Assembly: GCA_012329065.1 (NCBI GenBank)
Contig: JAAXPZ010000016.1
Location: 1 to 64,000, forward strand
Origin: Sulfurovum sp.
GTDB taxonomy: Bacteria > Campylobacterota > Campylobacteria > Campylobacterales > Sulfurovaceae
Length of the DNA stretch: 64,000 bases
Direction: 5' to 3'
Shown here: piece after piece, positions 1-64,000 of the stretch
Numbering within the stretch: the stretch's first letter is position 1
How the letters are laid out: each line of letters opens with the position of its first letter
The notes under the pieces: generated by a model
Told to the model about the DNA's origin: nothing
Seen by the model: the letters and a program-made list of their open reading frames with translations, nothing else
Databases searched by the model: none
Translations under genes and position numbers: made by a program

Positions 1-19
1 GATATTGGAGTAATAGATT

Positions 20-268
20 ATGATATATGTAGCTATTTTTTACTGTGGTGAATGAAACTATAAACCTGAAGCTTCCCGTGTGGAAGATGAAATAAAAAAA
101 GTTTATTCTCGTGCTACAGTCAATCTTGTAGAGGTAGACGGAGGAGTATTCGAAGTTTCTGTCAATCGTGAGGCTATATATTCCAAGCTAAGAAGCATAG
201 GGACTTCAGAAGATAGATTTCCTCATCCCAATGAGATAGTTGAGCTTATAAAACAAAAACTAGCTTAA
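20..268 (+). CDS. SelW/Rdx-family selenoprotein with in-frame UGA (Sec)
   Basis: Seen: an ATG at 20 follows GGAG (7-10). The frame reads MIYVAIFYCGE, then TGA at 53-55, then NYKPEASRVEDEIKKV to a TAA at 266-268. Reading the TGA as selenocysteine gives 82 residues with a C-G-E-U motif. Known: SelW/Rdx proteins are small thioredoxin-fold proteins with a Cys-x-x-Sec/Cys redox motif after the first beta strand, followed by YK and a helix, which matches here. The part after the TGA looks like a GTG-started 62-residue ORF at 80, but that would lack the redox motif and strand 1. A stem-loop fitting a bacterial SECIS lies just downstream of the UGA. The role is inferred to be thiol/selenol redox chemistry in the cytoplasm. 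It needs selABCD elsewhere in the genome. Confidence 0.87.
53..86 (+). promoter_or_regulatory. Bacterial SECIS-like stem-loop after the UGA
   Basis: The UGA is at 53-55. CTTCC (72-76) pairs perfectly with GGAAG (82-86) around the loop CGTGT, whose GU begins at 78, about 23 nt after the UGA. Known: bacterial SECIS elements are small hairpins inside the coding region with a G in the apical loop roughly 16-37 nt from the UGA. The match is by position and shape only; no folding was run. Confidence 0.7.
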
Positions 269-298
269 TGTAGCCCACAAAAGGTACATTAAGCCTAG
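260..298. terminator. Inverted repeat between selW-like gene and lipoprotein gene
   Basis: CTAGCTTAATGTA (260-272) faces TACATTAAGCCTAG (285-298) across a 12-nt loop, with one bulged base. It contains the stop codon of the selenoprotein gene and lies between two convergent genes, so a bidirectional terminator is likely. There is no long T-run on the plus side. Confidence 0.5.
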
Positions 299-301
299 GT
301 T

Positions 302-715
302 CTACATGTCTAACTTGGGCTCCTTGGGTGCTTTCATTTTCTCTTCTTCACCCATTTCTTTAACGGCATCTGTTGCTTGTTCAGTCTTTTCTTTTGTGGC
401 TTCTGCCATTTCTGATGCTTGAGCTTTAGCTTTATCTGTAGCTTCATTGATCACTTTTTTTGCTTCCTCTGCTTTTGCTTCAGCTTTTTTAGCTAATTCA
501 GCCGCTGCTTCTTTTGTCTTCTCTGCCATCTCAGCTGCTTTCTTCTTCGCTTCTGCTGCTACACCTGTAGCTGCATCTTTTACACTATCACTTGCTTTAG
601 TAGCAGTATCCGCAACTGTACTTTTAGCAGCCTCTGTCGTCTCTTTGGCCTTATCTCCGCATGCGACAAAAATCAGACTAAAAGCCATCAATGTCATTAA
701 ACTAAATCTATTCAT
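302..715 (-). CDS. Ala/Lys/Glu-rich helical lipoprotein
   Basis: 137 residues. The N-terminus MNRFSLMTLMAFSLIFVAC is a lipoprotein signal with the lipobox FVAC, so Cys19 is the likely lipidated residue. The mature part is almost entirely A, K, E, T, D and M in repeats such as AEKTKEAAAEL and KAEAKAEEAKK. It resembles long amphipathic helices of the apolipoprotein/LEA kind and would form a coiled coil or membrane-surface helix. The function is unknown; similar low-complexity lipoproteins are often stress or envelope proteins. It converges on the selenoprotein gene with a hairpin between them. A 102-codon ORF on the opposite strand is a shadow of this biased composition. Confidence 0.75.
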   Translation of the reverse strand: MNRFSLMTLMAFSLIFVACGDKAKETTEAAKSTVADTATKASDSVKDAATGVAAEAKKKAAEMAEKTKEAAAELAKKAEAKAEEAKKVINEATDKAKAQASEMAEATKEKTEQATDAVKEMGEEEKMKAPKEPKLDM

Positions 716-762
716 ATTTTTCCTTTGTATTTTGATACTTACTATTATACAATAAATAATAT

Positions 763-2289
763 TTATTTCAATAGTCTTCTAGAAAAGGCAATGGCCTCAT
801 CAGCTGGCACCTCACCTCCTATGATACGAGCTATTTCAACAATTCTCCCTTCTTGATTCAAAATAGAAGCCCTACTCTTGCCATCTAGTTTATCTACAAG
901 AATGTGTTGGTTGGCTTTAGCTGCAAGATGTGGCTGGTGGGAGATTGCAAATATTTGGTAATTTGTAGCTAGTTTGGATATCATATCAGCAATAGCAATA
1001 GACTCATCGCCACTGACATTGGCATCTATCTCGTCAAGTACAATAGTACCATGACATGAACTTGTCGTTTCCAAAGATACAAGCATCAATGCCAACCTCA
1101 ATCTGTTATGTTCTCCACCACTTAGTGTTGCTGTACTGCTGTTTTGCATATGCAAATCTACACTATCAGTTCCACAATCACTAAGTTCAGTTTTTTCAAA
1201 CACAAAAATCACTTCTGCTAGCTTCAATCTAGACAAATATTGTTTCATATTGCCAGAAAACAACTTGGCTTGTCTCATTCGTGCTTGCGTAATACGATCT
1301 GTAATTATCAACAACTCAGCATATTCAAGTTTCAAAAAAGACTCTAACGCACTCTTGTCCTCACTTATCCTATCATATCCTGCAAGCTCTTCTTCTTTTT
1401 TGATACAATACGAGATAGCCTCCTCTATAGATCCATATCGATTTTTGAGTTCACTAATCTGCTCTAAACGATTCAAGAGCTTCTCTACATCCATATCTTC
1501 CAGCTCGCTAGTCAATGATTGAGTCTCCTCAAAGTCTGACCTTAGCTGATTCATAGTATCGGAAAAATACCCGCCATCTTTGTCCATAAGTCGAAAAATA
1601 TCAGAAATGCTACCCTCTAGTAAAAAAATTTCTTCCGCCTTTTGGAGTGCGTCATTTATTTTATCGATTTTAGAAAGCTGTTTTTTCAGTACCAGCAACT
1701 CTGTATCCTCTCCTGTCTTAGGGTCTATCGCTTTAATCTTATTGATTTCAAATGAAGTGAACTCAATTAGCTCACTCAATTTTGTTTCATTCTCGCGTAT
1801 TATTTCTAATTCGTTAAGTTTATTTTTGTAGCTAGAGTATCTCTTTTTGTATTCTTTGAGCATTTTTTTGTAATTCTTGTCAGCACTATTTAAGGCACCA
1901 TCAAGCATATTTACTAATGCTTCACTCTCAAATCCGCTAATATCTCTAACGCTGAGATAATGAATAAAAGGAGAAAAGAGTTGTCGCAATGCCTTTTTGG
2001 AAATATTTTGATCGTTAAGATAATGTCTAGTTCTATCTTTTTTGATACTTCTAACGACAAGCTCTTCTTCTAGTTCATAAACATCGGAGCTAAGTGTAGT
2101 TGGCTTATTTAGCGTAATCTCACAGAGTTTTGCCTCTGCACTCATGATGCCCAGACTAGACAAAATGCTGTTCATCAATACTGACTTACCAGCACCAGAT
2201 GGACCACTAAGCACTACCAATCCAGACCCAAACTCCAATGCTACTGATTCGAAACTAAGTAGTGATTTTAGATACACCCTCTGTATCAA
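763..2289 (-). CDS. recN: DNA repair protein RecN
   Basis: 508-residue SMC-like ATPase for double-strand-break repair. Walker A GPSGAGKS is at about residues 29-36, a long coiled-coil region fills about 140-330, the ABC signature LSGGEHNRLRLAL is near 388, and Walker B IVLDEIDANVSG follows. This is the RecN order, though shorter than the ~550 residues of E. coli RecN. The start is TTG at 2289, overlapping the TGA stop of nadK (TTGA), with GGGGAG 7 nt upstream. Translational coupling to nadK is therefore likely. The nadK-recN pairing is common in Campylobacterota. Confidence 0.93.
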   Translation of the reverse strand: MIQRVYLKSLLSFESVALEFGSGLVVLSGPSGAGKSVLMNSILSSLGIMSAEAKLCEITLNKPTTLSSDVYELEEELVVRSIKKDRTRHYLNDQNISKKALRQLFSPFIHYLSVRDISGFESEALVNMLDGALNSADKNYKKMLKEYKKRYSSYKNKLNELEIIRENETKLSELIEFTSFEINKIKAIDPKTGEDTELLVLKKQLSKIDKINDALQKAEEIFLLEGSISDIFRLMDKDGGYFSDTMNQLRSDFEETQSLTSELEDMDVEKLLNRLEQISELKNRYGSIEEAISYCIKKEEELAGYDRISEDKSALESFLKLEYAELLIITDRITQARMRQAKLFSGNMKQYLSRLKLAEVIFVFEKTELSDCGTDSVDLHMQNSSTATLSGGEHNRLRLALMLVSLETTSSCHGTIVLDEIDANVSGDESIAIADMISKLATNYQIFAISHQPHLAAKANQHILVDKLDGKSRASILNQEGRIVEIARIIGGEVPADEAIAFSRRLLK

Positions 2290-3176
2290 AGCTTATCTCC
2301 CCAATGTAGCTTTTCACGCAATACCGAGAAGTAGCTTCGCTCTTTTCGATGCAGAAGCTTAGCTCCCTGCTCTGCGCCACCTATATGCAGGATATCCCCC
2401 TCTTCCAAGTCATAACGCTCCTGACCATCTACACTCACCATTGCTTCATCTTTTTGTGCATCTAGCTCTATATAAAAATCTGACGGAACGACCAATGGGC
2501 GTTGATTTGTGAGTGAATGAGCCATTACGGGTGTTATGATAAAAGCTTTCGTCAGAGGATAAACGACTGGACCGCCAGCTGCAAGATTATAAGCTGTGGA
2601 ACCTGTAGGTGTGGAGACTATGATCCCGTCTCCACGATAGGTATTAAATTTTTCACCGTGAATAGATGCATTTAAATGTACCATTTTTGATGGGATGGGG
2701 CTGGTTACTACTATGTCGTTAAGTGCAAAGAAGTTAACCCTTTCACCACTGCGTCTCAAAATATATCCTGCTATCATCATTCTATGGTCTATATGATATT
2801 CTCCTTGTCTCAATAGCTCTAAAAATTGCCCAACTTCAAGTATAGTAACATCTGCCAAAAAACCCAAATTTCCAGCATTTATGCCCACAACAGGCTTGTG
2901 ATACTTGTAGCTATTTCTTACCAGTGACAACAGTGTACCATCACCACCAAGTGAGACAAGAAAATCGCATTCTTGACACATAGAATCAAAATCTACACCT
3001 TCAGCACCAATCATCACAGCAGAGTCATTAGACAATATAACTTCTATACCAGAATCATTAAACTGTTTTTTAACAAAACTATATGTATCTTTTATATCTG
3101 GAGAGTCAGGCCTAAGTGCAAAGCCAGCTTTTTCAATCTTATTTAGCTTTTCAACTTTTATATTTTCTATCTTCAT
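2286..3176 (-). CDS. nadK: NAD kinase
   Basis: 296 residues. It phosphorylates NAD+ to NADP+ with ATP or polyphosphate in the cytosol. Seen: the family motif SLGGDGT at about 75-81, NAGNLGFLAD, and the second conserved block GDGIIVSTPTGSTAYNLAAG. Length and order are as expected. It starts with ATG at 3176 with AAGG upstream. Its stop overlaps the TTG start of recN, and it lies 14 nt after the hybrid kinase gene, so all four genes from 7529 down to 763 may form one transcript. Confidence 0.95.
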   Translation of the reverse strand: MKIENIKVEKLNKIEKAGFALRPDSPDIKDTYSFVKKQFNDSGIEVILSNDSAVMIGAEGVDFDSMCQECDFLVSLGGDGTLLSLVRNSYKYHKPVVGINAGNLGFLADVTILEVGQFLELLRQGEYHIDHRMMIAGYILRRSGERVNFFALNDIVVTSPIPSKMVHLNASIHGEKFNTYRGDGIIVSTPTGSTAYNLAAGGPVVYPLTKAFIITPVMAHSLTNQRPLVVPSDFYIELDAQKDEAMVSVDGQERYDLEEGDILHIGGAEQGAKLLHRKERSYFSVLREKLHWGDKL

Positions 3177-3190
3177 ACTCTAACCTTCTG

Positions 3191-5548
3191 CTATTTTGAT
3201 AATGGAATATCGATATATGTAATGGTATACTGGGATGTCTTTTTGTCATCACTAGGTATACTTTTTATCTCCTCTTTAGTTACTTGCTTAGATGTTTCTA
3301 CAGAATTATCTTTTTTATTTTTATCCACTTCTTTAGTAGTATCTACTATATCATCAAGATTATATGAATAGGTCTCCTTTTGGAGCACTTCTTCTGGGCT
3401 TTTGTCTGCCTCTGTGAGCTCTGTTGTCGTGTCCTCTTCACTTAACTGATCTGTTTCTTCTGCTATAAATACCTCTTCTATTGGCTGATCTTTTTCTTCC
3501 AAATTATCGCTTGTATAGTTATCATCAATCTTAATCTCTATATGTTTATCTTCTTCCATATACCTATCTATCTGAAACTTAATTTCATCTATGTCCAATG
3601 GCTTGATAATGTATCCATCAGCTCCCATCTCTTCGTAGATGCCAAAGTGCATATCCGATGACTCAGGAGGAAGCATGACAATAATCGGTGTGCGATCAAG
3701 TGACAAACGCCTCTCTAGCTCTCTGATTTGATCTGTTATCTCTGCACCGTTCATAACTGGAGTACTTGCATTGACAAACATTAGATCAAACCTCTCATCC
3801 CTATAGCTATCGAGTATATTTATTCCTCCTGCGACAAAAACAGTGCTCATGTCTTTGCTGGCCAATGCTCTTTCGATCAATTTTTGATCAATATCATTCT
3901 CTTCGATAACCAATACTTTGCTGCCTGCAAACTTCTGTTCAACTTTATTTATCTGCTGAGTTAATTTCTTACCCGCAACATATCTGTTCAAATAAGAGAC
4001 AATAACCTCTATATCTATGGGCTTAGGGACAAATCCATCCATACCAGCATCTTCATACGCCCTTATATCTGTCGAGGCAACATTGGCAGTAAGTGCGATT
4101 ACTGGCGTATGATCTTTATTGTGTTCTTCTTCGTAATCCAAAATAGCCTTATATGCCTCCATGCCGTCCATTATTGGCATCTCCATATCCATTAGTATAA
4201 TGTCAAACTCTATACTTTTATAAAACTCTACAGCCTCTTCACCATCCGAAGCTACCTCTACATCCATTTGCATATCCACAAGCAACCTTAGGAGTAGCTT
4301 CTGGTTAATCTCATTATCATCCACAACAAGTGCTCTATAGCCATGAAAATTTTTATTTATTGGGTTTGGTTTTGCAGCCGCAATATTTTTATCTCCTGTA
4401 CAATCCTCAAATACTCTTATCACTTTAGTTAAATTTATAGGCTTATATAAGTTTTTACATATATACTCTTCTTTTATTGGAAGTTTATTTTGAGAGCTGA
4501 TGGTTGTAATCAATATAGTTTTTATTCCCAACTTAGATAAATCCTCAAAATCGACAGAATTATATTGATGATCTACAAATAGAATATTTGGGTAATCTTC
4601 TGATTCCATAGCAAATAGCTCATCTGCATAATAGATATTGAAGTCTACTCCTAGATAATCAATATTTTTACCCAAATTCATATCTGTGACTCTAGAGCTG
4701 CCTCGTTTTGGTAAAACCAATCCAGCTCTAAGCCCCATATAAAAATCGTGATAAATTTTTCGTTCTTGAGATCTAGTTTTTTCAAATTTTAATGTAAATG
4801 AAAAGTCAGACCCTATCCCAAAAGAGCTATAAAGCTTAAGTTTCCCACCCATAAGCTTTACCATCTTGCTGGAAATTGCAAGACCAAGCCCAGTACCCCC
4901 AAACTCTCTGCTGATACTCGAGTTTGCCTGCACAAATGCGTCAAAGACCTTTTCTTTGTTGTCATCTTCAATACCTATGCCTGTATCTTTGATGGAAAAT
5001 TCAAGAGCAATCTTTTTCTGATCCTCTGTCACTTTGGTCACAGACACGCTCACCTCGCCCAATGCGTCAGTAAATTTAATCGCATTACTGACTAAATTTC
5101 CGATAACCTGTGATAGCTTAGTCGGATCACCAATCAGCATAGGATTAATTTCTGGATCTATATACACTCCAAGCTCTATACCCTTCTTTTGTGACAAAGC
5201 AGCATAGGTCTCCACTGTGTCTTCAACTTGATGAAATAGATCAAATGGCACTGACTCTAGCTCAAGTTTATCAGCATTGATTTTTGAAAAATCCAGAATG
5301 TCACCTACCAAAGTGAGCAGATGCATGGAACTGCCATGTATAGTATTGACAAGTTCATTTTGCTCTTCGGAGAGCTCGGTCTCTTTTAGTAGTTGTGTAA
5401 ACCCCACGATACCATTTACTGGTGTCCTAACCTCATGGGATAGATTGGCAAAGAACCTATCTCTCTCATCAACACTAGGTTCTATTTGAACTATACTTTT
5501 AGAGTCTTTTTTATACCAAAAAAACAAAGAGCTAAACTTCTTAAACAT
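3191..5548 (-). CDS. Soluble hybrid histidine kinase with several receiver domains
   Basis: 785 residues with no membrane segment. Order: HisKA with FFANLSHEVRTPVNG near residue 32 (His phosphoacceptor); HATPase_c with SNAIKFT, DTGIGI and GGTGLGLAIS; a degenerate receiver-like stretch around 270-390 (NILFVDH); an intact receiver (LVVDDNE, then LMDMEMPIMDG); a last receiver in which the phosphoacceptor position reads FVNASTPVMNG, so Asp is replaced by Asn; and an acidic low-complexity tail of about 110 residues. GGAGGGGAG precedes the ATG. The gene overlaps the upstream signalling gene by 8 nt, so the two proteins probably work together. The input signal is not evident. Confidence 0.85.
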   Translation of the reverse strand: MFKKFSSLFFWYKKDSKSIVQIEPSVDERDRFFANLSHEVRTPVNGIVGFTQLLKETELSEEQNELVNTIHGSSMHLLTLVGDILDFSKINADKLELESVPFDLFHQVEDTVETYAALSQKKGIELGVYIDPEINPMLIGDPTKLSQVIGNLVSNAIKFTDALGEVSVSVTKVTEDQKKIALEFSIKDTGIGIEDDNKEKVFDAFVQANSSISREFGGTGLGLAISSKMVKLMGGKLKLYSSFGIGSDFSFTLKFEKTRSQERKIYHDFYMGLRAGLVLPKRGSSRVTDMNLGKNIDYLGVDFNIYYADELFAMESEDYPNILFVDHQYNSVDFEDLSKLGIKTILITTISSQNKLPIKEEYICKNLYKPINLTKVIRVFEDCTGDKNIAAAKPNPINKNFHGYRALVVDDNEINQKLLLRLLVDMQMDVEVASDGEEAVEFYKSIEFDIILMDMEMPIMDGMEAYKAILDYEEEHNKDHTPVIALTANVASTDIRAYEDAGMDGFVPKPIDIEVIVSYLNRYVAGKKLTQQINKVEQKFAGSKVLVIEENDIDQKLIERALASKDMSTVFVAGGINILDSYRDERFDLMFVNASTPVMNGAEITDQIRELERRLSLDRTPIIVMLPPESSDMHFGIYEEMGADGYIIKPLDIDEIKFQIDRYMEEDKHIEIKIDDNYTSDNLEEKDQPIEEVFIAEETDQLSEEDTTTELTEADKSPEEVLQKETYSYNLDDIVDTTKEVDKNKKDNSVETSKQVTKEEIKSIPSDDKKTSQYTITYIDIPLSK

Positions 5549-7529
5549 TTTTGCTCCCCTCCAGATACTCCCTGATAGATACTTTGAGCCTTCCTAGCTC
5601 TCTCCTGTAAGCCTCAACATATTTTGGGATCATCTCCTCATTTCCATATAAAAAAAGCTTGTACATTTTGTCTGCTACTTCATGCATTTTGTATGCACCT
5701 ATGATTTTAGTCAAACGCCTCATGTCATTGCATAGGATTTTTATCTGAGCGTACTTATGATCATCTGTTAGATGTCTTACAACAACATCTGACTCACCAT
5801 AAGCAGTAACAAACTCGTTGAGTATGCCTACATATGCAATAATATTTCCGTTGCAGTGAGCTGTACCCTGTATAGTATTTAAACCGTAAATATGTCGAGG
5901 AGCAGAGCATGATTTATCGTCTATTTGCTTCTTGATATTTTTTGCCAAAAAGAAATCAAGTGCTGCGTATAGCTGTCCTACCTTAAGTGGCTTACTTAGA
6001 TATCCACTTACTCCTTTTGCAAACATTTTTTCAACCTCACTATCCAGTACCAATGCTGTCAAAGCTACAATAGGCACAGAATAGTATTTAGCATCTTCGC
6101 GTATAACAGATGTTGCCGTATATCCATCCATAATAGGCATATTGATATCCATAAGAATAATATCGTATTTATTTCCTTCTCTCGCCGTCAAGTCTACAGC
6201 TTCCTGCCCATTACTAGCGATGTCAAGATGCATTTTTGATCTCCCCAATACATTGATAAGTATTTTCTGGTTAATCTTATTATCATCCACAATCAATACT
6301 GATTTTTCTGCAAAATCTATAAAACTGCTCATGCTAATATCTGGTATATCTTCAAATAGCTCTCTATGTACTAGCCTGTCGTTTTCTTGCTTGCCTTCAC
6401 TATCAGCAAGCATAGGTGTGTGATCATTTGTCCTGCCATAAAGATCTACTATGATCTCAAAAATCCTCTCTTGAGAGAAAGGTTTTTTTGCCACACTGTC
6501 CACAATACCATCTGCCCATGCATTGTCTTGAGTTGAAAAAACAGATGAGAGCAATATCACTTTAATTTTTTCTTGTTTTTTGATCTGATTGATATAACTA
6601 TGCAAGTGTATATCTAGCATTTTTTCATCAAAAATAATGATATCATAAAATGACAAGTTTGGTTTTTTCTTCCGAAAGTCAACTGCAGATACTGCTTCAA
6701 CTTCGTATCTGAAGTATTGGAACATTTTTTTGATTGCGAGTGCAGAAGACTCGTGTGAGTCTACTAGAAATACCTTCTTTCCGACCATCTCTTTGCTTGG
6801 TAGTCTATATTTTCTTTTTTTATTTGGATCATATGCCTTAAGAGGGATCGACACCACTACTTCTGTGCCACTAATGGTATTGCTTTTTATAGAAATCTCA
6901 CCATTCATAAGAGAGACGAGCTCTTTGGCTAGATAAAACTCCATCCCTCGTTCTTCTTTTGAGATAGCATCATCATTGGTCATCAATAGTAAATCGCGTT
7001 CTTTTTTGGAAAGGTTAATCTCTTTATTGCTGATCTCGAAGATAATTCCCTCTGTGAATTTAAACGACCTATGCTCTTTGACAGAAACTCGTATTTCCGT
7101 CTCACTTTTCCTGTCAATCATACCCTTGGTTAGGCTAAAAAGCACATTGCCTAACTGTAGGGGGTCACCTAGAAGGTTCTTTGGTACATTGTTGTCAGTG
7201 TCAAATACCAATTCTATATCAGCACCTTTGAAATATTCACCAAGTGAACCTGCTAATTCATTCAACACATTATTGAGATTAAATTTATTCTGCTCAATGG
7301 TTGGTTTTTCTGATTTAAATCTGAGAAATTCCAATAGCGACTCTACGCCACCAAATGACTCGTTCTCGTTTTCTTTTAAGGCAGATGATCTCTCATCTAA
7401 AAGCGTCTGCACCTCAAAATCATTAGCACTAATCTCATTTTTGTCTTTTCGATACTTCAGCAAATACAGAAGTAAGGCAAAAAAACTTACGATAGCCACA
7501 AATATAAATATACTGTTAGAAAAAATCAT
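5541..7529 (-). CDS. Membrane-anchored degenerate kinase with receiver and HPt-like domains
   Basis: 662 residues. One N-terminal membrane helix (about 5-24) is followed by a HATPase-like region without an H-E-x-R-T-P phosphoacceptor. The N-box Asn is lost (NVLFSLTKGM) and so is the DxGxG box (ISNKEINL). A degenerate receiver (VFLVDSH, IIFDEKM) follows, then an intact receiver (LIVDDNK, LMDINMPIMDGY). The C-terminal helical domain resembles HPt but reads CNDMRRLTKIIGA where the phosphorylated His would be. Kinase activity is therefore unlikely; only one receiver looks phosphorylatable. It overlaps the downstream hybrid kinase by 8 nt and may be its membrane scaffold or allosteric partner (inference). 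Confidence 0.75.
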   Translation of the reverse strand: MIFSNSIFIFVAIVSFFALLLYLLKYRKDKNEISANDFEVQTLLDERSSALKENENESFGGVESLLEFLRFKSEKPTIEQNKFNLNNVLNELAGSLGEYFKGADIELVFDTDNNVPKNLLGDPLQLGNVLFSLTKGMIDRKSETEIRVSVKEHRSFKFTEGIIFEISNKEINLSKKERDLLLMTNDDAISKEERGMEFYLAKELVSLMNGEISIKSNTISGTEVVVSIPLKAYDPNKKRKYRLPSKEMVGKKVFLVDSHESSALAIKKMFQYFRYEVEAVSAVDFRKKKPNLSFYDIIIFDEKMLDIHLHSYINQIKKQEKIKVILLSSVFSTQDNAWADGIVDSVAKKPFSQERIFEIIVDLYGRTNDHTPMLADSEGKQENDRLVHRELFEDIPDISMSSFIDFAEKSVLIVDDNKINQKILINVLGRSKMHLDIASNGQEAVDLTAREGNKYDIILMDINMPIMDGYTATSVIREDAKYYSVPIVALTALVLDSEVEKMFAKGVSGYLSKPLKVGQLYAALDFFLAKNIKKQIDDKSCSAPRHIYGLNTIQGTAHCNGNIIAYVGILNEFVTAYGESDVVVRHLTDDHKYAQIKILCNDMRRLTKIIGAYKMHEVADKMYKLFLYGNEEMIPKYVEAYRRELGRLKVSIREYLEGSKNV

Positions 7530-7644
7530 CTATAAATATCTCCAAAATTTACACATTAAAAACATATATTATTTTCATTTGGATTATACTATAAAACAAT
7601 AAAAGTCCATTATTGCCGATATGCCACCAATCATCAACACAGCT

Positions 7645-7659
7645 ATTTTTGGCTAGAAT
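7645..7659 (+). promoter_or_regulatory. Campylobacterota-type sigma70 promoter for metG
   Basis: A T-run followed by TTTTTGGCTAGAAT puts a -10 (TAGAAT, 7654-7659) about 60 nt before the metG start. The TTTTTGGNTANAAT form with no clear -35 is the usual vegetative promoter shape in this phylum. Confidence 0.6.
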
Positions 7660-7720
7660 ACACCCACTTTTTAGGGAAATCCAAATTCCCGACTAAACTC
7701 ATTTGTTTAAGGAAACTTCT

Positions 7721-9676
7721 ATGCCAAATCCCAAAGAAAATAGCTCTTGCCACAAAGTATATATCACTACTCCGATCTATTATGTCAATGATGTAGCGCA
7801 TATAGGCCATGCATATACAACCGTTATAGCTGATGCTCTAGCTATCTACTCTAGAATGGTTGGGCATGATACCTTCTTTTTAACTGGGACAGACGAGCAT
7901 GGACAAAAGATCCAAGAGGCCGCCAAGTCGCGTGGCAAAAATACCCAAGAATACGCAGATAAGATTTCGGGGAAATTCAAAGGGCTTTGGGATGATTTTG
8001 GTATAAGCTATGATAAATTTATCAGAACAACAGACCAAGAACACAAAGAGGGTGTACAGTATGCATTTGCCAAGATGTTTGACAAAGGTGATATCTACAA
8101 AGATGTCTATAAAGGTCACTATTGCATCTCGTGTGAAACCTTTTTTCCAAAAATTCAGCTGGTAGATGATGAGTTTTGCCCTGAATGTGGTAAATCTACC
8201 TCTATTGTAGAAGAGGAGAGTTATTTCTTTAGATTATCTGACTATCAGGATAAACTACTTCAATGGTATAAAGACAATCCAGACTGCATCCTCCCAAGAA
8301 GCAAAAGAAATGAGGTGATCAGATTTGTAGAGTCTGGACTAGAGGATCTGTCAGTTACTAGGACAAGTTTTAACTGGGGTGTGCACCTGCCAGAGCACAT
8401 GAATGACCCAAAACATGTAATGTATGTCTGGCTAGATGCTCTTATGAACTATCTCACAGCCCTAGGCTATGGCACTGATGAAGCCAAGATAGAGCAGTGG
8501 CCAGCACGAGTACACCTCATAGGCAAAGATATACTTAGGTTTCATGCTATCTACTGGCCAGCATTTTTGATGAGCCTAGAAATGCCACTTCCTAAACACA
8601 TAGCAGCACACGGCTGGTGGACACGCAATGGTGAAAAAATGTCCAAATCCAAAGGCAATGTTGTAGATCCAAAAGAAGTAGCAGATGCCTATGGTCTGGA
8701 AAATTTCCGTTATTTTATGCTTAGAGAAGTACCTTTTGGAGGTGATGGTGACTTTAGCCAAAGAGCACTGATAGACCGTATAAATTCTGACCTAGGTAAT
8801 GATTTAGGCAATCTTCTAAATAGACTAATCGGAATGAGCAGTAAATATTTTGCTGGAGTTGTTGAAAGTGACATGCTGAAAAAATACTATAAGGTAGAGC
8901 TTGAAAATATGCAAAACTCCATATCTAAGCTAGAACCTCTTCTCTTCGAAATGCAAATACACAAATACCTAGAAGAGTTATGGAGACCGCTCTCTATCGC
9001 AAACAAAGCCATAGACCAATATCAGCCTTGGACACTCATGAAAGAAGGTAGAGAAGATGAAGCCATGGCTCTAAACGCTCTTGTCGCGAACATACTTGCC
9101 AATGTCGCTATCATGCTACATCCTATTATGCCAAAAACTACCGATTCTATAGCTACAGCACTTGGATTTAGAGTATCTCAAGAGAGTTATAGGAACATCA
9201 TTCAAGACAATAAATTATTAAATAAATTTACCGTAGAGAAAATCCCTCCTCTGTTTCCTCGCATTGAAGAAGTGGTATTGGTCGAAAAAATAGAGGCAGA
9301 GATCAAGAAAAAACTCGAACCACAAGAAAATAAAACAGATGAAGGAATAGCAATTATAGGGATTGATCAGTTTTTTCAAACAGCACTCAAAATAGGTACT
9401 ATTATCCAAGCTGAAGAGGTACCAAAAAGTAAAAAACTACTTTTGCTCCAAGTGGATTTGGGAGATGGGGATGTGCGACAAGTGCTCTCGGGGATCAAAG
9501 AGTGGTACAGTGCAGAAGAGCTTATAGATACTCAAGTCTGCCTCGTAGCCAACCTCAAGCCCGCCAAGCTAATGGGTATCAAAAGTGAGGGCATGGTGCT
9601 AGCCGCCAAAGACGAAGATGGTCTGGTGCTAGTGAGGCCCGAAAAAGCTAAAAAACCTGGAACTACTGTTAGCTAA
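7721..9676 (+). CDS. metG: Methionyl-tRNA synthetase
   Basis: 651 residues from the ATG at 7721, which has TAAGGAA just upstream. An in-frame TTG at 7703 would give 657 residues but has no ribosome binding site. Class I signature HIGH (VAHIGHAYT) and KMSKS (EKMSKSKGN) are present, with a zinc knuckle CISC...CPEC at about 125-145. The C-terminal ~110 residues (from DQFFQTALKIG to the end) are a Trbp111/EMAP-like tRNA-binding domain, as in dimeric bacterial MetRS. It charges tRNA-Met. The stop overlaps the ATG of the next gene by one base. Confidence 0.96.
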   Translation: MPNPKENSSCHKVYITTPIYYVNDVAHIGHAYTTVIADALAIYSRMVGHDTFFLTGTDEHGQKIQEAAKSRGKNTQEYADKISGKFKGLWDDFGISYDKFIRTTDQEHKEGVQYAFAKMFDKGDIYKDVYKGHYCISCETFFPKIQLVDDEFCPECGKSTSIVEEESYFFRLSDYQDKLLQWYKDNPDCILPRSKRNEVIRFVESGLEDLSVTRTSFNWGVHLPEHMNDPKHVMYVWLDALMNYLTALGYGTDEAKIEQWPARVHLIGKDILRFHAIYWPAFLMSLEMPLPKHIAAHGWWTRNGEKMSKSKGNVVDPKEVADAYGLENFRYFMLREVPFGGDGDFSQRALIDRINSDLGNDLGNLLNRLIGMSSKYFAGVVESDMLKKYYKVELENMQNSISKLEPLLFEMQIHKYLEELWRPLSIANKAIDQYQPWTLMKEGREDEAMALNALVANILANVAIMLHPIMPKTTDSIATALGFRVSQESYRNIIQDNKLLNKFTVEKIPPLFPRIEEVVLVEKIEAEIKKKLEPQENKTDEGIAIIGIDQFFQTALKIGTIIQAEEVPKSKKLLLLQVDLGDGDVRQVLSGIKEWYSAEELIDTQVCLVANLKPAKLMGIKSEGMVLAAKDEDGLVLVRPEKAKKPGTTVS

Positions 9677-10665
9677 TGAAAATAGAAGATATACTAAACC
9701 TCACAGAGGGGACACTCACAAGCAAGCCACAGATACAGGCTATAGAGAGTGCCACAGCCTTTCCATCCAAGATAGGTCAAGGGGATTTACTATTTGCTAG
9801 CAGTCAGGAAGACATAGATACAGCAGTTGCAAATGGTGCATATGCTATCGTATATGATGATCCAGAAATACTCATAAGTGACTCAGAAATCGCATGGATC
9901 AAAGTCACTTCCGTCAAAGAATCTGCTTTTAGGCTTTTACGATATGTTCTGCTATCAAAAGAGGCAGATTTTTATTTACTAAGCAAACATGAAATGAGCT
10001 TGTTCAAGATGATACTTACACACAAAGGAAATATCACATTTCTGCCAGATGCATGGAATAAGGCATTTGAGCAGATACTCAATGGTGATGGATATCTTTT
10101 TGTCAGTAGCGATGAAGAGCTGATGAGCCTCATCAAGCCAGAGTCCTCAAAACTTACTAAAGAAGCTGAAGGTTATGCTATAGATGATACACTCTTTAAG
10201 TGTACTTTTCGTATCAGAAAATATGTCTATCAGGATATCAAGCTTATTCCTTTTCATCTGGAGTATCTACTAAAAGTAGTACATTTATGCGACAACTACG
10301 ATCTGCCATACTCCATAGATAAAATACAATACACCAAGCACTTTATGCCTCTATATATAGACAATAATCTACATACAGTCACCCAGGGAAGTAGTGACAA
10401 GGTGCTGATATTTACAGACGATATCAAAAATATAGTCAGAGCCAGAGAGTATGTCAGATATCAAAGCACTTGGGTCAAAAGCATCGTCCTAACGCCACCC
10501 AAAACAAAAGTAGAAAATGTAGAGAGACCCTACTGGTTCACAACAGTAGAGGAAGCCAGAGAAATACTCACAGCCACGCATTACAATTACGCTTTTGTAT
10601 ACTCCTTAGATAAAGAAGTATTCAAGAGCTTCGAAAATCCAATAAACGATAGTGGGTTATTCTAG
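9676..10665 (+). CDS. Mur-ligase N-terminal-like protein downstream of metG
   Basis: 329 residues. The first ~70 residues (SATAFPSKIGQGDLLFAS, then a run ending VANGAYAIVYDDPE) resemble the UDP-sugar-binding domain of MurE/MurF, where DSR...GDLFFA...GAAAVV is typical. The middle lacks the GKT ATP-binding loop of true Mur ligases, so synthetase activity is not supported. The rest is not recognised. It is coupled to metG (TAATG overlap) and meets the next gene tail to tail with 2 nt between them. Confidence 0.55.
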   Translation: MKIEDILNLTEGTLTSKPQIQAIESATAFPSKIGQGDLLFASSQEDIDTAVANGAYAIVYDDPEILISDSEIAWIKVTSVKESAFRLLRYVLLSKEADFYLLSKHEMSLFKMILTHKGNITFLPDAWNKAFEQILNGDGYLFVSSDEELMSLIKPESSKLTKEAEGYAIDDTLFKCTFRIRKYVYQDIKLIPFHLEYLLKVVHLCDNYDLPYSIDKIQYTKHFMPLYIDNNLHTVTQGSSDKVLIFTDDIKNIVRAREYVRYQSTWVKSIVLTPPKTKVENVERPYWFTTVEEAREILTATHYNYAFVYSLDKEVFKSFENPINDSGLF

Positions 10666-10667
10666 AC

Positions 10668-11402
10668 TCAATTTATAGTTGTGATCTCAGTGACAGTCTT
10701 TTTGCACTTTGTTGTACTGAGGCTGTTGAGAGTATCTGTAGAACAGATATCTTCGATACTTTTTATCATTCCTTTCTCTTTGGCATAAAATAAAATATGA
10801 GTTCCAAGCTCTTTTGTCATAAAATTATTTCCGTTAAAATCACCAGAAGTTAGATTGTCAATCTGGCAAGTGATTTTTAGAACATTATTATAAGTATTAC
10901 TGGTCACAGTTTTATTTTCAATATACTCTGCAACTTTACAGCTTAACTTTTTGTTGCCCTCTCTTCCTTGCTCCTGAACTGTATGGCTATTTAGAATAAT
11001 ATAACTACTTACATCAACATATCTAGCTATCTTCAGTGTACGATTATTATCATCTACCAAAGTAGACTTAAGTCTATCTTGTTGTACTGCGTACCTGACT
11101 ATCAGTCTTCCATCATTGTCATATTTGTCTATCTGGGATTCGTCCACTTGATAACTTTCAGAATAAAAAGTCTCGTTATCCTCATGGCTTGCGTACTTGT
11201 GATCTTCTCCACTACTATAAACCTTGTCCCGATAGTTGCTTATTTGCTCTTCAGATGGAAATAAATATTTACTTAAATCATATTTACCAGTTGTAGCAAA
11301 TATGACTTCTGGCTCTTGTGCCGTTTCTCTTGGTGGTGACTTGTCACCTTCACATCCAATCACTAACAACAAGGTCACACAGATAAATATTAATCTTTTC
11401 AT
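10668..11402 (-). CDS. Hypothetical lipoprotein
   Basis: 244 residues. MKRLIFICVTLLLVIGC is a lipoprotein signal with Cys17 in the lipobox VIGC. The mature protein is polar, mostly beta-prone, with four or more cysteines that could form disulfides (around SCKVAEYI, KITCQID, DICSTD and TKCKK). No family was recognised. It is a single gene with its own upstream region (11403-11576). Confidence 0.65.
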   Translation of the reverse strand: MKRLIFICVTLLLVIGCEGDKSPPRETAQEPEVIFATTGKYDLSKYLFPSEEQISNYRDKVYSSGEDHKYASHEDNETFYSESYQVDESQIDKYDNDGRLIVRYAVQQDRLKSTLVDDNNRTLKIARYVDVSSYIILNSHTVQEQGREGNKKLSCKVAEYIENKTVTSNTYNNVLKITCQIDNLTSGDFNGNNFMTKELGTHILFYAKEKGMIKSIEDICSTDTLNSLSTTKCKKTVTEITTIN

Positions 11403-11576
11403 ATTTTCTCCATTTTATAGTTTTCATATTTTAGCTAAAAAGCTTTCAAATAAGTTGACAACTATTTACCTGTATTCTTTATCTATAGTCAATAATTTTT
11501 GTATTTTACAAAATAGTAAAAGCTTTTTGACAAAAATATAGTAAAATATCCCTAATACTACAACAAAGAGGTATTT

Positions 11577-13463
11577 GTGGATAAAACAATCAAAATTACA
11601 CAGACAATACGCCTAATCTTTTTCGCATTCATGCTTCCTATTCTACTAAGCTCAAACGAACTTAATGCTCTTCTAGATGATTTTAGCAAAAAAAATGATG
11701 CAAGCAAAAAAACAATTGATGCAAACAAAGGGCATTTAATTCTATACACCAGAGAAAAGATAGAGAGGATGAATGCAAAAACACTCAAAGACATACTCAA
11801 AACAACTCCAGTAATTACATACAATGAAAATAGATATGCCGTCCCGGATCCTCTAACAAGCATGTCACCATCACCATTTTCAAGTAACTTTATAAGAATA
11901 TACATTGATGGAATAGAAGTAACACATGGCTGGTTTGGTGGCGGTCTTAGCATGTATGGAGATATGAATATTGATTTTGCTGATCATATAGAATTTTATT
12001 ATGGTACACCTTCTTTTGAAAATTCTCCCGAACCCGCATATATGAGTATCTTTATCTACTCAAAAGATCCATCACGAGACTCAGGAGGAAAAACAAATCT
12101 ACTTTATGGTAGCAACGGATACAACGCACAAGGCTTCAGCTACGGAGAAGAAAAAAAAGATTTCTCTTATATGCTAAATATATCCAGAACTGATGCAAGA
12201 GGAGAAAAAATACCAAACGACTCCCCTATTCCGTTATCAAGAGATTACAAGAGAACACAAATATTTGGTTATATTAAAAATGAAAATCAAATTGCACACT
12301 TACAAATCATCACAAAAGACGCAGATAGCTTGGCTGGCATGAGCTGGGATGCTACCCCTGAACTATCTGAAGTAGACTACAGTTCTATTCACTTTGACTA
12401 TAAGATTGATATCAGCAAGCAGTGGCATGCACAGGTCGCATACAATAGAACCAAGCTGGATATCAGACAAAGAGACAATATGCCACTCATGTTTGCTCCA
12501 CTAGGTCAAACAAGCCTTAATACCAGCATGGAATCAAGCTCACTTACAGCAGAACTTAGCTACCAAAATAGTTTTGGTGACCATGAGATTGCAGCTGGAG
12601 CAAAAGTAAGAAAAAAAGAACTTGTCTCACACAAAATAAGCGGCATAGATGTCCCACTGCCCGCGTTCGATACAGAGGTAGTAAGCTCGCTATTTCTTCA
12701 AGACCAGTATAACTTGTCGGATAATCATCTCCTCTCTCTAGGGTTATCTTATAGCTACATCAACAGAAATGGTGATATTCCAAGCGATGACCTATGGCAA
12801 TTCAGAGTCGGATATATATATGCTAATGAACACTGGAGCTATAAAACCTACATATATAACATTATGCTTGCCAAAGATCCTGCATCTTTGACCCTTGCGG
12901 CACCTGGATCAAAGCCTCTAGTACAAACATCCATAGGTCATACTCATGAAATCTCATACAGAAACGATAAACATTCTACTAGGCTGATACTCATGGGGAT
13001 GAGGGCTAAAAATGAAATTATAACCGAAGAACTTCTAAAGATTGATCCAAACCTTGAAACAGACTATCTCTCTGCTATCCTCAACTATAGATATAGTTTT
13101 GATTCTGACAATACTATAAATTTTCAACTACACTATGCTGATGCAAAAAACAGCATCTATGAGTTTAAGTCATGGGGTGGAACTGCAATGCTCAGCAATA
13201 GCTATAAACAGTTTGAGTTCTTCAATAGTGTCATCTGGAATTGGAATGACAATGATGATAAGCACTATTTTGATCTAACAAGCTCTATGGTTTGGAATAT
13301 CAATAAAGACCTATCTGTGACGCTCAAAGGTGAAAACTTATTAAACAAAGGTACAAAAACTGATATATTCAGACTTGATTTACTTACTGGAGTCCCAATG
13401 ATGCCGTTGAGCATACCTACATCAGATAGAAGAATTACACTAGAGGTAGAGTTTAGATTTTGA
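11577..13463 (+). CDS. TonB-dependent-receptor-like outer membrane protein
   Basis: 628 residues. The start is GTG at 11577 with AGAGG upstream. A signal peptide (about 1-28) precedes a short linker and a plug-like domain (about 54-160: LILYTREKIERMNAKTLKDI, then FIRIYIDGIEVTHGW). The rest is alternating amphipathic strands ending in ITLEVEFRF, a typical barrel C-terminus with terminal Phe. It is smaller than siderophore receptors and no obvious TonB box was seen. Its stop overlaps the TTG start of a small periplasmic protein, which in turn overlaps a membrane EAL protein. This suggests a sensing receptor rather than a lone importer. The ligand is unknown. Confidence 0.75.
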   Translation: MDKTIKITQTIRLIFFAFMLPILLSSNELNALLDDFSKKNDASKKTIDANKGHLILYTREKIERMNAKTLKDILKTTPVITYNENRYAVPDPLTSMSPSPFSSNFIRIYIDGIEVTHGWFGGGLSMYGDMNIDFADHIEFYYGTPSFENSPEPAYMSIFIYSKDPSRDSGGKTNLLYGSNGYNAQGFSYGEEKKDFSYMLNISRTDARGEKIPNDSPIPLSRDYKRTQIFGYIKNENQIAHLQIITKDADSLAGMSWDATPELSEVDYSSIHFDYKIDISKQWHAQVAYNRTKLDIRQRDNMPLMFAPLGQTSLNTSMESSSLTAELSYQNSFGDHEIAAGAKVRKKELVSHKISGIDVPLPAFDTEVVSSLFLQDQYNLSDNHLLSLGLSYSYINRNGDIPSDDLWQFRVGYIYANEHWSYKTYIYNIMLAKDPASLTLAAPGSKPLVQTSIGHTHEISYRNDKHSTRLILMGMRAKNEIITEELLKIDPNLETDYLSAILNYRYSFDSDNTINFQLHYADAKNSIYEFKSWGGTAMLSNSYKQFEFFNSVIWNWNDNDDKHYFDLTSSMVWNINKDLSVTLKGENLLNKGTKTDIFRLDLLTGVPMMPLSIPTSDRRITLEVEFRF

Positions 13464-13888
13464 AAAAAATGCTACTACTACTCATCTTGTCATGTTGGCA
13501 CATCAGTGCACTTGATATCAAGAGTACCCTAAAGGTCTACCATAGCCTCTTTGCATCAATACTGAAGAAGCAGCACTTCTCTGTATATACAGATAACTCT
13601 GAACTAAAAAACGCTTTTTCACAATCCGATAAGATATCACTAGCGTCAAGCCCTTCATCTGCCAACATTGTGGTAGCATCAAGAAAAGATACTATTATAA
13701 GAGCGTATCAGTCAGGCACCATTGTCCTTACAACCAAATACAGCCTGCTGGATGACTCTACTCGTGTCATAGGAGCACTATACTGGAGGAAAGGGCGATC
13801 ACAGTTACTGTTTGTCAGAAATAGACTCCAACAACAAGGGATTACACTTCCTAAACAATACAGTAAATTTATAGTAGATAACCTGTGA
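13460..13888 (+). CDS. Small periplasmic protein, YfiR-like by position
   Basis: 142 residues from TTG at 13460, which overlaps the receptor's TGA; an in-frame ATG lies at 13469. AGGTAG about 10 nt before the TTG favours the earlier start. An N-terminal signal sequence (MLLLLILSCWHISA) implies export. The mature ~120 residues contain SANIVVASRKDT, TIVLTTKYSLL and GALYWRKGRSQLLFVRNRL. The size and its place between an outer-membrane receptor and a membrane c-di-GMP enzyme resemble YfiR (DUF4154), but sequence similarity is weak. The function as signal relay is an inference. Confidence 0.6.
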   Translation: MKKMLLLLILSCWHISALDIKSTLKVYHSLFASILKKQHFSVYTDNSELKNAFSQSDKISLASSPSSANIVVASRKDTIIRAYQSGTIVLTTKYSLLDDSTRVIGALYWRKGRSQLLFVRNRLQQQGITLPKQYSKFIVDNL

Positions 13889-15771
13889 GTGCAAAGCGAA
13901 CCTTTAAATATACTTTTACTATTATGGGTCTGCTTATCCTTATGGCTACATATATACAATATGCTATTGATAAAAATACAGAAAACTTGCAGACGATAGA
14001 GATCAACAAAGCAAAACAATATGCAGAAAAAATAGCAAACTATATTCAAAATAATTCATGCACACCCATCTCGTCTTGCCTAGACAACAGCATAGCAAAC
14101 AAAAGAGCTCTCGATAAAATACTACATGCTTTTCAGAGTGATAATTTTACAAACTTATTTGTCTTATATAGAGATCAAAAAAATAATTTTAGATTCCTTC
14201 TTGATTCTTCACAAGACGATCAGGCTGAGTATAAGTCTGTCTTTTTTCCAGAGAGCAAAGAATTTAACTTGATTTACGATACTGGTAAGCCAAAACTGAT
14301 AGAGCAATCGGGCAATGTCAAGGAAGTTTGGCTTTCACTACTACACCCAATCATGGATAGCAACCAAACAAAAGCACTTCTAGTATTGGATCTTTCTGAG
14401 AAATATGGCAATAGTCTTAAAAATTTCAACTCTCCTCTACAAAATATCATCTTGTATCTTCAGCTTTTTACCCTATTTAGTATTATTTTCTTAGCATACA
14501 TCATATATGATTCATATAAACTCAAAAAAAGTGTACTCGTAGACTCATTAACCTCTGCCCGCACTAAGCTATATAGAAAAGAATACTTTGAAGAACATCA
14601 AGCAAGAAAATACAATTTTATATTAATAGATATAGATAAATTTATACAAATAAATGATAGATTTGGTAGAAGTATTGCTGACAGGGTACTGAAAGAGTTT
14701 GTTTCATACATACGAAGCGTCATGCCTATGAATGCAACAATCATTAGAAACCATGGTGCAGAGTTTCTTCTTATGATAAAAAAATCAGATGTTGATATTG
14801 CACGGTTCTCTCATATACTATTCGACAACTTATCTTCAAAAAAATACTATATAGCTGATAATATTATATCTTTTAGTGTTTCAATGTGTGCAGTACAAAC
14901 ACCCGCTGAGGTAAAATCTTTCTATGATATCGAGCATATTATGGATAAAAAACTTTTGGAAATAAAAAGTCTTGGAAAAGATAGACTTGCTATACTCAAC
15001 GATATTTCACATACGGATATCAAATATAAAAATATTGACCATATAAAACAGGCTATAGACGACAATAAGCTAACTTGTCTGTTTCAACCTATTTATCATT
15101 CAGAATCTAAAGAGATTTACAAATATGAGGCATTAGTAAGAATCATTGATGAAGATGATCCATCAAGGCTTATACCGCCATTCTATTTTATGGATCTTAT
15201 CAGAGAAAGCGTGCATTATATACGGCTAAGTAAGTGGGTTATAGCAAATGCTTTTAGGCTTCTTCGCGAAAACCCTACAGACAGAATCTCTGTCAATCTA
15301 GATCTTGCAGATTTATATAATGAAGAGATGATTCATATCATCCAGCAAGAGATTCAAGAAAACAAAGATCTGGCAAATAGGCTAACATTTGAAATACTCG
15401 AACATCAAGAAATCAAAGACTTTGATCGTATTGATATGATATTCAAGCAACTCAAACAGTTTGGATCAAGTATAGCAATCGATGATTTTGGTAGCGGGTA
15501 TGCAAACTTTGGGTATATTGCAAAACTAGACATTGATATCCTAAAAATTGATGGTTCTCTTATCAAAGTGCTGGATGATAGCGATACTAAGATGAAAACA
15601 ATTATCAAACTAATCAATGATATGGGCACATCACAAAATATCAAAATTGTAGCAGAGCATGTATCTAGTAAAAAAATATACGATATATTGCTTGAACTAA
15701 ATGTAGAGTTTTTACAAGGTTTCTATCTCGGTAAGCCTAAACCATGGGAAGAGTATCATCCCTCTACATAA
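13885..15771 (+). CDS. Membrane EAL phosphodiesterase with degenerate GGDEF
   Basis: 628 residues from GTG at 13885, overlapping the previous stop (GTGA). Two membrane helices (about 9-26 and 190-212) enclose a periplasmic sensor loop of about 160 residues. The GGDEF domain has IDIDKFIQIND but reads NHGAEF at the signature, so it should be inactive. The EAL domain keeps YEALVR, the NLD Asn, FEILE, DDFGSGYA, the Lys of ILKID, AEH and LQGF, so c-di-GMP hydrolysis to pGpG is expected. The receptor, periplasmic protein and this enzyme are translationally coupled. It converges on ppk2 with a 16-nt overlap. Confidence 0.85.
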   Translation: MSAKRTFKYTFTIMGLLILMATYIQYAIDKNTENLQTIEINKAKQYAEKIANYIQNNSCTPISSCLDNSIANKRALDKILHAFQSDNFTNLFVLYRDQKNNFRFLLDSSQDDQAEYKSVFFPESKEFNLIYDTGKPKLIEQSGNVKEVWLSLLHPIMDSNQTKALLVLDLSEKYGNSLKNFNSPLQNIILYLQLFTLFSIIFLAYIIYDSYKLKKSVLVDSLTSARTKLYRKEYFEEHQARKYNFILIDIDKFIQINDRFGRSIADRVLKEFVSYIRSVMPMNATIIRNHGAEFLLMIKKSDVDIARFSHILFDNLSSKKYYIADNIISFSVSMCAVQTPAEVKSFYDIEHIMDKKLLEIKSLGKDRLAILNDISHTDIKYKNIDHIKQAIDDNKLTCLFQPIYHSESKEIYKYEALVRIIDEDDPSRLIPPFYFMDLIRESVHYIRLSKWVIANAFRLLRENPTDRISVNLDLADLYNEEMIHIIQQEIQENKDLANRLTFEILEHQEIKDFDRIDMIFKQLKQFGSSIAIDDFGSGYANFGYIAKLDIDILKIDGSLIKVLDDSDTKMKTIIKLINDMGTSQNIKIVAEHVSSKKIYDILLELNVEFLQGFYLGKPKPWEEYHPST

Positions 15772-16571
15772 ACACTTACTATCTCCTCATCCACTCCACA
15801 GATAAATTCGCTATCTTTCCCCTCGTACTCAATAGCAGAAAGTAGATATCTGATGACATTTAATCTAGCTCTTTTTTTGTCTACTGCATATAGAGATATC
15901 CAAGGTGCATGATCTGTGCCTGACAGCCCAAACATCTTGTCTCTAAGTAGCACATAATCATCATATCTCTCGTGCGACATATAGTCTAGCTTGGATAGCT
16001 TCCAGCTCTTAAGTGGGTTTTGCTCCCTGTCTTTAATCCTGTTTGCTTGCGTTTCCTCATCTATATCGAGATAAAATTTAAAAAATAACACCTTGTCATC
16101 TACCAGCATTTTCTCTACATCGTTTACTTGTGTATAAAAATGCTCGTGCTGCTCTTGCGTACAGAAGCTAAAGACCTGCTCTATACCTGCCCTATTGTAC
16201 CAGCTACGATCAAAAAATACCATTTCTCCCTCATTGGGAAGTTGCTTAAGGTGTCGCTGAAAATACCATTGTCCTAGCTCCTTGTCATTTGGCTTTGGCA
16301 ACGCCACAGACCTAGAGGAGCGAGGGTTTAGATATGGTGTAAGTGCTTTGATTGTGGAGCTTTTGCCTGCTGTATCCATGCCCTCAAAGATGATAAGCAC
16401 TCTCTGCTTACTGTCAATCACCCATTTTTGAAGTTTTACTATTTCGTATTGAAGTTTAAGTAATTCTTTTTCATAAAACTTTGTTTCTATTTTGTCATTT
16501 GACTTAAATACCTTGGAGTGTTTTTGACTATACTCAGGAAGATTGTTTGTAAACGGAACTGCTTGTCTCAT
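15756..16571 (-). CDS. ppk2: Polyphosphate kinase 2
   Basis: 271 residues. It transfers phosphate between polyphosphate and nucleotides, in class I mainly making NTP from NDP or the reverse. Seen: Walker A FEGMDTAGKSS near residues 63-73, the PKPNDKELGQWYFQRH region, Walker B-like FFDRSWYNRAG, and the lid KDREQNPLKSWKLS. The size matches single-domain PPK2. Its 3' end overlaps the EAL gene by 16 nt, convergent. Confidence 0.93.
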   Translation of the reverse strand: MRQAVPFTNNLPEYSQKHSKVFKSNDKIETKFYEKELLKLQYEIVKLQKWVIDSKQRVLIIFEGMDTAGKSSTIKALTPYLNPRSSRSVALPKPNDKELGQWYFQRHLKQLPNEGEMVFFDRSWYNRAGIEQVFSFCTQEQHEHFYTQVNDVEKMLVDDKVLFFKFYLDIDEETQANRIKDREQNPLKSWKLSKLDYMSHERYDDYVLLRDKMFGLSGTDHAPWISLYAVDKKRARLNVIRYLLSAIEYEGKDSEFICGVDEEIVSVYVEG

Positions 16572-16615
16572 TTTTCTTATTTCCTCATATTATAAATATA
16601 TAGGGCACCTCTACT

Positions 16616-17470
16616 CTATGACGCGACTTTGTCTCTACTCAAAAACAGCTTCATAAACTTAGCGATACTCTCTTTCATCTCATTTCTATCTACAACCATA
16701 TCTATCAGACCATGTTCTAATAAAAATTCTGCCCTCTGGAAGCCTTCTGGAAGATCTACACCAACAGTTTGTTTGATTACCCTCTGTCCTGCAAAACCTA
16801 TCAGTGCGTTTGGCTCTGCCATAATGATATCGCCAAGCATAGCAAAAGAGGCACTAACACCACCCATCGTAGGATCGGTCAGTACAGAGATATATGGTAG
16901 CCCGTGATTAGAAAGTTTTCCAAGTGCTGCAGCAGTCTTACTCATCTGCAGTAGTGCATAGGTACTCTCCTGCATTCTAGCTCCTCCAGAAGCAGAGATG
17001 ATCACCACTCCACATCGTTTCTCAATCGCCCTGTTTATCGCACGAACAATCTTCTCTCCCTCTACAGAACCTAAACTTCCTCCCATAAAAGAAAAATCAA
17101 ACACAACCAATTCTATAGGATGTCCATCAATTGTGCAACTTCCACTAACCACAGAAGATGCCCTTCCTGTTTTTTTCTTTCCATCTTCTATTCGTTTTTT
17201 ATAGCTTTTTTTATCTGAGAACTTGAGTGGGTCTACTGGCATTAAAGAGCTGTCATACTCTACAAAGCTCTCCTCATCACAAAGCAATGTTATTCTAGCA
17301 TCTGTCACAATACGAAAATGATTTGAACACTTAGGGCAAACACTATTTCTAGCTTCAACCTGCTTATAGTGCATCAACGAAAGACACTTTGGACACTTTA
17401 TCCAATGATTCTGCTCCTCTTCTTCCTCTTTTTTACCGTACATTCCACTAAATAAGCTACCAAAATTCAT
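16616..17470 (-). CDS. accD: Acetyl-CoA carboxylase carboxyltransferase subunit beta
   Basis: 284 residues. It pairs with AccA to move the carboxyl group from biotin to acetyl-CoA, the first step of fatty acid synthesis. Seen: the N-terminal four-Cys zinc ribbon (CPKC...CPKC) at about 25-47; the crotonase-fold core with SASGGARMQES; and LTDPTMGGVSASFAMLGD. Length is normal. It starts within the stop codon of the inositol-monophosphatase-like gene (ATGA), so it is the last gene of the gltB operon. In many relatives accD sits beside rlmH and dksA; here those are 22 kb away. Confidence 0.96.
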   Translation of the reverse strand: MNFGSLFSGMYGKKEEEEEQNHWIKCPKCLSLMHYKQVEARNSVCPKCSNHFRIVTDARITLLCDEESFVEYDSSLMPVDPLKFSDKKSYKKRIEDGKKKTGRASSVVSGSCTIDGHPIELVVFDFSFMGGSLGSVEGEKIVRAINRAIEKRCGVVIISASGGARMQESTYALLQMSKTAAALGKLSNHGLPYISVLTDPTMGGVSASFAMLGDIIMAEPNALIGFAGQRVIKQTVGVDLPEGFQRAEFLLEHGLIDMVVDRNEMKESIAKFMKLFLSRDKVAS

Positions 17471-18198
17471 ATTATGCTCCTGTGTATAATGTTTTCAATA
17501 TTTTTTGCAATATTTTTACTTTGCGATACTATAACATATTCCTCTTCAACAATCACTTCCATGCCCTCACAAAGTGCCAACCCAGCCACAATATCATAAA
17601 TACGAGAAGTGCCCATAAAAAGAAAAAATGTAGCATCCTGTGCATATGCCAACGAAAGTGCCGTAGCACCAGGAGAGCGGAACTTATATCCTACCTTTTG
17701 CAGCCCTATTACAAGTTCGGGATAGGCATATGCTCTTTCAAAGAGACCAGTTTCAGGAATCGACAAAGTCTCTCTATTGTGCAAGATATCGCTATATAGG
17801 CTACCATGTTTTACTCTTTCTTGCTTTTCTTTTATAAAAATATCACCATTGGCGAGGTTGCAAACTTGTACAGACTCTACTGTACCATCTCCATCAAGCA
17901 TAGCCACAGATGTACCATAATATGGAAATCTAGAAGCAAAATTTACACTACCGTCAAGTGGGTCAATAATAATATTAACTTTTTCCTTTCCAATCAAACC
18001 CGACTCTTCGGATTCTATAGCACCAAACCTAGAAAGATGCTTGACAAATATATCCTCTGCCAAGAGGTCTGCCTTAGAGCTAATGTCTCCACCTGCTCCC
18101 TGTTCACTTTTTTCCAAAAGAGATATATTAAAATTTGTAATTAACGCAGAATGTACCTCTGTATTTGCCTCAATACATGCTTGCGTAAAATCTGTCAT
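17467..18198 (-). CDS. Inositol monophosphatase-family phosphatase
   Basis: 243 residues from the ATG at 18198, which has AAGGAG 5 nt upstream; the GTG at 18204 is too close to that site. The FIG superfamily metal-binding motifs are seen: ESEESG (first metal Glu) and IDPLDGSVNF (DPxDG). A C-terminal region with SPGATALSLAYA and YDIVAGLALCEG carries the third motif. It hydrolyses a small phosphate monoester; whether that is inositol phosphate, PAP (CysQ) or a sugar bisphosphate cannot be told. It sits 2 nt from gltB and overlaps accD by 4 nt. Confidence 0.88.
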   Translation of the reverse strand: MTDFTQACIEANTEVHSALITNFNISLLEKSEQGAGGDISSKADLLAEDIFVKHLSRFGAIESEESGLIGKEKVNIIIDPLDGSVNFASRFPYYGTSVAMLDGDGTVESVQVCNLANGDIFIKEKQERVKHGSLYSDILHNRETLSIPETGLFERAYAYPELVIGLQKVGYKFRSPGATALSLAYAQDATFFLFMGTSRIYDIVAGLALCEGMEVIVEEEYVIVSQSKNIAKNIENIIHRSII

Positions 18199-18200
18199 AC

Positions 18201-21200
18201 TCACTCCTTACTGTCATCCTTTTTTTCACATCTTGGCTTGGGGCGAACCATCCAAAATGTTCTAACCTCAGTTCTAAATTTATCCAATATGAGCCCTGCT
18301 TGTTTACTGCCTGTTTGTTGATAGTAGTCTTTAAGTAGCCGCTTGAGATCAAACCTCTCTACATCCATATCATCTGTATCTATACGAACTGCCTCTACAA
18401 GCTCGGGATTGAGATTGTCTATAAAAGTACGCTCTTTATCATAAACAAATGCAACGCCTCCAGTCATACCAGCAGCAAAATTAACACCAGTTGCACCTAA
18501 TATGACAACTGTACCTCCAGTCATATATTCACAAGCATGATCACCTGTGCCTTCCACTACCGTTGTCGCTCCAGAGTTTCTCACCGCAAACCGCTCACCA
18601 ACATTTCCGTTGACATACAGCGTTCCACCAGTAGCACCATAAAGACAGGTATTTCCTGCTAAGGAATAATCTGCTCCACTATTTACAGGAGAGGTGATGG
18701 TAATACTTCCACCACTCATGCCTTTGCCTACATAGTCATTGGCAGCACCGTTTAGGTATATACGAATACCCTCACTCATAAATGCTCCTAGAGATTGACC
18801 AGCTATTCCATTTAGTCGTATTCTGATTGTATCTTTTGGTAGCCCTTTGTCACCATGTTTGGCAGCTATCTCTCCTGATATTAATGCAGCAAAACTTCTG
18901 TTGAGATTATTGATTTCTCTCTCTATTTCTATATGAGTATCTGGCTGCTCTATGAAGCTTTTTACCTCTGAGAGTATCTCTTTTTCAAATGAATTATCAT
19001 CATAAGGCTCATTAAACTCTACTTGGGCAGTATCTGTGCCATCAAGCCTATAGAGGATATCTTTAAAACCAAATTTCTTTGCAAACTCATCATCAATTAC
19101 TTCAAGTAAATCTACCTTGCCTACAATCTCTTCTATAGAAGAATATCCTAGCGAAGCCAATATCTCCCTGACATCTTCTGTCAAGAGTCTAAAGTAGTTT
19201 ATGACTTTTTCTACCGTGCCATCAAATTTTTGTCTCAAGCGGTCATCTTGAGTTGTTATACCCACTGGACAGGTATTGGTATGGCACGACCTACACATAA
19301 TACATCCCACAATAGCCAGTGCTGCTGTCCCAAAAGCGAACTCTTCTGCACCAAAAATAGCTGCTTTTACCACATCCATGCCAGTTTTGAGTCCACCATC
19401 AGTTTCTACTGTTACTTGACCTCTGAGATTATTAGCTTTTAGGGCATTGTGTGCCTCTATAAGTCCTAACTCCCATGGATTGCCAGCAAATCGTACAGAG
19501 CCTATCGGTGATGCACCTGTGCCACCATCTGCACCTGAAATGATAATCTTGTCTGCATAACATTTTGCTACACCTGCAGCTATAGTTCCTACACCTGCTG
19601 TAGATACAAGCTTGACAGAAACCTTAGCATTGGGGTTTACCTGCTTTAGGTCAAATATCAGCTGTGCCAGATCCTCTATCGAGTATATATCATGGTGAGG
19701 TGGTGGCGATATAAGGGTAACACCTGGCTTGGTATATCTAAGCTTGGCTATCAGAGGTGTAACTTTGGAGCCTGGTAACTGGCCACCCTCACCTGGCTTG
19801 GCACCCTGTGCTACTTTGATCTGTATCTCTTCGGCTGACCTTAGATAAGCAGCTGTTACACCAAATCTACCAGAAGCCACCTGCTTGATTTTAGAGTTGC
19901 GTATAGTGCCAAACCTATCTACATCCTCTCCACCCTCTCCTGAATTACTTTTTGCACCGATTGTATTCATCGCAACAGCCAGACACTCGTGTGCCTCTGG
20001 AGACATAGAGCCTAGACTCATCGCAGCTGTCGAAAATCTCTTGTAGATTTCTTCCAGTGGTTCCACTTGCTCTAGCGGCAAAGGCCCTCTGTCTGAGTTT
20101 AGTTTATAAAAATCTCGTATAAATTTTTTATCTCTACCGTCAATCAATGATTTGAGCTCTTCGTAATCCGTCTTCTTCCCAGTAGCTCCAAGCTTGATGA
20201 TGGCATTTATTACAGGTCTTGAAAAATCATGATATTCTGCATTTTTTTTAAAACGATAAAATCCACCTTTTTCTAAAGGGAATTTTTTACCAGTAGGTAT
20301 ATCGTTATATGCATCTTCCGCATAAATAAGCAGTCTCTCCTCGATGTCCTCATAGTCCAAGCCGCCCAATAAGCCTCGTGAACCATGAAAACAGTCTGAA
20401 ACTATTTCACTGCTCAGACCAATTACATCAAAGAGCCGTGCATTTCGATAACTGACGATAGTAGATATACCCATCTTGGACATAATCTTCATAAGTCCAG
20501 CACTCATCGCTCTTCTAAAGCTTTTGAGAACTGGCTTTATATCTGTTTCTGGGTTCTCTTTTTTGACTATAGTCTTGACTGTATAGTAGAGCAGATAAGG
20601 AAAAACAGTGGCCGCTCCATAGCCTATCATGCAAGCTGCAGAATGAGGGTCAAAAACCTCCCCAGTGACGATCACAATACTAACAAGATTTTTGATATTC
20701 TCATCAAGTAGTCTCTGAGACAGCCTACCAACCAGCATTAGCATTGGCATAGCAGGGGCTTTCTCGGACATAGCCCTATCATCAAGCACTACAACCCTAA
20801 TCCCATCTTGTTCTACATCTATGATAATCTCATCAATCAATATATCCATGCTTTTTTTGAGATTACTCTCAAATACCGTACTGTATGCTTTATACTTATA
20901 GTCAGTATCGTATCTTTTATTGCCGGGTGTACCAAATTCTCTTAGGAGTTGAAACTTTTCTCTAGACATGATAGGTGAAACTGTCTTCAGCCTCTTTGCA
21001 TTTTTTTCATCGTCCTGCAAAATATTTCTAATTGGGCCAAATCCTGTATTTAAACTCATAACTATCTTTTCGCGAATTGGGTCTATGGGGGGATTGGTCA
21101 CCTGTGCAAACTTCTGTTTGAAAAAATCGGAGAAGTTTCTCTGTTGGTTAGAAAAAGCGGCCAATGGCGTATCATCCCCCATAGATGCAGTTGTCTCTTT

Positions 21201-22622
21201 GCCCTCCTCCACCATGGGCTTAATAACCTCTTTTATCAACTCAAGTGTATAATTAAAATATCTCTGCTTTGATTCTATATCTTCTTTGGATAGTTTCTCA
21301 AAAAGAGAACAGGAGTCATGTGCATGCTCCTGAAGATAAGTCATGTTATTGCCAAGCCACTTTTCATACGGATCCATATTTTTGAGATAATTATTGATGT
21401 CGCCATTGTCCAATACTCTTCCATATTTTAGGTCAAGACCCATCATTTCTCCAGATTTTAGCCTACCTCTTTTTACTATATTCTCTTCTGTCGTGTCCAG
21501 CACACCATACTCAGAACTTATCATCAATATATTCTCTTTTGTGATTATATATTTTGCAGGTCTTAGTCCATTACGGTCTAGTACGCAGCCTATATATCTG
21601 CCATCTGTCATACTAACTGCTGCTGGACCATCCCATGGCTCGTAAGAGCTACTATTGTATTCATAGAATGCTTTAAGATCTGGATCCATATAGGGAGCGT
21701 TGTGCCAAGGAGCAGGGATAACAGATCTTGCAGCTTTGAAAAAGTCTATACCATTTATATGTAGAAATTCTAAAAAATTATCCAAGCTTGCTGAGTCACT
21801 CATATCACTCTGTATGACATTTGAGATTCTTAACAGCTCATTATCAGTAAATACCTTACTCTTGAATGCTTTTATCTTGGAAGCAACACTAAATCTATTG
21901 GCGTCAACTGAATTTATCTCTCCGTTATGTGCTACTGTCCTAAATGGCTGAGCTAGCCTCCATTCGGGAAGAGTGTTGGTAGAAAATCTTTGATGAAATA
22001 GTGCAAAAGAGACTTCAAAATCATGCTCAGCCAAATCAAGGTAAAACTCTTTGATGTGGGTAGGCATGACTAAGCCTTTGTATGAAATAACAGAAGTAGA
22101 AAATGACGGAATGTAAAAATTTTTATCATCTTGCAGTTTATGCTCTATCTCTTTTCTAGTCAGATAAACCAAGGCGTTGAACCTCTCTACTGCCACTAGT
22201 GCGTCTGGTGCGACAAATACCTGCGTAATATCTGGCAAAGATGCCAATGCCTGATCGCCCAATGCTTGTTTGTTGACGGGGACTTTGCGAACATATAGAA
22301 CCTTTAGATCATTGTTTTTACATGATTCTATAATCACGGCTATGTCACTTGAATTACGAGAAAAAACCATTGCTACTGCATATCTTTCTGGTAGTTCAAT
22401 GTTCTCAATGGCTGCCTTTTGGCTAAAAAACTTTCTAGGCATTGAGAGTAGTAGCCCTGAGCCATCTCCTGTCTTTCCATCTGCTGCGATAGCACCTCTG
22501 TGCATCATGCGAGAAAGTGCAGTGATAGAATTTTCTAAGTTTTTATGTGAGGGAATATTATCAATAGATGCGAGCAGTCCAAACCCACAGTTATCCTTAA
22601 AAGAGGTAAATAAATCTTTCAT
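18201..22622 (-). CDS. gltB: Glutamate synthase large subunit
   Basis: 1473 residues. It makes glutamate from glutamine and 2-oxoglutarate. Order: class II glutamine amidotransferase domain with Cys12 (CGFGLLASID) as the likely nucleophile after propeptide removal; the central domain; an FMN-binding synthase domain with PPPHHDIYSIEDLAQLI and SADGGTGASP-like ISGADGGTGASPIGS; a 3Fe-4S cluster motif CIMCRSCHTNTCPVG; and the C-terminal beta-helix GXGXG domain (GGSITI, GATGGTLY). The length is just below typical bacterial GltB. No gltD (small NADPH subunit) lies on either side, so the electron donor is not defined here. Confidence 0.96.
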   Translation of the reverse strand: MKDLFTSFKDNCGFGLLASIDNIPSHKNLENSITALSRMMHRGAIAADGKTGDGSGLLLSMPRKFFSQKAAIENIELPERYAVAMVFSRNSSDIAVIIESCKNNDLKVLYVRKVPVNKQALGDQALASLPDITQVFVAPDALVAVERFNALVYLTRKEIEHKLQDDKNFYIPSFSTSVISYKGLVMPTHIKEFYLDLAEHDFEVSFALFHQRFSTNTLPEWRLAQPFRTVAHNGEINSVDANRFSVASKIKAFKSKVFTDNELLRISNVIQSDMSDSASLDNFLEFLHINGIDFFKAARSVIPAPWHNAPYMDPDLKAFYEYNSSSYEPWDGPAAVSMTDGRYIGCVLDRNGLRPAKYIITKENILMISSEYGVLDTTEENIVKRGRLKSGEMMGLDLKYGRVLDNGDINNYLKNMDPYEKWLGNNMTYLQEHAHDSCSLFEKLSKEDIESKQRYFNYTLELIKEVIKPMVEEGKETTASMGDDTPLAAFSNQQRNFSDFFKQKFAQVTNPPIDPIREKIVMSLNTGFGPIRNILQDDEKNAKRLKTVSPIMSREKFQLLREFGTPGNKRYDTDYKYKAYSTVFESNLKKSMDILIDEIIIDVEQDGIRVVVLDDRAMSEKAPAMPMLMLVGRLSQRLLDENIKNLVSIVIVTGEVFDPHSAACMIGYGAATVFPYLLYYTVKTIVKKENPETDIKPVLKSFRRAMSAGLMKIMSKMGISTIVSYRNARLFDVIGLSSEIVSDCFHGSRGLLGGLDYEDIEERLLIYAEDAYNDIPTGKKFPLEKGGFYRFKKNAEYHDFSRPVINAIIKLGATGKKTDYEELKSLIDGRDKKFIRDFYKLNSDRGPLPLEQVEPLEEIYKRFSTAAMSLGSMSPEAHECLAVAMNTIGAKSNSGEGGEDVDRFGTIRNSKIKQVASGRFGVTAAYLRSAEEIQIKVAQGAKPGEGGQLPGSKVTPLIAKLRYTKPGVTLISPPPHHDIYSIEDLAQLIFDLKQVNPNAKVSVKLVSTAGVGTIAAGVAKCYADKIIISGADGGTGASPIGSVRFAGNPWELGLIEAHNALKANNLRGQVTVETDGGLKTGMDVVKAAIFGAEEFAFGTAALAIVGCIMCRSCHTNTCPVGITTQDDRLRQKFDGTVEKVINYFRLLTEDVREILASLGYSSIEEIVGKVDLLEVIDDEFAKKFGFKDILYRLDGTDTAQVEFNEPYDDNSFEKEILSEVKSFIEQPDTHIEIEREINNLNRSFAALISGEIAAKHGDKGLPKDTIRIRLNGIAGQSLGAFMSEGIRIYLNGAANDYVGKGMSGGSITITSPVNSGADYSLAGNTCLYGATGGTLYVNGNVGERFAVRNSGATTVVEGTGDHACEYMTGGTVVILGATGVNFAAGMTGGVAFVYDKERTFIDNLNPELVEAVRIDTDDMDVERFDLKRLLKDYYQQTGSKQAGLILDKFRTEVRTFWMVRPKPRCEKKDDSKE

Positions 22623-22794
22623 GTATTTGCCTTAGTATCTAGCTTATTCATAGTCAATCATATGCTTCAATATTGTAAAAAATGAGAATATTTAAGTTTG
22701 CAATTGATACAAGTAAGCGATAGTAATATAGGAATTGATTATACCTAAAAGCTCTTAAAAGCTGGTGACAAGGATTCTAGAAACCCTAGTGGGC

Positions 22795-25101
22795 TTATTT
22801 CAGCAGGGAAACTAGATCCTCAATAGGTACTGGATGATACCCGAACCTTCCTTGATATAGGTCACAATTTATTTTTTTAAGATAAGCAAGTGTGACGGCA
22901 TCCTCTACACCCTCTGCCAATACTTGCAAATTAAAATTTTGACCTATTGAGACTACTGATTCCACAATCATAGTATCCCCCATGTCTTGATGCATATTTG
23001 TCACGAAAGACCGATCAATTTTAATCATACCTACAGGTAGTTTTTTCAAATAGGCCAAAGATGAATGACCTGTGCCAAAATCATCTATGGCAAAAGTAAA
23101 GCCAAATGACTTTAGCTCATTGATCTTTTTAGTAGCATCATCTAGATTACGCATAATCCCACTCTCAGTAATCTCTATCTCTACCCATCTTGGTTCTATT
23201 TTATGCTTTGCTACAAGAAGCGTGAATTTTTCTACAAAATTTGGCTGCATGAAGTGTACTGTACTAAGATTGACAGCTACTCTCTTCAGTGTTCCTTCAT
23301 CGCCGTTATTCTTCAACTGCTTAATCTCTTCAAAAACTGTATCAAATATCCACTCTTCAAGCTTAATAATAGTACCACTCTCTTCTGCTATGGGAATAAA
23401 AATAGTAGGGGATATAAATCCTTTTTCTGGGTGCTTCCAGCGTACTAGTGCCTCTGCACTAACTATATGATCTGTTGTCAAATCAATTTGTGGCTGGTAA
23501 ACCATCGAAAGCTCATTGTTTGATATTGCCCTATGTATGTCATTTTCCAAAGAAAGTTGCTCTTTGGCATAAGCGCCCATATTTTCATGGTAGAACATAT
23601 CTGTGCCTCTAGCACTCTTTTTTGCTTCATACATAGCTGTTTCAGATCTTTTTAGAATATCAAATGCTGAAGCCTCAGGATCCTTGAAAAAGACCACACC
23701 TGTACTGAAGCTCAAATGATACTCTTCTCCCATTACAGCTAGAGGCTCAACAAAAACATCATGTATGGTCTGTATATATTTTTTAGCAGAATTTTCTGCA
23801 TCACTCTTCTCTTTATCAAGTGCGGGTAGCAAAAGTGCAAATTTGTCTCCGCCTACACGAGCAAATACCTCGTCACTATTGAGAACTGTTGCCATTCTAC
23901 TAGACGCCTGTTTTAGAAGCTTATCCCCTACATCATGTCCAAAAGTCTCATTTACTTTTTTAAAATTATCGATATCCATAAAAAGCAAAGCTCCGTATCT
24001 AGGGTCACTCTTTTTGTCCGTTAAAAAGAATTTTAGCTTATCCATAAGCAATGTTCTATTTGGGATATTAGTTAGAAAATCATAATAAGCGGTACGCACC
24101 ATCTCCTCTTTTGCTGTCACCTCGCTGGTAATATCATTGATGATAGCTATACCTCCAGCCACTTCTCCAGCAGCATTAATCATAGGAACTGTAGATAGCT
24201 TGACATATAAATCTGTATCATCCATCGCCGCATATGGCCCGCGATAGTCTCCAGCTTTGAGATTAAAAACATCCTTGTGCACTGCTGCTATCTGCCTGCT
24301 TTTGAATGCGTTGATTTTAGTTTCCAATAATTTATTTTTTGTTTTTTGACCATTCATATGCAAGAAGTGCTCATTGGCATCTTCTATCTCGAGATCCTGA
24401 TTATAATAGTATATGCCCACTGGCGCACGCTCAAATAGTGCAAAGAATCGTTCTTTGAGCTTCTCGTGTGTGTGTTTAATACTAACAAAGTCCTGCCTAC
24501 TCATTAATCCTTTGTTGATTACTTTTCCATAATAATTTGATGCAATAGTCATGAGCAGAACAAGTGCTAGCAGTATATAGCCTATATTATTAGATACTTG
24601 ATTTTCCATAAAAAAAAGTCGCAAAACAATAGGGAGAAACATCACAGATACATAGGTAATAAGCAGATCTTTCTTTGAAGCCAAGATTCCCATTGCTGAA
24701 AATCCTACAGCGAAAAGAAAAAATATCACAAGCATCTGATTCATAAGGCTTGATTCTGGGAACATGAGAAAAGCAGTACTTCCCCATATGATACCATTGA
24801 TCAAAGTGTCAGCATAATATCTATCTAACCAAATATTTGCATCTTTAAGCTTATTCTCCTCATCTTCTTTTTTAAAAAGCATATAATGATACATACCATA
24901 AAAAAACATCACAATACTGATTGATAGCCATATTATGATAGAGTAAGAGTCCACTACATCAAGCTGTATAGCACTCAATAAAAAGGCGCCCATAAGGTTA
25001 CCGACTAACAATACAGGCAGAGAAAGATAGTAAAAACTCATCTTGTCATAAGCAAGTCGATTTTGAAATGAAATATTTTGATTATCCATTGCCCTCTCCA
25101 T
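22795..25101 (-). CDS. Membrane PAS-GGDEF-EAL protein
   Basis: 768 residues (or 764 from the ATG at 25089; both starts have a purine-rich site). About six membrane helices lie within 1-190 as an MASE-type sensor, then a PAS domain (about 210-330), GGDEF and EAL. The GGDEF signature is FARVGGDKFALL: the fourth position is Lys instead of Glu, so cyclase activity is doubtful. EAL is intact: SAEALVRWKHP, NLS, EITESGIM, IDDFGTGHSSLAYL, MIKIDRSF, AEGVE and LYQGRFGYHP. A c-di-GMP phosphodiesterase is likely, with the GGDEF part perhaps binding GTP as a regulator. It stands alone, with 172-180 nt gaps on either side. Confidence 0.87.
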   Translation of the reverse strand: MERAMDNQNISFQNRLAYDKMSFYYLSLPVLLVGNLMGAFLLSAIQLDVVDSYSIIIWLSISIVMFFYGMYHYMLFKKEDEENKLKDANIWLDRYYADTLINGIIWGSTAFLMFPESSLMNQMLVIFFLFAVGFSAMGILASKKDLLITYVSVMFLPIVLRLFFMENQVSNNIGYILLALVLLMTIASNYYGKVINKGLMSRQDFVSIKHTHEKLKERFFALFERAPVGIYYYNQDLEIEDANEHFLHMNGQKTKNKLLETKINAFKSRQIAAVHKDVFNLKAGDYRGPYAAMDDTDLYVKLSTVPMINAAGEVAGGIAIINDITSEVTAKEEMVRTAYYDFLTNIPNRTLLMDKLKFFLTDKKSDPRYGALLFMDIDNFKKVNETFGHDVGDKLLKQASSRMATVLNSDEVFARVGGDKFALLLPALDKEKSDAENSAKKYIQTIHDVFVEPLAVMGEEYHLSFSTGVVFFKDPEASAFDILKRSETAMYEAKKSARGTDMFYHENMGAYAKEQLSLENDIHRAISNNELSMVYQPQIDLTTDHIVSAEALVRWKHPEKGFISPTIFIPIAEESGTIIKLEEWIFDTVFEEIKQLKNNGDEGTLKRVAVNLSTVHFMQPNFVEKFTLLVAKHKIEPRWVEIEITESGIMRNLDDATKKINELKSFGFTFAIDDFGTGHSSLAYLKKLPVGMIKIDRSFVTNMHQDMGDTMIVESVVSIGQNFNLQVLAEGVEDAVTLAYLKKINCDLYQGRFGYHPVPIEDLVSLLK

Positions 25102-25227
25102 ACAAACCCCTATTTTAAATATTATGATATTGTTTTGCTTATATTTAAATAAAATATACTCAATAAAAGCAGTTACTTTTTCAACTGATTCATATAACCC
25201 ATAATATTTTATAGTGATATTATAGCC

Positions 25228-25261
25228 AAGATAAAATTATCTTAGTGTATAATTAAGATAA
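25228..25261. promoter_or_regulatory. Promoter with repeated palindromic sites upstream of aspartate aminotransferase
   Basis: AAGATAAAATTATCTT (25228-25243) is a perfect palindrome. A third copy of the half site, TAAGATAA (25254-25261), forms a second inverted repeat with TTATCTTA (25237-25244). A -10 box TATAAT (25248-25253) lies between them, 29 nt before the ATG. A repressor binding here would cover the -10, so this looks like an operator. The regulator is unknown. Confidence 0.55.
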
Positions 25262-25281
25262 CTTAAATAAAGGTATCCATA

Positions 25282-26454
25282 ATGTTATCAAAACGCATAC
25301 AGGCACTATCGCCATCTATGACAATAGCCATAAGCACACTGGCAAAAGAGCTTAAAACTGAAGGCAAAGATATACTAAGCTTCTCTGCAGGAGAACCAGA
25401 TTTTGACACACCTGAGCCTATCAAGGAGGCTGCAATACAAGCTCTCAATGAGGGTTTTACCAAATATACAGCAGTTGCAGGCATCCCAGAGCTACTTGAT
25501 GCCATCAGTCTAAAGCTAGAGAGAGACAATGGGCTAAAATATGAGAGATCGCAGATCATAGTCAGCAATGGAGCCAAACAATCACTTTTTAACCTCACTC
25601 AGACACTTATTGATGATGGTGACGAGGTTATCATCCCTGCCCCGTACTGGGTCACTTATCCTGAGATTGTCAAATACGCCAATGGCAAGCCTGTAATCAT
25701 CAATACAGATGACCGTAGTGGGTTCAAAATCACAGCGGCACAACTCAAAACTGCCATAACAACAAAGACCAAGATGCTTATACTCACCACGCCCTCCAAC
25801 CCTACAGGCTCTGTTTATAACAAGGCCGAACTTGAAGCACTAGCGGCAGTGCTTCGAGACACAAATATCATCGTAGTGAGTGATGAAATGTATGAAAAGT
25901 TATTATTTGCAGAAGCTATATTTACTTCTGTAGCAAGCATAAGTGAAGATATGTACCAAAGGACTATCACGGTAAATGGGCTTAGTAAGGCTGTAGCAAT
26001 GACAGGCTGGAGGTTTGGATATCTAGCAACAGCCAGCAAAGAACTTGTCGCCAAGATGAACTCTCTACAATCACAGAGTACATCCAATATAAATTCAATC
26101 ACTCAAAAAGCAGCGATTGTTGCCTTGACTGGTAAGGTTGACGAAGAGATTGAAGCTATGCGGCAAGCATTTGAAGCCAGAGCCGTAGAGGCAACTGAGC
26201 TTTTCAATGAACTCCCAGGCATCAGCGTAAATAGACCAAGCGGTGCTTTTTATCTCTTTGTTAACATCAAAGAGCTCACTGAAGACTCCATGACATTTTG
26301 TAAAGAACTACTTGCAGAATACGGAGTAGCTGTTGTGCCTGGACTTGCATTTGGAAGTGATGGGTATTTCAGATTCTCATTTGCTACTGATATTGTTGCT
26401 ATCAGAGAAGGTATCAGAAGGATCTCTAAGTTTACCAAAAAGTATCAAAAATAG
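25282..26454 (+). CDS. aspC: Class I pyridoxal-phosphate aminotransferase, aspartate type
   Basis: 390 residues, aminotransferase fold type I, subgroup Ib. Motifs: SFSAGEPDFDTP at the N-terminus, TPSNPTGSVY (Asn contacting PLP), VVSDEMYEKLLF, and the Schiff-base Lys in NGLSKAVAMTGWRFGYLA. It swaps the amino group between aspartate and 2-oxoglutarate; in this phylum the same enzyme may also accept other amino acids. RBS AAAGG is present before the ATG at 25282. It has its own promoter with palindromic sites and faces a DedA gene tail to tail. Confidence 0.92.
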   Translation: MLSKRIQALSPSMTIAISTLAKELKTEGKDILSFSAGEPDFDTPEPIKEAAIQALNEGFTKYTAVAGIPELLDAISLKLERDNGLKYERSQIIVSNGAKQSLFNLTQTLIDDGDEVIIPAPYWVTYPEIVKYANGKPVIINTDDRSGFKITAAQLKTAITTKTKMLILTTPSNPTGSVYNKAELEALAAVLRDTNIIVVSDEMYEKLLFAEAIFTSVASISEDMYQRTITVNGLSKAVAMTGWRFGYLATASKELVAKMNSLQSQSTSNINSITQKAAIVALTGKVDEEIEAMRQAFEARAVEATELFNELPGISVNRPSGAFYLFVNIKELTEDSMTFCKELLAEYGVAVVPGLAFGSDGYFRFSFATDIVAIREGIRRISKFTKKYQK

Positions 26455-26499
26455 CTGTCAACATACTGCTCTCTCATCATTGCAGACTCTATCCGCAAT

Positions 26500-27156
26500 C
26501 TATCTTTTTTTGGTCGTTTTCTCCATCCATAACCACCCAGTACCTATTAGCATTGCCAAAATTAGAGGAAAAAGCCATCCTTTTCCTTTGGTTAGCTCCA
26601 AAAACTGTCGAATTGTATCTCCTGAATAATAACTACCCAACATCACAACAGACACAAAGAAAATACTAGCAAATATATTGTAAAAACCAAATTTTTTAAA
26701 GTCATATCTAGAAAGTGCCATCGATAGAGGTATAAGTGTTTTGATGCCGTATAGAAACTTCTGTATGAATATCGCCCATACACCGTATTTTCGCAGGATC
26801 AGGGTAGACAGAGCCAGCTTTCGCTTATGTTTTTCAAAATATGGCTTGACATCATTTCTCTGATATTTTCCTAAGTAAAAGAGAAACATATCCCCAGCAT
26901 AATTACAAATAATACCCACAAGTAGTGCGATTGTCAAACTCATAACACCGAAGTATGCTGCCAAACCTGCTGCAATAGTCCAAATCAGTGATCCACCAAA
27001 AGAAAAAAATCCCAAGATGATATATCCAAGAATCTGCCACTCCTTGACAAACTCTAGAATCGAATCCAAGCCATCAAATCTTCCCCATATCCAATAGAGA
27101 AATGCACCTGCCAGAGCCAAAGGTATAACTAACCAGATATCTTTGACGCTACCCAT
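26500..27156 (-). CDS. DedA-family membrane protein
   Basis: 218 residues with about five hydrophobic segments. The family block GGSLIWTIAAGLAAYFGVMSL and the basic motif KFLYGIKTLIPLSMALSRYDFKKF (Arg in the re-entrant helix region) mark the DedA/SNARE-associated group. Members act at the inner membrane as lipid flippases or in envelope homeostasis. It lies 18 nt downstream of an outer membrane barrel gene in the same direction. Confidence 0.88.
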   Translation of the reverse strand: MGSVKDIWLVIPLALAGAFLYWIWGRFDGLDSILEFVKEWQILGYIILGFFSFGGSLIWTIAAGLAAYFGVMSLTIALLVGIICNYAGDMFLFYLGKYQRNDVKPYFEKHKRKLALSTLILRKYGVWAIFIQKFLYGIKTLIPLSMALSRYDFKKFGFYNIFASIFFVSVVMLGSYYSGDTIRQFLELTKGKGWLFPLILAMLIGTGWLWMEKTTKKR

Positions 27157-27174
27157 CAGTATATTGATGACATA

Positions 27175-27726
27175 TTAATAGTTCTGCCCAAAGCTATACT
27201 TTGCACCCACATTAACCAAAAGATAGCTACTGCCATCTCCAGCAAACACACCCTTCGCTTCAGCAATGACAGAAAAATCACCTCTGAGCTGATACTCTAC
27301 ACCTGCACCTACAGTAGCAGTGAGTGCATTATTATTGTCTTTGGCAGCACTCTCTTCAAAAAACTGTACCCCTAGACCAAGCAATGCATATGGCGTAAAG
27401 TCTGAATCATTTTCTATATACCAAATAGCATTGGCTCCAAGCCTATAGATGTTCGTCTTGCCATCTACTATACTTTTGGCAGGATTTTGATACAGTGCAT
27501 CTCCGCTATAGTCGAAAGTAAGCTGCAAGGCATCAATATCTATACTTCCTTCTACAGTAGTCCTATTGTAGTGATATCTTAAACCCCAAGAAAATTCATT
27601 ATCAAGTCTTGTCTCAGATGAGTTGACCGCATATCCGCCTGTAATGCCGATTGAGTGATTATAGAGGTTGTGATCTGCTGCAAATAGTGACATAGAGGCT
27701 AATATAGGTAAAAAAAGTTTTTTCAT
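27175..27726 (-). CDS. Small outer-membrane beta-barrel protein
   Basis: 183 residues from the ATG at 27726, which has GAAAGGA 6 nt upstream; the TTG 15 nt earlier overlaps that site. A signal peptide MKKLFLPILASMSLFA precedes alternating beta strands (HSIGITGGYAV, YALLGLGVQFFEE, ALTATVGAGVEYQL) ending in VGAKYSFGQNY. The pattern suits an eight-stranded OmpA/OmpW-like barrel. No OmpA peptidoglycan-binding domain is present. The substrate is unknown. Confidence 0.75.
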   Translation of the reverse strand: MKKLFLPILASMSLFAADHNLYNHSIGITGGYAVNSSETRLDNEFSWGLRYHYNRTTVEGSIDIDALQLTFDYSGDALYQNPAKSIVDGKTNIYRLGANAIWYIENDSDFTPYALLGLGVQFFEESAAKDNNNALTATVGAGVEYQLRGDFSVIAEAKGVFAGDGSSYLLVNVGAKYSFGQNY

Positions 27727-27852
27727 GCTAGATCCTTTCAAATATTTTTCACAGTATAACTAAAAGAAAATTAAAGTTCATAGTAATTAATATAATAATT
27801 TCTTTTTATGCTAAATACCCTATACTATTGGCAATAATTTCAGAGGAACCAC

Positions 27853-29085
27853 ATGATGAATAAAAAAACCCTAATTATCGGTGCTGGTGGTGTAGGAAAT
27901 GTGGTGGCTTTCAAATGTGCCATGAACAGTAAAATTTTTGGAGACATTATCCTTGCAAGCCGAACCAAGAGCAAGTGTGACATTATTGCCCAAAATATCA
28001 AAGAACAAACTGGGATAATCATGCAAACTGTTCAGGTGGATGCGGACTCTATACCTAAGCTCAAGGAATTGATATCCAATACCTCTGCTAGTATTGTCAT
28101 CAATGTAGCCCTGCCCTATCAGGATCTAACTATCATGGATGCGTGTATTCATATGGGAGTTGATTATTTAGATACTGCAAATTATGAACATCCCGATACT
28201 GCCAAATTTGAATACAGGGAGCAGTGGGAAAGAGATGAGGAGTTCCGCAAAGCAGATATAATGGCACTACTTGGTAGCGGATTTGACCCAGGGGTTACCA
28301 ATGTTTTCTGTGCATATGCACAGAAGCACTATTTTGATGAGATTCATAGTATAGATATACTTGATTGCAATGCTGGTGATCATGGATATCCATTTGCTAC
28401 CAATTTTAACCCTGAGATAAATTTGAGAGAGGTAAGCGCAAAGGGTAGATACTGGCAAGACGGGAAGTGGATAGAGACTGCTCCCATGGAGATCAAAATG
28501 GTCTGGGATTATCCAGAGATTGGTCCAAAAGATAGTTATCTGCTCTATCACGAAGAGATGGAGTCTCTCGTAAAGTATATCAAAGGACTCAATAAGATAC
28601 GATTTTTCATGACTTTTGGACAGAGCTACCTCGACCATATGAGGTGTCTGAAAAATGTAGGCATGTTAGGTATCAAACCTATCAAGCATAAAGGCCAAGA
28701 GATTATCCCTATGGAGCTTCTCTCTACCCTGTTGCCCGATCCTGCTAGCTTGGGACCTAGAACCAAAGGCAAGACCAATATAGGTATATTTGCAAAAGGC
28801 ATCAAAGATGGCAAGCCCAAGACTATCTATATCTATCAAATAAGTGACCATGAGAAATGTTATGAAGAAGTACTGAGCCAAGCAGTCAGCTATACCACAG
28901 GCGTACCAGCCATGATAGGAGCTAAACTGATGCTAGAGGGTATATGGAGTGGAAAAGGTGTATTTAACATGGAGCTGTTTGATCCAGATCCATTCATGGA
29001 AGAGCTAACAATCCAAGGGCTACCATGGAAAGTGATGGAGCTAGGTGCTAACGAAGATCTAGTCGTTCCAGAAGAGAGAGTGTAG
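27853..29085 (+). CDS. Carboxynorspermidine/carboxyspermidine dehydrogenase
   Basis: 410 residues of the saccharopine-dehydrogenase family. The N-terminal Rossmann motif LIIGAGGVGNVVAFKCA is followed by MGVDYLDTANYEHP and LLGSGFDPGVTNVFCAYA. Known: in Campylobacterota this enzyme condenses putrescine (or diaminopropane) with aspartate semialdehyde to carboxyspermidine (or carboxynorspermidine), in place of the S-adenosylmethionine route. The partner decarboxylase is not in this window. RBS AGAGGA is 6 nt before the ATG at 27853. It stands alone, transcribed away from the barrel gene. Confidence 0.9.
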   Translation: MMNKKTLIIGAGGVGNVVAFKCAMNSKIFGDIILASRTKSKCDIIAQNIKEQTGIIMQTVQVDADSIPKLKELISNTSASIVINVALPYQDLTIMDACIHMGVDYLDTANYEHPDTAKFEYREQWERDEEFRKADIMALLGSGFDPGVTNVFCAYAQKHYFDEIHSIDILDCNAGDHGYPFATNFNPEINLREVSAKGRYWQDGKWIETAPMEIKMVWDYPEIGPKDSYLLYHEEMESLVKYIKGLNKIRFFMTFGQSYLDHMRCLKNVGMLGIKPIKHKGQEIIPMELLSTLLPDPASLGPRTKGKTNIGIFAKGIKDGKPKTIYIYQISDHEKCYEEVLSQAVSYTTGVPAMIGAKLMLEGIWSGKGVFNMELFDPDPFMEELTIQGLPWKVMELGANEDLVVPEERV

Positions 29086-29182
29086 GGCTCTAATATTTTC
29101 TTCTTTTTTACCATAATCTACCACCAAAATGTGACCAAAGGGTCTGTATCTATTTCATCTATACACTTTTTATCCTTGTGAG

Positions 29183-30499
29183 CTAAAGTCTTATCAGCCT
29201 GAGTGGATTGATATATTTAGAGTTTTTTGTGGCCTCAAAGATCAGTTTACTCTTCACCTTTCCAATAATAGCACCTTTCTTGACTCTACTTCCTTGCTTG
29301 ATGACAGGGGATATTCTGGATAGTCCCGCATAGATAGTGTGCATATCACCACCATGGGCTATCACTATCACCTTGCCTAACATACTGTTTTGACCAGCAA
29401 ATACCACTTTGCCATTTAGCACATTCCTTACTTTGGCATTCTGTGACTGTGCTTTGAGCGTGATAGACTCATTGAATATCTTCATCTTATATATGGGATC
29501 GACATATGTACCGAAACTCTTGACAACTCTGGATTTTTTTAGTGGTGAGATAGTCTTCGCTCCTCTATATCTATATATTTTACTTTTATGGTAAGAGCTT
29601 CCTATTTGTCTTACTTTTTCTTTGTTTACAAAAGATTTTGCTACTACTTGATCTTCCATGCCACTATCCCTAGCCATGCTTCTTGCTGCCGCTCTTCGGT
29701 TTATCTCTTCTTGTCTTGCTTTTTCTAGTGTCTGCTCCTTGGATATCTCATCTTTGCGTATGATATTGAGTTTTACTAGAGTAGTTCGGATCATAGACTG
29801 CTTCTTCATAAGCTCTTTGATATTTTTTCTATAAGATCCTTCGTCAGTTGCAAGCTTTTTCAGAAGTTTTTCTTTTTCTGCTTTTTTCCTAATATAGGTT
29901 TTTCTTTTCTTGCTAATCTTTGAGATACTCTTCTCTATCTTCTTTTGATAACCCTGTGCCTCTTTTTTCTTTTCCATACTACTGTTTATTTTCTTTTTGA
30001 GTGTCTTGAGGTCTTGTGAATTCTTCTCTTTGTATGTATCGAAAATCTCTTTCATAACTACAGAGTCCACTGTTTTCTTCTCCATCTTATTCATGGCGAT
30101 CATCAAAGAAAATTGATCTATCAAAAGCGTAACAAAATGAGAGTTTTGCTTTTTTATAGTGCTATCCAATGTCTCTATCTTGTCTTCAAAAGTATCTATT
30201 TTCTTTTTTGCTTTATTGTATTCTTGTTCATTTGACTCTTTGTCTTCTGCTAGTGACTTCAAGACCTTTGCTAGTTTTCGATTCTCCTTTTCTGCCTTTA
30301 GGATTGATTTTGCTATTTTTGAGAGCTGCTTATTTAGCTGATTTTGCTTTTTTCCTGTTTGGCTTAGATCATTTTTATTCAAATCTATCTTGCCAGCCGT
30401 CGATTTTGGAGTTTTGTCCCAGAGGCTTTTTATATTTGGTTGCTTGGCAGCAAATGCAAATGATAACAAAAGAATAGTAAGAACTAAAAATCTTATCAA
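29183..30499 (-). CDS. EnvC-like murein hydrolase activator (M23 family)
   Basis: 438 residues. A signal peptide (about 1-18) precedes a long Lys/Glu-rich coiled coil (about 40-270) and a C-terminal LytM/M23 domain (about 340-438) with NGKVVFAGQ, GKVIVIAHGGDMHTIYAGLS and GSRVKKGAIIGKV. The metal ligands of active M23 peptidases (HxxxD, HxH) are not complete: the usual HxH reads HTI. It should therefore be a non-enzymatic activator like EnvC. The start is TTG at 30499 overlapping the ftsX TGA, with GAGAGGG upstream. The ftsE-ftsX-envC order fits the complex that switches on cell-separation amidases. Confidence 0.87.
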   Translation of the reverse strand: MIRFLVLTILLLSFAFAAKQPNIKSLWDKTPKSTAGKIDLNKNDLSQTGKKQNQLNKQLSKIAKSILKAEKENRKLAKVLKSLAEDKESNEQEYNKAKKKIDTFEDKIETLDSTIKKQNSHFVTLLIDQFSLMIAMNKMEKKTVDSVVMKEIFDTYKEKNSQDLKTLKKKINSSMEKKKEAQGYQKKIEKSISKISKKRKTYIRKKAEKEKLLKKLATDEGSYRKNIKELMKKQSMIRTTLVKLNIIRKDEISKEQTLEKARQEEINRRAAARSMARDSGMEDQVVAKSFVNKEKVRQIGSSYHKSKIYRYRGAKTISPLKKSRVVKSFGTYVDPIYKMKIFNESITLKAQSQNAKVRNVLNGKVVFAGQNSMLGKVIVIAHGGDMHTIYAGLSRISPVIKQGSRVKKGAIIGKVKSKLIFEATKNSKYINPLRLIRL

Positions 30500-31311
30500 A
30501 GCTTACCCTCTCGGTTTCCTACAACCACAATGGTAACAGCAACTATAACTATCAACATGGCTATGCTTCCAAGTATGGCTATATCTTGATATTCAAAAAG
30601 CAGTTTTTTATTTTTTGTCAATATTTCAATATTACTTCTTTCGACCCAAACAAATCTTAAAAATGCAAATAGAGCACTAGTAAGTATCGTAGCCATAACA
30701 GCATCGATGATGGCTCGCTTGAATAAGATACCACTCCTAAGCATTGTAGAGGCTCCAAATATCTCCATAACTTGCATTCTCTCTTTGTGTGAGAACTGCC
30801 ATATCTCCATTTGCTTAATAACTAAAAATAGACTACTAAGTGTCATAAAGCCAACAAAGACCCAAAGGACTATCTTGATAAATAGAAATAGATTATAACT
30901 GGAGTTATGACTCTGATCAAAAGTCTCTACACTCTTTATGTCTTCTGAGGCTATTAATTTCCCTCTAATCTTTTCTATCGCCTTCGCATCAAGATATTTC
31001 CCCAAGTGTACTGTATAAAAATATGGCAATGACTGCATAATATCTTCAGCAGAGATACCACTCATGCCTTTTGCCATCTCCTCAACTATAGATCGCTTCT
31101 CCATAATATCAACACTACTAATGCTGCCATCAAGCTTCTTAAACCTAGAAAGCTCCATAGGCTTACTGGTTAGTACCAACATAGAATAGTCGGCCCTAAG
31201 CTCTTGCTCATAACTCTTACTCATACGATCAAATACTATAAACGATTCTATGCCAAACAAAATAGCCAGCATGGGAAATATAAACATAATATGGTCTTTA
31301 ATGTACTTCAT
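30496..31311 (-). CDS. ftsX: Cell division protein FtsX
   Basis: 271 residues from the ATG at 31311 (AAGGG 5 nt upstream); a TTG 18 nt earlier is also in frame. It has four membrane helices: one near the N-terminus (IMFIFPMLAILFGIESFIVF), then a periplasmic domain of about 120 residues, then three toward the C-terminus ending IAMLIVIVAVTIVVVGN. This is FtsX topology. With FtsE it relays ATP hydrolysis through the membrane to the EnvC-like protein. It overlaps ftsE by 14 nt and envC by 4 nt. Confidence 0.9.
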   Translation of the reverse strand: MKYIKDHIMFIFPMLAILFGIESFIVFDRMSKSYEQELRADYSMLVLTSKPMELSRFKKLDGSISSVDIMEKRSIVEEMAKGMSGISAEDIMQSLPYFYTVHLGKYLDAKAIEKIRGKLIASEDIKSVETFDQSHNSSYNLFLFIKIVLWVFVGFMTLSSLFLVIKQMEIWQFSHKERMQVMEIFGASTMLRSGILFKRAIIDAVMATILTSALFAFLRFVWVERSNIEILTKNKKLLFEYQDIAILGSIAMLIVIVAVTIVVVGNREGKL

Positions 31312-31972
31312 AGATGCCCTTATTTTCAATGATTAAATGTCTATACGGGATACTAAATATATTGGGTATCCTATGAGTAACTACTACAACTGTAGCGTCA
31401 AGCTGTTCATTGGCATTTTCCATCAGATCCCAAATCACATTAGAAGAGTATTCATCCAAGTTTCCTGTAGGCTCATCTGCCAATATAAGTGTGGGATTCT
31501 TCGCCAATGCTCTTGCTACACCGATTCTCTGCTGTTCGCCACCACTAAGCTCCAGAGGCAGTCTATCTGCGTGCTCAGAAAGCTTGACATGTTTCAAGAG
31601 TCTCTTTGCTTGCGTCTCTTGCATATCTACATTGTACCCTGCTATAATCAAAGGTAACACAACATTCTTGGCAACACTCCATTCGTTGATTAGTTTATAA
31701 TCTTGAAATATGATACCAAAGTGAGTGCGAAGCTCCTGAAGCTTTTTCTTACTTATCTTACTCATATCCTGTGCACCCACAAGTAAATTACCACTTGTTG
31801 GTCTAAGCTGCCCATAAAAAGATCTTAATAGCGTAGATTTGCCACTACCGCTTGGTCCAGTTATAAATACAAAATCACCTTTTTTAATCTTAAAATTTGC
31901 ATTTTTGATAATATCAACATCATTGTTACTATATCCCAATGTCAAATGTGATGCAGAAATAATATTAGCCAT
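31298..31972 (-). CDS. ftsE: Cell division ATP-binding protein FtsE
   Basis: 224 residues, ABC ATPase. Walker A GPSGSGKSTLLR near residues 38-49, signature ELSGGEQQRIGVARAL, and Walker B LILADEPTGNLD, followed by the H-loop VVVTHRI. It drives the FtsX membrane partner. GGAGAG lies 7 nt before the ATG at 31972. The start overlaps the trmB stop by 8 nt. Confidence 0.94.
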   Translation of the reverse strand: MANIISASHLTLGYSNNDVDIIKNANFKIKKGDFVFITGPSGSGKSTLLRSFYGQLRPTSGNLLVGAQDMSKISKKKLQELRTHFGIIFQDYKLINEWSVAKNVVLPLIIAGYNVDMQETQAKRLLKHVKLSEHADRLPLELSGGEQQRIGVARALAKNPTLILADEPTGNLDEYSSNVIWDLMENANEQLDATVVVVTHRIPNIFSIPYRHLIIENKGIYEVH

Positions 31973-33137
31973 AGATAAACTCTCCTATCTGTTTATGTGC
32001 GAGGTAGTTGACCTCTGTCTTTGCGGGGTTTTGAGGATAATAGCGAAGCATACTATCGTGCTGTACGAGATACTTGTGTTCTGGCTTATCGAAACTACCA
32101 AAAGCACACCTTATAATCATATCTTCACTCTCTACAACCCTATATTTTCTCTCAAAGTGTACAAAAAAAGAAGCTTGCACTAATGTTTCATTTGGCAAAT
32201 CTATTAAATTTGGCATCTTTATGCTTTCTTCAAACTCAAAACTGTACTCTCTTTTCTTTTGTGATGAATTCTCTTTTGAGTATATAGCTAGTGTGTATAT
32301 ATCTTTTTTCTTTGCTCTCCATCTATCCTCATATTTACTGACTACAGAAAGATCTAGATTTTTATTGACTGTAAATTCTACTTTTGGAGGTGAGCTAAAG
32401 ACCTCAAGTGCATGAGCATAGTACTTATCACTATCTGTTCTAAGTTCGAGACCAGCACCTTTTTCAAGTACCCTTAAAGACTCTTTTAGGAAACACTCAC
32501 CTAAAACTCTCCTATGTGGCTTTTTATCCCACGGTACAGGAAAATGTACATATATGTGGCTACAACTGTTTGATGGCATCATCTCCAATAAAAGTCTTGC
32601 ATCGTAGTTGACTATCCATATATTATCCAGTCCCTGTAGTGCAATCTGCTTTAGTACCTGCTGTGCAGATGGTGTATGTATTTCTATGCCTACAAAAAGT
32701 GTATCTGGATTATTTTTAGCTTGAAAAAGCAGGTGTCTCCCACTACCAAAGCCTACCTCTATGGCAATCTTATCTTTATAAAACAACGGCTCTTCAAAAT
32801 CTCGTATTTTTTTATTATAGATCTCTGCTGGCATTGGCTTGTGTGGATGAAGTGTTATATTTGAGTGCTCTACTTCCAGCTTCAGCTCTTGAATCAAAAG
32901 TGATAGAACTCTTTTTATTTTATCGCTATCAAGTGGTCTACTAATGCCGTCTGGCTTGATCTGGCAAAGGTTATTCTTTTCTTTAATCTCCAGCATAAAC
33001 TGCTCTCCTTCAAAATCAACACCGAGCATCTCATGCTGACCGTGCAAATCAATGGCACGGAAGATAAAGTGTTCAGACCTACTAATCAGATCATTCAATA
33101 TTTCTATTTTAAATGGTTTAACTTTGATATGCGGCAC
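31965..33137 (-). CDS. trmB: tRNA (guanine-N7-)-methyltransferase
   Basis: 390 residues from GTG at 33137 with GGGAG upstream. It makes m7G46 in tRNA from S-adenosylmethionine. The core (about 125-270) shows IEVGFGSGRHLLFQA, VGIEIHTPSAQQVLKQ and YVHFPVPWDKKPHRRV, the TrmB signature. Extra domains before and after the core make it much longer than the ~240 residues of E. coli TrmB; the long form is typical of Campylobacterota. It overlaps ftsE. Confidence 0.93.
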   Translation of the reverse strand: MPHIKVKPFKIEILNDLISRSEHFIFRAIDLHGQHEMLGVDFEGEQFMLEIKEKNNLCQIKPDGISRPLDSDKIKRVLSLLIQELKLEVEHSNITLHPHKPMPAEIYNKKIRDFEEPLFYKDKIAIEVGFGSGRHLLFQAKNNPDTLFVGIEIHTPSAQQVLKQIALQGLDNIWIVNYDARLLLEMMPSNSCSHIYVHFPVPWDKKPHRRVLGECFLKESLRVLEKGAGLELRTDSDKYYAHALEVFSSPPKVEFTVNKNLDLSVVSKYEDRWRAKKKDIYTLAIYSKENSSQKKREYSFEFEESIKMPNLIDLPNETLVQASFFVHFERKYRVVESEDMIIRCAFGSFDKPEHKYLVQHDSMLRYYPQNPAKTEVNYLAHKQIGEFIYG

Positions 33138-33149
33138 TACTCAGACTCC

Positions 33150-33830
33150 CTACTTGACAACTATTGTTGATGCTTCGCTAGGAAGTGCCCTGACTCTACT
33201 ACTGCTGCGTGCAATAACACGATAGCTATATCCATATCCAATGGCAGCTGACTTATCTATATATTCAGGCATCAATCTCCCTCTTACTCGGGCTAAATAC
33301 TTCCATTTCCCTCCTGAAATCTTTCTCTCTATGATGTAGTCTGATATTTCTGGACTAGGGTGAGGGTTCCACAGCACCTTGATTACACCCTTGGCTCTAT
33401 TGTATACTTTGATAAAACTAACAGGCTCAAGAGCTTCATGCGTTTGGACTTTTATAACTGTTCCAGGAAGCGATTCTTTGAGTAAACTATAAGTAGTAAA
33501 AGTATAAAGATAATTTTGATTTGATACAATTTTTTTATCAACAAAATGAGTGGCATATCTATTGCTTATAGTTGCTATCTTTGTATATCTTTGGTCTTTA
33601 GTATTTTGAGGGATTGCCCTATACACCTTAATGCCCTTAACTCTATTATCTTTTATTGCTGACCATTCAAAACCTACGCTACTCTTGCTAACTATATGCT
33701 TTACCTGCGTGATCCTTGGCAGTGTCTTATCACTACCTACCGCCAACATACCCTGCGTAGAACATCCGCTAAGCAGTATGCTCAGTATCCATAAAACAGT
33801 TAAAAAACCGATCTTCTTGTATCTTTGCAT
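33150..33830 (-). CDS. Fibronectin type III domain lipoprotein
   Basis: 226 residues. The signal MQRYKKIGFLTVLWILSILLSGC ends in a lipobox (LSGC). Two repeats of about 90 residues follow, each with FN3-like features: KSSVGFEWSAIKDNRVKGIK and RAKGVIKVLWNPHPSPEISD, then YxI/VxR strands. Fibronectin III repeats usually mediate protein contacts outside the inner membrane. The start is supported by GGAGAG close to the ATG. Its first 62 nt overlap the end of the pseudouridine synthase gene. Confidence 0.85.
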   Translation of the reverse strand: MQRYKKIGFLTVLWILSILLSGCSTQGMLAVGSDKTLPRITQVKHIVSKSSVGFEWSAIKDNRVKGIKVYRAIPQNTKDQRYTKIATISNRYATHFVDKKIVSNQNYLYTFTTYSLLKESLPGTVIKVQTHEALEPVSFIKVYNRAKGVIKVLWNPHPSPEISDYIIERKISGGKWKYLARVRGRLMPEYIDKSAAIGYGYSYRVIARSSSRVRALPSEASTIVVK

Positions 33831-34740
33831 CTATCTCTCCTTTGTTAAAATTTTTCTCCATATATGCTCTCATGTCACTAAAGATGGGTGCAGCTATCTC
33901 CACTCTCTCTGAGGTACTGGGGTGAACCAAGTACAGTAAATAAGCATGCAGATAAACTCTGTGAACCTTACCTTTTTTGCCTTTGTAACCATATAGTTCA
34001 TCTCCAAGAATATGCCGTCCTAGACTCTCCAGATGGACTCTTATCTGATGAGTACGACCTGTATAGAGCTTAGCAGCAATTAAGGCAGTGCCATTTATAC
34101 CTTCTGCTATGCGGACAAACTCTGTCTTGGATTCTCTTCCTCCATCCACAATCGCCATTTTAAGGCGATTGTGTGGATTTCTAAATATTGGTTTTTCAAC
34201 TTTTATATTTTGCTTGAGAGGAACATCAATCAGGGCAAGGTAATAGCGACCCATACTTTTGTCTTGGAGTTGAGCACTGAGAGCTTGGTGAGTCTTGTTG
34301 TTTTTAGCAACCACCAAGGCACCAGTTGTCTCCTTATCAATACGATGTACAATTCCATGACGCTCTTCACCAGATATAGTAGAAAGCGAGACTCCTCTAT
34401 GGATCAGCCAATCAACAAGCGTAGCCTCTTTGACCGAAGGTGCTGGATGCACCACTAAGCCGCTAGGTTTATTTATCACCAAAAGATCCTCGTCTTCATA
34501 CAGTACATCTATATCAAAATCAAAATCAATTCTCTTCTGCTTTTTAGCTTCCCTAAAAGTACAATGAACAGTATCCCCTGCACTCAATCTATAGCTTGGC
34601 TTAGTAATCACCTTGCCAGCAACCTCTACTAGACCCTCTCTGATAAGCTTCTCGATCTGATTTCGACTTTGATGCAACTTCAAAGAAAGCATCTTATCCA
34701 ACCTGCCTTGTTGCGGTATGATCAACTCGTGAGTTTGCAT
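33769..34740 (-). CDS. rluD: RluA-family pseudouridine synthase
   Basis: 323 residues. An S4 RNA-binding domain (about 12-70, RLDKMLSLKL...REGLVEVAGKVI) precedes the catalytic domain with GIVHRIDKETTGALVVAK, where Asp is the nucleophile. This is the RluA/C/D layout; RluD (23S 1911/1915/1917) is most likely, with rlmH for the same helix 69 also present in the window. A 10-bp hairpin lies inside the gene at 34147-34173. It overlaps the next lipoprotein gene by 62 nt. Confidence 0.88.
   Translation of the reverse strand: MQTHELIIPQQGRLDKMLSLKLHQSRNQIEKLIREGLVEVAGKVITKPSYRLSAGDTVHCTFREAKKQKRIDFDFDIDVLYEDEDLLVINKPSGLVVHPAPSVKEATLVDWLIHRGVSLSTISGEERHGIVHRIDKETTGALVVAKNNKTHQALSAQLQDKSMGRYYLALIDVPLKQNIKVEKPIFRNPHNRLKMAIVDGGRESKTEFVRIAEGINGTALIAAKLYTGRTHQIRVHLESLGRHILGDELYGYKGKKGKVHRVYLHAYLLYLVHPSTSERVEIAAPIFSDMRAYMEKNFNKGEIDAKIQEDRFFNCFMDTEHTA
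34147..34173. repeat. Intragenic inverted repeat in the RluA-family gene
   Basis: CACAATCGCC (34147-34156) faces GGCGATTGTG (34164-34173) around a 7-nt loop. It is a perfect 10-bp stem within coding sequence, so it would form in the mRNA. Its purpose is not known; it may be chance or an mRNA pausing element. Confidence 0.45.
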
Positions 34741-34755
34741 TGCCTTCCTTCAGAT

Positions 34756-34791
34756 AAAAGCCTATTCAGGCATACTTTATCGAAAAAAAGG
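34756..34791. terminator. Hairpin between two minus-strand genes
   Basis: GATAAAAGCCT and AGGC...TTTATC around the tetraloop ATTC form a compound stem in the 77-nt gap downstream of the degenerate GGDEF/EAL gene. It could terminate that gene before the pseudouridine synthase. There is no clear T-run in the minus direction. Confidence 0.3.
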
Positions 34792-34817
34792 TTAATTATA
34801 TATTAAAAAATATAATG

Positions 34818-36611
34818 TTATCCATTTTGAATCAGATCCGTAATCTCAAACGCAGGAACTGGCTTCCCTAGATAGTGACCCTGTGCAAAACTACACCCCA
34901 CTCTGCCAAGAAGTATTTTAACTGCTCTAGAGTCAACGAAAGTAGCACCAACTTTCACACCAAATTTTCTACCCATAGATATAATTCCAGAAACAAGCCT
35001 AATCTTTTCTTCTTTGTCTGTCATACCATCAATGATAGAGCCATCGATTTTAATCGCATGCAGTGGCAACATACCAGTATTTTGAAGATTTATAGATTTT
35101 TTTCCAAAATGATCTATAGCTAATTTGACACCAAGTTTGTTTAGCATATAACACTCCTCATATACTGCCTCAAAATCCTCCTCCAGTACCTCTTCGGAAA
35201 TATCTATAGTAATAGTCAAAGGGTTAATTGCATATTCCAATATTTTCTCCTCAAGAAGCTCCGTAAAGACACCAGACCTTATGTCAGGCATGCCAAGATT
35301 GATAGTTGTGTCCAAATCTACATTCATTTGAGATGACCAGAAGTGTTTTTGAGACAATACACTGTCCAAAAGATGAGCCGTGACCTCTGTCATCATGCCA
35401 CACTCTATCGCCTGCTTCAGAAAAATATCTGGCATAAGAAGACCCTCTTTTTTGTAGTTAAATCTTGTAAGCACTTCTACTCCAATAAGCTTATCTTTTT
35501 TAAGCTCATATATAGGCTGATAAAAGAAAAAGAAATCGCTTCCCTTGATAGCATTTTTGAAATCTTTTTTGCTTAATTTTTTAGATGTTGATATAGAGTC
35601 GCTAGTCTCTTTTATTGTCGATTTTTGTGTTTTGCTAATTATATTTTTTTCATATAGTGAATTCAAGCAGCCATTAATTGTTTGCTCTACCGTAGCATAA
35701 GGTTTTTCTATATAATAGACTCCCTTTGAGATATCTGCTTTTACCTTCTCTGCATGCAAAGCATTTTGGATAATCATCTCAAAATGCCTTAGTCTCCTCT
35801 CAATGCTATTTTTGTCAGAAGCCTCTTTAAAGATAATTGCGAAGCTGTCATGATCAAACCTGTATAGCTCCTCTATATCCAGTATGTCGTGGCTCATATC
35901 TTTGACAATAGTCTTCAATACTAAATCTATCTTATCTACACCAAATATAGCCTGCAAATGATGAAAATTATCTACAGTAAGCATTCCCAGAGCAGACTCT
36001 TTTTCATTTTGTGATGCCTGTAATACAACTGAAAGCAATCTACCTGTTAAGTGACGCCTTGTTGGTAATCCTGTTAATATATCGGTACTAAGTCCTGTAC
36101 TCTCAATTTTTTTCTGCAACTCGATCTTGGCGGAAATGTCTTGCATGACAATTACATGCCAAAAGCTATTTTTTAATGTATCTGTTTTTATATAAAACTT
36201 ATTACTATTTATTGAAACAGGGAGCGTATGTGTACCTATAATCAGCTGTGCATTGGTGATAGCAGGCACCCTCTCAACTGCTGCTAAAAACCTCTCCTCT
36301 TTGCTTGAGTCTTGAAGTCGTATTTGGACATTATTAGCCAAATACTGTACATCTAAATTTTTATCACTGGACTGTACAATCCTATGTGCTTCTTTATTTG
36401 AAAAAACAATCTCATTGTCTTCTGATACTATCAGAAGTCCTTCTTCATAAGAATTCATTGATTCAGTATAAACCGCCACAAGTTCATCTAGTTCATCAAG
36501 TTTCTTCTTTTCTTTATAAGAATCATAAAAAATACGGACTATGCTAGCTGTAACCAGCCCAATAGCTACCAAAAAAACATCATACAACGAAAACTGCTCA
36601 AAAAAACCCAT
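34818..36611 (-). CDS. PAS-GGDEF-EAL protein with both catalytic domains degenerate
   Basis: 597 residues from the ATG at 36611 (AGGAAG 3 nt upstream); 609 from an earlier in-frame ATG without a site. One N-terminal membrane helix (YDVFLVAIGLVTASIVRIF) is followed by a PAS domain (about 45-160), GGDEF-like (about 170-330) and EAL-like (about 350-590) domains. The GGDEF signature reads FDHDSF. In the EAL part, EVLTR replaces EALVR, DDFGTG is IDHFGKK, and the AEGVE Glu is missing (VGATFVDSR). Neither synthesis nor hydrolysis of c-di-GMP is expected; a c-di-GMP-independent scaffold or receptor is more likely (inference). Confidence 0.8.
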   Translation of the reverse strand: MGFFEQFSLYDVFLVAIGLVTASIVRIFYDSYKEKKKLDELDELVAVYTESMNSYEEGLLIVSEDNEIVFSNKEAHRIVQSSDKNLDVQYLANNVQIRLQDSSKEERFLAAVERVPAITNAQLIIGTHTLPVSINSNKFYIKTDTLKNSFWHVIVMQDISAKIELQKKIESTGLSTDILTGLPTRRHLTGRLLSVVLQASQNEKESALGMLTVDNFHHLQAIFGVDKIDLVLKTIVKDMSHDILDIEELYRFDHDSFAIIFKEASDKNSIERRLRHFEMIIQNALHAEKVKADISKGVYYIEKPYATVEQTINGCLNSLYEKNIISKTQKSTIKETSDSISTSKKLSKKDFKNAIKGSDFFFFYQPIYELKKDKLIGVEVLTRFNYKKEGLLMPDIFLKQAIECGMMTEVTAHLLDSVLSQKHFWSSQMNVDLDTTINLGMPDIRSGVFTELLEEKILEYAINPLTITIDISEEVLEEDFEAVYEECYMLNKLGVKLAIDHFGKKSINLQNTGMLPLHAIKIDGSIIDGMTDKEEKIRLVSGIISMGRKFGVKVGATFVDSRAVKILLGRVGCSFAQGHYLGKPVPAFEITDLIQNG

Positions 36612-36786
36612 TTTCTTCCTTTTGTAAACCTTAATTAATGGTATCAAACCATTTTAGCTTGAAAATTATAGCGAATTTTTTTGTAAAAGATACAATTTGA
36701 CTTTTTTTTGACTTTTTTATGATATGCAGACAATGACTTCAAAAGATTTAGCTGCAGGCGTATACAAAGGCACCTCTAAAGTATTT

Positions 36787-37758
36787 TTAGACTCTGGACT
36801 GTTCCCTCTCCAATGATTGTGAGAAAAAATCATAAACAACCTCTCTCATCTGACTAGCTTCCTCTATATGATTGATTTGATCCCTGAACGCTGATGCGCC
36901 TTGATAGCCAGCTTTTGAATATGAGTGTAGGTTTTTTCTAAAAACAATTGCTCCATATTTGCCATAATGCTCCAACATACGATCAAAATGCTCAAGCACA
37001 ACTCCTCTAATCAATTCCGAACTTGGCTCATCCATATCATTCTTGATCTGCTTAAAAAGCCAGGGCTTACCCACTGCTGCCCTGCCTATCATTAGTCCAT
37101 CTGCGGCAGTATGCTTCAGTACCCATTTAGCTTTAGTGGGGGAATCTATATCACCATTTGCCAACACTGGTATAGATACTGAAGACTTGACTTCTGCTAT
37201 AGCATCATAGTCAACAGCGGTCTTGTATCTGCCTGCCCTAGTCCTTCCATGCACTGCGATATAGTCTGCTCCAGACTCTTGACATATTCTAGCAATTTCT
37301 TTATGATTTTTTTCATTAAAGCCCAATCTAAACTTAACGGATGTATGAGTTTTATTGGAATACTTCTTGATCACCTCTATAACTCTAGCCATCTGGGCAA
37401 GATTAGTGAGCAATGACGAACCCTGAAGATTGTTTACAACTTTTGGAGCAGGACAGCCACAGTTGAGATCTATAGCTATGATGCCTTCCTTTTCATTTAT
37501 AATCTCAACTGCTCTTCTGATTACATCTAGATCTGATCCCGCTATTTGTACGGCATACAAATCCTCTAATGTACTCTTTTCGAGCATTTTAAATGTTTTT
37601 TTAGAATTATGAATTAAGGCATTGGAGTTTATCATTTCGCTCACTGTGAGATCTGCACCAAACTTCTTGACAACTGAGCGAAAAGGAAGATCGGTAAAAC
37701 CAGCAAGAGGTGCTAGTGCGTAAACAGGGGTGGAAAAATCAATTTCCATTGCAGGCAT
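36787..37758 (-). CDS. dus: tRNA-dihydrouridine synthase
   Basis: FMN enzyme that reduces uridine in tRNA. Seen: APLAGFTDLPFR near the N-terminus, LNCGCPAPKV with the catalytic Cys, VKFRLGF, AVHGRTRAGRY and LMIGRAAVGKPW. The family resembles DusB. The start is uncertain: ATG at 37758 or 37749, or GTG at 37779, none with a clear ribosome site. The 37758 choice gives 323 residues and overlaps the upstream membrane protein gene by about 20 nt. Confidence 0.9.
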   Translation of the reverse strand: MPAMEIDFSTPVYALAPLAGFTDLPFRSVVKKFGADLTVSEMINSNALIHNSKKTFKMLEKSTLEDLYAVQIAGSDLDVIRRAVEIINEKEGIIAIDLNCGCPAPKVVNNLQGSSLLTNLAQMARVIEVIKKYSNKTHTSVKFRLGFNEKNHKEIARICQESGADYIAVHGRTRAGRYKTAVDYDAIAEVKSSVSIPVLANGDIDSPTKAKWVLKHTAADGLMIGRAAVGKPWLFKQIKNDMDEPSSELIRGVVLEHFDRMLEHYGKYGAIVFRKNLHSYSKAGYQGASAFRDQINHIEEASQMREVVYDFFSQSLEREQSRV

Positions 37759-38776
37759 TGACACTACTGATGATATCACTCACTCGGTAGTTATATTTTC
37801 CTTTTTTTAATATATATAGTGCTCTAAATGCCTTAAATTCATCCTCTTCGCTCTCATCTAGGTATATTTTTGCCTCGTCTAGCATCTCATACTGGAAAAG
37901 CAGGTAAAGATAAGCATTTTGAGCAGTCTCTTTCTCTTCTGAGAGTTTTTTAAATATATCAAGATTTTCATCTGGGGTTAATTTGCGTATAGTACTTCTT
38001 GCCAACCTAATGTACTCAGGACAGCCCATTTCCATATTTTGCGATATGAATTCAACATTATCTGCTGTTAAACCTATCTCTTCACCTTCATCTGCTCGAT
38101 CCAAAAAAGTAGCGAGATGCGTACCATTAAGCATTTTGGCAAATCTTCTCATTTTATAGAGTGTCTCACTCTCCACAAGCATATCCAATGCCCTAGAAAC
38201 AACACTCTTATCATGTCTATCTGGAGAGACCAGTACTGCTTCTGTAAACTCAGCATCTAGGGGCAACTTATTGAGTTCATTTTGAATCACAAGGGGATTG
38301 TTGTTGGAAAGAAATTTTGCTACCTTTTTCTCTTTAAGATCTATGTATTCTCCATTTTTGATTTTCTTTACCCAGCTGATTGTTTTTCCAAGCTTATCAG
38401 AAAGCCCCTCTATTGACTCAAGAGCATCTAGTGAAGAGACCGAAAGCAGTGTTGCTCCACTTTTGATTTCAGGTATAGAAAAATTATGCTCTTTTGGCTC
38501 TTTGAGTAGCGACCAATAAAGTGCGTCTTGGATCTCATTGGCATCCCTGATCCATTTTCTGTGTGTAAAATAATTTTTAGTTCCATAATACATCATATGA
38601 AAGATTGTCATCATAAGAAGGATTAGCATAGGTATAGTAACCCAAAGTGCTATCGGGAGATTAATATTAATCCCTGCTACCTCATATACAAAGTTGCTTG
38701 GATTGATTGTGTAAGCAAAGGCAGCAACCAAGCCAATGAGTGCCAATGAAGCAAAAGTATAAAGACCTATACGCAT
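37739..38776 (-). CDS. LapA-like two-helix membrane protein with large soluble domain
   Basis: 345 residues. Two membrane helices lie at about 5-24 and 39-66, with the spacer YTINPSNFVYEVAGININLP; this hairpin resembles LapA/DUF1049. The remaining ~275 residues are helical and cytosolic, with TPR-like spacing (DEAKIYLDESEEDEFKAFRALYIL near the end), but no known domain was recognised. AAGGA lies before the ATG. It is followed by dus. Confidence 0.55.
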   Translation of the reverse strand: MRIGLYTFASLALIGLVAAFAYTINPSNFVYEVAGININLPIALWVTIPMLILLMMTIFHMMYYGTKNYFTHRKWIRDANEIQDALYWSLLKEPKEHNFSIPEIKSGATLLSVSSLDALESIEGLSDKLGKTISWVKKIKNGEYIDLKEKKVAKFLSNNNPLVIQNELNKLPLDAEFTEAVLVSPDRHDKSVVSRALDMLVESETLYKMRRFAKMLNGTHLATFLDRADEGEEIGLTADNVEFISQNMEMGCPEYIRLARSTIRKLTPDENLDIFKKLSEEKETAQNAYLYLLFQYEMLDEAKIYLDESEEDEFKAFRALYILKKGKYNYRVSDIISSVNACNGN

Positions 38777-38827
38777 GACAAAATCCTTTTTGGTAAAAAT
38801 TAGACTCTCAAAGTAAATAGAGTCTCT

Positions 38828-39181
38828 TTAGTGATGTCCCTTTTCGATAATCTCGCGACATGTTATGCAGTATCGTGCAAAATTTTTAACATTTAGACGC
38901 TCTATGCTGATATCGTCTTCACACATCTCGCATATGCCATAAGAACCATCTCTAATTTTACCTAAAGCAAGTTCGATTTCGTTTAATTCCTGGCGTTGTT
39001 GTTGCATAATAGCAGCATCTATCTCTGTTTCGACAGCCACAGATGCATAATCAGCTTCATCGTTTAGATCCAAAGCTCTCATTTGAGATATCTCGTCAAA
39101 TGTCCCGCTTAGATTTTTTTCTATCTGTGCTTTTCTATCTAAAAGATCTTTTTTAAATGACTCCATATTTCTACTTGTCAA
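38828..39181 (-). CDS. dksA: DksA/TraR-type zinc finger regulator
   Basis: 117 residues from TTG at 39181, preceded by AGGGG; the ATG at 39166 has no site. An N-terminal coiled coil (about 5-75) carries the DxxDxA-like tip DLNDEADYASVA, and a C4 zinc finger CEMC...CITC lies at about 86-110. DksA proteins enter the RNA polymerase secondary channel and work with ppGpp. It follows rlmH closely in the same direction. Confidence 0.9.
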   Translation of the reverse strand: MTSRNMESFKKDLLDRKAQIEKNLSGTFDEISQMRALDLNDEADYASVAVETEIDAAIMQQQRQELNEIELALGKIRDGSYGICEMCEDDISIERLNVKNFARYCITCREIIEKGHH

Positions 39182-39197
39182 GAGTTCCCCTTGGCAT

Positions 39198-39659
39198 TTA
39201 TTTGTGATAAGGATGATTATTTAGGATACTGAGACCTCTAAATATTTGCTCCATCAAAACCACTTTTATTAGTTTATGTGACAGCGTTATTTTACCAAAT
39301 GATATGGCTTTATTAGATTTAAGCAAAAAATCCCTCTCAAAGCCGTATGCACCGCCTATGAAGAAATTTACAACTCCTCTATCCTTAAGCAGTTCTGAGA
39401 ATTCGTAACTATCTACCTCTTTGGATGACGGATCAAGCACTACATTGTATCCGCCTGCTAAATACTTATCAAGCACTTTACTGTATTGGACTTTTGCCAT
39501 TTTCGGAGATGTATCGTTTGCCTTTGATATATCTTTGCCAAAGATCTCATATATGTTTATATCTGCAAATCTTTTGGCACTCCTGAGATAGTGATCGATA
39601 AGTGGAGTATAGAGATCATTTTTTGATTTTTTATCTATAATGTATATATTTATTTTCAT
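39198..39659 (-). CDS. rlmH: 23S rRNA (pseudouridine1915-N3)-methyltransferase
   Basis: 153 residues from the ATG at 39659, which has GGGAG 6 nt upstream; the ATG at 39665 touches that site. SPOUT fold with the knot motifs FFIGGAYGFE and ISFGKITLSHKLIKVVLMEQIFR, and the C-terminal NHPYHK that ends nearly every RlmH. It methylates the pseudouridine that RluD makes in helix 69; a likely RluD is encoded 5 kb away. Confidence 0.95.
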   Translation of the reverse strand: MKINIYIIDKKSKNDLYTPLIDHYLRSAKRFADINIYEIFGKDISKANDTSPKMAKVQYSKVLDKYLAGGYNVVLDPSSKEVDSYEFSELLKDRGVVNFFIGGAYGFERDFLLKSNKAISFGKITLSHKLIKVVLMEQIFRGLSILNNHPYHK

Positions 39660-40041
39660 ATTCATCTCCCGATCAAAAATCCAAAGGACTCTTTATGCTA
39701 TCTTGGCTCAAACTTCACACTATTGAGCATAAGTTTTTTCTGTAGCTCTACTATAACTGTTAAAGATAATTTTTTCCTTTTTTACAACTTAGAACCCTTA
39801 AAAATATGCATCTTTATCACAAAATCATATAGTAATACAACTTAATAATCTATTTTATTTTAGCTATGATTATCATTCAGTTCTTGAATGCGTGGTAAAA
39901 TAAAATTTATAACAAGTACTTGGGGAGAAATGCGAACCCTAGCGGGAATTCGTATTTCTCAAGACAGTGAGGCCACAGTCGTTAAACTCTACTTGAACTT
40001 TATAAAAATTGTAGTATAATGTAGATACAAAGGGATACATT
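39660..40041. other. Noncoding interval between rlmH and the RelE-type module
   Basis: About 380 nt of AT-rich sequence without a supported gene. It holds a strong hairpin at 39925-39960 and, at its right end, the promoter and operator of the toxin-antitoxin pair. No tRNA or conserved RNA was recognised. Confidence 0.6.
39925..39960. repeat. Long hairpin with CCC-TAGC-GGG core
   Basis: GAGAAATGCGAA (39925-39936) pairs with TTCGTATTTCTC (39949-39960), 12 bp with one G-T wobble, and CCC pairs with GGG around TAGC inside it. The core resembles the inner hairpin of the palindromic element at 50.5 kb (GAGAAATATGCGGG...CCCCGTAGGGAATGC), which suggests related repeats. Confidence 0.6.
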
Positions 40042-40043
40042 AT
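39993..40043 (+). promoter_or_regulatory. Promoter and operator of the RelE-type toxin-antitoxin pair
   Basis: TTGAAC (39993-39998) and TATAAT (40015-40020) are spaced by 16 nt. ATAATGTA (40016-40023) and TACATTAT (40036-40043) form a perfect 8-bp inverted repeat that covers the -10, the AAAGGG site and the antitoxin start codon. This suits autorepression by the ribbon-helix-helix antitoxin. Confidence 0.65.
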
Positions 40044-40269
40044 GAAAAAAGCAATAAATATCCGAATGGATGAAACTTTATTGACAGATTTAGATTCTTA
40101 TGCTCATGAACTTGAGCGTTCTCGTACATATATTATAGAAAAAGCAGTAAGCACTTATTTCGATACACTCGATGAGATGATTTCAGATAAAAGAATAGAT
40201 GAACTTAAATCAGGAAAAACTGAAGTATATTCTTTAGAAGAAGTAGCCAAAAAACTTGGGCTTGGTTGA
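40042..40269 (+). CDS. Ribbon-helix-helix antitoxin (RelB/CopG type)
   Basis: 75 residues. The N-terminal strand KAINIRMDETLLTDLDSYAHELERSRTYIIEKAVSTYF matches a ribbon-helix-helix DNA-binding domain. The C-terminal half (DELKSGKTEVYSLEEVAKKLGLG) would wrap the toxin. It neutralises the downstream toxin and likely represses its own promoter through the inverted repeat at 40016-40043. The stop overlaps the toxin ATG by one base. Confidence 0.88.
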   Translation: MKKAINIRMDETLLTDLDSYAHELERSRTYIIEKAVSTYFDTLDEMISDKRIDELKSGKTEVYSLEEVAKKLGLG

Positions 40270-40508
40270 TGTTTAAAGTTATGGTTCCAAAAGCTACACT
40301 TAAAGAGTTAGAAAAAATTGATAAACAAAATCAAAAACTAATTTTTAAAAAAATAAAAGATTTAGAGATAGGAAGCTTTTCAAGTGATAAAGCTTTAAAG
40401 GGTAAATTTAGAAAGAGAGCTGGAAATTATAGAATTGTATATTTAAAAGAAAATGACATTTTAGTTATCACTCTTATTAGAATTGCTCACAGAAAAGAAG
40501 TTTATTGA
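40269..40508 (+). CDS. RelE/ParE-superfamily toxin
   Basis: 79 residues from the ATG at 40269; a TTG one codon earlier is in frame. The fold features are seen: FKVMVPKATLKELEKI, then KALKGKFRKRAGNYRIVYL and LVITLIRIAHRKEVY, with the basic residues expected of RelE mRNA interferases. Probably cuts mRNA at the ribosome; ParE-type gyrase poisoning cannot be excluded from sequence alone. The pair sits alone between rlmH and the helicase, as mobile accessory modules do. Confidence 0.88.
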   Translation: MFKVMVPKATLKELEKIDKQNQKLIFKKIKDLEIGSFSSDKALKGKFRKRAGNYRIVYLKENDILVITLIRIAHRKEVY

Positions 40509-40535
40509 CAGTTTAACAAATCATTGAAAATAAAT

Positions 40536-41837
40536 TTAATTTTTAGAATTTACACAGTTAGATTTATACTCCCTATAAAACTGCGCCACCCTCTCATCCA
40601 CATGAATTACTTTTCTCAAATACCTAGAAATATCTCCCCTGCTGAAATCTATTTTTAGATTCTTGGGGTCAGTGGCACGGGAGATGGCTACATAAAACTG
40701 GCTAGGGGCAAAGATATTGTCAACATTACAGACTAGATAGTCTATGCTCATGCCTTGTGATTTATGGATTGTTACGGCATATGCAAGCTTCAAAGGGAAC
40801 TGCTTGAGCGTTGCCAAAGATATCTGTTCTACACTACCATCATCATGCACTACCATATCTAATAGATCAAATTCATGCCGCTCTACTCTGACATACTCCT
40901 CGTCTTTTTCTATAAGCAAATAGTCGTCATGGATAGCTCTCAGGAATCCTCTTTCACCATTGACAAATTTGCCCCACTTGTTTACTGTGAAAAGTATAGG
41001 TACGCCAACCTTGAGTGTAAGCTGTTCAGAAACAGGAAGTAGCTTTATCCAGCTCTCCAAGCGTTTAGCATGCATAGGGCCAAACTTTTCAAACTCCGCA
41101 AATATAATCATCTCTTCTGTATCTAGCCGATTGAGACTAGCACGGTTCATTTGTTCTACTTCTGCATTTCGTCCAAATAAGTATGTGGGTTCATTGTCAT
41201 AAACTTTGTCATGATTGCATAGATCAAACATATATCCCACTACCTCTTCATCGCAGTTTCCCTCTCTGACCTTGGACAGGATGTGAGCAAAGTATTCATC
41301 TTGTGTTCGCTTCATCTGCGTAAGTTCTAGCACTGCTGGATCGATTCTAGCCCAAGCTGTGCTCTCAAAAGCAAAAAGCGATTCTCCAAACAACCCACTA
41401 CGATCTTTGACAATAGGCGGCAACTGATAAAAGTCACCTACCAGCATAAGTCTTCCACTATAAGTATAGTTTTCTAAGCGGTATAAGATCATATCCATCA
41501 AATCAGTACTCACCATGGATATCTCATCTATGACGATTAGGTCTGTAGCTTTAAGGATTTTTTTTAGATCAGACAGACGTTTTTTGCTTCTTTTGTCACT
41601 TCTAGTAAGCTCTTCGAAGTTTCCAGATATTCCAAATGCAAAAAAACTATGAATAGTAAAACCGCCTACATTGACAGCACTTACTCCAGTAGAGCCCAAT
41701 GCCACCACCTGCTTGCCATCTTTTCGATACGAACTTATCACCTCATTGGTCACATAGCTTTTGCCTACACCTGCACCACCTGTCAAAAAAATATCTCTTG
41801 AGCCCAATGCTTCTATGACTCGATCAAATGAAGACAA
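40536..41837 (-). CDS. PIF1-like/AAA helicase
   Basis: About 434 residues from a TTG at 41837 with AAAAGG upstream; the frame is open to a TTG at 41882, inside the palindrome, giving 448. Walker A IFLTGGAGVGKSYVT, Walker B LIVIDEISMVS, LMLVGDFYQLPP, and C-terminal motifs FPLKLAYAVTIHKSQGMS and FYVAISRA define a superfamily 1B helicase of the PIF1/RecD kind. It probably unwinds DNA 5' to 3' in recombination or replication. Divergent from a PAS histidine kinase. Confidence 0.88.
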   Translation of the reverse strand: MSSFDRVIEALGSRDIFLTGGAGVGKSYVTNEVISSYRKDGKQVVALGSTGVSAVNVGGFTIHSFFAFGISGNFEELTRSDKRSKKRLSDLKKILKATDLIVIDEISMVSTDLMDMILYRLENYTYSGRLMLVGDFYQLPPIVKDRSGLFGESLFAFESTAWARIDPAVLELTQMKRTQDEYFAHILSKVREGNCDEEVVGYMFDLCNHDKVYDNEPTYLFGRNAEVEQMNRASLNRLDTEEMIIFAEFEKFGPMHAKRLESWIKLLPVSEQLTLKVGVPILFTVNKWGKFVNGERGFLRAIHDDYLLIEKDEEYVRVERHEFDLLDMVVHDDGSVEQISLATLKQFPLKLAYAVTIHKSQGMSIDYLVCNVDNIFAPSQFYVAISRATDPKNLKIDFSRGDISRYLRKVIHVDERVAQFYREYKSNCVNSKN

Positions 41838-41857
41838 AATTGACCTTTTTGCTCGTA

Positions 41858-41893
41858 TTGTACCATATTTACTTGTGCACAAATATGGTACAA
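41858..41893. promoter_or_regulatory. Symmetric operator/promoter between helicase and PAS kinase
   Basis: TTGTACCATATTT (41858-41870) and AAATATGGTACAA (41881-41893) are perfect 13-bp arms around a 10-nt centre containing TTGTGCAC. Each arm carries a TACAAT-like -10 pointing outward, so the palindrome may be both the divergent promoter and a regulator site. Confidence 0.6.
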
Positions 41894-41926
41894 TACATTT
41901 ATTTACCCCAAAGGAATAAGCACACT

Positions 41927-43138
41927 ATGCTTAAGCAATACAAGGAAGCTATCGAAAACTCCAATATCGTCTCTAGAACAGATATTCGAGGTATTATTAC
42001 TTTTGTCAATGATGAGTTCTGTAATATCTCAGGTTATAGCCATGATGAACTCATAGGAGTGGATCACAACATTATCAGGCATCCAGATGTACCAGATAGC
42101 AATTTTAAGCTTCTCTGGGACACCATACTTGCAAAAAAAACTTTCAAATCTACCGTAAAGAATCTAGCAAAAAATGGAAGTACATTCTATCTCAACACGA
42201 CAATTACGCCCATACTTGATGGAAATGCTGAGATCGAAGAGTTTGTTGCTATACGCTACGATGTAACACAAGAAGTGGAGCTACAGCTAGCACTCGAAGA
42301 GAAAGAAAAGGAGCTAATACGACTCAATCAAACCCTTGAAGAGCGTGTGAAAGAGCAAACTTTAGAACTATCTATCCTCAATAAGCATCTTGAGAAAAGA
42401 GTGCAAGAAGAGGTCAATAAAAATGTAGTTAAACAAAAGGTACTTTTATCTCAATCTAGATTTGCAAGCCTTGGTCAAATGATAGCTAATATTGCTCACC
42501 AATGGAGACAGCCGTTGACTGAGCTGAATCTATCACTTTTTGCCCTCAAAAACAGTGTTGATACAAAAGATCACAATAACACAGAGCAGTATTATCAAGA
42601 TGCAAAGAAAACCATTCAATCTATGTCTCAGACCATAGAAGATTTTCAAAACTTTTTCAATCCCAACAAGCCTATAGAGCCTTTCAATCCAGTCAAGAGC
42701 CTCAATGATGCCATAGCACTCATCAAAAAAGACCTTATAAAAAATAAAATTATATTACGAACTTCTTTGGGCACAAATATTCAAGTTATCGGGATCTCTA
42801 ATGAGCTAACACAAGTTTTAGTAAATTTGATCCAAAATGCCAAAGACTCCCTACTGGAAAGTCGCACTGAATCTAAGGAAATTTTTGCATGTGTTGCGAG
42901 AGAAGAGGAGTATGTCAAGATTTCAATACAAGATAATGGAAAAGGTATAGACAAAGACCGATTAGAGAAAATATTTGATCCTTATTTTAGTACTAAGCAT
43001 GCTAGTCATGGAACTGGTCTTGGGCTCTTTATGTCTAGAATGATTGTAGAACAGAGCTTAAAAGGTAGCATCGTAGCAAGTAATGGCGACGATGGTGCTC
43101 TGCTAACCATAGTCATACCCATAGCCCATAAACAATAG
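41927..43138 (+). CDS. Cytoplasmic PAS-domain sensor histidine kinase
   Basis: 403 residues from the ATG at 41927 (AAGGA about 11 nt upstream). Order: PAS (about 10-115, RGIITFVNDEFCNISGYS, HPDVPDSNFKLLW) of the aerotaxis-receptor kind; a coiled coil (about 120-190); HisKA FASLGQMIANIAHQWRQPL; and HATPase_c with NLIQNAKDSL, DNGKGID and GTGLGLFMS. There is no membrane helix, so it senses an internal cue, perhaps redox state. The partner regulator follows after 15 nt. Confidence 0.9.
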   Translation: MLKQYKEAIENSNIVSRTDIRGIITFVNDEFCNISGYSHDELIGVDHNIIRHPDVPDSNFKLLWDTILAKKTFKSTVKNLAKNGSTFYLNTTITPILDGNAEIEEFVAIRYDVTQEVELQLALEEKEKELIRLNQTLEERVKEQTLELSILNKHLEKRVQEEVNKNVVKQKVLLSQSRFASLGQMIANIAHQWRQPLTELNLSLFALKNSVDTKDHNNTEQYYQDAKKTIQSMSQTIEDFQNFFNPNKPIEPFNPVKSLNDAIALIKKDLIKNKIILRTSLGTNIQVIGISNELTQVLVNLIQNAKDSLLESRTESKEIFACVAREEEYVKISIQDNGKGIDKDRLEKIFDPYFSTKHASHGTGLGLFMSRMIVEQSLKGSIVASNGDDGALLTIVIPIAHKQ

Positions 43139-43153
43139 AAAAGGATAAATATC

Positions 43154-43834
43154 ATGAATTGCGAGAAATCTCTAAAAAACCTAACTGTACTTTTTGTCGA
43201 AGACGAGGAAAGCCTACTGCAGATGCTAGTCTCTGCACTAGGTAGCCATTTTGGAGATTACAATATAGCTAAAAATGGAACAGAAGGTCTCCTGATGGCA
43301 CAAAGAGAAAAACCTGATATCATTATTAGTGATATTACAATGCCAGAAATGGACGGACTAACTATGGCAGAAAAGATACATTTGGATATGCCAAGTTTAC
43401 CCATTATTATACTAAGTGCCTACAGTGATCAAGACAAACTCCTCCATGCAATAGATTTAGGTATTACAAAATACTTCATAAAACCTTTTGATCCAGATGA
43501 ATTACTAGAGTATCTCTGTATGCTTGCTAAAAAGATAGAAAACTCCCAACAGATAAAACTTTCAGATTCTTATCGTTATGATAGCAAAAATAAAAAACTA
43601 CTCAAAAATCAACATATCGTCAAGCTAACCACCAGAGAGCTAAGTCTCATAGCTTATCTTATCGATGCACCCAACCATATCATCAGTAATGAAAAAATCA
43701 AAGAGCTAATAGGCAAAGATGGCTACTTGTCAGATGAAAGTGTTCGGGTTTTTATTAGAAGACTGAGAGAGAAGACAGACAAGAATTTTGTACAAAATTT
43801 ACCCAAACAGGGCTATCTGTTAACGGTCTCCTAA
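43154..43834 (+). CDS. OmpR-family response regulator
   Basis: 226 residues. The receiver domain has the acidic pair VEDEE, phosphoacceptor Asp in IIISDITMPEMDG, and Lys in YFIKPFDPDE. The C-terminal winged helix (about 140-226) contains LTTRELSLIAYL and VRVFIRRLREKTD, typical of Trans_reg_C. It is the partner of the PAS kinase. The stop lies within a hairpin. Confidence 0.93.
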   Translation: MNCEKSLKNLTVLFVEDEESLLQMLVSALGSHFGDYNIAKNGTEGLLMAQREKPDIIISDITMPEMDGLTMAEKIHLDMPSLPIIILSAYSDQDKLLHAIDLGITKYFIKPFDPDELLEYLCMLAKKIENSQQIKLSDSYRYDSKNKKLLKNQHIVKLTTRELSLIAYLIDAPNHIISNEKIKELIGKDGYLSDESVRVFIRRLREKTDKNFVQNLPKQGYLLTVS

Positions 43835-43850
43835 GGAGAGACGGTTACTA
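43823..43850 (+). terminator. Hairpin at the end of the kinase-regulator operon
   Basis: AACGGTCTCC and GGAGAGACGGTT flank TAA, the regulator's stop codon, forming a stem of about 10 bp with one bulge. No long U-run follows at once, so it may be a weak terminator. Confidence 0.45.
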
Positions 43851-43910
43851 GATTAATGTTGCTGTAGAGTCTTCTTTTTTGACTTAATGAAAAATTATGG
43901 CATATTTCTC

Positions 43911-44579
43911 CTAAAACAGACTCTTAATTTTATTCAATAATTTCTCTCTATTTTTAATAGATATTTTTCTCCTCTCGTCCTCCAGCACTCCATCCACTTT
44001 TAGCTTTTTTATATGGCGATCAACCACATGTCGTACCGTACCAATGAGGTTCGCTATCTCTGTATGTGACAGTCCATCTAAAATATTCTTGCCATTCTGA
44101 TCTTTGCTTTCTATGTTTTGGATAATAAGCTTGATCAGTCTCTCTTGTGTATCAAATAGCGTCAAATCAGTTGCTAGTTCTTCAACTTTACGAAGCTGTG
44201 CTGCTATATATTTAAACACTATCTCGCCAAAGGCGGGATACTTATATACCCATTCTCTAGCTTTTGAAATAGGAATCTTCATCGCTGATCCGTCTTCTAG
44301 TATTTCTACCAACACTTCATGTATTTTACCGTCAAGCAGCGTCACCGTATCATACATGTCACCTCTGCTCATCAAATAGATCGTCTGTTCTTTGCCATTA
44401 TTTAGGTTTAGTTGTGAGATCTTCACCTTACCGCCCAGAAAAATATAGAAGTATTCCAAAGCATCATCACTATCAAACAGAAGTTCTTTTTTGGAAAAAA
44501 GTATAATACTCCCGTGGCTGTCTAGTTCTATCCTAAGCTGATCGCTTATGTTTCTAAATGTATCAAGCTGTTGTTGCAA
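43911..44579 (-). CDS. Crp/Fnr-family transcription regulator
   Basis: 222 residues from TTG at 44579, with AGGTGA 5 nt upstream; it directly follows the stop of the coiled-coil gene. The cyclic-nucleotide-binding-like beta roll spans about 1-125 (ILFSKKELLFDSDDALEYFY, MSRGDMYDTVTLLDG). The helix-turn-helix lies at about 165-195 (LSHTEIANLIGTVRHVVDRHIKKLK). There is no N-terminal cysteine cluster, so it is not an FNR-type oxygen sensor. The ligand is unknown. Confidence 0.88.
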   Translation of the reverse strand: MQQQLDTFRNISDQLRIELDSHGSIILFSKKELLFDSDDALEYFYIFLGGKVKISQLNLNNGKEQTIYLMSRGDMYDTVTLLDGKIHEVLVEILEDGSAMKIPISKAREWVYKYPAFGEIVFKYIAAQLRKVEELATDLTLFDTQERLIKLIIQNIESKDQNGKNILDGLSHTEIANLIGTVRHVVDRHIKKLKVDGVLEDERRKISIKNREKLLNKIKSLF

Positions 44580-45095
44580 TTATTTCACCTTTAGCTTCAG
44601 TGCTTCGTACTTGGTTCTGACCTCTGTCATCTGTTCTACCCAAAACTCGTTTCGCTTTGTGGTATGTTCTAGTGCCTCCTCTGCCTTCAGAAGGATCTCT
44701 TTGGTATTTTGCACATTAGCTCCAAGTTCACTTTTGTCTTTCTCTAGAGAGATAATTGTAGAGCTTGACTTCTCTATCTTATCATTGGCTTTTTGTAGTT
44801 GTTCTGTTAGGGTATCTATCTCTTTTTGTAGTCTACACTTTATGTCATCTTGCTGGCTAAGCTCTTGCAGTTGTGAAGCATTGAGTATTCTCACTTCACT
44901 TAAGCTTTCTTCTACAAGTATTGTTTTCCCGATTTTATCCTCAAGCATCTCTTTGAGTTGTACTATTTTCTCATGCTGTGACCTGAACTTCACAGTAAAG
45001 ACTACCACAACAAGCAGAAATGCCAATAGTACTACCACTACAATACCTGAAAGAACCATCATGTTTATATTTTCAAAAAATGATATTTCCCCCAT
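44580..45095 (-). CDS. Single-helix membrane protein with coiled coil
   Basis: 171 residues. One membrane helix (about 12-33, MMVLSGIVVVVLLAFLLVVV) is followed by a coiled coil of about 130 residues (FRSQHEKIVQLKEMLED to EHTTKRNEFWVEQMTEV). No family was recognised. It lies between lolA (6 nt) and the Crp-family gene (0 nt) on one strand, so it is co-transcribed; a membrane tether or regulator of lipoprotein sorting is only a guess. Confidence 0.6.
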   Translation of the reverse strand: MGEISFFENINMMVLSGIVVVVLLAFLLVVVVFTVKFRSQHEKIVQLKEMLEDKIGKTILVEESLSEVRILNASQLQELSQQDDIKCRLQKEIDTLTEQLQKANDKIEKSSSTIISLEKDKSELGANVQNTKEILLKAEEALEHTTKRNEFWVEQMTEVRTKYEALKLKVK

Positions 45096-45101
45096 ATTGC
45101 T

Positions 45102-45626
45102 CTATCCTCGAATAATATCATATGCCTGAGGATACGGGCAAGTCATTCTACTGTTAAGATTTGGCTTGTTGCTGTAACGCATATTCTGAAAATGTATATT
45201 GACCACATTGTCTAGTGTATCTTTATAGGCTATCTGATCTATGCGTCCTTTTTTGTCTAAAGAAAATGTATAGAGTACTTCCTGATATTTTGCGACATAC
45301 AAGCTGTCCTTGTGATATTTTGCTTTTTTTAATATAGATGTTAAATCCAATGCTCTCTCTAGTTTATGAAAGGAGACCTGCTCTAGATCATGGTCAACTA
45401 TAGTAAAAGATTTTCCATTACTACAAACCTCTTTTTTGCTAGGCTTTCTATAGCTCCACTTTAGTGAACCACTACTATTGAGAAGTACTTTTCCACTGTA
45501 TTTGATTACCTTTTTTTTGGCATTAGTAATTTTTTGTGTAAAGCTGGCTGAAAAGCTAGTTGGCACTTTAATTTGACCAGCATATATCAAAACAACTGTT
45601 GAAATAAAAATAGCTACATACTTCAT
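45102..45626 (-). CDS. lolA: Outer membrane lipoprotein carrier protein LolA
   Basis: 174 residues with a signal peptide (about 1-16). The mature protein has the LolA layout: SFSASFTQKIT near the start, SGKVLLNSSGSLKWSYRKP with the Trp-Tyr-Arg strand, and EVCSNGKSFTIVDHDLEQVS. It carries lipoproteins across the periplasm. It is divergent from secA and a LolC/E-type permease, which together cover export and release of lipoproteins. Confidence 0.88.
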   Translation of the reverse strand: MKYVAIFISTVVLIYAGQIKVPTSFSASFTQKITNAKKKVIKYSGKVLLNSSGSLKWSYRKPSKKEVCSNGKSFTIVDHDLEQVSFHKLERALDLTSILKKAKYHKDSLYVAKYQEVLYTFSLDKKGRIDQIAYKDTLDNVVNIHFQNMRYSNKPNLNSRMTCPYPQAYDIIRG

Positions 45627-45740
45627 TTATCTCCTTTTGTTATGTAAAATTCTATCTAAAAATCAATAATAAAGACTATTATACATCAACAGTCTTTACA
45701 CAAGTTTTCGATACAATATCTCCCAATATTAACTTTAACA

Positions 45741-48386
45741 ATGGATTGCATCAAAATGATAAACATTATGAAAATTTTTGGAACTGCCAACGATAGGCTT
45801 GTCAAAAAATATATGAAACGAGCAAAAGCTATCAATGCCCTAGAAGAAAAGTACGAGGCTATGGGTGATGATGAACTCAAGACCGCCTTTGCTGAACTAA
45901 AAGAGTCTGTCAACACCACTCAAAAGAGTATGGATCAAATACTCAATGACTCATTCGCAATTACTCGAGAAGTCAGCAAAAGAGTCCTTGGAATGCGTCA
46001 TTTTGATGTACAGTTAGTAGGTGGTATGGTGCTTCATGACGGTAATATCGCCGAAATGAAAACTGGTGAGGGCAAGACACTTGTAGCCACGCTGGCTGTA
46101 GTGCTAAACGCAATGACTGGCAACGGCGTACATATAGTCACAGTAAACGACTATCTTGCCAGCAGAGATGCTAAAGATATGGGGGTTTTATATGAATTTC
46201 TGGGATACTCAACAGGCTGTTTAGTTTCAGGCATAGCTGATGAGATGCAGAGAAAAGCTCAGTACGATGCAGATATCACTTATGGTACCAACAACGAATA
46301 TGGTTTTGACTATCTCCGTGATAACATGAAAGTTCGTTCTGAAGAAAAAGTTCAAAAAGAACACAACTTCGTCATCGTCGATGAAGTGGATTCTATCCTT
46401 ATCGATGAAGCAAGAACACCTCTGATCATATCTGGACCCACTCAAAGAGACCAGAGTTTCTATGCCCAAGCTGACGAAATTGCATTGAAGATGATCAAAG
46501 GAGAAGAGCTTCCATCCAAAGCAGGGGAAGCGAAGAAAACAACGGGTGACTTTGTAGTTGATGAAAAGGACAGAGTCGTTGTAATGACAGAAGATGGGCT
46601 AGAGAAAGCTCAAGAGCTCTTTGAAGTTGACAATCTATATGATTTGGATAATGCTATTTTGTCTCATCACCTTGATCAGGCACTCAAAGCAAGATATGTC
46701 TTTGAAAAAGATGTAGACTATGTCGTCCGAAATGATGAAGTACTCATAGTAGATGAATTCACAGGAAGGCTTTCTGAGGGTAGAAGGTATAGTGAAGGGT
46801 TACATCAGGCACTGGAGGCAAAAGAAAGTGTCACGATACAAGATGAATCTCAGACACTAGCTGACATAACTTATCAAAATTATTTCAGAATGTACAACAA
46901 ACTTGCAGGCATGACGGGTACCGCACAGACAGAGGCGAGTGAATTTGCACAGATATACAATCTAGATGTGGTGTCCATACCAACCAATGTTCCCGTAGGT
47001 AGAGTCGACCGAAATGACCTGATCTACAATACAGAAGAAGAGAAGCTTGGAGCAGTCGCAAAGAAAGTCAAAGAATTACACACAAAAGGCCAACCTGTCC
47101 TAATCGGTACAGCCTCCATCGAAAAAAGTGAGCTGCTACATCATTTTCTAAAAAAAGAAAAAATTCCACACGATATACTCAATGCCAAAAACCATGAAAG
47201 AGAAGCCAGTATCATTGAAAATGCTGGTATCAAAGGTGCAGTGACTGTTGCTACCAACATGGCTGGACGGGGTGTGGATATCAAAATCAATGATGAAATA
47301 ATAGGACTTGGTGGATTGTTTATCTTGGGAACTGAGAGACATGAAAGTCGCCGTATAGACAACCAGCTCAGAGGGCGATCAGGACGACAAGGCGACCCAG
47401 GGGAGAGTCAGTTCTTCCTAAGCTTGGATGATAATCTTCTGCGTATATTTGGTGGTGACAAGATCCGAAATATTATGAATCGCCTTGGTGTGGAAAAAGG
47501 CGAATATATCGACTCTAAACTAGTGACAAGAAGTGTGGAGAAGGCACAGAAAAAAGTTGAATCGATGCATTATGAGTCACGAAAACATATTCTTGAGTAT
47601 GATGATGTGGCAAACCACCAGAGAAAAGCGATTTATGCATTTAGAAATCAGCTTTTAGATCCAGAATATGATATTGCCTCTAAAATCAAAGAAAATCGTG
47701 AAACTTTTGTAAATATGCTACTATCTCAGGTAGAGATATATGATGGTATGCCTAGCGAAGATTTTGATTTGAAGGCATTTGCTGACCTTATAAAGCAGCA
47801 TACTGACATCACTATAGACCCAGAGACTCTTAAAGACAAAGACCCTAGTGAAATCAGAGAAGCTGTATTGGATATATTGGAAAAAATATATGAGGAGAAG
47901 ATGTCGCCTTTTGAACCTGAGCAAAGACAGGAGATAGAAAGCATGCTACACTTACAGATACTAGATCCTCTATGGAGAGACCACCTATACGAGATGGATG
48001 TCCTCAAGACAGGTATCGGGCTAAGAGGTTATAATCAAAAAGACCCTCTTACTGAATACAAACAAGAGAGTTATCGCTTATTTGAACAGCTTGTAGAACG
48101 AATCAAGTTTGACGCTACAAAGATACTTTACAATATACAATTCAACTTTGAAGCTCCAGATGAAGAACTAGAAGAGCTAGAAAGAATGAGAAGTGAGCTA
48201 GAGATTGATGAAAGCGAATTGATAGAAAACTTCGCTCAAAACGAAGCTTCTTTGGATGGGTCAACAAATAAGCCCTATATAGCAAATAAAAAACCAAAAA
48301 GAAATGAAGCATGCCCATGTGGCAGTGGAAAAAAATACAAACATTGCTGTGGAACAAGTGGGCCGAAAAAAGGTCTCTTGGCTTAA
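45741..48386 (+). CDS. secA: Preprotein translocase ATPase SecA
   Basis: 881 residues from the first ATG; starts at 45756 and 45768 ([11 protein letters not shown]) are also possible, and the family N-terminus fits the last. Motifs: [14 protein letters not shown] (Walker A), [48 protein letters not shown] and [12 protein letters not shown]. The C-terminal SEC-C zinc motif [13 protein letters not shown] is intact. It drives Sec-dependent export. The stop overlaps the ATG of the LolC/E permease (TAATG). Confidence 0.97.
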
Positions 48387-49600
48387 TGACAACACCTTAC
48401 AGCAAATCCCTTGTGCAAAAGATAGTCAAGCACTATCTGAAGTACGACAGAGATAATCCCTTTATCTTCATATCTGCTATGATGGCATTCCTTGGCATTG
48501 CGGCTGGTGTGATGGTAATGATGATTGCCATAGGGATTACTAATGGTATCCAAAAAGAATTCAAAGAAAGGCTTTTTGTGATGAACTATCCACTTACGGT
48601 AGTTTCCTACTCTGAAGGCATAGGAGATGAAGTCATCAAAAAGATAGAAAATAATTTCCCTTCCCTTAAACTAAGTCCATACTATACTACTCAAGTCATC
48701 AGCAAAAACGATCATGGCATACAAGGCAGTATGGTTTATGGCGTAGATTTTTCCAAAGAAGCAGAGATCAATAGTGTTTTTAGAAAAGTCAAAAGAGATG
48801 CTAATAGTAGCAGTAAATATAGAATTGTTATTGGGGATGCACTATCTGTAGATATGGGAATAAAAACTGGAGAGAAGCTACTTCTATATTTCTCAGAGCA
48901 GCAAGCAGTTGGTTTTGGCACAATGCCTCTACAGAAGAGGTTTATTGTTGACGGCATATTTGACTCTGGACTACAAACTTATGACAAAGGGATCATCTAT
49001 ACTACACATCAGGCATTTCACGGCCTGCTCAAACGAGACAAAGAGAGATTTGATGGCATCCATATATATAGTGATAAGCCAATGAAAATGATCAAGAAAA
49101 TCTCTGCTATTTTACCAGAAGATGCTGGCATAGAAGGATGGTGGCAGCAAAATGGAAATCTCTTCACAGCTATGGAGCTGGAAAAAAAGGTTTACTTTCT
49201 TGTGCTTCTCTTCATTATCCTTATTGCCTCTTTAAACATCATATCTTCTCTATTGATGACTGTCATGAGTAGACGAAGCGAAATCGCCCTATTGCGTACA
49301 CTAGGAGCTACACATAAAGAGATAAAAAGCATCTTTTACAGACTTGGGGTCATCATAGGATTAGCTGGCATATCCATGGGTGTACTGCTAGGTCTTATTG
49401 GCATATGGGCCTTGAAGACTTTCGATATAATCAATCTGCCAGAAGATGTCTATGGCAGTAGTAAGCTACCAGTGGATCTTCCATTGAGCGATTTTGGCTT
49501 CATTGTTCTTGGGGCAGTTGTGATCATAATACTCTCTGTACTATATCCAGCCAAAAAGGCTGCCTCTACCGACCCACTAAATGTATTGAGAAATGAATAG
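48386..49600 (+). CDS. LolC/LolE-family lipoprotein-releasing permease
   Basis: 404 residues from the ATG at 48386; an upstream extension inside secA is a frame artefact. Four membrane helices: one at about 28-50 (MMAFLGIAAGVMVMMIAIGI), then a periplasmic domain of about 220 residues, then three in the C-terminal third (LVLLFIILIASLNIISSLLM, IGLAGISMGVLLGLIG, FIVLGAVVIIILSVLYP). The cytosolic motif SRRSEIALLRTLGATHKEI is the LolC/E signature. No lolD ATPase is adjacent. It is translationally coupled to secA. Confidence 0.9.
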   Translation: MTTPYSKSLVQKIVKHYLKYDRDNPFIFISAMMAFLGIAAGVMVMMIAIGITNGIQKEFKERLFVMNYPLTVVSYSEGIGDEVIKKIENNFPSLKLSPYYTTQVISKNDHGIQGSMVYGVDFSKEAEINSVFRKVKRDANSSSKYRIVIGDALSVDMGIKTGEKLLLYFSEQQAVGFGTMPLQKRFIVDGIFDSGLQTYDKGIIYTTHQAFHGLLKRDKERFDGIHIYSDKPMKMIKKISAILPEDAGIEGWWQQNGNLFTAMELEKKVYFLVLLFIILIASLNIISSLLMTVMSRRSEIALLRTLGATHKEIKSIFYRLGVIIGLAGISMGVLLGLIGIWALKTFDIINLPEDVYGSSKLPVDLPLSDFGFIVLGAVVIIILSVLYPAKKAASTDPLNVLRNE

Positions 49601-49634
49601 CTCACTCCTCAATACAAAATTCAAAAGAATATCT

Positions 49635-50390
49635 CTAGTAATCAAAGTTAGCATAAAACCTAAATCCGTCTCTGCCTAAGTCTGCAAAAAGATCGCCAAA
49701 CTGACTGTATGCTGGACGATAATACCTTCTTTCAAAAAGCCCTCTACCTCTGAGGCGATCCCTATAAGTATAGTATCTATCGTAGCGATAAAAATCACCT
49801 TCAAACATAAAACCTCTACGACTAAAATATCCATATTTATAGCCATATCTATCATAAAAAGATGCTCTCTCGTATCGATAAGTCATATACCAACTTCTGC
49901 GATAATGCCTATAGCCACGCTGTGTATGCTTTGGTTGCCATCTATTATACTGATCCTTGTATCGACTATATCTACCATCATGTCTATATCTGTTGCTATG
50001 CCTTGAGGTAGCTCTATTGTTGTATCTTTTATCTAAATGTCTAGCATGTCTTGATGTATGCCTATGTTTCGCTCTGTGTCCTCTCTTGAATTCCTTTAAA
50101 GACTTAAAGTTTCTCTTTTTGGCATATCTCCTGTCAAGCTTTCTATCTACTTTTCGCTGTATTTTTTTTGCTTTTCTAAGCTCTCTTTTATTGCTTGCTC
50201 TTCGAGACTCTTTTTTATGATTTACACTCCTTGATGAAGAAATTCTCCTCTCTGGCATTGCTGTGGATTGCTTCACTCCTGCTGTGTTATGCTTAGTCCT
50301 AAGCTCTGATAGATTCTGGGCAGATGCAGATCCCATCAATGCAATCATGCATATTGCAAATGTTTTGAAAGATATTGTTTGCTTTCTCAT
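49635..50390 (-). CDS. Arg/Tyr-rich secreted protein of unknown function
   Basis: 251 residues. A signal peptide (MRKQTISFKTFAICMIALMGSASA) is followed by an extremely basic region rich in Arg, Lys and His (about 45-150, for example KRELRKAKKIQRKVDRKLDR) and then a Tyr/Arg-rich C-terminal part (YRRSWYMTYRYERASFYDRY). No domain was recognised. The charge suggests binding to nucleic acid, polyphosphate, lipopolysaccharide or another anionic partner in the envelope (inference). It is separated from the cyclase by the palindromic element. Confidence 0.6.
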   Translation of the reverse strand: MRKQTISFKTFAICMIALMGSASAQNLSELRTKHNTAGVKQSTAMPERRISSSRSVNHKKESRRASNKRELRKAKKIQRKVDRKLDRRYAKKRNFKSLKEFKRGHRAKHRHTSRHARHLDKRYNNRATSRHSNRYRHDGRYSRYKDQYNRWQPKHTQRGYRHYRRSWYMTYRYERASFYDRYGYKYGYFSRRGFMFEGDFYRYDRYYTYRDRLRGRGLFERRYYRPAYSQFGDLFADLGRDGFRFYANFDY

Positions 50391-50771
50391 GTTTTTCCTT
50401 TCTGTACTTGGTTAGAAACTCAAAAGAGTTACAGTGGCATTATGAGATATTATTGTGAAGTAATCGCGAATGATAACCCTAAGAAGAATAAAATAGTAGT
50501 TTATTACCGCACCAACATATAATCTGAAACTTTGAGAGAACGAGAAGGAGTGGGATGCAAGTAGAGAAATATGCGGGACTCCCCGTAGGGAATGCAAATA
50601 TTTATCTGCTTGCAGGTCGCTTCTTCTCGTTCTCCCCGAAGGGTGCAGTGCTTTCGCCCATAGGACTGCGTTAGATTTTTTCGCCTTAGCTACGGCTAGG
50701 GCTTCAAAAATCTGCCTTGCCTATGAGCGAAATCGCTTGCATCAAAATTCAGATTATATGTTGGTGCGGTA
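50391..50771. other. Noncoding interval containing the palindromic element
   Basis: About 380 nt. The left 110 nt are the upstream region of the Arg/Tyr-rich gene. The rest, 50505-50771, is a self-complementary element that ends just next to the diguanylate cyclase stop codon. A 61-codon ORF within it has no support as a gene. Confidence 0.7.
50505..50771. mobile_element. MITE-like palindromic element with 24-bp terminal inverted repeats
   Basis: The first 24 nt (50505-50528, TACCGCACCAAC... to ...CTGAA) are the perfect reverse complement of the last 24 nt (50748-50771). The flanks are TTAT (50501-50504) and TTAT (50772-50775), a likely 4-bp target duplication; if the outer TA is counted as the duplication, an IS630-like TA insertion is the alternative. 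Inside are nested stems: GAGAACGAGAAG (50536-50547) with CTTCTCGTTCTC (50623-50634), and a second long imperfect stem from about 50644 to 50742. No transposase is encoded. It looks like a non-autonomous element or a highly structured RNA. Confidence 0.75.
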
Positions 50772-51572
50772 TTATGTTAGTAAAATCTCTGGCTTTCCAT
50801 GCTTTCCATGCAGTACAACACAGTCCTTTCCATGATGTTTGGCATAATACAGTGCTTTGTCTGCTTGTGCCAACATCGCATTGAAAGAAAGTCCTGTTTT
50901 AGATGGGTAAGCATATGATATTCCTATGCTTGTGGTCAATTTAATCTTATGTTTGTCTGGTAGATTTTTATCATACACCGATAGATTAAATCTAAATGTC
51001 TTCAATATCTCCAAAATCTTTTCTAGTGACACATCACACAGTGAAATAGCGACTTCATCACCACCTAACCTACCCACAAGAGCTTGAGAAGTGCAAGCAC
51101 TCTCCATTGCACTACCAATATAGGACAATGCATCATCGCCAGCCGCATGACCATGTAAGTCATTTATATTTTTGAAATCGTCAACATCTATATATATTAC
51201 CGCTAAAGAGTTTTTTTGTTTTAATGCTTTTTCATGTAGCTTCCTCACCTCGCACAAAAATGCTGGACGAGACATGAGTCCAGTTACCTCATCAAGCGTC
51301 GCCATTTTAAGAATATTGTCTTCTAGCGTTTGAATCTGCTGTATCATCGTTACAAGATAAAATGAAAGGGACGAAGCGACAATAGCAGGGATAAAGATAG
51401 TCATAATGAGTGCTTGGCTGTGCAAAGGTGTGCCTAACAAAAAAGAAACTGCAAGGAAAATCGCAAGAGAGAAAAGTATGGAAACAAAGGTTGTCACCAA
51501 AACCAAGTCCCTGCGATTCAATCCATGAATCCACTTATCCGAATATCCCATCAATTCTTTTTTATTGCCCAA
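50772..51572 (-). CDS. Membrane diguanylate cyclase (GGDEV signature)
   Basis: 266 residues from TTG at 51572 (GGGGGA upstream) or ATG at 51551. Two membrane helices at about 26-48 and 53-77 are followed by a short linker and a GGDEF domain. DDFKNINDLHGHAAGDDAL and GRLGGDEVAISL are seen; the catalytic Asp and Glu are kept and only the terminal Phe is changed to Val, so activity is plausible. No RxxD inhibitory site precedes the signature. Its TAA lies at the very edge of the palindromic element. Confidence 0.87.
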   Translation of the reverse strand: MGNKKELMGYSDKWIHGLNRRDLVLVTTFVSILFSLAIFLAVSFLLGTPLHSQALIMTIFIPAIVASSLSFYLVTMIQQIQTLEDNILKMATLDEVTGLMSRPAFLCEVRKLHEKALKQKNSLAVIYIDVDDFKNINDLHGHAAGDDALSYIGSAMESACTSQALVGRLGGDEVAISLCDVSLEKILEILKTFRFNLSVYDKNLPDKHKIKLTTSIGISYAYPSKTGLSFNAMLAQADKALYYAKHHGKDCVVLHGKHGKPEILLT

Positions 51573-51682
51573 TATATCCCCCCATATAATTAAATTATAA
51601 CATTATTATAGCATAAGTCAACTGCATAAGTACAACTATAGAATCCTCTGAAATCTTCTAAAGAACCATTTGTTCAAAGGTC

Positions 51683-54235
51683 TCAATTGTTGATAATATG
51701 TGCTGGAGATGTCACTGTTCGCTTGATAAGCTCTAATGGATAGAGAAGTGCCTCTTGGACAGGATTGGTTTTTGCTTCTGGATTATCTAGAGTGCCGACT
51801 ATCTTGACTCCTGTCGTTATACTCTTATCTTTGCCAAAAAGAATATACCCAACCAGAGGCAAACTTCCCAGCACTTTTCCTACTTCTCTCGCGGTTCGCA
51901 CTGCAAGATCTATATTAAGCTTGCCACTACCCAACTCCACGCTACCCTTGCCTGCAATGGTAGAGGATTTGCCATTTATGTAGATATTATCAAATACAAC
52001 TCTGTCAGGCAATATCCTAAACTCTATCTTACCATCTCTAACCACAAAACCTTTTTGACTAAAGCCTGGATTAGACAAAGTCATCAGTGCTGGTATAGTG
52101 TTAAAAAGTGCTATAAGATCATTGTATGCCTTGAAGCTCTCCACAGCGCCACCCTCTATATCTATCACACCCTTCATCTCACCTTTGACACTACCTAATA
52201 ACTCCAGAGAATACCTCCCCCCTTGTAGTCCACCAAAATTAATCAGTGCTTTTAGCATCCTATCCTTGATCTTATTGGCATGAACAACCAAACTATTTCT
52301 ATTCTTTTCTACTCTTACTATATCTCCGTCTTTTTTTGCAGTAAAAATAGTATTTTTACCACTTATGCTCAAGTTAAATATATCTGTCAAAAGCACATGT
52401 TTTCCATACCTTATGATACTATTAGACCCTTTAACTTTAAGTTTATTTAGCTGATTTCCTGTTTTGGAAGTATAAAGTTCAATCATCTTTTTAGCATTAA
52501 TATTTAAGTTTTTAATCCTGATAATAGATTTTTTACCATCATAGAGAAATTTGCCACCCAAAGCTTTTAGTGTCAATTTGTTATTTTTATATCTGCCCTC
52601 AAAAGGCACTGTACTAACATATCCTTTTTTATCATAGATATAGCTACGCTTCCATACACCTTTACCTTTAAAATAATATGCCTTATAATCATCTGTTCTT
52701 ACTGAAAACTTACCAGAACCTACCTGTAGTGGCAAACCATTTATGTAAGGTAAAAGAGGTCTAATATCACTATTTACTATTTTTATACCAGATTGCTTAA
52801 GTGCTTCTATACTTATATTGTATATAGGAATATCAAATTTTACTGAACTTCCAAAATCCATCAAAACCTTGATGCCTTTTTTATTTTTTATTGCAATGGA
52901 GGTACCTTTTTTATCCCCTAGAGTTAAATAGTCAAGATTTACTTTTAAATTTGCTTTTTGGCTGTCAAGGTTGACAAATCCATTTACTAAGCCCCTATAC
53001 CAACTATCGTATATGTCCACATTCCATAATGCCACACGACTACTAGTGAAAGTAAGCTCTCCACCATATACTTTCAGCAATGCAGCACCTAAAACAATCT
53101 TTCCTTTAGATAAAAAGACTCTTCCTTGAACTTTGGTATCCTCTGTATCTAGGTCTACATCCAAGTCAACCTCAGCTCTCATTGTCCCACTCTTCTGTTT
53201 TATAGGTATCTTGACCCCATATTCTTTCAGTATCTCCTCTATCTCATTATCATATTGTGTATTGAATTTTAACTTTAATAGTAATCTAAGATGCTCTTTG
53301 CCTGTCAAGTGAAGCAATGCTACTTTGCTACCAGACATGCGTTTTTGATTGTAAAAAGGCTCCTTTAGATCAAAATCAAGCCTATTACTATGGAGCCTTA
53401 TCAAGACCTCATTGCTTGTTACTGGTTTTAACTTTGTGTCAAACAGTATAGTCACATCTTTGAGCTCTACACTAGCAGATGTCTTGTTGACATCTAACTC
53501 AAAGCCGTTTTCTCCAAGCGTACCTTCACCTCTAAATTCTTCAACTTTGTACTTTTTAGCTAGCACCCTCTTGTCGATCCAAACTCTTATATCTGTAGGT
53601 ATTTCAAACATATCCAATTCAGCACTTATACTACTCACCTCTTTGCTGTTTAGTAAAAAAGATATTTTACTATCATGCATTTGGACATTTATCCCACCTT
53701 CTACATTAAGTAGTCTATAGTTTCCTTTAAATGTAAGCTTTTCACTATCATACCCATAAGTCATCTCTCCGTCTAGTCTAAGCTTGTATTTCTTTATGTA
53801 CAACTGTGGAATTTTTGCTACCATGCCCCCGTTTTGCAATATGATTTCAGCTGCTATCTCATAGTCGTTATTATTAAGATATACAATTTCATCTGAGTAA
53901 ATTATGCGGTATTCGTCATTTGTATACACCACACTGCCAAGCTCTATGTATTCGAAGTATGCAAGCACTCTCTTTACTGTGTTGAGTGTTTTATCTATAT
54001 CACTCAAACTCTCCTTGTTATGCTCTTTTGGTATTGTCAGTTTATCTATTTTGACTATAAGCTTATTATCCAGTTTTAGATATAATCCCTGCAATTTAAA
54101 GTTGCCGATTTTGAGTGAGTTTACAGATATGCCCTCTTGTAAAAAGTATACTGTCAACACGATAATTATTGGGAATAGGAGTAGAGTATTGCGTATCATT
54201 GGATGGATAGTTAACACTGTTTTTTTTATGCTCAT
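51683..54235 (-). CDS. AsmA-like / DUF3971-type envelope protein
   Basis: 850 residues with an N-terminal membrane anchor (about 13-32). The rest is long, repetitive beta sequence (GNFKLQGLYLKLDNKLIVKI, GSVKGEMKGVIDIEGGAVES, FVVRDGKIEFRILPDRVVFD, TIAGKGSVELGSGKLNIDLA) as in AsmA-like proteins such as YhdP and TamB, which form bridges for phospholipid transport across the periplasm. Its 5' end overlaps the divergent mltG by about 47 nt. The ATG at 54235 has GAAG upstream. Confidence 0.78.
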   Translation of the reverse strand: MSIKKTVLTIHPMIRNTLLLFPIIIVLTVYFLQEGISVNSLKIGNFKLQGLYLKLDNKLIVKIDKLTIPKEHNKESLSDIDKTLNTVKRVLAYFEYIELGSVVYTNDEYRIIYSDEIVYLNNNDYEIAAEIILQNGGMVAKIPQLYIKKYKLRLDGEMTYGYDSEKLTFKGNYRLLNVEGGINVQMHDSKISFLLNSKEVSSISAELDMFEIPTDIRVWIDKRVLAKKYKVEEFRGEGTLGENGFELDVNKTSASVELKDVTILFDTKLKPVTSNEVLIRLHSNRLDFDLKEPFYNQKRMSGSKVALLHLTGKEHLRLLLKLKFNTQYDNEIEEILKEYGVKIPIKQKSGTMRAEVDLDVDLDTEDTKVQGRVFLSKGKIVLGAALLKVYGGELTFTSSRVALWNVDIYDSWYRGLVNGFVNLDSQKANLKVNLDYLTLGDKKGTSIAIKNKKGIKVLMDFGSSVKFDIPIYNISIEALKQSGIKIVNSDIRPLLPYINGLPLQVGSGKFSVRTDDYKAYYFKGKGVWKRSYIYDKKGYVSTVPFEGRYKNNKLTLKALGGKFLYDGKKSIIRIKNLNINAKKMIELYTSKTGNQLNKLKVKGSNSIIRYGKHVLLTDIFNLSISGKNTIFTAKKDGDIVRVEKNRNSLVVHANKIKDRMLKALINFGGLQGGRYSLELLGSVKGEMKGVIDIEGGAVESFKAYNDLIALFNTIPALMTLSNPGFSQKGFVVRDGKIEFRILPDRVVFDNIYINGKSSTIAGKGSVELGSGKLNIDLAVRTAREVGKVLGSLPLVGYILFGKDKSITTGVKIVGTLDNPEAKTNPVQEALLYPLELIKRTVTSPAHIINN

Positions 54236-55115
54236 AGGACTTCTTTTTTATATCTCAATTCCTCTAAGCGGAGAGAAAAATATTCATCTCAAACCCGCCT
54301 CTATCGCTGGTATTATATCACAGCTATCTCAAAAAGGCTATGATGTAGGCAGAATCGACAGATACCTTATGGTAGCCATTGGTCAACCCCAGCATGGATG
54401 GGTTTATTTGGGCAAAAAGACGATTCATAGACTTGACTTTTTTATTCGCCTTACTTCTGCACAAAGCAGCTTTCACAAGGTAACACTTATCCCTGGTGAA
54501 ACCACTGTTATATTTTTGAGAGACCTTGCCAAACAGCTCAATCTTAGTGAAAAAAAGTTAATGTACGAATACCTAAAACAGAGCAATTTCAAAGAAGCTG
54601 GTATCCTTGCAGAAAGTTATCATATACCAAGTATGTTCAGAGAAAAAGCTGTGATTAATCATCTACTCAAACATAGCAATAATGTCTATAAAAAACTCTC
54701 CATAGAAATGACAGACAGATGGGACTCTGAAGGGTTCAAGCGTCTTCTCACTGTTGCTTCTATCATACAAAAAGAGGCAGCAAACAAAGATGAGAAACCA
54801 ATAGTTGCCTCAGTTATTTATAATAGACTGAGAAAGAATATGAGATTGCAGATGGATGGGGCACTGAACTACGGCGAATATTCACATATCAAAGTCACAC
54901 CCAAACGCATTAAAGGCGACAATAGTAGCTATAATACATACAAACGCAAAGGACTTCCCGACCATCCAGTCTGTGCAGTCTCTATAGACGCAATTAAGGC
55001 TGCCATAAATCCAGCCAAGACGGATTATCTATATTTTGTCAGAAACTCAAAAGGGACTCACACCTTTAGCAATGACTATAAAAGTCATCTAAAGAATATT
55101 AGAGGTGCCCTGTAG
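54189..55115 (+). CDS. mltG: Endolytic murein transglycosylase MltG
   Basis: 308 residues from TTG at 54189, which has AGGAG 7 nt upstream; the ATG at 54228 would cut into the membrane helix. The N-terminus MRIIGWIVNTVFFMLIGLLF is a single membrane anchor. The YceG/MltG catalytic region shows LLTVASIIQKEAANKDEKP with the catalytic Glu, VIYNRLRKNMRLQMDGALNY, and DYLYFVRNSKGTHTFSNDY. It cuts nascent glycan strands and helps end chain growth. Both 5' ends of mltG and the AsmA-like gene lie in the other's coding region. Confidence 0.92.
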   Translation: MRIIGWIVNTVFFMLIGLLFYISIPLSGEKNIHLKPASIAGIISQLSQKGYDVGRIDRYLMVAIGQPQHGWVYLGKKTIHRLDFFIRLTSAQSSFHKVTLIPGETTVIFLRDLAKQLNLSEKKLMYEYLKQSNFKEAGILAESYHIPSMFREKAVINHLLKHSNNVYKKLSIEMTDRWDSEGFKRLLTVASIIQKEAANKDEKPIVASVIYNRLRKNMRLQMDGALNYGEYSHIKVTPKRIKGDNSSYNTYKRKGLPDHPVCAVSIDAIKAAINPAKTDYLYFVRNSKGTHTFSNDYKSHLKNIRGAL

Positions 55116-55151
55116 ATGTAAAAGAAGCTCAGTAAATACCAAAATTATCTG

Positions 55152-56087
55152 TTACAGTAAGTCCTTAAAATCATCTAGCTCAAATAGTAATAAATTCTTA
55201 TCGTTAATTCCCAATAATTCATTTGAAAACCCACTTTTGGAGAAAAGTGCATAGCTGTCTACAATAATGCTAGATTGTTTGGCTTTATCCTTGAGTTTGT
55301 TTAGTTCTTTTTTGGTCACTTTTCTGGAAGTATATTTACACTCTCCTAAAATCACCTTGCCACTTCTTGTAAGTGAAAGTAGGTCAAATTCACTGTGATG
55401 ATCCCAAAAGCTACCCTGACTCAATAATGGGTCTGACTCTGAAAAATACTGCTCCAACAAGAGATTTGAAAGCTGCTCAAATAGTAGTGAATAAACTCTC
55501 TCTTTGTGTTCTTGCAAATTGTTTATAAACGAAACTCCGTTTCTCTGAAGCAATGCTATTCTATATGGCTCAACAAAAGCAAACCAAAAATGATAAAATG
55601 GTTTTACGAAACGCACTTTTGACTCTATTTTGTATCCCCTTAAGTGCCTAGGAAGCAACTGTTTTGGGTGTGTTTTTAGTGGTGCTTGTCTAGAGTCTTC
55701 TACAGTCAAAATACCACAGTCTACTAGCTTGCTTATGATTCCATTGCCGACAGACTCACCTATTTTTGTTCTACTGCATATATTCGAAACTCTTCCGTCA
55801 CCTCTAGCTACAGCAATCAATATTTCTGCGTATGGTGCTTCTATCAAGTAGCTGGGCTTTATGAGTAATCGAGTAGCATTGAAGTTTTGTATAAAATTAA
55901 TCTCAGATGATAACTCTATATCCTCAAAAAGATTAAGTCCCACATCTTTTTCTACTCCACCATAAAGAGCAAAGTACTCAATTAATGTATCAATCTTAAG
56001 AAAAGGAAATTTGTTGTAAAAGTTTTGAAATTGCTCTAGAAGCAAACGAGATAGAAGCTCTGTGTCATCAGAAGACAACACAGGCAT
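55152..56087 (-). CDS. DUF234 protein with PD-(D/E)xK nuclease-like C-terminus
   Basis: 311 residues. The winged-helix-like middle (about 95-140, ILIAVARGDGRVSNICSRTK) and the C-terminal DUF234 region are those found at the end of archaeal-type DEXX-box ATPases, but the ATPase domain is absent. The C-terminus shows HSEFDLLSL...KVILGECKY, the D-(x)n-ExK pattern of a restriction-endonuclease-like fold. The role is unknown; nucleic-acid binding is likely. It starts 3 nt after the c553 stop without a strong ribosome site. Confidence 0.65.
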   Translation of the reverse strand: MPVLSSDDTELLSRLLLEQFQNFYNKFPFLKIDTLIEYFALYGGVEKDVGLNLFEDIELSSEINFIQNFNATRLLIKPSYLIEAPYAEILIAVARGDGRVSNICSRTKIGESVGNGIISKLVDCGILTVEDSRQAPLKTHPKQLLPRHLRGYKIESKVRFVKPFYHFWFAFVEPYRIALLQRNGVSFINNLQEHKERVYSLLFEQLSNLLLEQYFSESDPLLSQGSFWDHHSEFDLLSLTRSGKVILGECKYTSRKVTKKELNKLKDKAKQSSIIVDSYALFSKSGFSNELLGINDKNLLLFELDDFKDLL

Positions 56088-56090
56088 AGC

Positions 56091-56390
56091 TTATTTTGGA
56101 AGCTTGCTGATATATTCAGCAACTTCTTTGATTTGCTCTGGTGTATAAGAAACAACCTGCCCCTTCATTACACCACCCATACCACTTTTGTTGAGCGTGC
56201 CAGCTTTGTAGCCTTCCATATCTTTGACTAGCGTATCCACCGCCAAACCAGCGATAGATGGAGATTTTCCCAATGCCTTTGTCTTGCCGTCTTTACCATG
56301 ACACCCAGCACATTTGGCATATAATGCAGCTCCATCAGCTAGGAGCAGTGTACAGGCTCCAAACAACATTGCAATTGCAACTTTTTTCAT
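56091..56390 (-). CDS. Cytochrome c553-like monohaem cytochrome
   Basis: 99 residues from the ATG at 56390, with AGGGA upstream; the longer frame from 56465 is not supported. A signal peptide (about 1-18) precedes the haem motif CAGCH, with SPSIAGL and GMGGVMKGQV (axial Met) and a C-terminal helix TPEQIKEVAEYISKLPK. It is a small periplasmic electron carrier in respiration. It lies downstream of a kinase/regulator pair and a second small cytochrome. Confidence 0.92.
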   Translation of the reverse strand: MKKVAIAMLFGACTLLLADGAALYAKCAGCHGKDGKTKALGKSPSIAGLAVDTLVKDMEGYKAGTLNKSGMGGVMKGQVVSYTPEQIKEVAEYISKLPK

Positions 56391-56490
56391 ATTATTCCCT
56401 TTGTGTTTTAATGTTGGTACAAATGAATTATAGCATGCGAAAGTGAAACTATCGTGAATATACAAAAATATCTATACCTTTAGGGCAGCT

Positions 56491-56820
56491 CTAATATAGT
56501 TTACCCATTATAGTATATCTCCGCCAATATATGTCCAATGCCTCATTTAATGACTTATCATCTATAGAAATGGCTTCTTTGATACCATTTTTATTGATAT
56601 ACTCTTCACTCATCACAGAATTATCTTTATGAGGATTTCTAAGATAATACGCCAATCCCACTTTCATATTTTCTCTGCCACCATATATGAGTAAAGTATC
56701 CATAAATACCTTTTGCAAAGATACATTTACTTGAGCATGACATAAAACACAGTGCTTCTCAAAAGCATCTGCAGCAAAACTGAATACCGAAAAGATACAT
56801 ACAATTAACAGTGTTTTCAT
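56491..56820 (-). CDS. Small monohaem c-type cytochrome, co-transcribed with histidine kinase
   Basis: 109 residues. A signal peptide (MKTLLIVCIFSVFSFAA) is followed at once by a haem motif CVLCH. The rest (INVSLQ..., YLRNPHKDNSVMSEEYINKN, IYWRRYTIMGKLY) has Met residues that could be axial ligands but matches no family well. It begins 2 nt after the kinase stop. Since cytochromes of this size are not part of ordinary two-component operons, a role as redox signal or as the regulated target is possible (inference). Confidence 0.65.
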   Translation of the reverse strand: MKTLLIVCIFSVFSFAADAFEKHCVLCHAQVNVSLQKVFMDTLLIYGGRENMKVGLAYYLRNPHKDNSVMSEEYINKNGIKEAISIDDKSLNEALDIYWRRYTIMGKLY

Positions 56821-56821
56821 C

Positions 56822-58024
56822 TTATTTGTCTCCTTTTGTTGTTTCCCAACTCAATACAACCTTAGTGCCCACTCCCAACTCTGATTGAACTTTAATATCT
56901 ATATCGTATTGGTCTACAATTACCTTAACTATATTAAGTCCTATACCAAATCCGCCCTCGCTTCCACTAAACCTACTGTATCTATCAAAAATTCTATGCA
57001 ACTTTTCTCTGGAAATTCCTATGCCACTATCCTCTATAATCAAAGTATTTTTTTGCAGCACAATTGATATCGCACCACCTCTCTTGTTGTATTTAATTGC
57101 ATTAGAAAGCAGGTTGTCTATGACTCTCACAACCAATCTTCTATCTGCATACATACAAGATGGATTTAGCTCCTGTTTAAGTATTATCTTTTTTGATTCT
57201 ATCATGAGTGTAAAATACTCTAGTCTGCTTTTCACAATTTGTAAAAGATCAAGATTTTCATTCTCTGCTCTTTTGCTCTGCTCTAATGTTAGAAATTTAA
57301 GATCGTCATAAAGAGTAGAAACTGTTCTAGCACCTATTTCGATACGATTAAGCTTTTTGGCAGTTGCGGTATCTATAATATCAGTATCTATCATTTCTAT
57401 ATTGGTCAATATAGCACTTAGTGGTGTGTTGAGTTCGTGTGTTGTATCTTTTATAAATCTATCCAATAGCACAATGGAGTCTCTCATGGGTCTGACAAAT
57501 AGTCTTGCCAAATAGAGTCCAGTAAACATCAAGAGCAAAAGTGCAACAGAGCCATATATGGCTATATTTAAAATAATTGCACCATACCAGCTCTTGTCTA
57601 ATGGTATCTCTATGATCAAATACTTAGCTCCAAGATAATAATCATCAAGCATTTTTACCAAATGTATCATGTCAGCAATATTATATATTGCCTCATCAAA
57701 GGCAACAGAATCCTCTTTGAGAGTAGAAAAGATTTTTTGATATTCTAGATCATATATAGCACTTTCAAACCTATCATTTCTAGGATATTTTTTATCTCTG
57801 GGATACTGCCTATGAAGTTGCTTCAATTTTCTTGCCTGTATACTGGCAAACTCCATCATTTTTATCCTCTGCTGAGAAAACATGAGCTGCTCTTGTGATG
57901 AAAAGTAAAAAAAACCTACAAGAGATACAATTATAATAGCAAATAGACTATACAGGCGTAAAAAAAGCCTGCGTGCTCTTATCTCGCTACTTAGATGAGT
58001 ATCTGTAGCCTTGCTTTTTGACAC
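56822..58024 (-). CDS. Membrane sensor histidine kinase
   Basis: 400 residues from GTG at 58024 (GAGAGGA 6 nt upstream). Two membrane helices (about 25-45 and 145-170) enclose a periplasmic sensor of about 100 residues. HisKA FIKDTTHELNTPLSAI, then HATPase_c with NLLSNAIKYN, DSGIGIS and GGFGIGLNIV. All catalytic motifs are intact. It overlaps its response regulator by 38 nt and is followed by two c-type cytochromes. Confidence 0.9.
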   Translation of the reverse strand: MSKSKATDTHLSSEIRARRLFLRLYSLFAIIIVSLVGFFYFSSQEQLMFSQQRIKMMEFASIQARKLKQLHRQYPRDKKYPRNDRFESAIYDLEYQKIFSTLKEDSVAFDEAIYNIADMIHLVKMLDDYYLGAKYLIIEIPLDKSWYGAIILNIAIYGSVALLLLMFTGLYLARLFVRPMRDSIVLLDRFIKDTTHELNTPLSAILTNIEMIDTDIIDTATAKKLNRIEIGARTVSTLYDDLKFLTLEQSKRAENENLDLLQIVKSRLEYFTLMIESKKIILKQELNPSCMYADRRLVVRVIDNLLSNAIKYNKRGGAISIVLQKNTLIIEDSGIGISREKLHRIFDRYSRFSGSEGGFGIGLNIVKVIVDQYDIDIKVQSELGVGTKVVLSWETTKGDK

Positions 58025-58673
58025 TTATTATCCTCTCTTTTCCGATAACTTTACGCAGATTTTTTATATAGGTTCTGAGCGAAGCATCACTGGGTTCTTC
58101 ATCGTAATTCCAAAGCACTTCAAAAATACTCTCATGTGATACCACTTCATCAGATCTCTGCAAAAATAGCTTAAGGAGCTTCGACTCTTTGATTCCTAGC
58201 TGATATGAGCTATCTTTTGTTAGCAACATACCATTAGGTACATCATATGATATACCTTCATTTATCGAGATAGACTCTCTGTCTTCATGGTAAAAACTTC
58301 GTTTGATTAGTGTGTCTACGCGTATCAAAAGCTCTTTGAGTGCAAAAGGTTTTCGGATATAGTCGTCGCAACCGCTCTCAAATCCTTGCTCCAAATCATC
58401 CACACTACCCAGTGATGTGATATAAACTGCTGGGGTTTTAACTCCTTGCTCTCTAGCAGACTTAAGAACCTCAAATCCATTTATACCAGGTGTATTTACA
58501 TCCAAAAGTAGTAAATCGTAAGAGTTTTCATAAAGTCTATTCTCTGCCTCATGCCCATCATAAACACCAATAACATCATAGCCCTGTTCTTCCAGGTAGT
58601 CACATATAGTCTCATTGAGATTAGCATCATCCTCAAGTAATAATATTTTAGGTTTATGCATTTGCTCTCCCAA
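57987..58673 (-). CDS. OmpR-family response regulator
   Basis: 228 residues. Receiver: LLEDDANLNE, LLLLDVNTPGINGFE and IRKPFALKEL; winged helix (about 140-228) with GIKESKLLKLFLQ and DASLRTYIKNLRKVIG. GGGAG is present before the ATG. A -10 TATAAT on the minus strand (58687-58692) lies close upstream. It is the partner of the overlapping kinase. Confidence 0.92.
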   Translation of the reverse strand: MGEQMHKPKILLLEDDANLNETICDYLEEQGYDVIGVYDGHEAENRLYENSYDLLLLDVNTPGINGFEVLKSAREQGVKTPAVYITSLGSVDDLEQGFESGCDDYIRKPFALKELLIRVDTLIKRSFYHEDRESISINEGISYDVPNGMLLTKDSSYQLGIKESKLLKLFLQRSDEVVSHESIFEVLWNYDEEPSDASLRTYIKNLRKVIGKERIISVKKQGYRYSSK

Positions 58674-58790
58674 GAAAGATAATATAATTATAGTAAATGA
58701 TTAGAAATGTGTACTTAAAGACATATTTTTGGCTTTGTACCTACCCCTTCAAATTAAGTTTTCTTTTGCTATTATCCAGTTTGTATTATC

Positions 58791-58796
58791 TATAAT
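58791..58796 (+). promoter_or_regulatory. -10 box for the SLAC1-family gene
   Basis: TATAAT at 58791-58796, about 40 nt before the ATG at 58838. There is no clear -35, which is usual in this phylum. The divergent regulator has its own -10 at 58687-58692. Confidence 0.5.
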
Positions 58797-58837
58797 GATA
58801 AAAACTATCTTAAAAACTTATACTTAAGGGCTATATC

Positions 58838-59809
58838 ATGGACAAGCAACCAGAAAGCATCCAGTTAAATCGTCTCAAATTTTATCCTATTATGATGTTC
58901 GCTATTGTCATGGGTATTTCTGGACTTACCATAGCTTATCAAAAAGCATCAGAACTTCTTGGATTTCCTAGTATTGTTGGTGATTTTATGATGCATATTG
59001 CACTTGTGTTATTTTGTATCATTTCCATCTTTTATATTGCTAAGATAGTCAAATACCCAAAGATTGTACTCAAAGAATGGAACCATCCAGTCAGGATCAA
59101 TTTCTTCTCTGCTGTCTCCATATCCATGCTAATGCTCAATATTATCACCAAGCACGACTACTCTATGCTAAGCACAGTGTTTTGGTATGCTGGTGCGAGC
59201 ATGCATATGTTTATGACACTATACACCATATCTTTTTGGATCAACCACAACCAAGAAGTAGACAACTCAAACCCAGCGTGGTTCATCCCTGTAGTTGGCA
59301 ATGTTCTTGTACCAGTAGGAGGTATAGGACTTGCATCTCATGCTATTTTGATGTATTTTTTCAGCATAGGGGTATTCTTTTGGGTTGTTCTTTTGGCAAT
59401 TATTCTCAATCGTATCATATTTCATAATCAAATGGCAGCAAAGTTCATGCCTACACTCTTTATACTACTTGCTCCTCCTGCAGTAGCATTTTTGGCGTAT
59501 TTTAAACTATATGGACAGATAGATATGTTCGCATACTTTTTGTACTCGATTGCTCTCTTTTTCACATTTATACTTGCTTTTATGTTCAAAAGATTTTTAG
59601 GACTAAGATACTTTATCTCATGGTGGGCATTTATATTTCCTTTGGCAGCTATGTCAATAGCGTCTATGGTGATGTATTATGAGACCAAAGAGCTATTTCC
59701 TATGTATATGTCTTATATTATGTTACTTGTCACTACACTTATGACAGCCCTAGTGCTATATCAAACCATCAAACATATGCTTAAAAAAGAGATTTGTATT
59801 CAAGAATAA
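58838..59809 (+). CDS. SLAC1/TehA-family anion transporter
   Basis: 323 residues with about ten hydrophobic helices. The N-terminus RLKFYPIMMFAIVMGISGLTIAYQKA matches the tellurite-resistance/dicarboxylate transporter family, and NPAWFIPVVGNVLVPVGG is its central motif. Members move dicarboxylates, malate, sulfite or other anions. In a sulfur-oxidising bacterium sulfite export is one possibility. The substrate is not defined by sequence. Confidence 0.85.
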   Translation: MDKQPESIQLNRLKFYPIMMFAIVMGISGLTIAYQKASELLGFPSIVGDFMMHIALVLFCIISIFYIAKIVKYPKIVLKEWNHPVRINFFSAVSISMLMLNIITKHDYSMLSTVFWYAGASMHMFMTLYTISFWINHNQEVDNSNPAWFIPVVGNVLVPVGGIGLASHAILMYFFSIGVFFWVVLLAIILNRIIFHNQMAAKFMPTLFILLAPPAVAFLAYFKLYGQIDMFAYFLYSIALFFTFILAFMFKRFLGLRYFISWWAFIFPLAAMSIASMVMYYETKELFPMYMSYIMLLVTTLMTALVLYQTIKHMLKKEICIQE

Positions 59810-59905
59810 GTTCTTATCCCTACGCAAAACCGACTCACCATTCATTTAAGATTCATTGTCTATATCACGATATCATAAAGCCATCTAAACAAACAAAAGG
59901 AATTT

Positions 59906-60352
59906 ATGATGAAGTTTAAAAATAGCATGATTATAGTTGCAGATTTAGGTGAATTAAAAGGGTACCGTATTCGAAAAAATGAAGCAATCGTAGGAAATAA
60001 AATCAAAAGTTCTTATACACTTAAGTTACACAACAATATAAGCTATATTGATGCTCGCAAAAAACTACATGAAGTTGTGACAGATAATGCTGGTAGATTT
60101 GGGCAACATATTGCAGAAGAGCACAATCTTGAAACGGAACGCAAAAGACGATCTTTAGAAGATCTTGCTGATGATATCAACAAAATAGTAGAAAAGGAGC
60201 AGCCAAAACAACTATTTTTGGCATTTCCTCAAGAACTCAACACTCAACTATTAAATCTATTATCACCAGCCATAAAGACACTTCTTGTCAAAAATCTTAC
60301 ATCAAATTTAGTCAAAATAAACAAGGAGAAATTGTTATCATATTTTGAGTAA
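59906..60352 (+). CDS. Host-attachment / bacterial eRF1-like family protein
   Basis: 148 residues from ATG at 59906 (AAAGGA). The first strand MIIVADLGELKGYRI and the helix with AEEHNLETERKRRSLEDLADDI, then KQLFLAFPQELNTQLLNLL, match the Host_attach (PF10116-type) proteins, related in fold to domain 2 of eRF1. Their role is unclear; some are linked to ribosome or surface attachment. It converges on the nucleoside-recognition gene with about 10 nt between. Confidence 0.7.
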   Translation: MMKFKNSMIIVADLGELKGYRIRKNEAIVGNKIKSSYTLKLHNNISYIDARKKLHEVVTDNAGRFGQHIAEEHNLETERKRRSLEDLADDINKIVEKEQPKQLFLAFPQELNTQLLNLLSPAIKTLLVKNLTSNLVKINKEKLLSYFE

Positions 60353-60361
60353 TTAATATCT

Positions 60362-61305
60362 TTATGATAGATGAGTATTGCCACGGGCTCTCCTTTTGTA
60401 AATCTGTAAAAATAGCCAAGAGAGTACAAGTGCAGCGACTGTACGCACAACAACCACCATAGTAAAATCCGCTCCAAATATCACAAACAACAGTGTATCT
60501 TCGATGATAGCATGACATATCATCAAAAATGTTCCGATATAAAAGATATCGTTAGCAGAGAGTGAACCGCTCTGCTTTTCCTTAATCAACACTCCTGCCC
60601 CATAAGTGATACCCAGTACGATGCCTACAGTGATAGTAAAACCTTTAGAGACATTCTTGCAGATTTTTTTACAAAAGATCTACTTTTTATAAAGTCCATC
60701 ACAAATATCAATATTCCTATCAATACGATAATTTTAAGCGTCAACTCCACCGCCCCGTATATCGAAGATCTCATTAAATCGCCAAAATTTTCATACTGCT
60801 TCTGTACAAAGGTCTCTGTAGCAATAGTAGCACTAAACCACTCTGCTGGCATAAGAACTGCCGTATAAGCTATCGCTAGTCCTCCAAAAAACCTCAAAGA
60901 GTACGAATAAATATTGCCAATGCCTAACTTTTTCATAATAATACTCTCTACTGGCAAAGAATGACAAACACCCAAAAATATAGCCAAGACACTCCACTGA
61001 TGTGGATCCATATCCAGAGGAGCTGCAAATGCTACTGCCGCATATAGGTTGAGAAATACTCCTGATATGATAGACAATGCAGTCTCAGGAGGCAAGCCAA
61101 GAAACGATGTAAACGGCTCAAAAACAAATGCCGCTCTCTCTAGTATATTATAGTAATAAAGTATGTCCGCAATGATATAAATAGGTATCACCAGCTTGAT
61201 AATAATCCATGCACTTTGCATGGCAGTCTGTAGTGTCTCTTTGTAATTCAAAATATCTCGATTCTTTTTTTTGAAAATTATAGCAGAATAAGTACAAGGG
61301 CTCAT
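60362..61305 (-). pseudogene. Nucleoside-recognition (Gate) membrane protein split by a frameshift at an A7 tract
   Basis: The first part (61305 to a TAG at 60625) and the second part (open to 60362) are two halves of one Gate-domain membrane protein: LERAAFVFEPFTSFLGLPPE and FLGVCHSLPVESIIMKKLG lie in the first, IGTFLMICHAIIEDTLLFVIFGAD in the second. The frames join at T7 (60664-60670), A7 in the mRNA. Shifting by -1 there (or one more A) gives FVKKICKNVSKGFTITVG running into ITYGAGVLIKEKQSG, with no stop to 60362: about 314 residues. A phase-variable tract, slippage or an assembly error are all possible. The start may be a TTG near 61250 (MNYKETLQ), since a minus-strand TATAAT lies at 61277-61282. 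Confidence 0.82.
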
Positions 61306-61385
61306 CCTGTGAATGATCAGCTATAGATAATTCAGGCTAAACCTACTTTACGATAAAATAACCAAAACTACTACCAGGAACAAGT

Positions 61386-62774
61386 ATGGGCACAAAAATA
61401 GCATCAGCAAGAATATCAGAATCAAGCTCCGAGCTACTTCAAAAACTCAACAATTCTCTGCCTTTTGACAAAGTACTATACGAAGAAGACATTACAGGTT
61501 CGAGAGCTCATGCCTATATGCTATCTCAACAAGGCATCATATCTGAAGACGATTTTCAACAGATAGACAATGGTCTAAAGGAGATACTATCAGACATAGA
61601 ATCTGGTGATTTTACTCTGGATGGTGATGATGAGGATATCCATATGGCAATAGAGGGCGAACTAACCCGTCGCATAGGAGATGCCGGCAAGAGACTCCAT
61701 ACAGCAAGAAGCAGAAACGATCAGGTAGCATTGGACTTTAGGCTCTTTGTATTAACAAATAACAAAATAATAGCTAAACTAATATTAGAAAATATAAATA
61801 CACTTATTGTACTTGCTAAGAAGCATGCACAAACTCTGCTTCCTGGCATGACACATCTACAGCATGCACAACCCATAAACTTCGGCTTTCATATGATGGC
61901 TTATGCTAGTATGTTTAAGCGTGATTATGAGCGTTTTATGAGTTCCTATGAGCGCAATAACCTCTCTCCTGTAGGTTGTGCAGCATTGGCAGGTACGCCA
62001 CACCCTATCGATAGAAATACAACAGCTAAAAAACTTGGCTTCAGCTCCCCTACTCTAAACTGCTTAGACACTGTCAGTGATAGAGATTTTGCTTTAGAGA
62101 TATTATTTAATATCAGTACACTTATGATGCACCTCTCTCGTCTCAGTGAGGAGCTTATACTTTGGTCTACAGCTGAGTTCAAGTGGATAACACTTAGCGA
62201 TAAACATGCCACAGGTAGCTCTATAATGCCACAGAAGAAAAACCCTGATATCCCAGAACTACTCCGTGCTAAAACAGGACGAGCGAATGGAAACCTAATA
62301 GCACTACTAACAGTGATGAAAGGTCTACCACTTGCGTACAACAAGGATATGCAAGAAGACAAAGAGGGAGTCTTCGACTCTGTGCGTACGGCAACTTTGA
62401 GCTTGCAAGTACTTGAAGAAATGATAGCTGATATGACAGTAAATGTGGAAGAAATGGAAAAGGCGTGCATGATAGGACACTTGTCTGCAACAGATCTTGC
62501 CGACTATCTTGTGAAAGAACAAAATTTACCGTTTAGAGATGCGTATCACATCACTGGAGATGCAGTGAATCTTGCAGAAAAGAAGGGTTTAGATATTTCT
62601 GAACTCTCTTTGTCTGATTTGCAGAGCATAGATGAGCGTATAGATGAGGGTGTGATAGCACTGCTAGACAACCGTGCTTCTATGAATGCTAGAGTGTCTG
62701 AGGGTGGTACGGCTACTGTGAGGACTTTGGAGCAGGTGGAGAGCTTGAGGGGTTGGATAAGAGAGCAAATGTAG
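61386..62774 (+). CDS. argH: Argininosuccinate lyase
   Basis: 462 residues. It splits argininosuccinate into arginine and fumarate, the last step of arginine synthesis. Motifs: HTARSRNDQVALDFRLF, TPGMTHLQHAQPINF-like LLPGMTHLQHAQP, and the superfamily signature GSSIMPQKKNPD. Length is normal. The C-terminus (ASMNARVSEGGTATVRTLEQ) is repeated in diverged form at 63634. The MntA-HepT pair follows after 30 nt. Confidence 0.96.
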   Translation: MGTKIASARISESSSELLQKLNNSLPFDKVLYEEDITGSRAHAYMLSQQGIISEDDFQQIDNGLKEILSDIESGDFTLDGDDEDIHMAIEGELTRRIGDAGKRLHTARSRNDQVALDFRLFVLTNNKIIAKLILENINTLIVLAKKHAQTLLPGMTHLQHAQPINFGFHMMAYASMFKRDYERFMSSYERNNLSPVGCAALAGTPHPIDRNTTAKKLGFSSPTLNCLDTVSDRDFALEILFNISTLMMHLSRLSEELILWSTAEFKWITLSDKHATGSSIMPQKKNPDIPELLRAKTGRANGNLIALLTVMKGLPLAYNKDMQEDKEGVFDSVRTATLSLQVLEEMIADMTVNVEEMEKACMIGHLSATDLADYLVKEQNLPFRDAYHITGDAVNLAEKKGLDISELSLSDLQSIDERIDEGVIALLDNRASMNARVSEGGTATVRTLEQVESLRGWIREQM

Positions 62775-62804
62775 GTATAATAAATTAAATAAAGGAGTTC
62801 ACTG

Positions 62805-63221
62805 ATGTTAAATAATGAAGAAAAACAACGTATCATCGATACTTTGACAACTTATATAGATGAACTCCAAGCAGTATATATCTTTGGTAGTCAGAATGAT
62901 GGTACGGCTATGGGTAATAGCGATGTTGATATTGCTTATTTGTCTAAAAATAAACTTTCAAATATAGAGTGTTGGAATGTCTCTGTGAAGTTGGCATCTT
63001 TGCTCTCTAGGGATGTGGATTTGATAGAACTTTCTTCGACCAATACGATTTTTCGTTATCAGATACTCTCTAAAGGGAGTCGTATTTATGGAGAAGGGTA
63101 TGAGATAGAGAGCTTTGAGACTTTGGCGTATAGTTTTTACTTGCGTTTTACGCAAGAGCGTAAACCTATCATAGATGAAATTATGAAAAACAAATCTGTT
63201 TTAGGTACTGTGCATGTCTGA
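62805..63221 (+). CDS. MntA-type nucleotidyltransferase antitoxin
   Basis: 138 residues. The minimal nucleotidyltransferase motif is seen: YIFGSQNDGTAMGNSDVDIAYL (GSx10DxD), with RDVDLIEL as the third acidic strand. Known: MntA silences HepT by adding AMP to a tyrosine of the toxin. AAAGGAG precedes the ATG by 7 nt. It overlaps hepT by 8 nt. Confidence 0.88.
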   Translation: MLNNEEKQRIIDTLTTYIDELQAVYIFGSQNDGTAMGNSDVDIAYLSKNKLSNIECWNVSVKLASLLSRDVDLIELSSTNTIFRYQILSKGSRIYGEGYEIESFETLAYSFYLRFTQERKPIIDEIMKNKSVLGTVHV

Positions 63222-63630
63222 TGTTGTGTTAAACAAGATTCAGACTATCGAGAGATGTTTGAAGCGTATACGAGAAGAGTACCTAGGGTATGAAGATAGT
63301 TTTAAAGAGAATTATACCAAACAGGATTCAGTTATACTCAATCTTGAACGTGCTTCACAAGCGACTATCTACATTGCCACGCATATTGTAAAAACTAGAA
63401 ACCTTGGACTTCCCAATACAAGTAAGGAACTTTTTACTATGCTGTTGGATGATAGAATTATCAGTGAAAATATTTGTAAGCAGATGCAGGGGATGGTTGG
63501 CTTTAGAAATATCGCTGTGCATGATTATCAGAATTTGAATATAGAGATAGTTGTGGCAATTGTAGAGAAGCATCTTGGGGATTTTGAAGGGTTTGTGAAA
63601 GAGATTTTTGAGGGCTATTTGGATGTATGA
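63214..63630 (+). CDS. HepT-type HEPN ribonuclease toxin
   Basis: 138 residues, all helical. The HEPN catalytic motif Rx4HxY is present as RNIAVHDY near residue 94, and YEDSFKENYTKQDSVILNLERASQA fits the first helices. It is an RNA-cutting toxin controlled by MntA through modification of the Tyr in HDY. It sits between argH and a second, diverged argH tail. Confidence 0.88.
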   Translation: MSDVVLNKIQTIERCLKRIREEYLGYEDSFKENYTKQDSVILNLERASQATIYIATHIVKTRNLGLPNTSKELFTMLLDDRIISENICKQMQGMVGFRNIAVHDYQNLNIEIVVAIVEKHLGDFEGFVKEIFEGYLDV

Positions 63631-63633
63631 TAT

Positions 63634-63690
63634 CTCCATGAATACTAAGAGTGTCTGACGGTGGCACGGCTACTGTGAGGACATTAGAGC
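63634..63690 (+). pseudogene. Diverged duplicate of the argH 3' end
   Basis: About 57 nt align with argH at 62679-62734: TCTATGAATGCTAGAGTGTC against TCCATGAATACTAAGAGTGT, then GGTGGYACGGCTACTGTGAG in both. About 80% of positions match, with one inserted base. It is in the same orientation as argH. The two copies flank the MntA-HepT module, so this may be the displaced original argH end or a leftover of the insertion. Confidence 0.75.
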
Positions 63691-63705
63691 CTAAATATTA
63701 GGCTC
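63687..63705. terminator. Perfect inverted repeat at the end of the transposase gene
   Basis: GAGCCTAA (63687-63694) and TTAGGCTC (63698-63705) around ATA. It contains the transposase stop codon. It could be a terminator or a REP-type half site. Confidence 0.5.
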
Positions 63706-64000
63706 CCAGGCTTTGACTATCTGTTTATTTCTCTTTTTTAACTCTTTTATTTTTGAAAATTGTTTTTTTAGTTTAAGTTCATTTGGTTTCTTATTTATAT
63801 TTGGAGCTTCTACTAAACTAGAGGCTTTTCTCATCTCTTCTAGTTGGGAGGTATCTATTGTAGTATTTAACAATGCTTTTATAGCATCTGTATCTTCTTT
63901 ATAGTTTTGCACTATCCATGACTCTTTTAAACACTCAGGGACATTTTCACTATCTAAGAAGTTCTTGTATGAGCTGTATGGGTACTCTTCTAGTTGTTTT
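63691..64000 (-). CDS. C-terminal part of a Y1/REP-associated tyrosine transposase (cut by window edge)
   Basis: About 102 residues run in from the window edge: LEEYPYSSYKNFLDSENVPE, then CLKESWIVQNYKED to KAWEPNI and a TAG at 63691. The YPxSSYxxFL segment near the end is typical of Y1_Tnp/RAYT (IS200-like) transposases, in which it follows the catalytic helix. The HUH and Tyr motifs would lie outside the window. The GTG at 63912 is only an internal codon of this frame. Confidence 0.7.
   Translation of the reverse strand, partial: KQLEEYPYSSYKNFLDSENVPECLKESWIVQNYKEDTDAIKALLNTTIDTSQLEEMRKASSLVEAPNINKKPNELKLKKQFSKIKELKKRNKQIVKAWEPNI

Follow-up and report, generated by a model that had tools for sequence, protein, structure and literature searches.

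Selenoproteins of the SelW type were described from the Epsilonproteobacteria in 2015, with genes that are often wholly unannotated and share, as their SECIS element, a common 5/6-bp hairpin located a few nucleotides after the TGA and bearing an invariant guanosine in its loop (PMC4607533). For the SelW of Campylobacter jejuni (transcript CJnc60), which is absent from the annotation, read-through of the UGA was demonstrated by Ribo-seq and proteomics in 2025 (PMC11955535). Here we describe a locus from Sulfurovum sp., at the very beginning of the analysed 64-kb stretch of DNA (hereafter the window), which we consider, with a probability of roughly 97%, to be a genuine selenoprotein gene of the selW type (Rdx family) occupying positions 20-268 of the plus strand, with selenocysteine (Sec) encoded by the TGA at 53-55. 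It shares with the epsilonproteobacterial genes the type of hairpin after the TGA, the loop guanosine and the fate of being missed by annotation (PMC4607533), and, as far as it can be likened by description, it resembles the C. jejuni protein in its length of about 80 residues and in a UGA read by tRNA-Sec (PMC11955535). This is the correct recognition of an already well-known kind of protein, and it leaves the understanding of SelW and of bacterial selenocysteine insertion unchanged. Nevertheless, a lineage in which Sec-form SelW is rare gains a well-supported example, and the case illustrates that a selenoprotein truncated by standard ORF calling is recoverable from a reading of the raw sequence.

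The frame opens with the ATG at 20-22, is interrupted by a single TGA (53-55) and ends with the TAA at 266-268; with the TGA translated as U, it yields a product of 82 residues with one selenocysteine (U12), MIYVAIFYCGEUNYKPEASRVEDEIKK...KQKLA. A GGAG ribosome-binding site at 7-10 precedes the ATG, and AGGA- or GGAG-like motifs are present at a similar spacing from the start in most relatives. The C-G-E-U redox motif (CxxU) spans 44-55, with the codon for Cys9 being the TGT at 44-46. The coordinates stated in a sequence-only reading of this DNA, including those of a hairpin at 72-86, proved exact. That reading had also held that a standard ORF call loses the redox motif, and mechanical calling indeed starts at the GTG at position 80 and returns only 62 residues. 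Its description of the gene as hidden is apt for such mechanical calling, but not for curated resources, as NCBIfam already maintains the family as a (seleno)protein. Across the window, five frames with a single read-through TGA display a CxxU or UxxC motif, and the selW frame is the only one of the five for which a family match is known; the other four were set aside as chance-like when judged by eye.

Profile searches, in which the TGA was presented to the programs as Cys, place the product in the SelW-SelT-SelH assemblage. The Pfam Rdx model (PF10262) recovers it with an E-value of 3.4e-17 (62.8 bits against a cut-off of 22.6) in an alignment that spans both the redox motif and the TGA, the sole such match in the genome, and TIGR02174 (CXXU_selWTH) does so with an E-value of 5.1e-14 (52.3 bits against 34.2). 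The NCBIfam model NF041051 (SelTWH_Campy, "SelT/SelW/SelH family (seleno)protein") aligns over its full length (1-70 of 70) with an E-value of 2.7e-25, although only marginally, its score of 88.4 bits just exceeding the cut-off (88); this score is obtained with Cys written for Sec, whereas the six-frame scan of the genome gives 80.0 bits, below the cut-off. Hence, the family features expected on both sides of the TGA are present, with the models matching straight across 53-55. The protein agrees with the members of NF041051 in the position of Sec and in its short form, but differs in the motif itself, which is C-G-E-U here and C-N-x-U in most of the Campylobacter members.

An AlphaFold2 model built with 28 homologues (pLDDT 94.0, pTM 0.83) displays the order E-H-E-E-E-H and confidently predicts a SelW-type thioredoxin-like fold. 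In this model C9-G-E-U12 precedes the helix formed by residues 15-28 and follows the strand formed by residues 3-9, in keeping with the placement of the CxxU/CxxC motif after the first strand in the Rdx/SelW-SelT-SelH family. Foldseek retrieves SelW-related chains as the best PDB matches, with 2fa8 at a TM-score of 0.85 (normalized to the query; E-value 6.8e-07) and mouse SelW (2npb) at 0.70, and a sequence-profile search of the PDB recovers the same set of structures. The predicted fold is thus shared with the SelW-related structures 2fa8, 3dex, 2obk and 2p0g and with mouse SelW, at sequence identities to the solved SelW-related structures of about 16-30% over the aligned columns.

Within the order, SelW was detected in 51 of 299 genomes, and exactly one in-frame TGA is present in 51 of the 52 matches; relatives in named records are Campylobacter concisus and another Campylobacter. 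Cys9, U12, Tyr14 and Pro16 are kept in all 28 aligned homologues, among which no Cys form was found. At the level of DNA, the TGA stands at this position in each of the 25 distinct aligned sequences, and three further genomes from this genus retain it. The remaining match of the 52, on the minus strand of genome G274 (C1:253078-253275), contains no TGA, and its alignment to the profile opens at position 10, immediately past that of Sec; possibly, this is a truncated, frame-shifted or altered SelW.

The proposed SECIS apical hairpin at 72-86 (CTTCC-CGTGT-GGAAG) comprises a 5-bp stem and the loop CGUGU, and folds alone with -5.1 kcal/mol (z -2.0). When counting hairpins with five Watson-Crick pairs, a loop of 4-6 bases, a G among the first two loop bases and a spacing of 16-22 nt, measured from the T of the TGA, we found that 32 (1.2%) of the window's 2615 TGA triplets are followed by this geometry; hence, the hairpin is weak evidence when taken alone, and it is the homologues that make it decisive. 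In the 25 distinct aligned sequences its distance to the TGA is identical, with no gaps, and the G at 78, the second base of the loop, is invariant. The five stem pairs are kept in 99.2% of the cells of the alignment, as against 79.9% in shuffles, which ignore relatedness, and no more than 72.8% in the slid controls, which correct for it in part; changes on both sides of a pair occur in 23 cells, as against 6.3 in the shuffles, with none of 500 shuffles reaching as high. Compensatory changes are seen at two pairs, namely the loop-closing pair (CG, UA, AU and GC) and the middle pair (UA, GC and UG), and RNAalifold applied to the alignment independently predicts the same five pairs. The suggestion that the hairpin lies at the right distance for a bacterial SECIS is therefore upheld by the common spacing, the compensatory pairs and the invariant loop G. 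The replacement of U-A by G-C at the middle pair changes both of the codons that it touches, turning Ser19 into Ala and Glu22 into Ala, and thus, judging from the aligned sequences, the identity of these two residues appears to follow from the pairing of the RNA stem. A search of positions 1-1000 of the window against Rfam, with E-values up to 1, matched no family. When a covariance model for the SECIS region of SelW was scanned against the genome, no other site was credible (best other E-value 0.16), and neither selD nor the formate dehydrogenase genes described below were found; hence, as is to be expected of a SelW-specific model, it is not a general finder of SECIS elements.

The genome search proposed along with the sequence-only reading recovered all four components of the Sec trait. 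Contig C40 carries selA and selB side by side and, near selA, also selD (L017:1399-2430, minus strand), and selC, a tRNA-SeC with the anticodon tca, is on contig C53; the window itself is devoid of detectable tRNA genes over its whole 64 kb. A single in-frame TGA lies within the selD gene, where the motif reads RAAGUAAK, and within each of two genes for the alpha subunit of formate dehydrogenase on contig C40 (L060 and L061), in the contexts DHCARL-U-HGPTV and DHQARI-U-HSATV, with hairpins foldable after both of these TGAs. Together with selW, these amount to at least four predicted selenoproteins in the genome.

The family matches, the Sec genes, the homologues and the co-varying hairpin, all computed here along with the frame and the conserved TGA, agree in bearing out the interpretation of 20-268 as a SelW-type selenoprotein. 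Of the two observations that the sequence-only reading had named as fatal to it, a genome lacking selABCD and homologues that start at the GTG at 80 and lack the CxxU/C segment, neither was made. We propose that the ribosome would start at the ATG at 20 and proceed to the UGA at 53-55, where SelB carrying Sec-tRNA(Sec) would bind the hairpin at 72-86; selenocysteine would then be inserted as residue 12, and translation would continue to the TAA at 266-268. By inference from its relatives, as for the insertion of Sec itself, the product is most likely a small thioredoxin-like thiol/selenol oxidoreductase of the SelW kind, with C-G-E-U as its redox loop.

Translation might instead begin at GTG 80 and give the 62-residue protein without the redox motif, as the mechanical ORF does exist and similar GTG-started ORFs are found in some relatives. 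However, no ribosome-binding site is visible before position 80, the GTG overlaps the loop of the hairpin, and it equals an internal codon of the SelW family that varies among GTG, GTT, GTA, TTA, TTG and GCG in the relatives. Moreover, the invariant Cys9, U12, Tyr14 and Pro16 lie before this start, and the homologues keep the segment upstream of position 80 with the TGA in place; given this conservation we reject the GTG start, whose probability we regard as negligible. The interruption of the frame by one TGA alone, in a fragmented assembly of 82 contigs and at the end of one of them, could likewise be taken to mean that a codon for Cys or another residue became TGA in a pseudogene or through a sequencing error. 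Yet the same TGA recurs in every distinct aligned homologue, including those from other genomes of the genus, and is accompanied by the co-varying hairpin and the full Sec trait; with the TGA so conserved, decay or error is an explanation that we likewise reject as extremely improbable. We accordingly retain the selW-type selenoprotein gene as the reading of this locus.

A separate matter, which supplements this reading rather than competing with it, is whether the gene entered the genus by horizontal transfer or descended within the order. Among the 175 genomes of the taxonomic family, SelW scores above the cut-off only in the genus of this organism, where it is present in four of the five genomes (the fifth being 80% complete), yet selA is found in 34 of the 175, spread over 6 of the 11 genera. 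Such a distribution is compatible with transfer, but repeated loss would give the same pattern, the fact that four genomes of the genus have selW convergent with a RecN-like gene indicates that it has settled there, and 80 residues would give little resolution in a tree; transfer is rather unlikely on balance. Somewhat less doubtful, though still tentative, is a broader proposal, namely that within the family Sec-SelW is confined to one genus, having been either transferred in or retained while all sister genera lost the gene, and that the choice of Ser19/Glu22 or Ala/Ala is set by the pairing of the SECIS rather than by protein function.

As selW begins 19 bases from the end of the contig, its promoter and upstream neighbour lie outside the sequence. 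In a second genome of the genus, G320, whose bin is 72% complete, two SelW genes are present (L055 and L059); of these, L055 adjoins a different RecN-type gene and is possibly a contaminant of the bin, and our conclusions do not rest on it. Downstream in the window, the RecN/SMC-like gene (763-2289, minus strand; 508 residues, TTG start) is convergent with selW. Between the two, at 302-715 on the minus strand, is an ORF of 137 residues rich in Ala, Lys and Glu, which has a lipoprotein-like start and a sub-threshold apolipoprotein match as its only hit; three other genomes of the genus show the same convergence of selW and the RecN-like gene, without this ORF between them.
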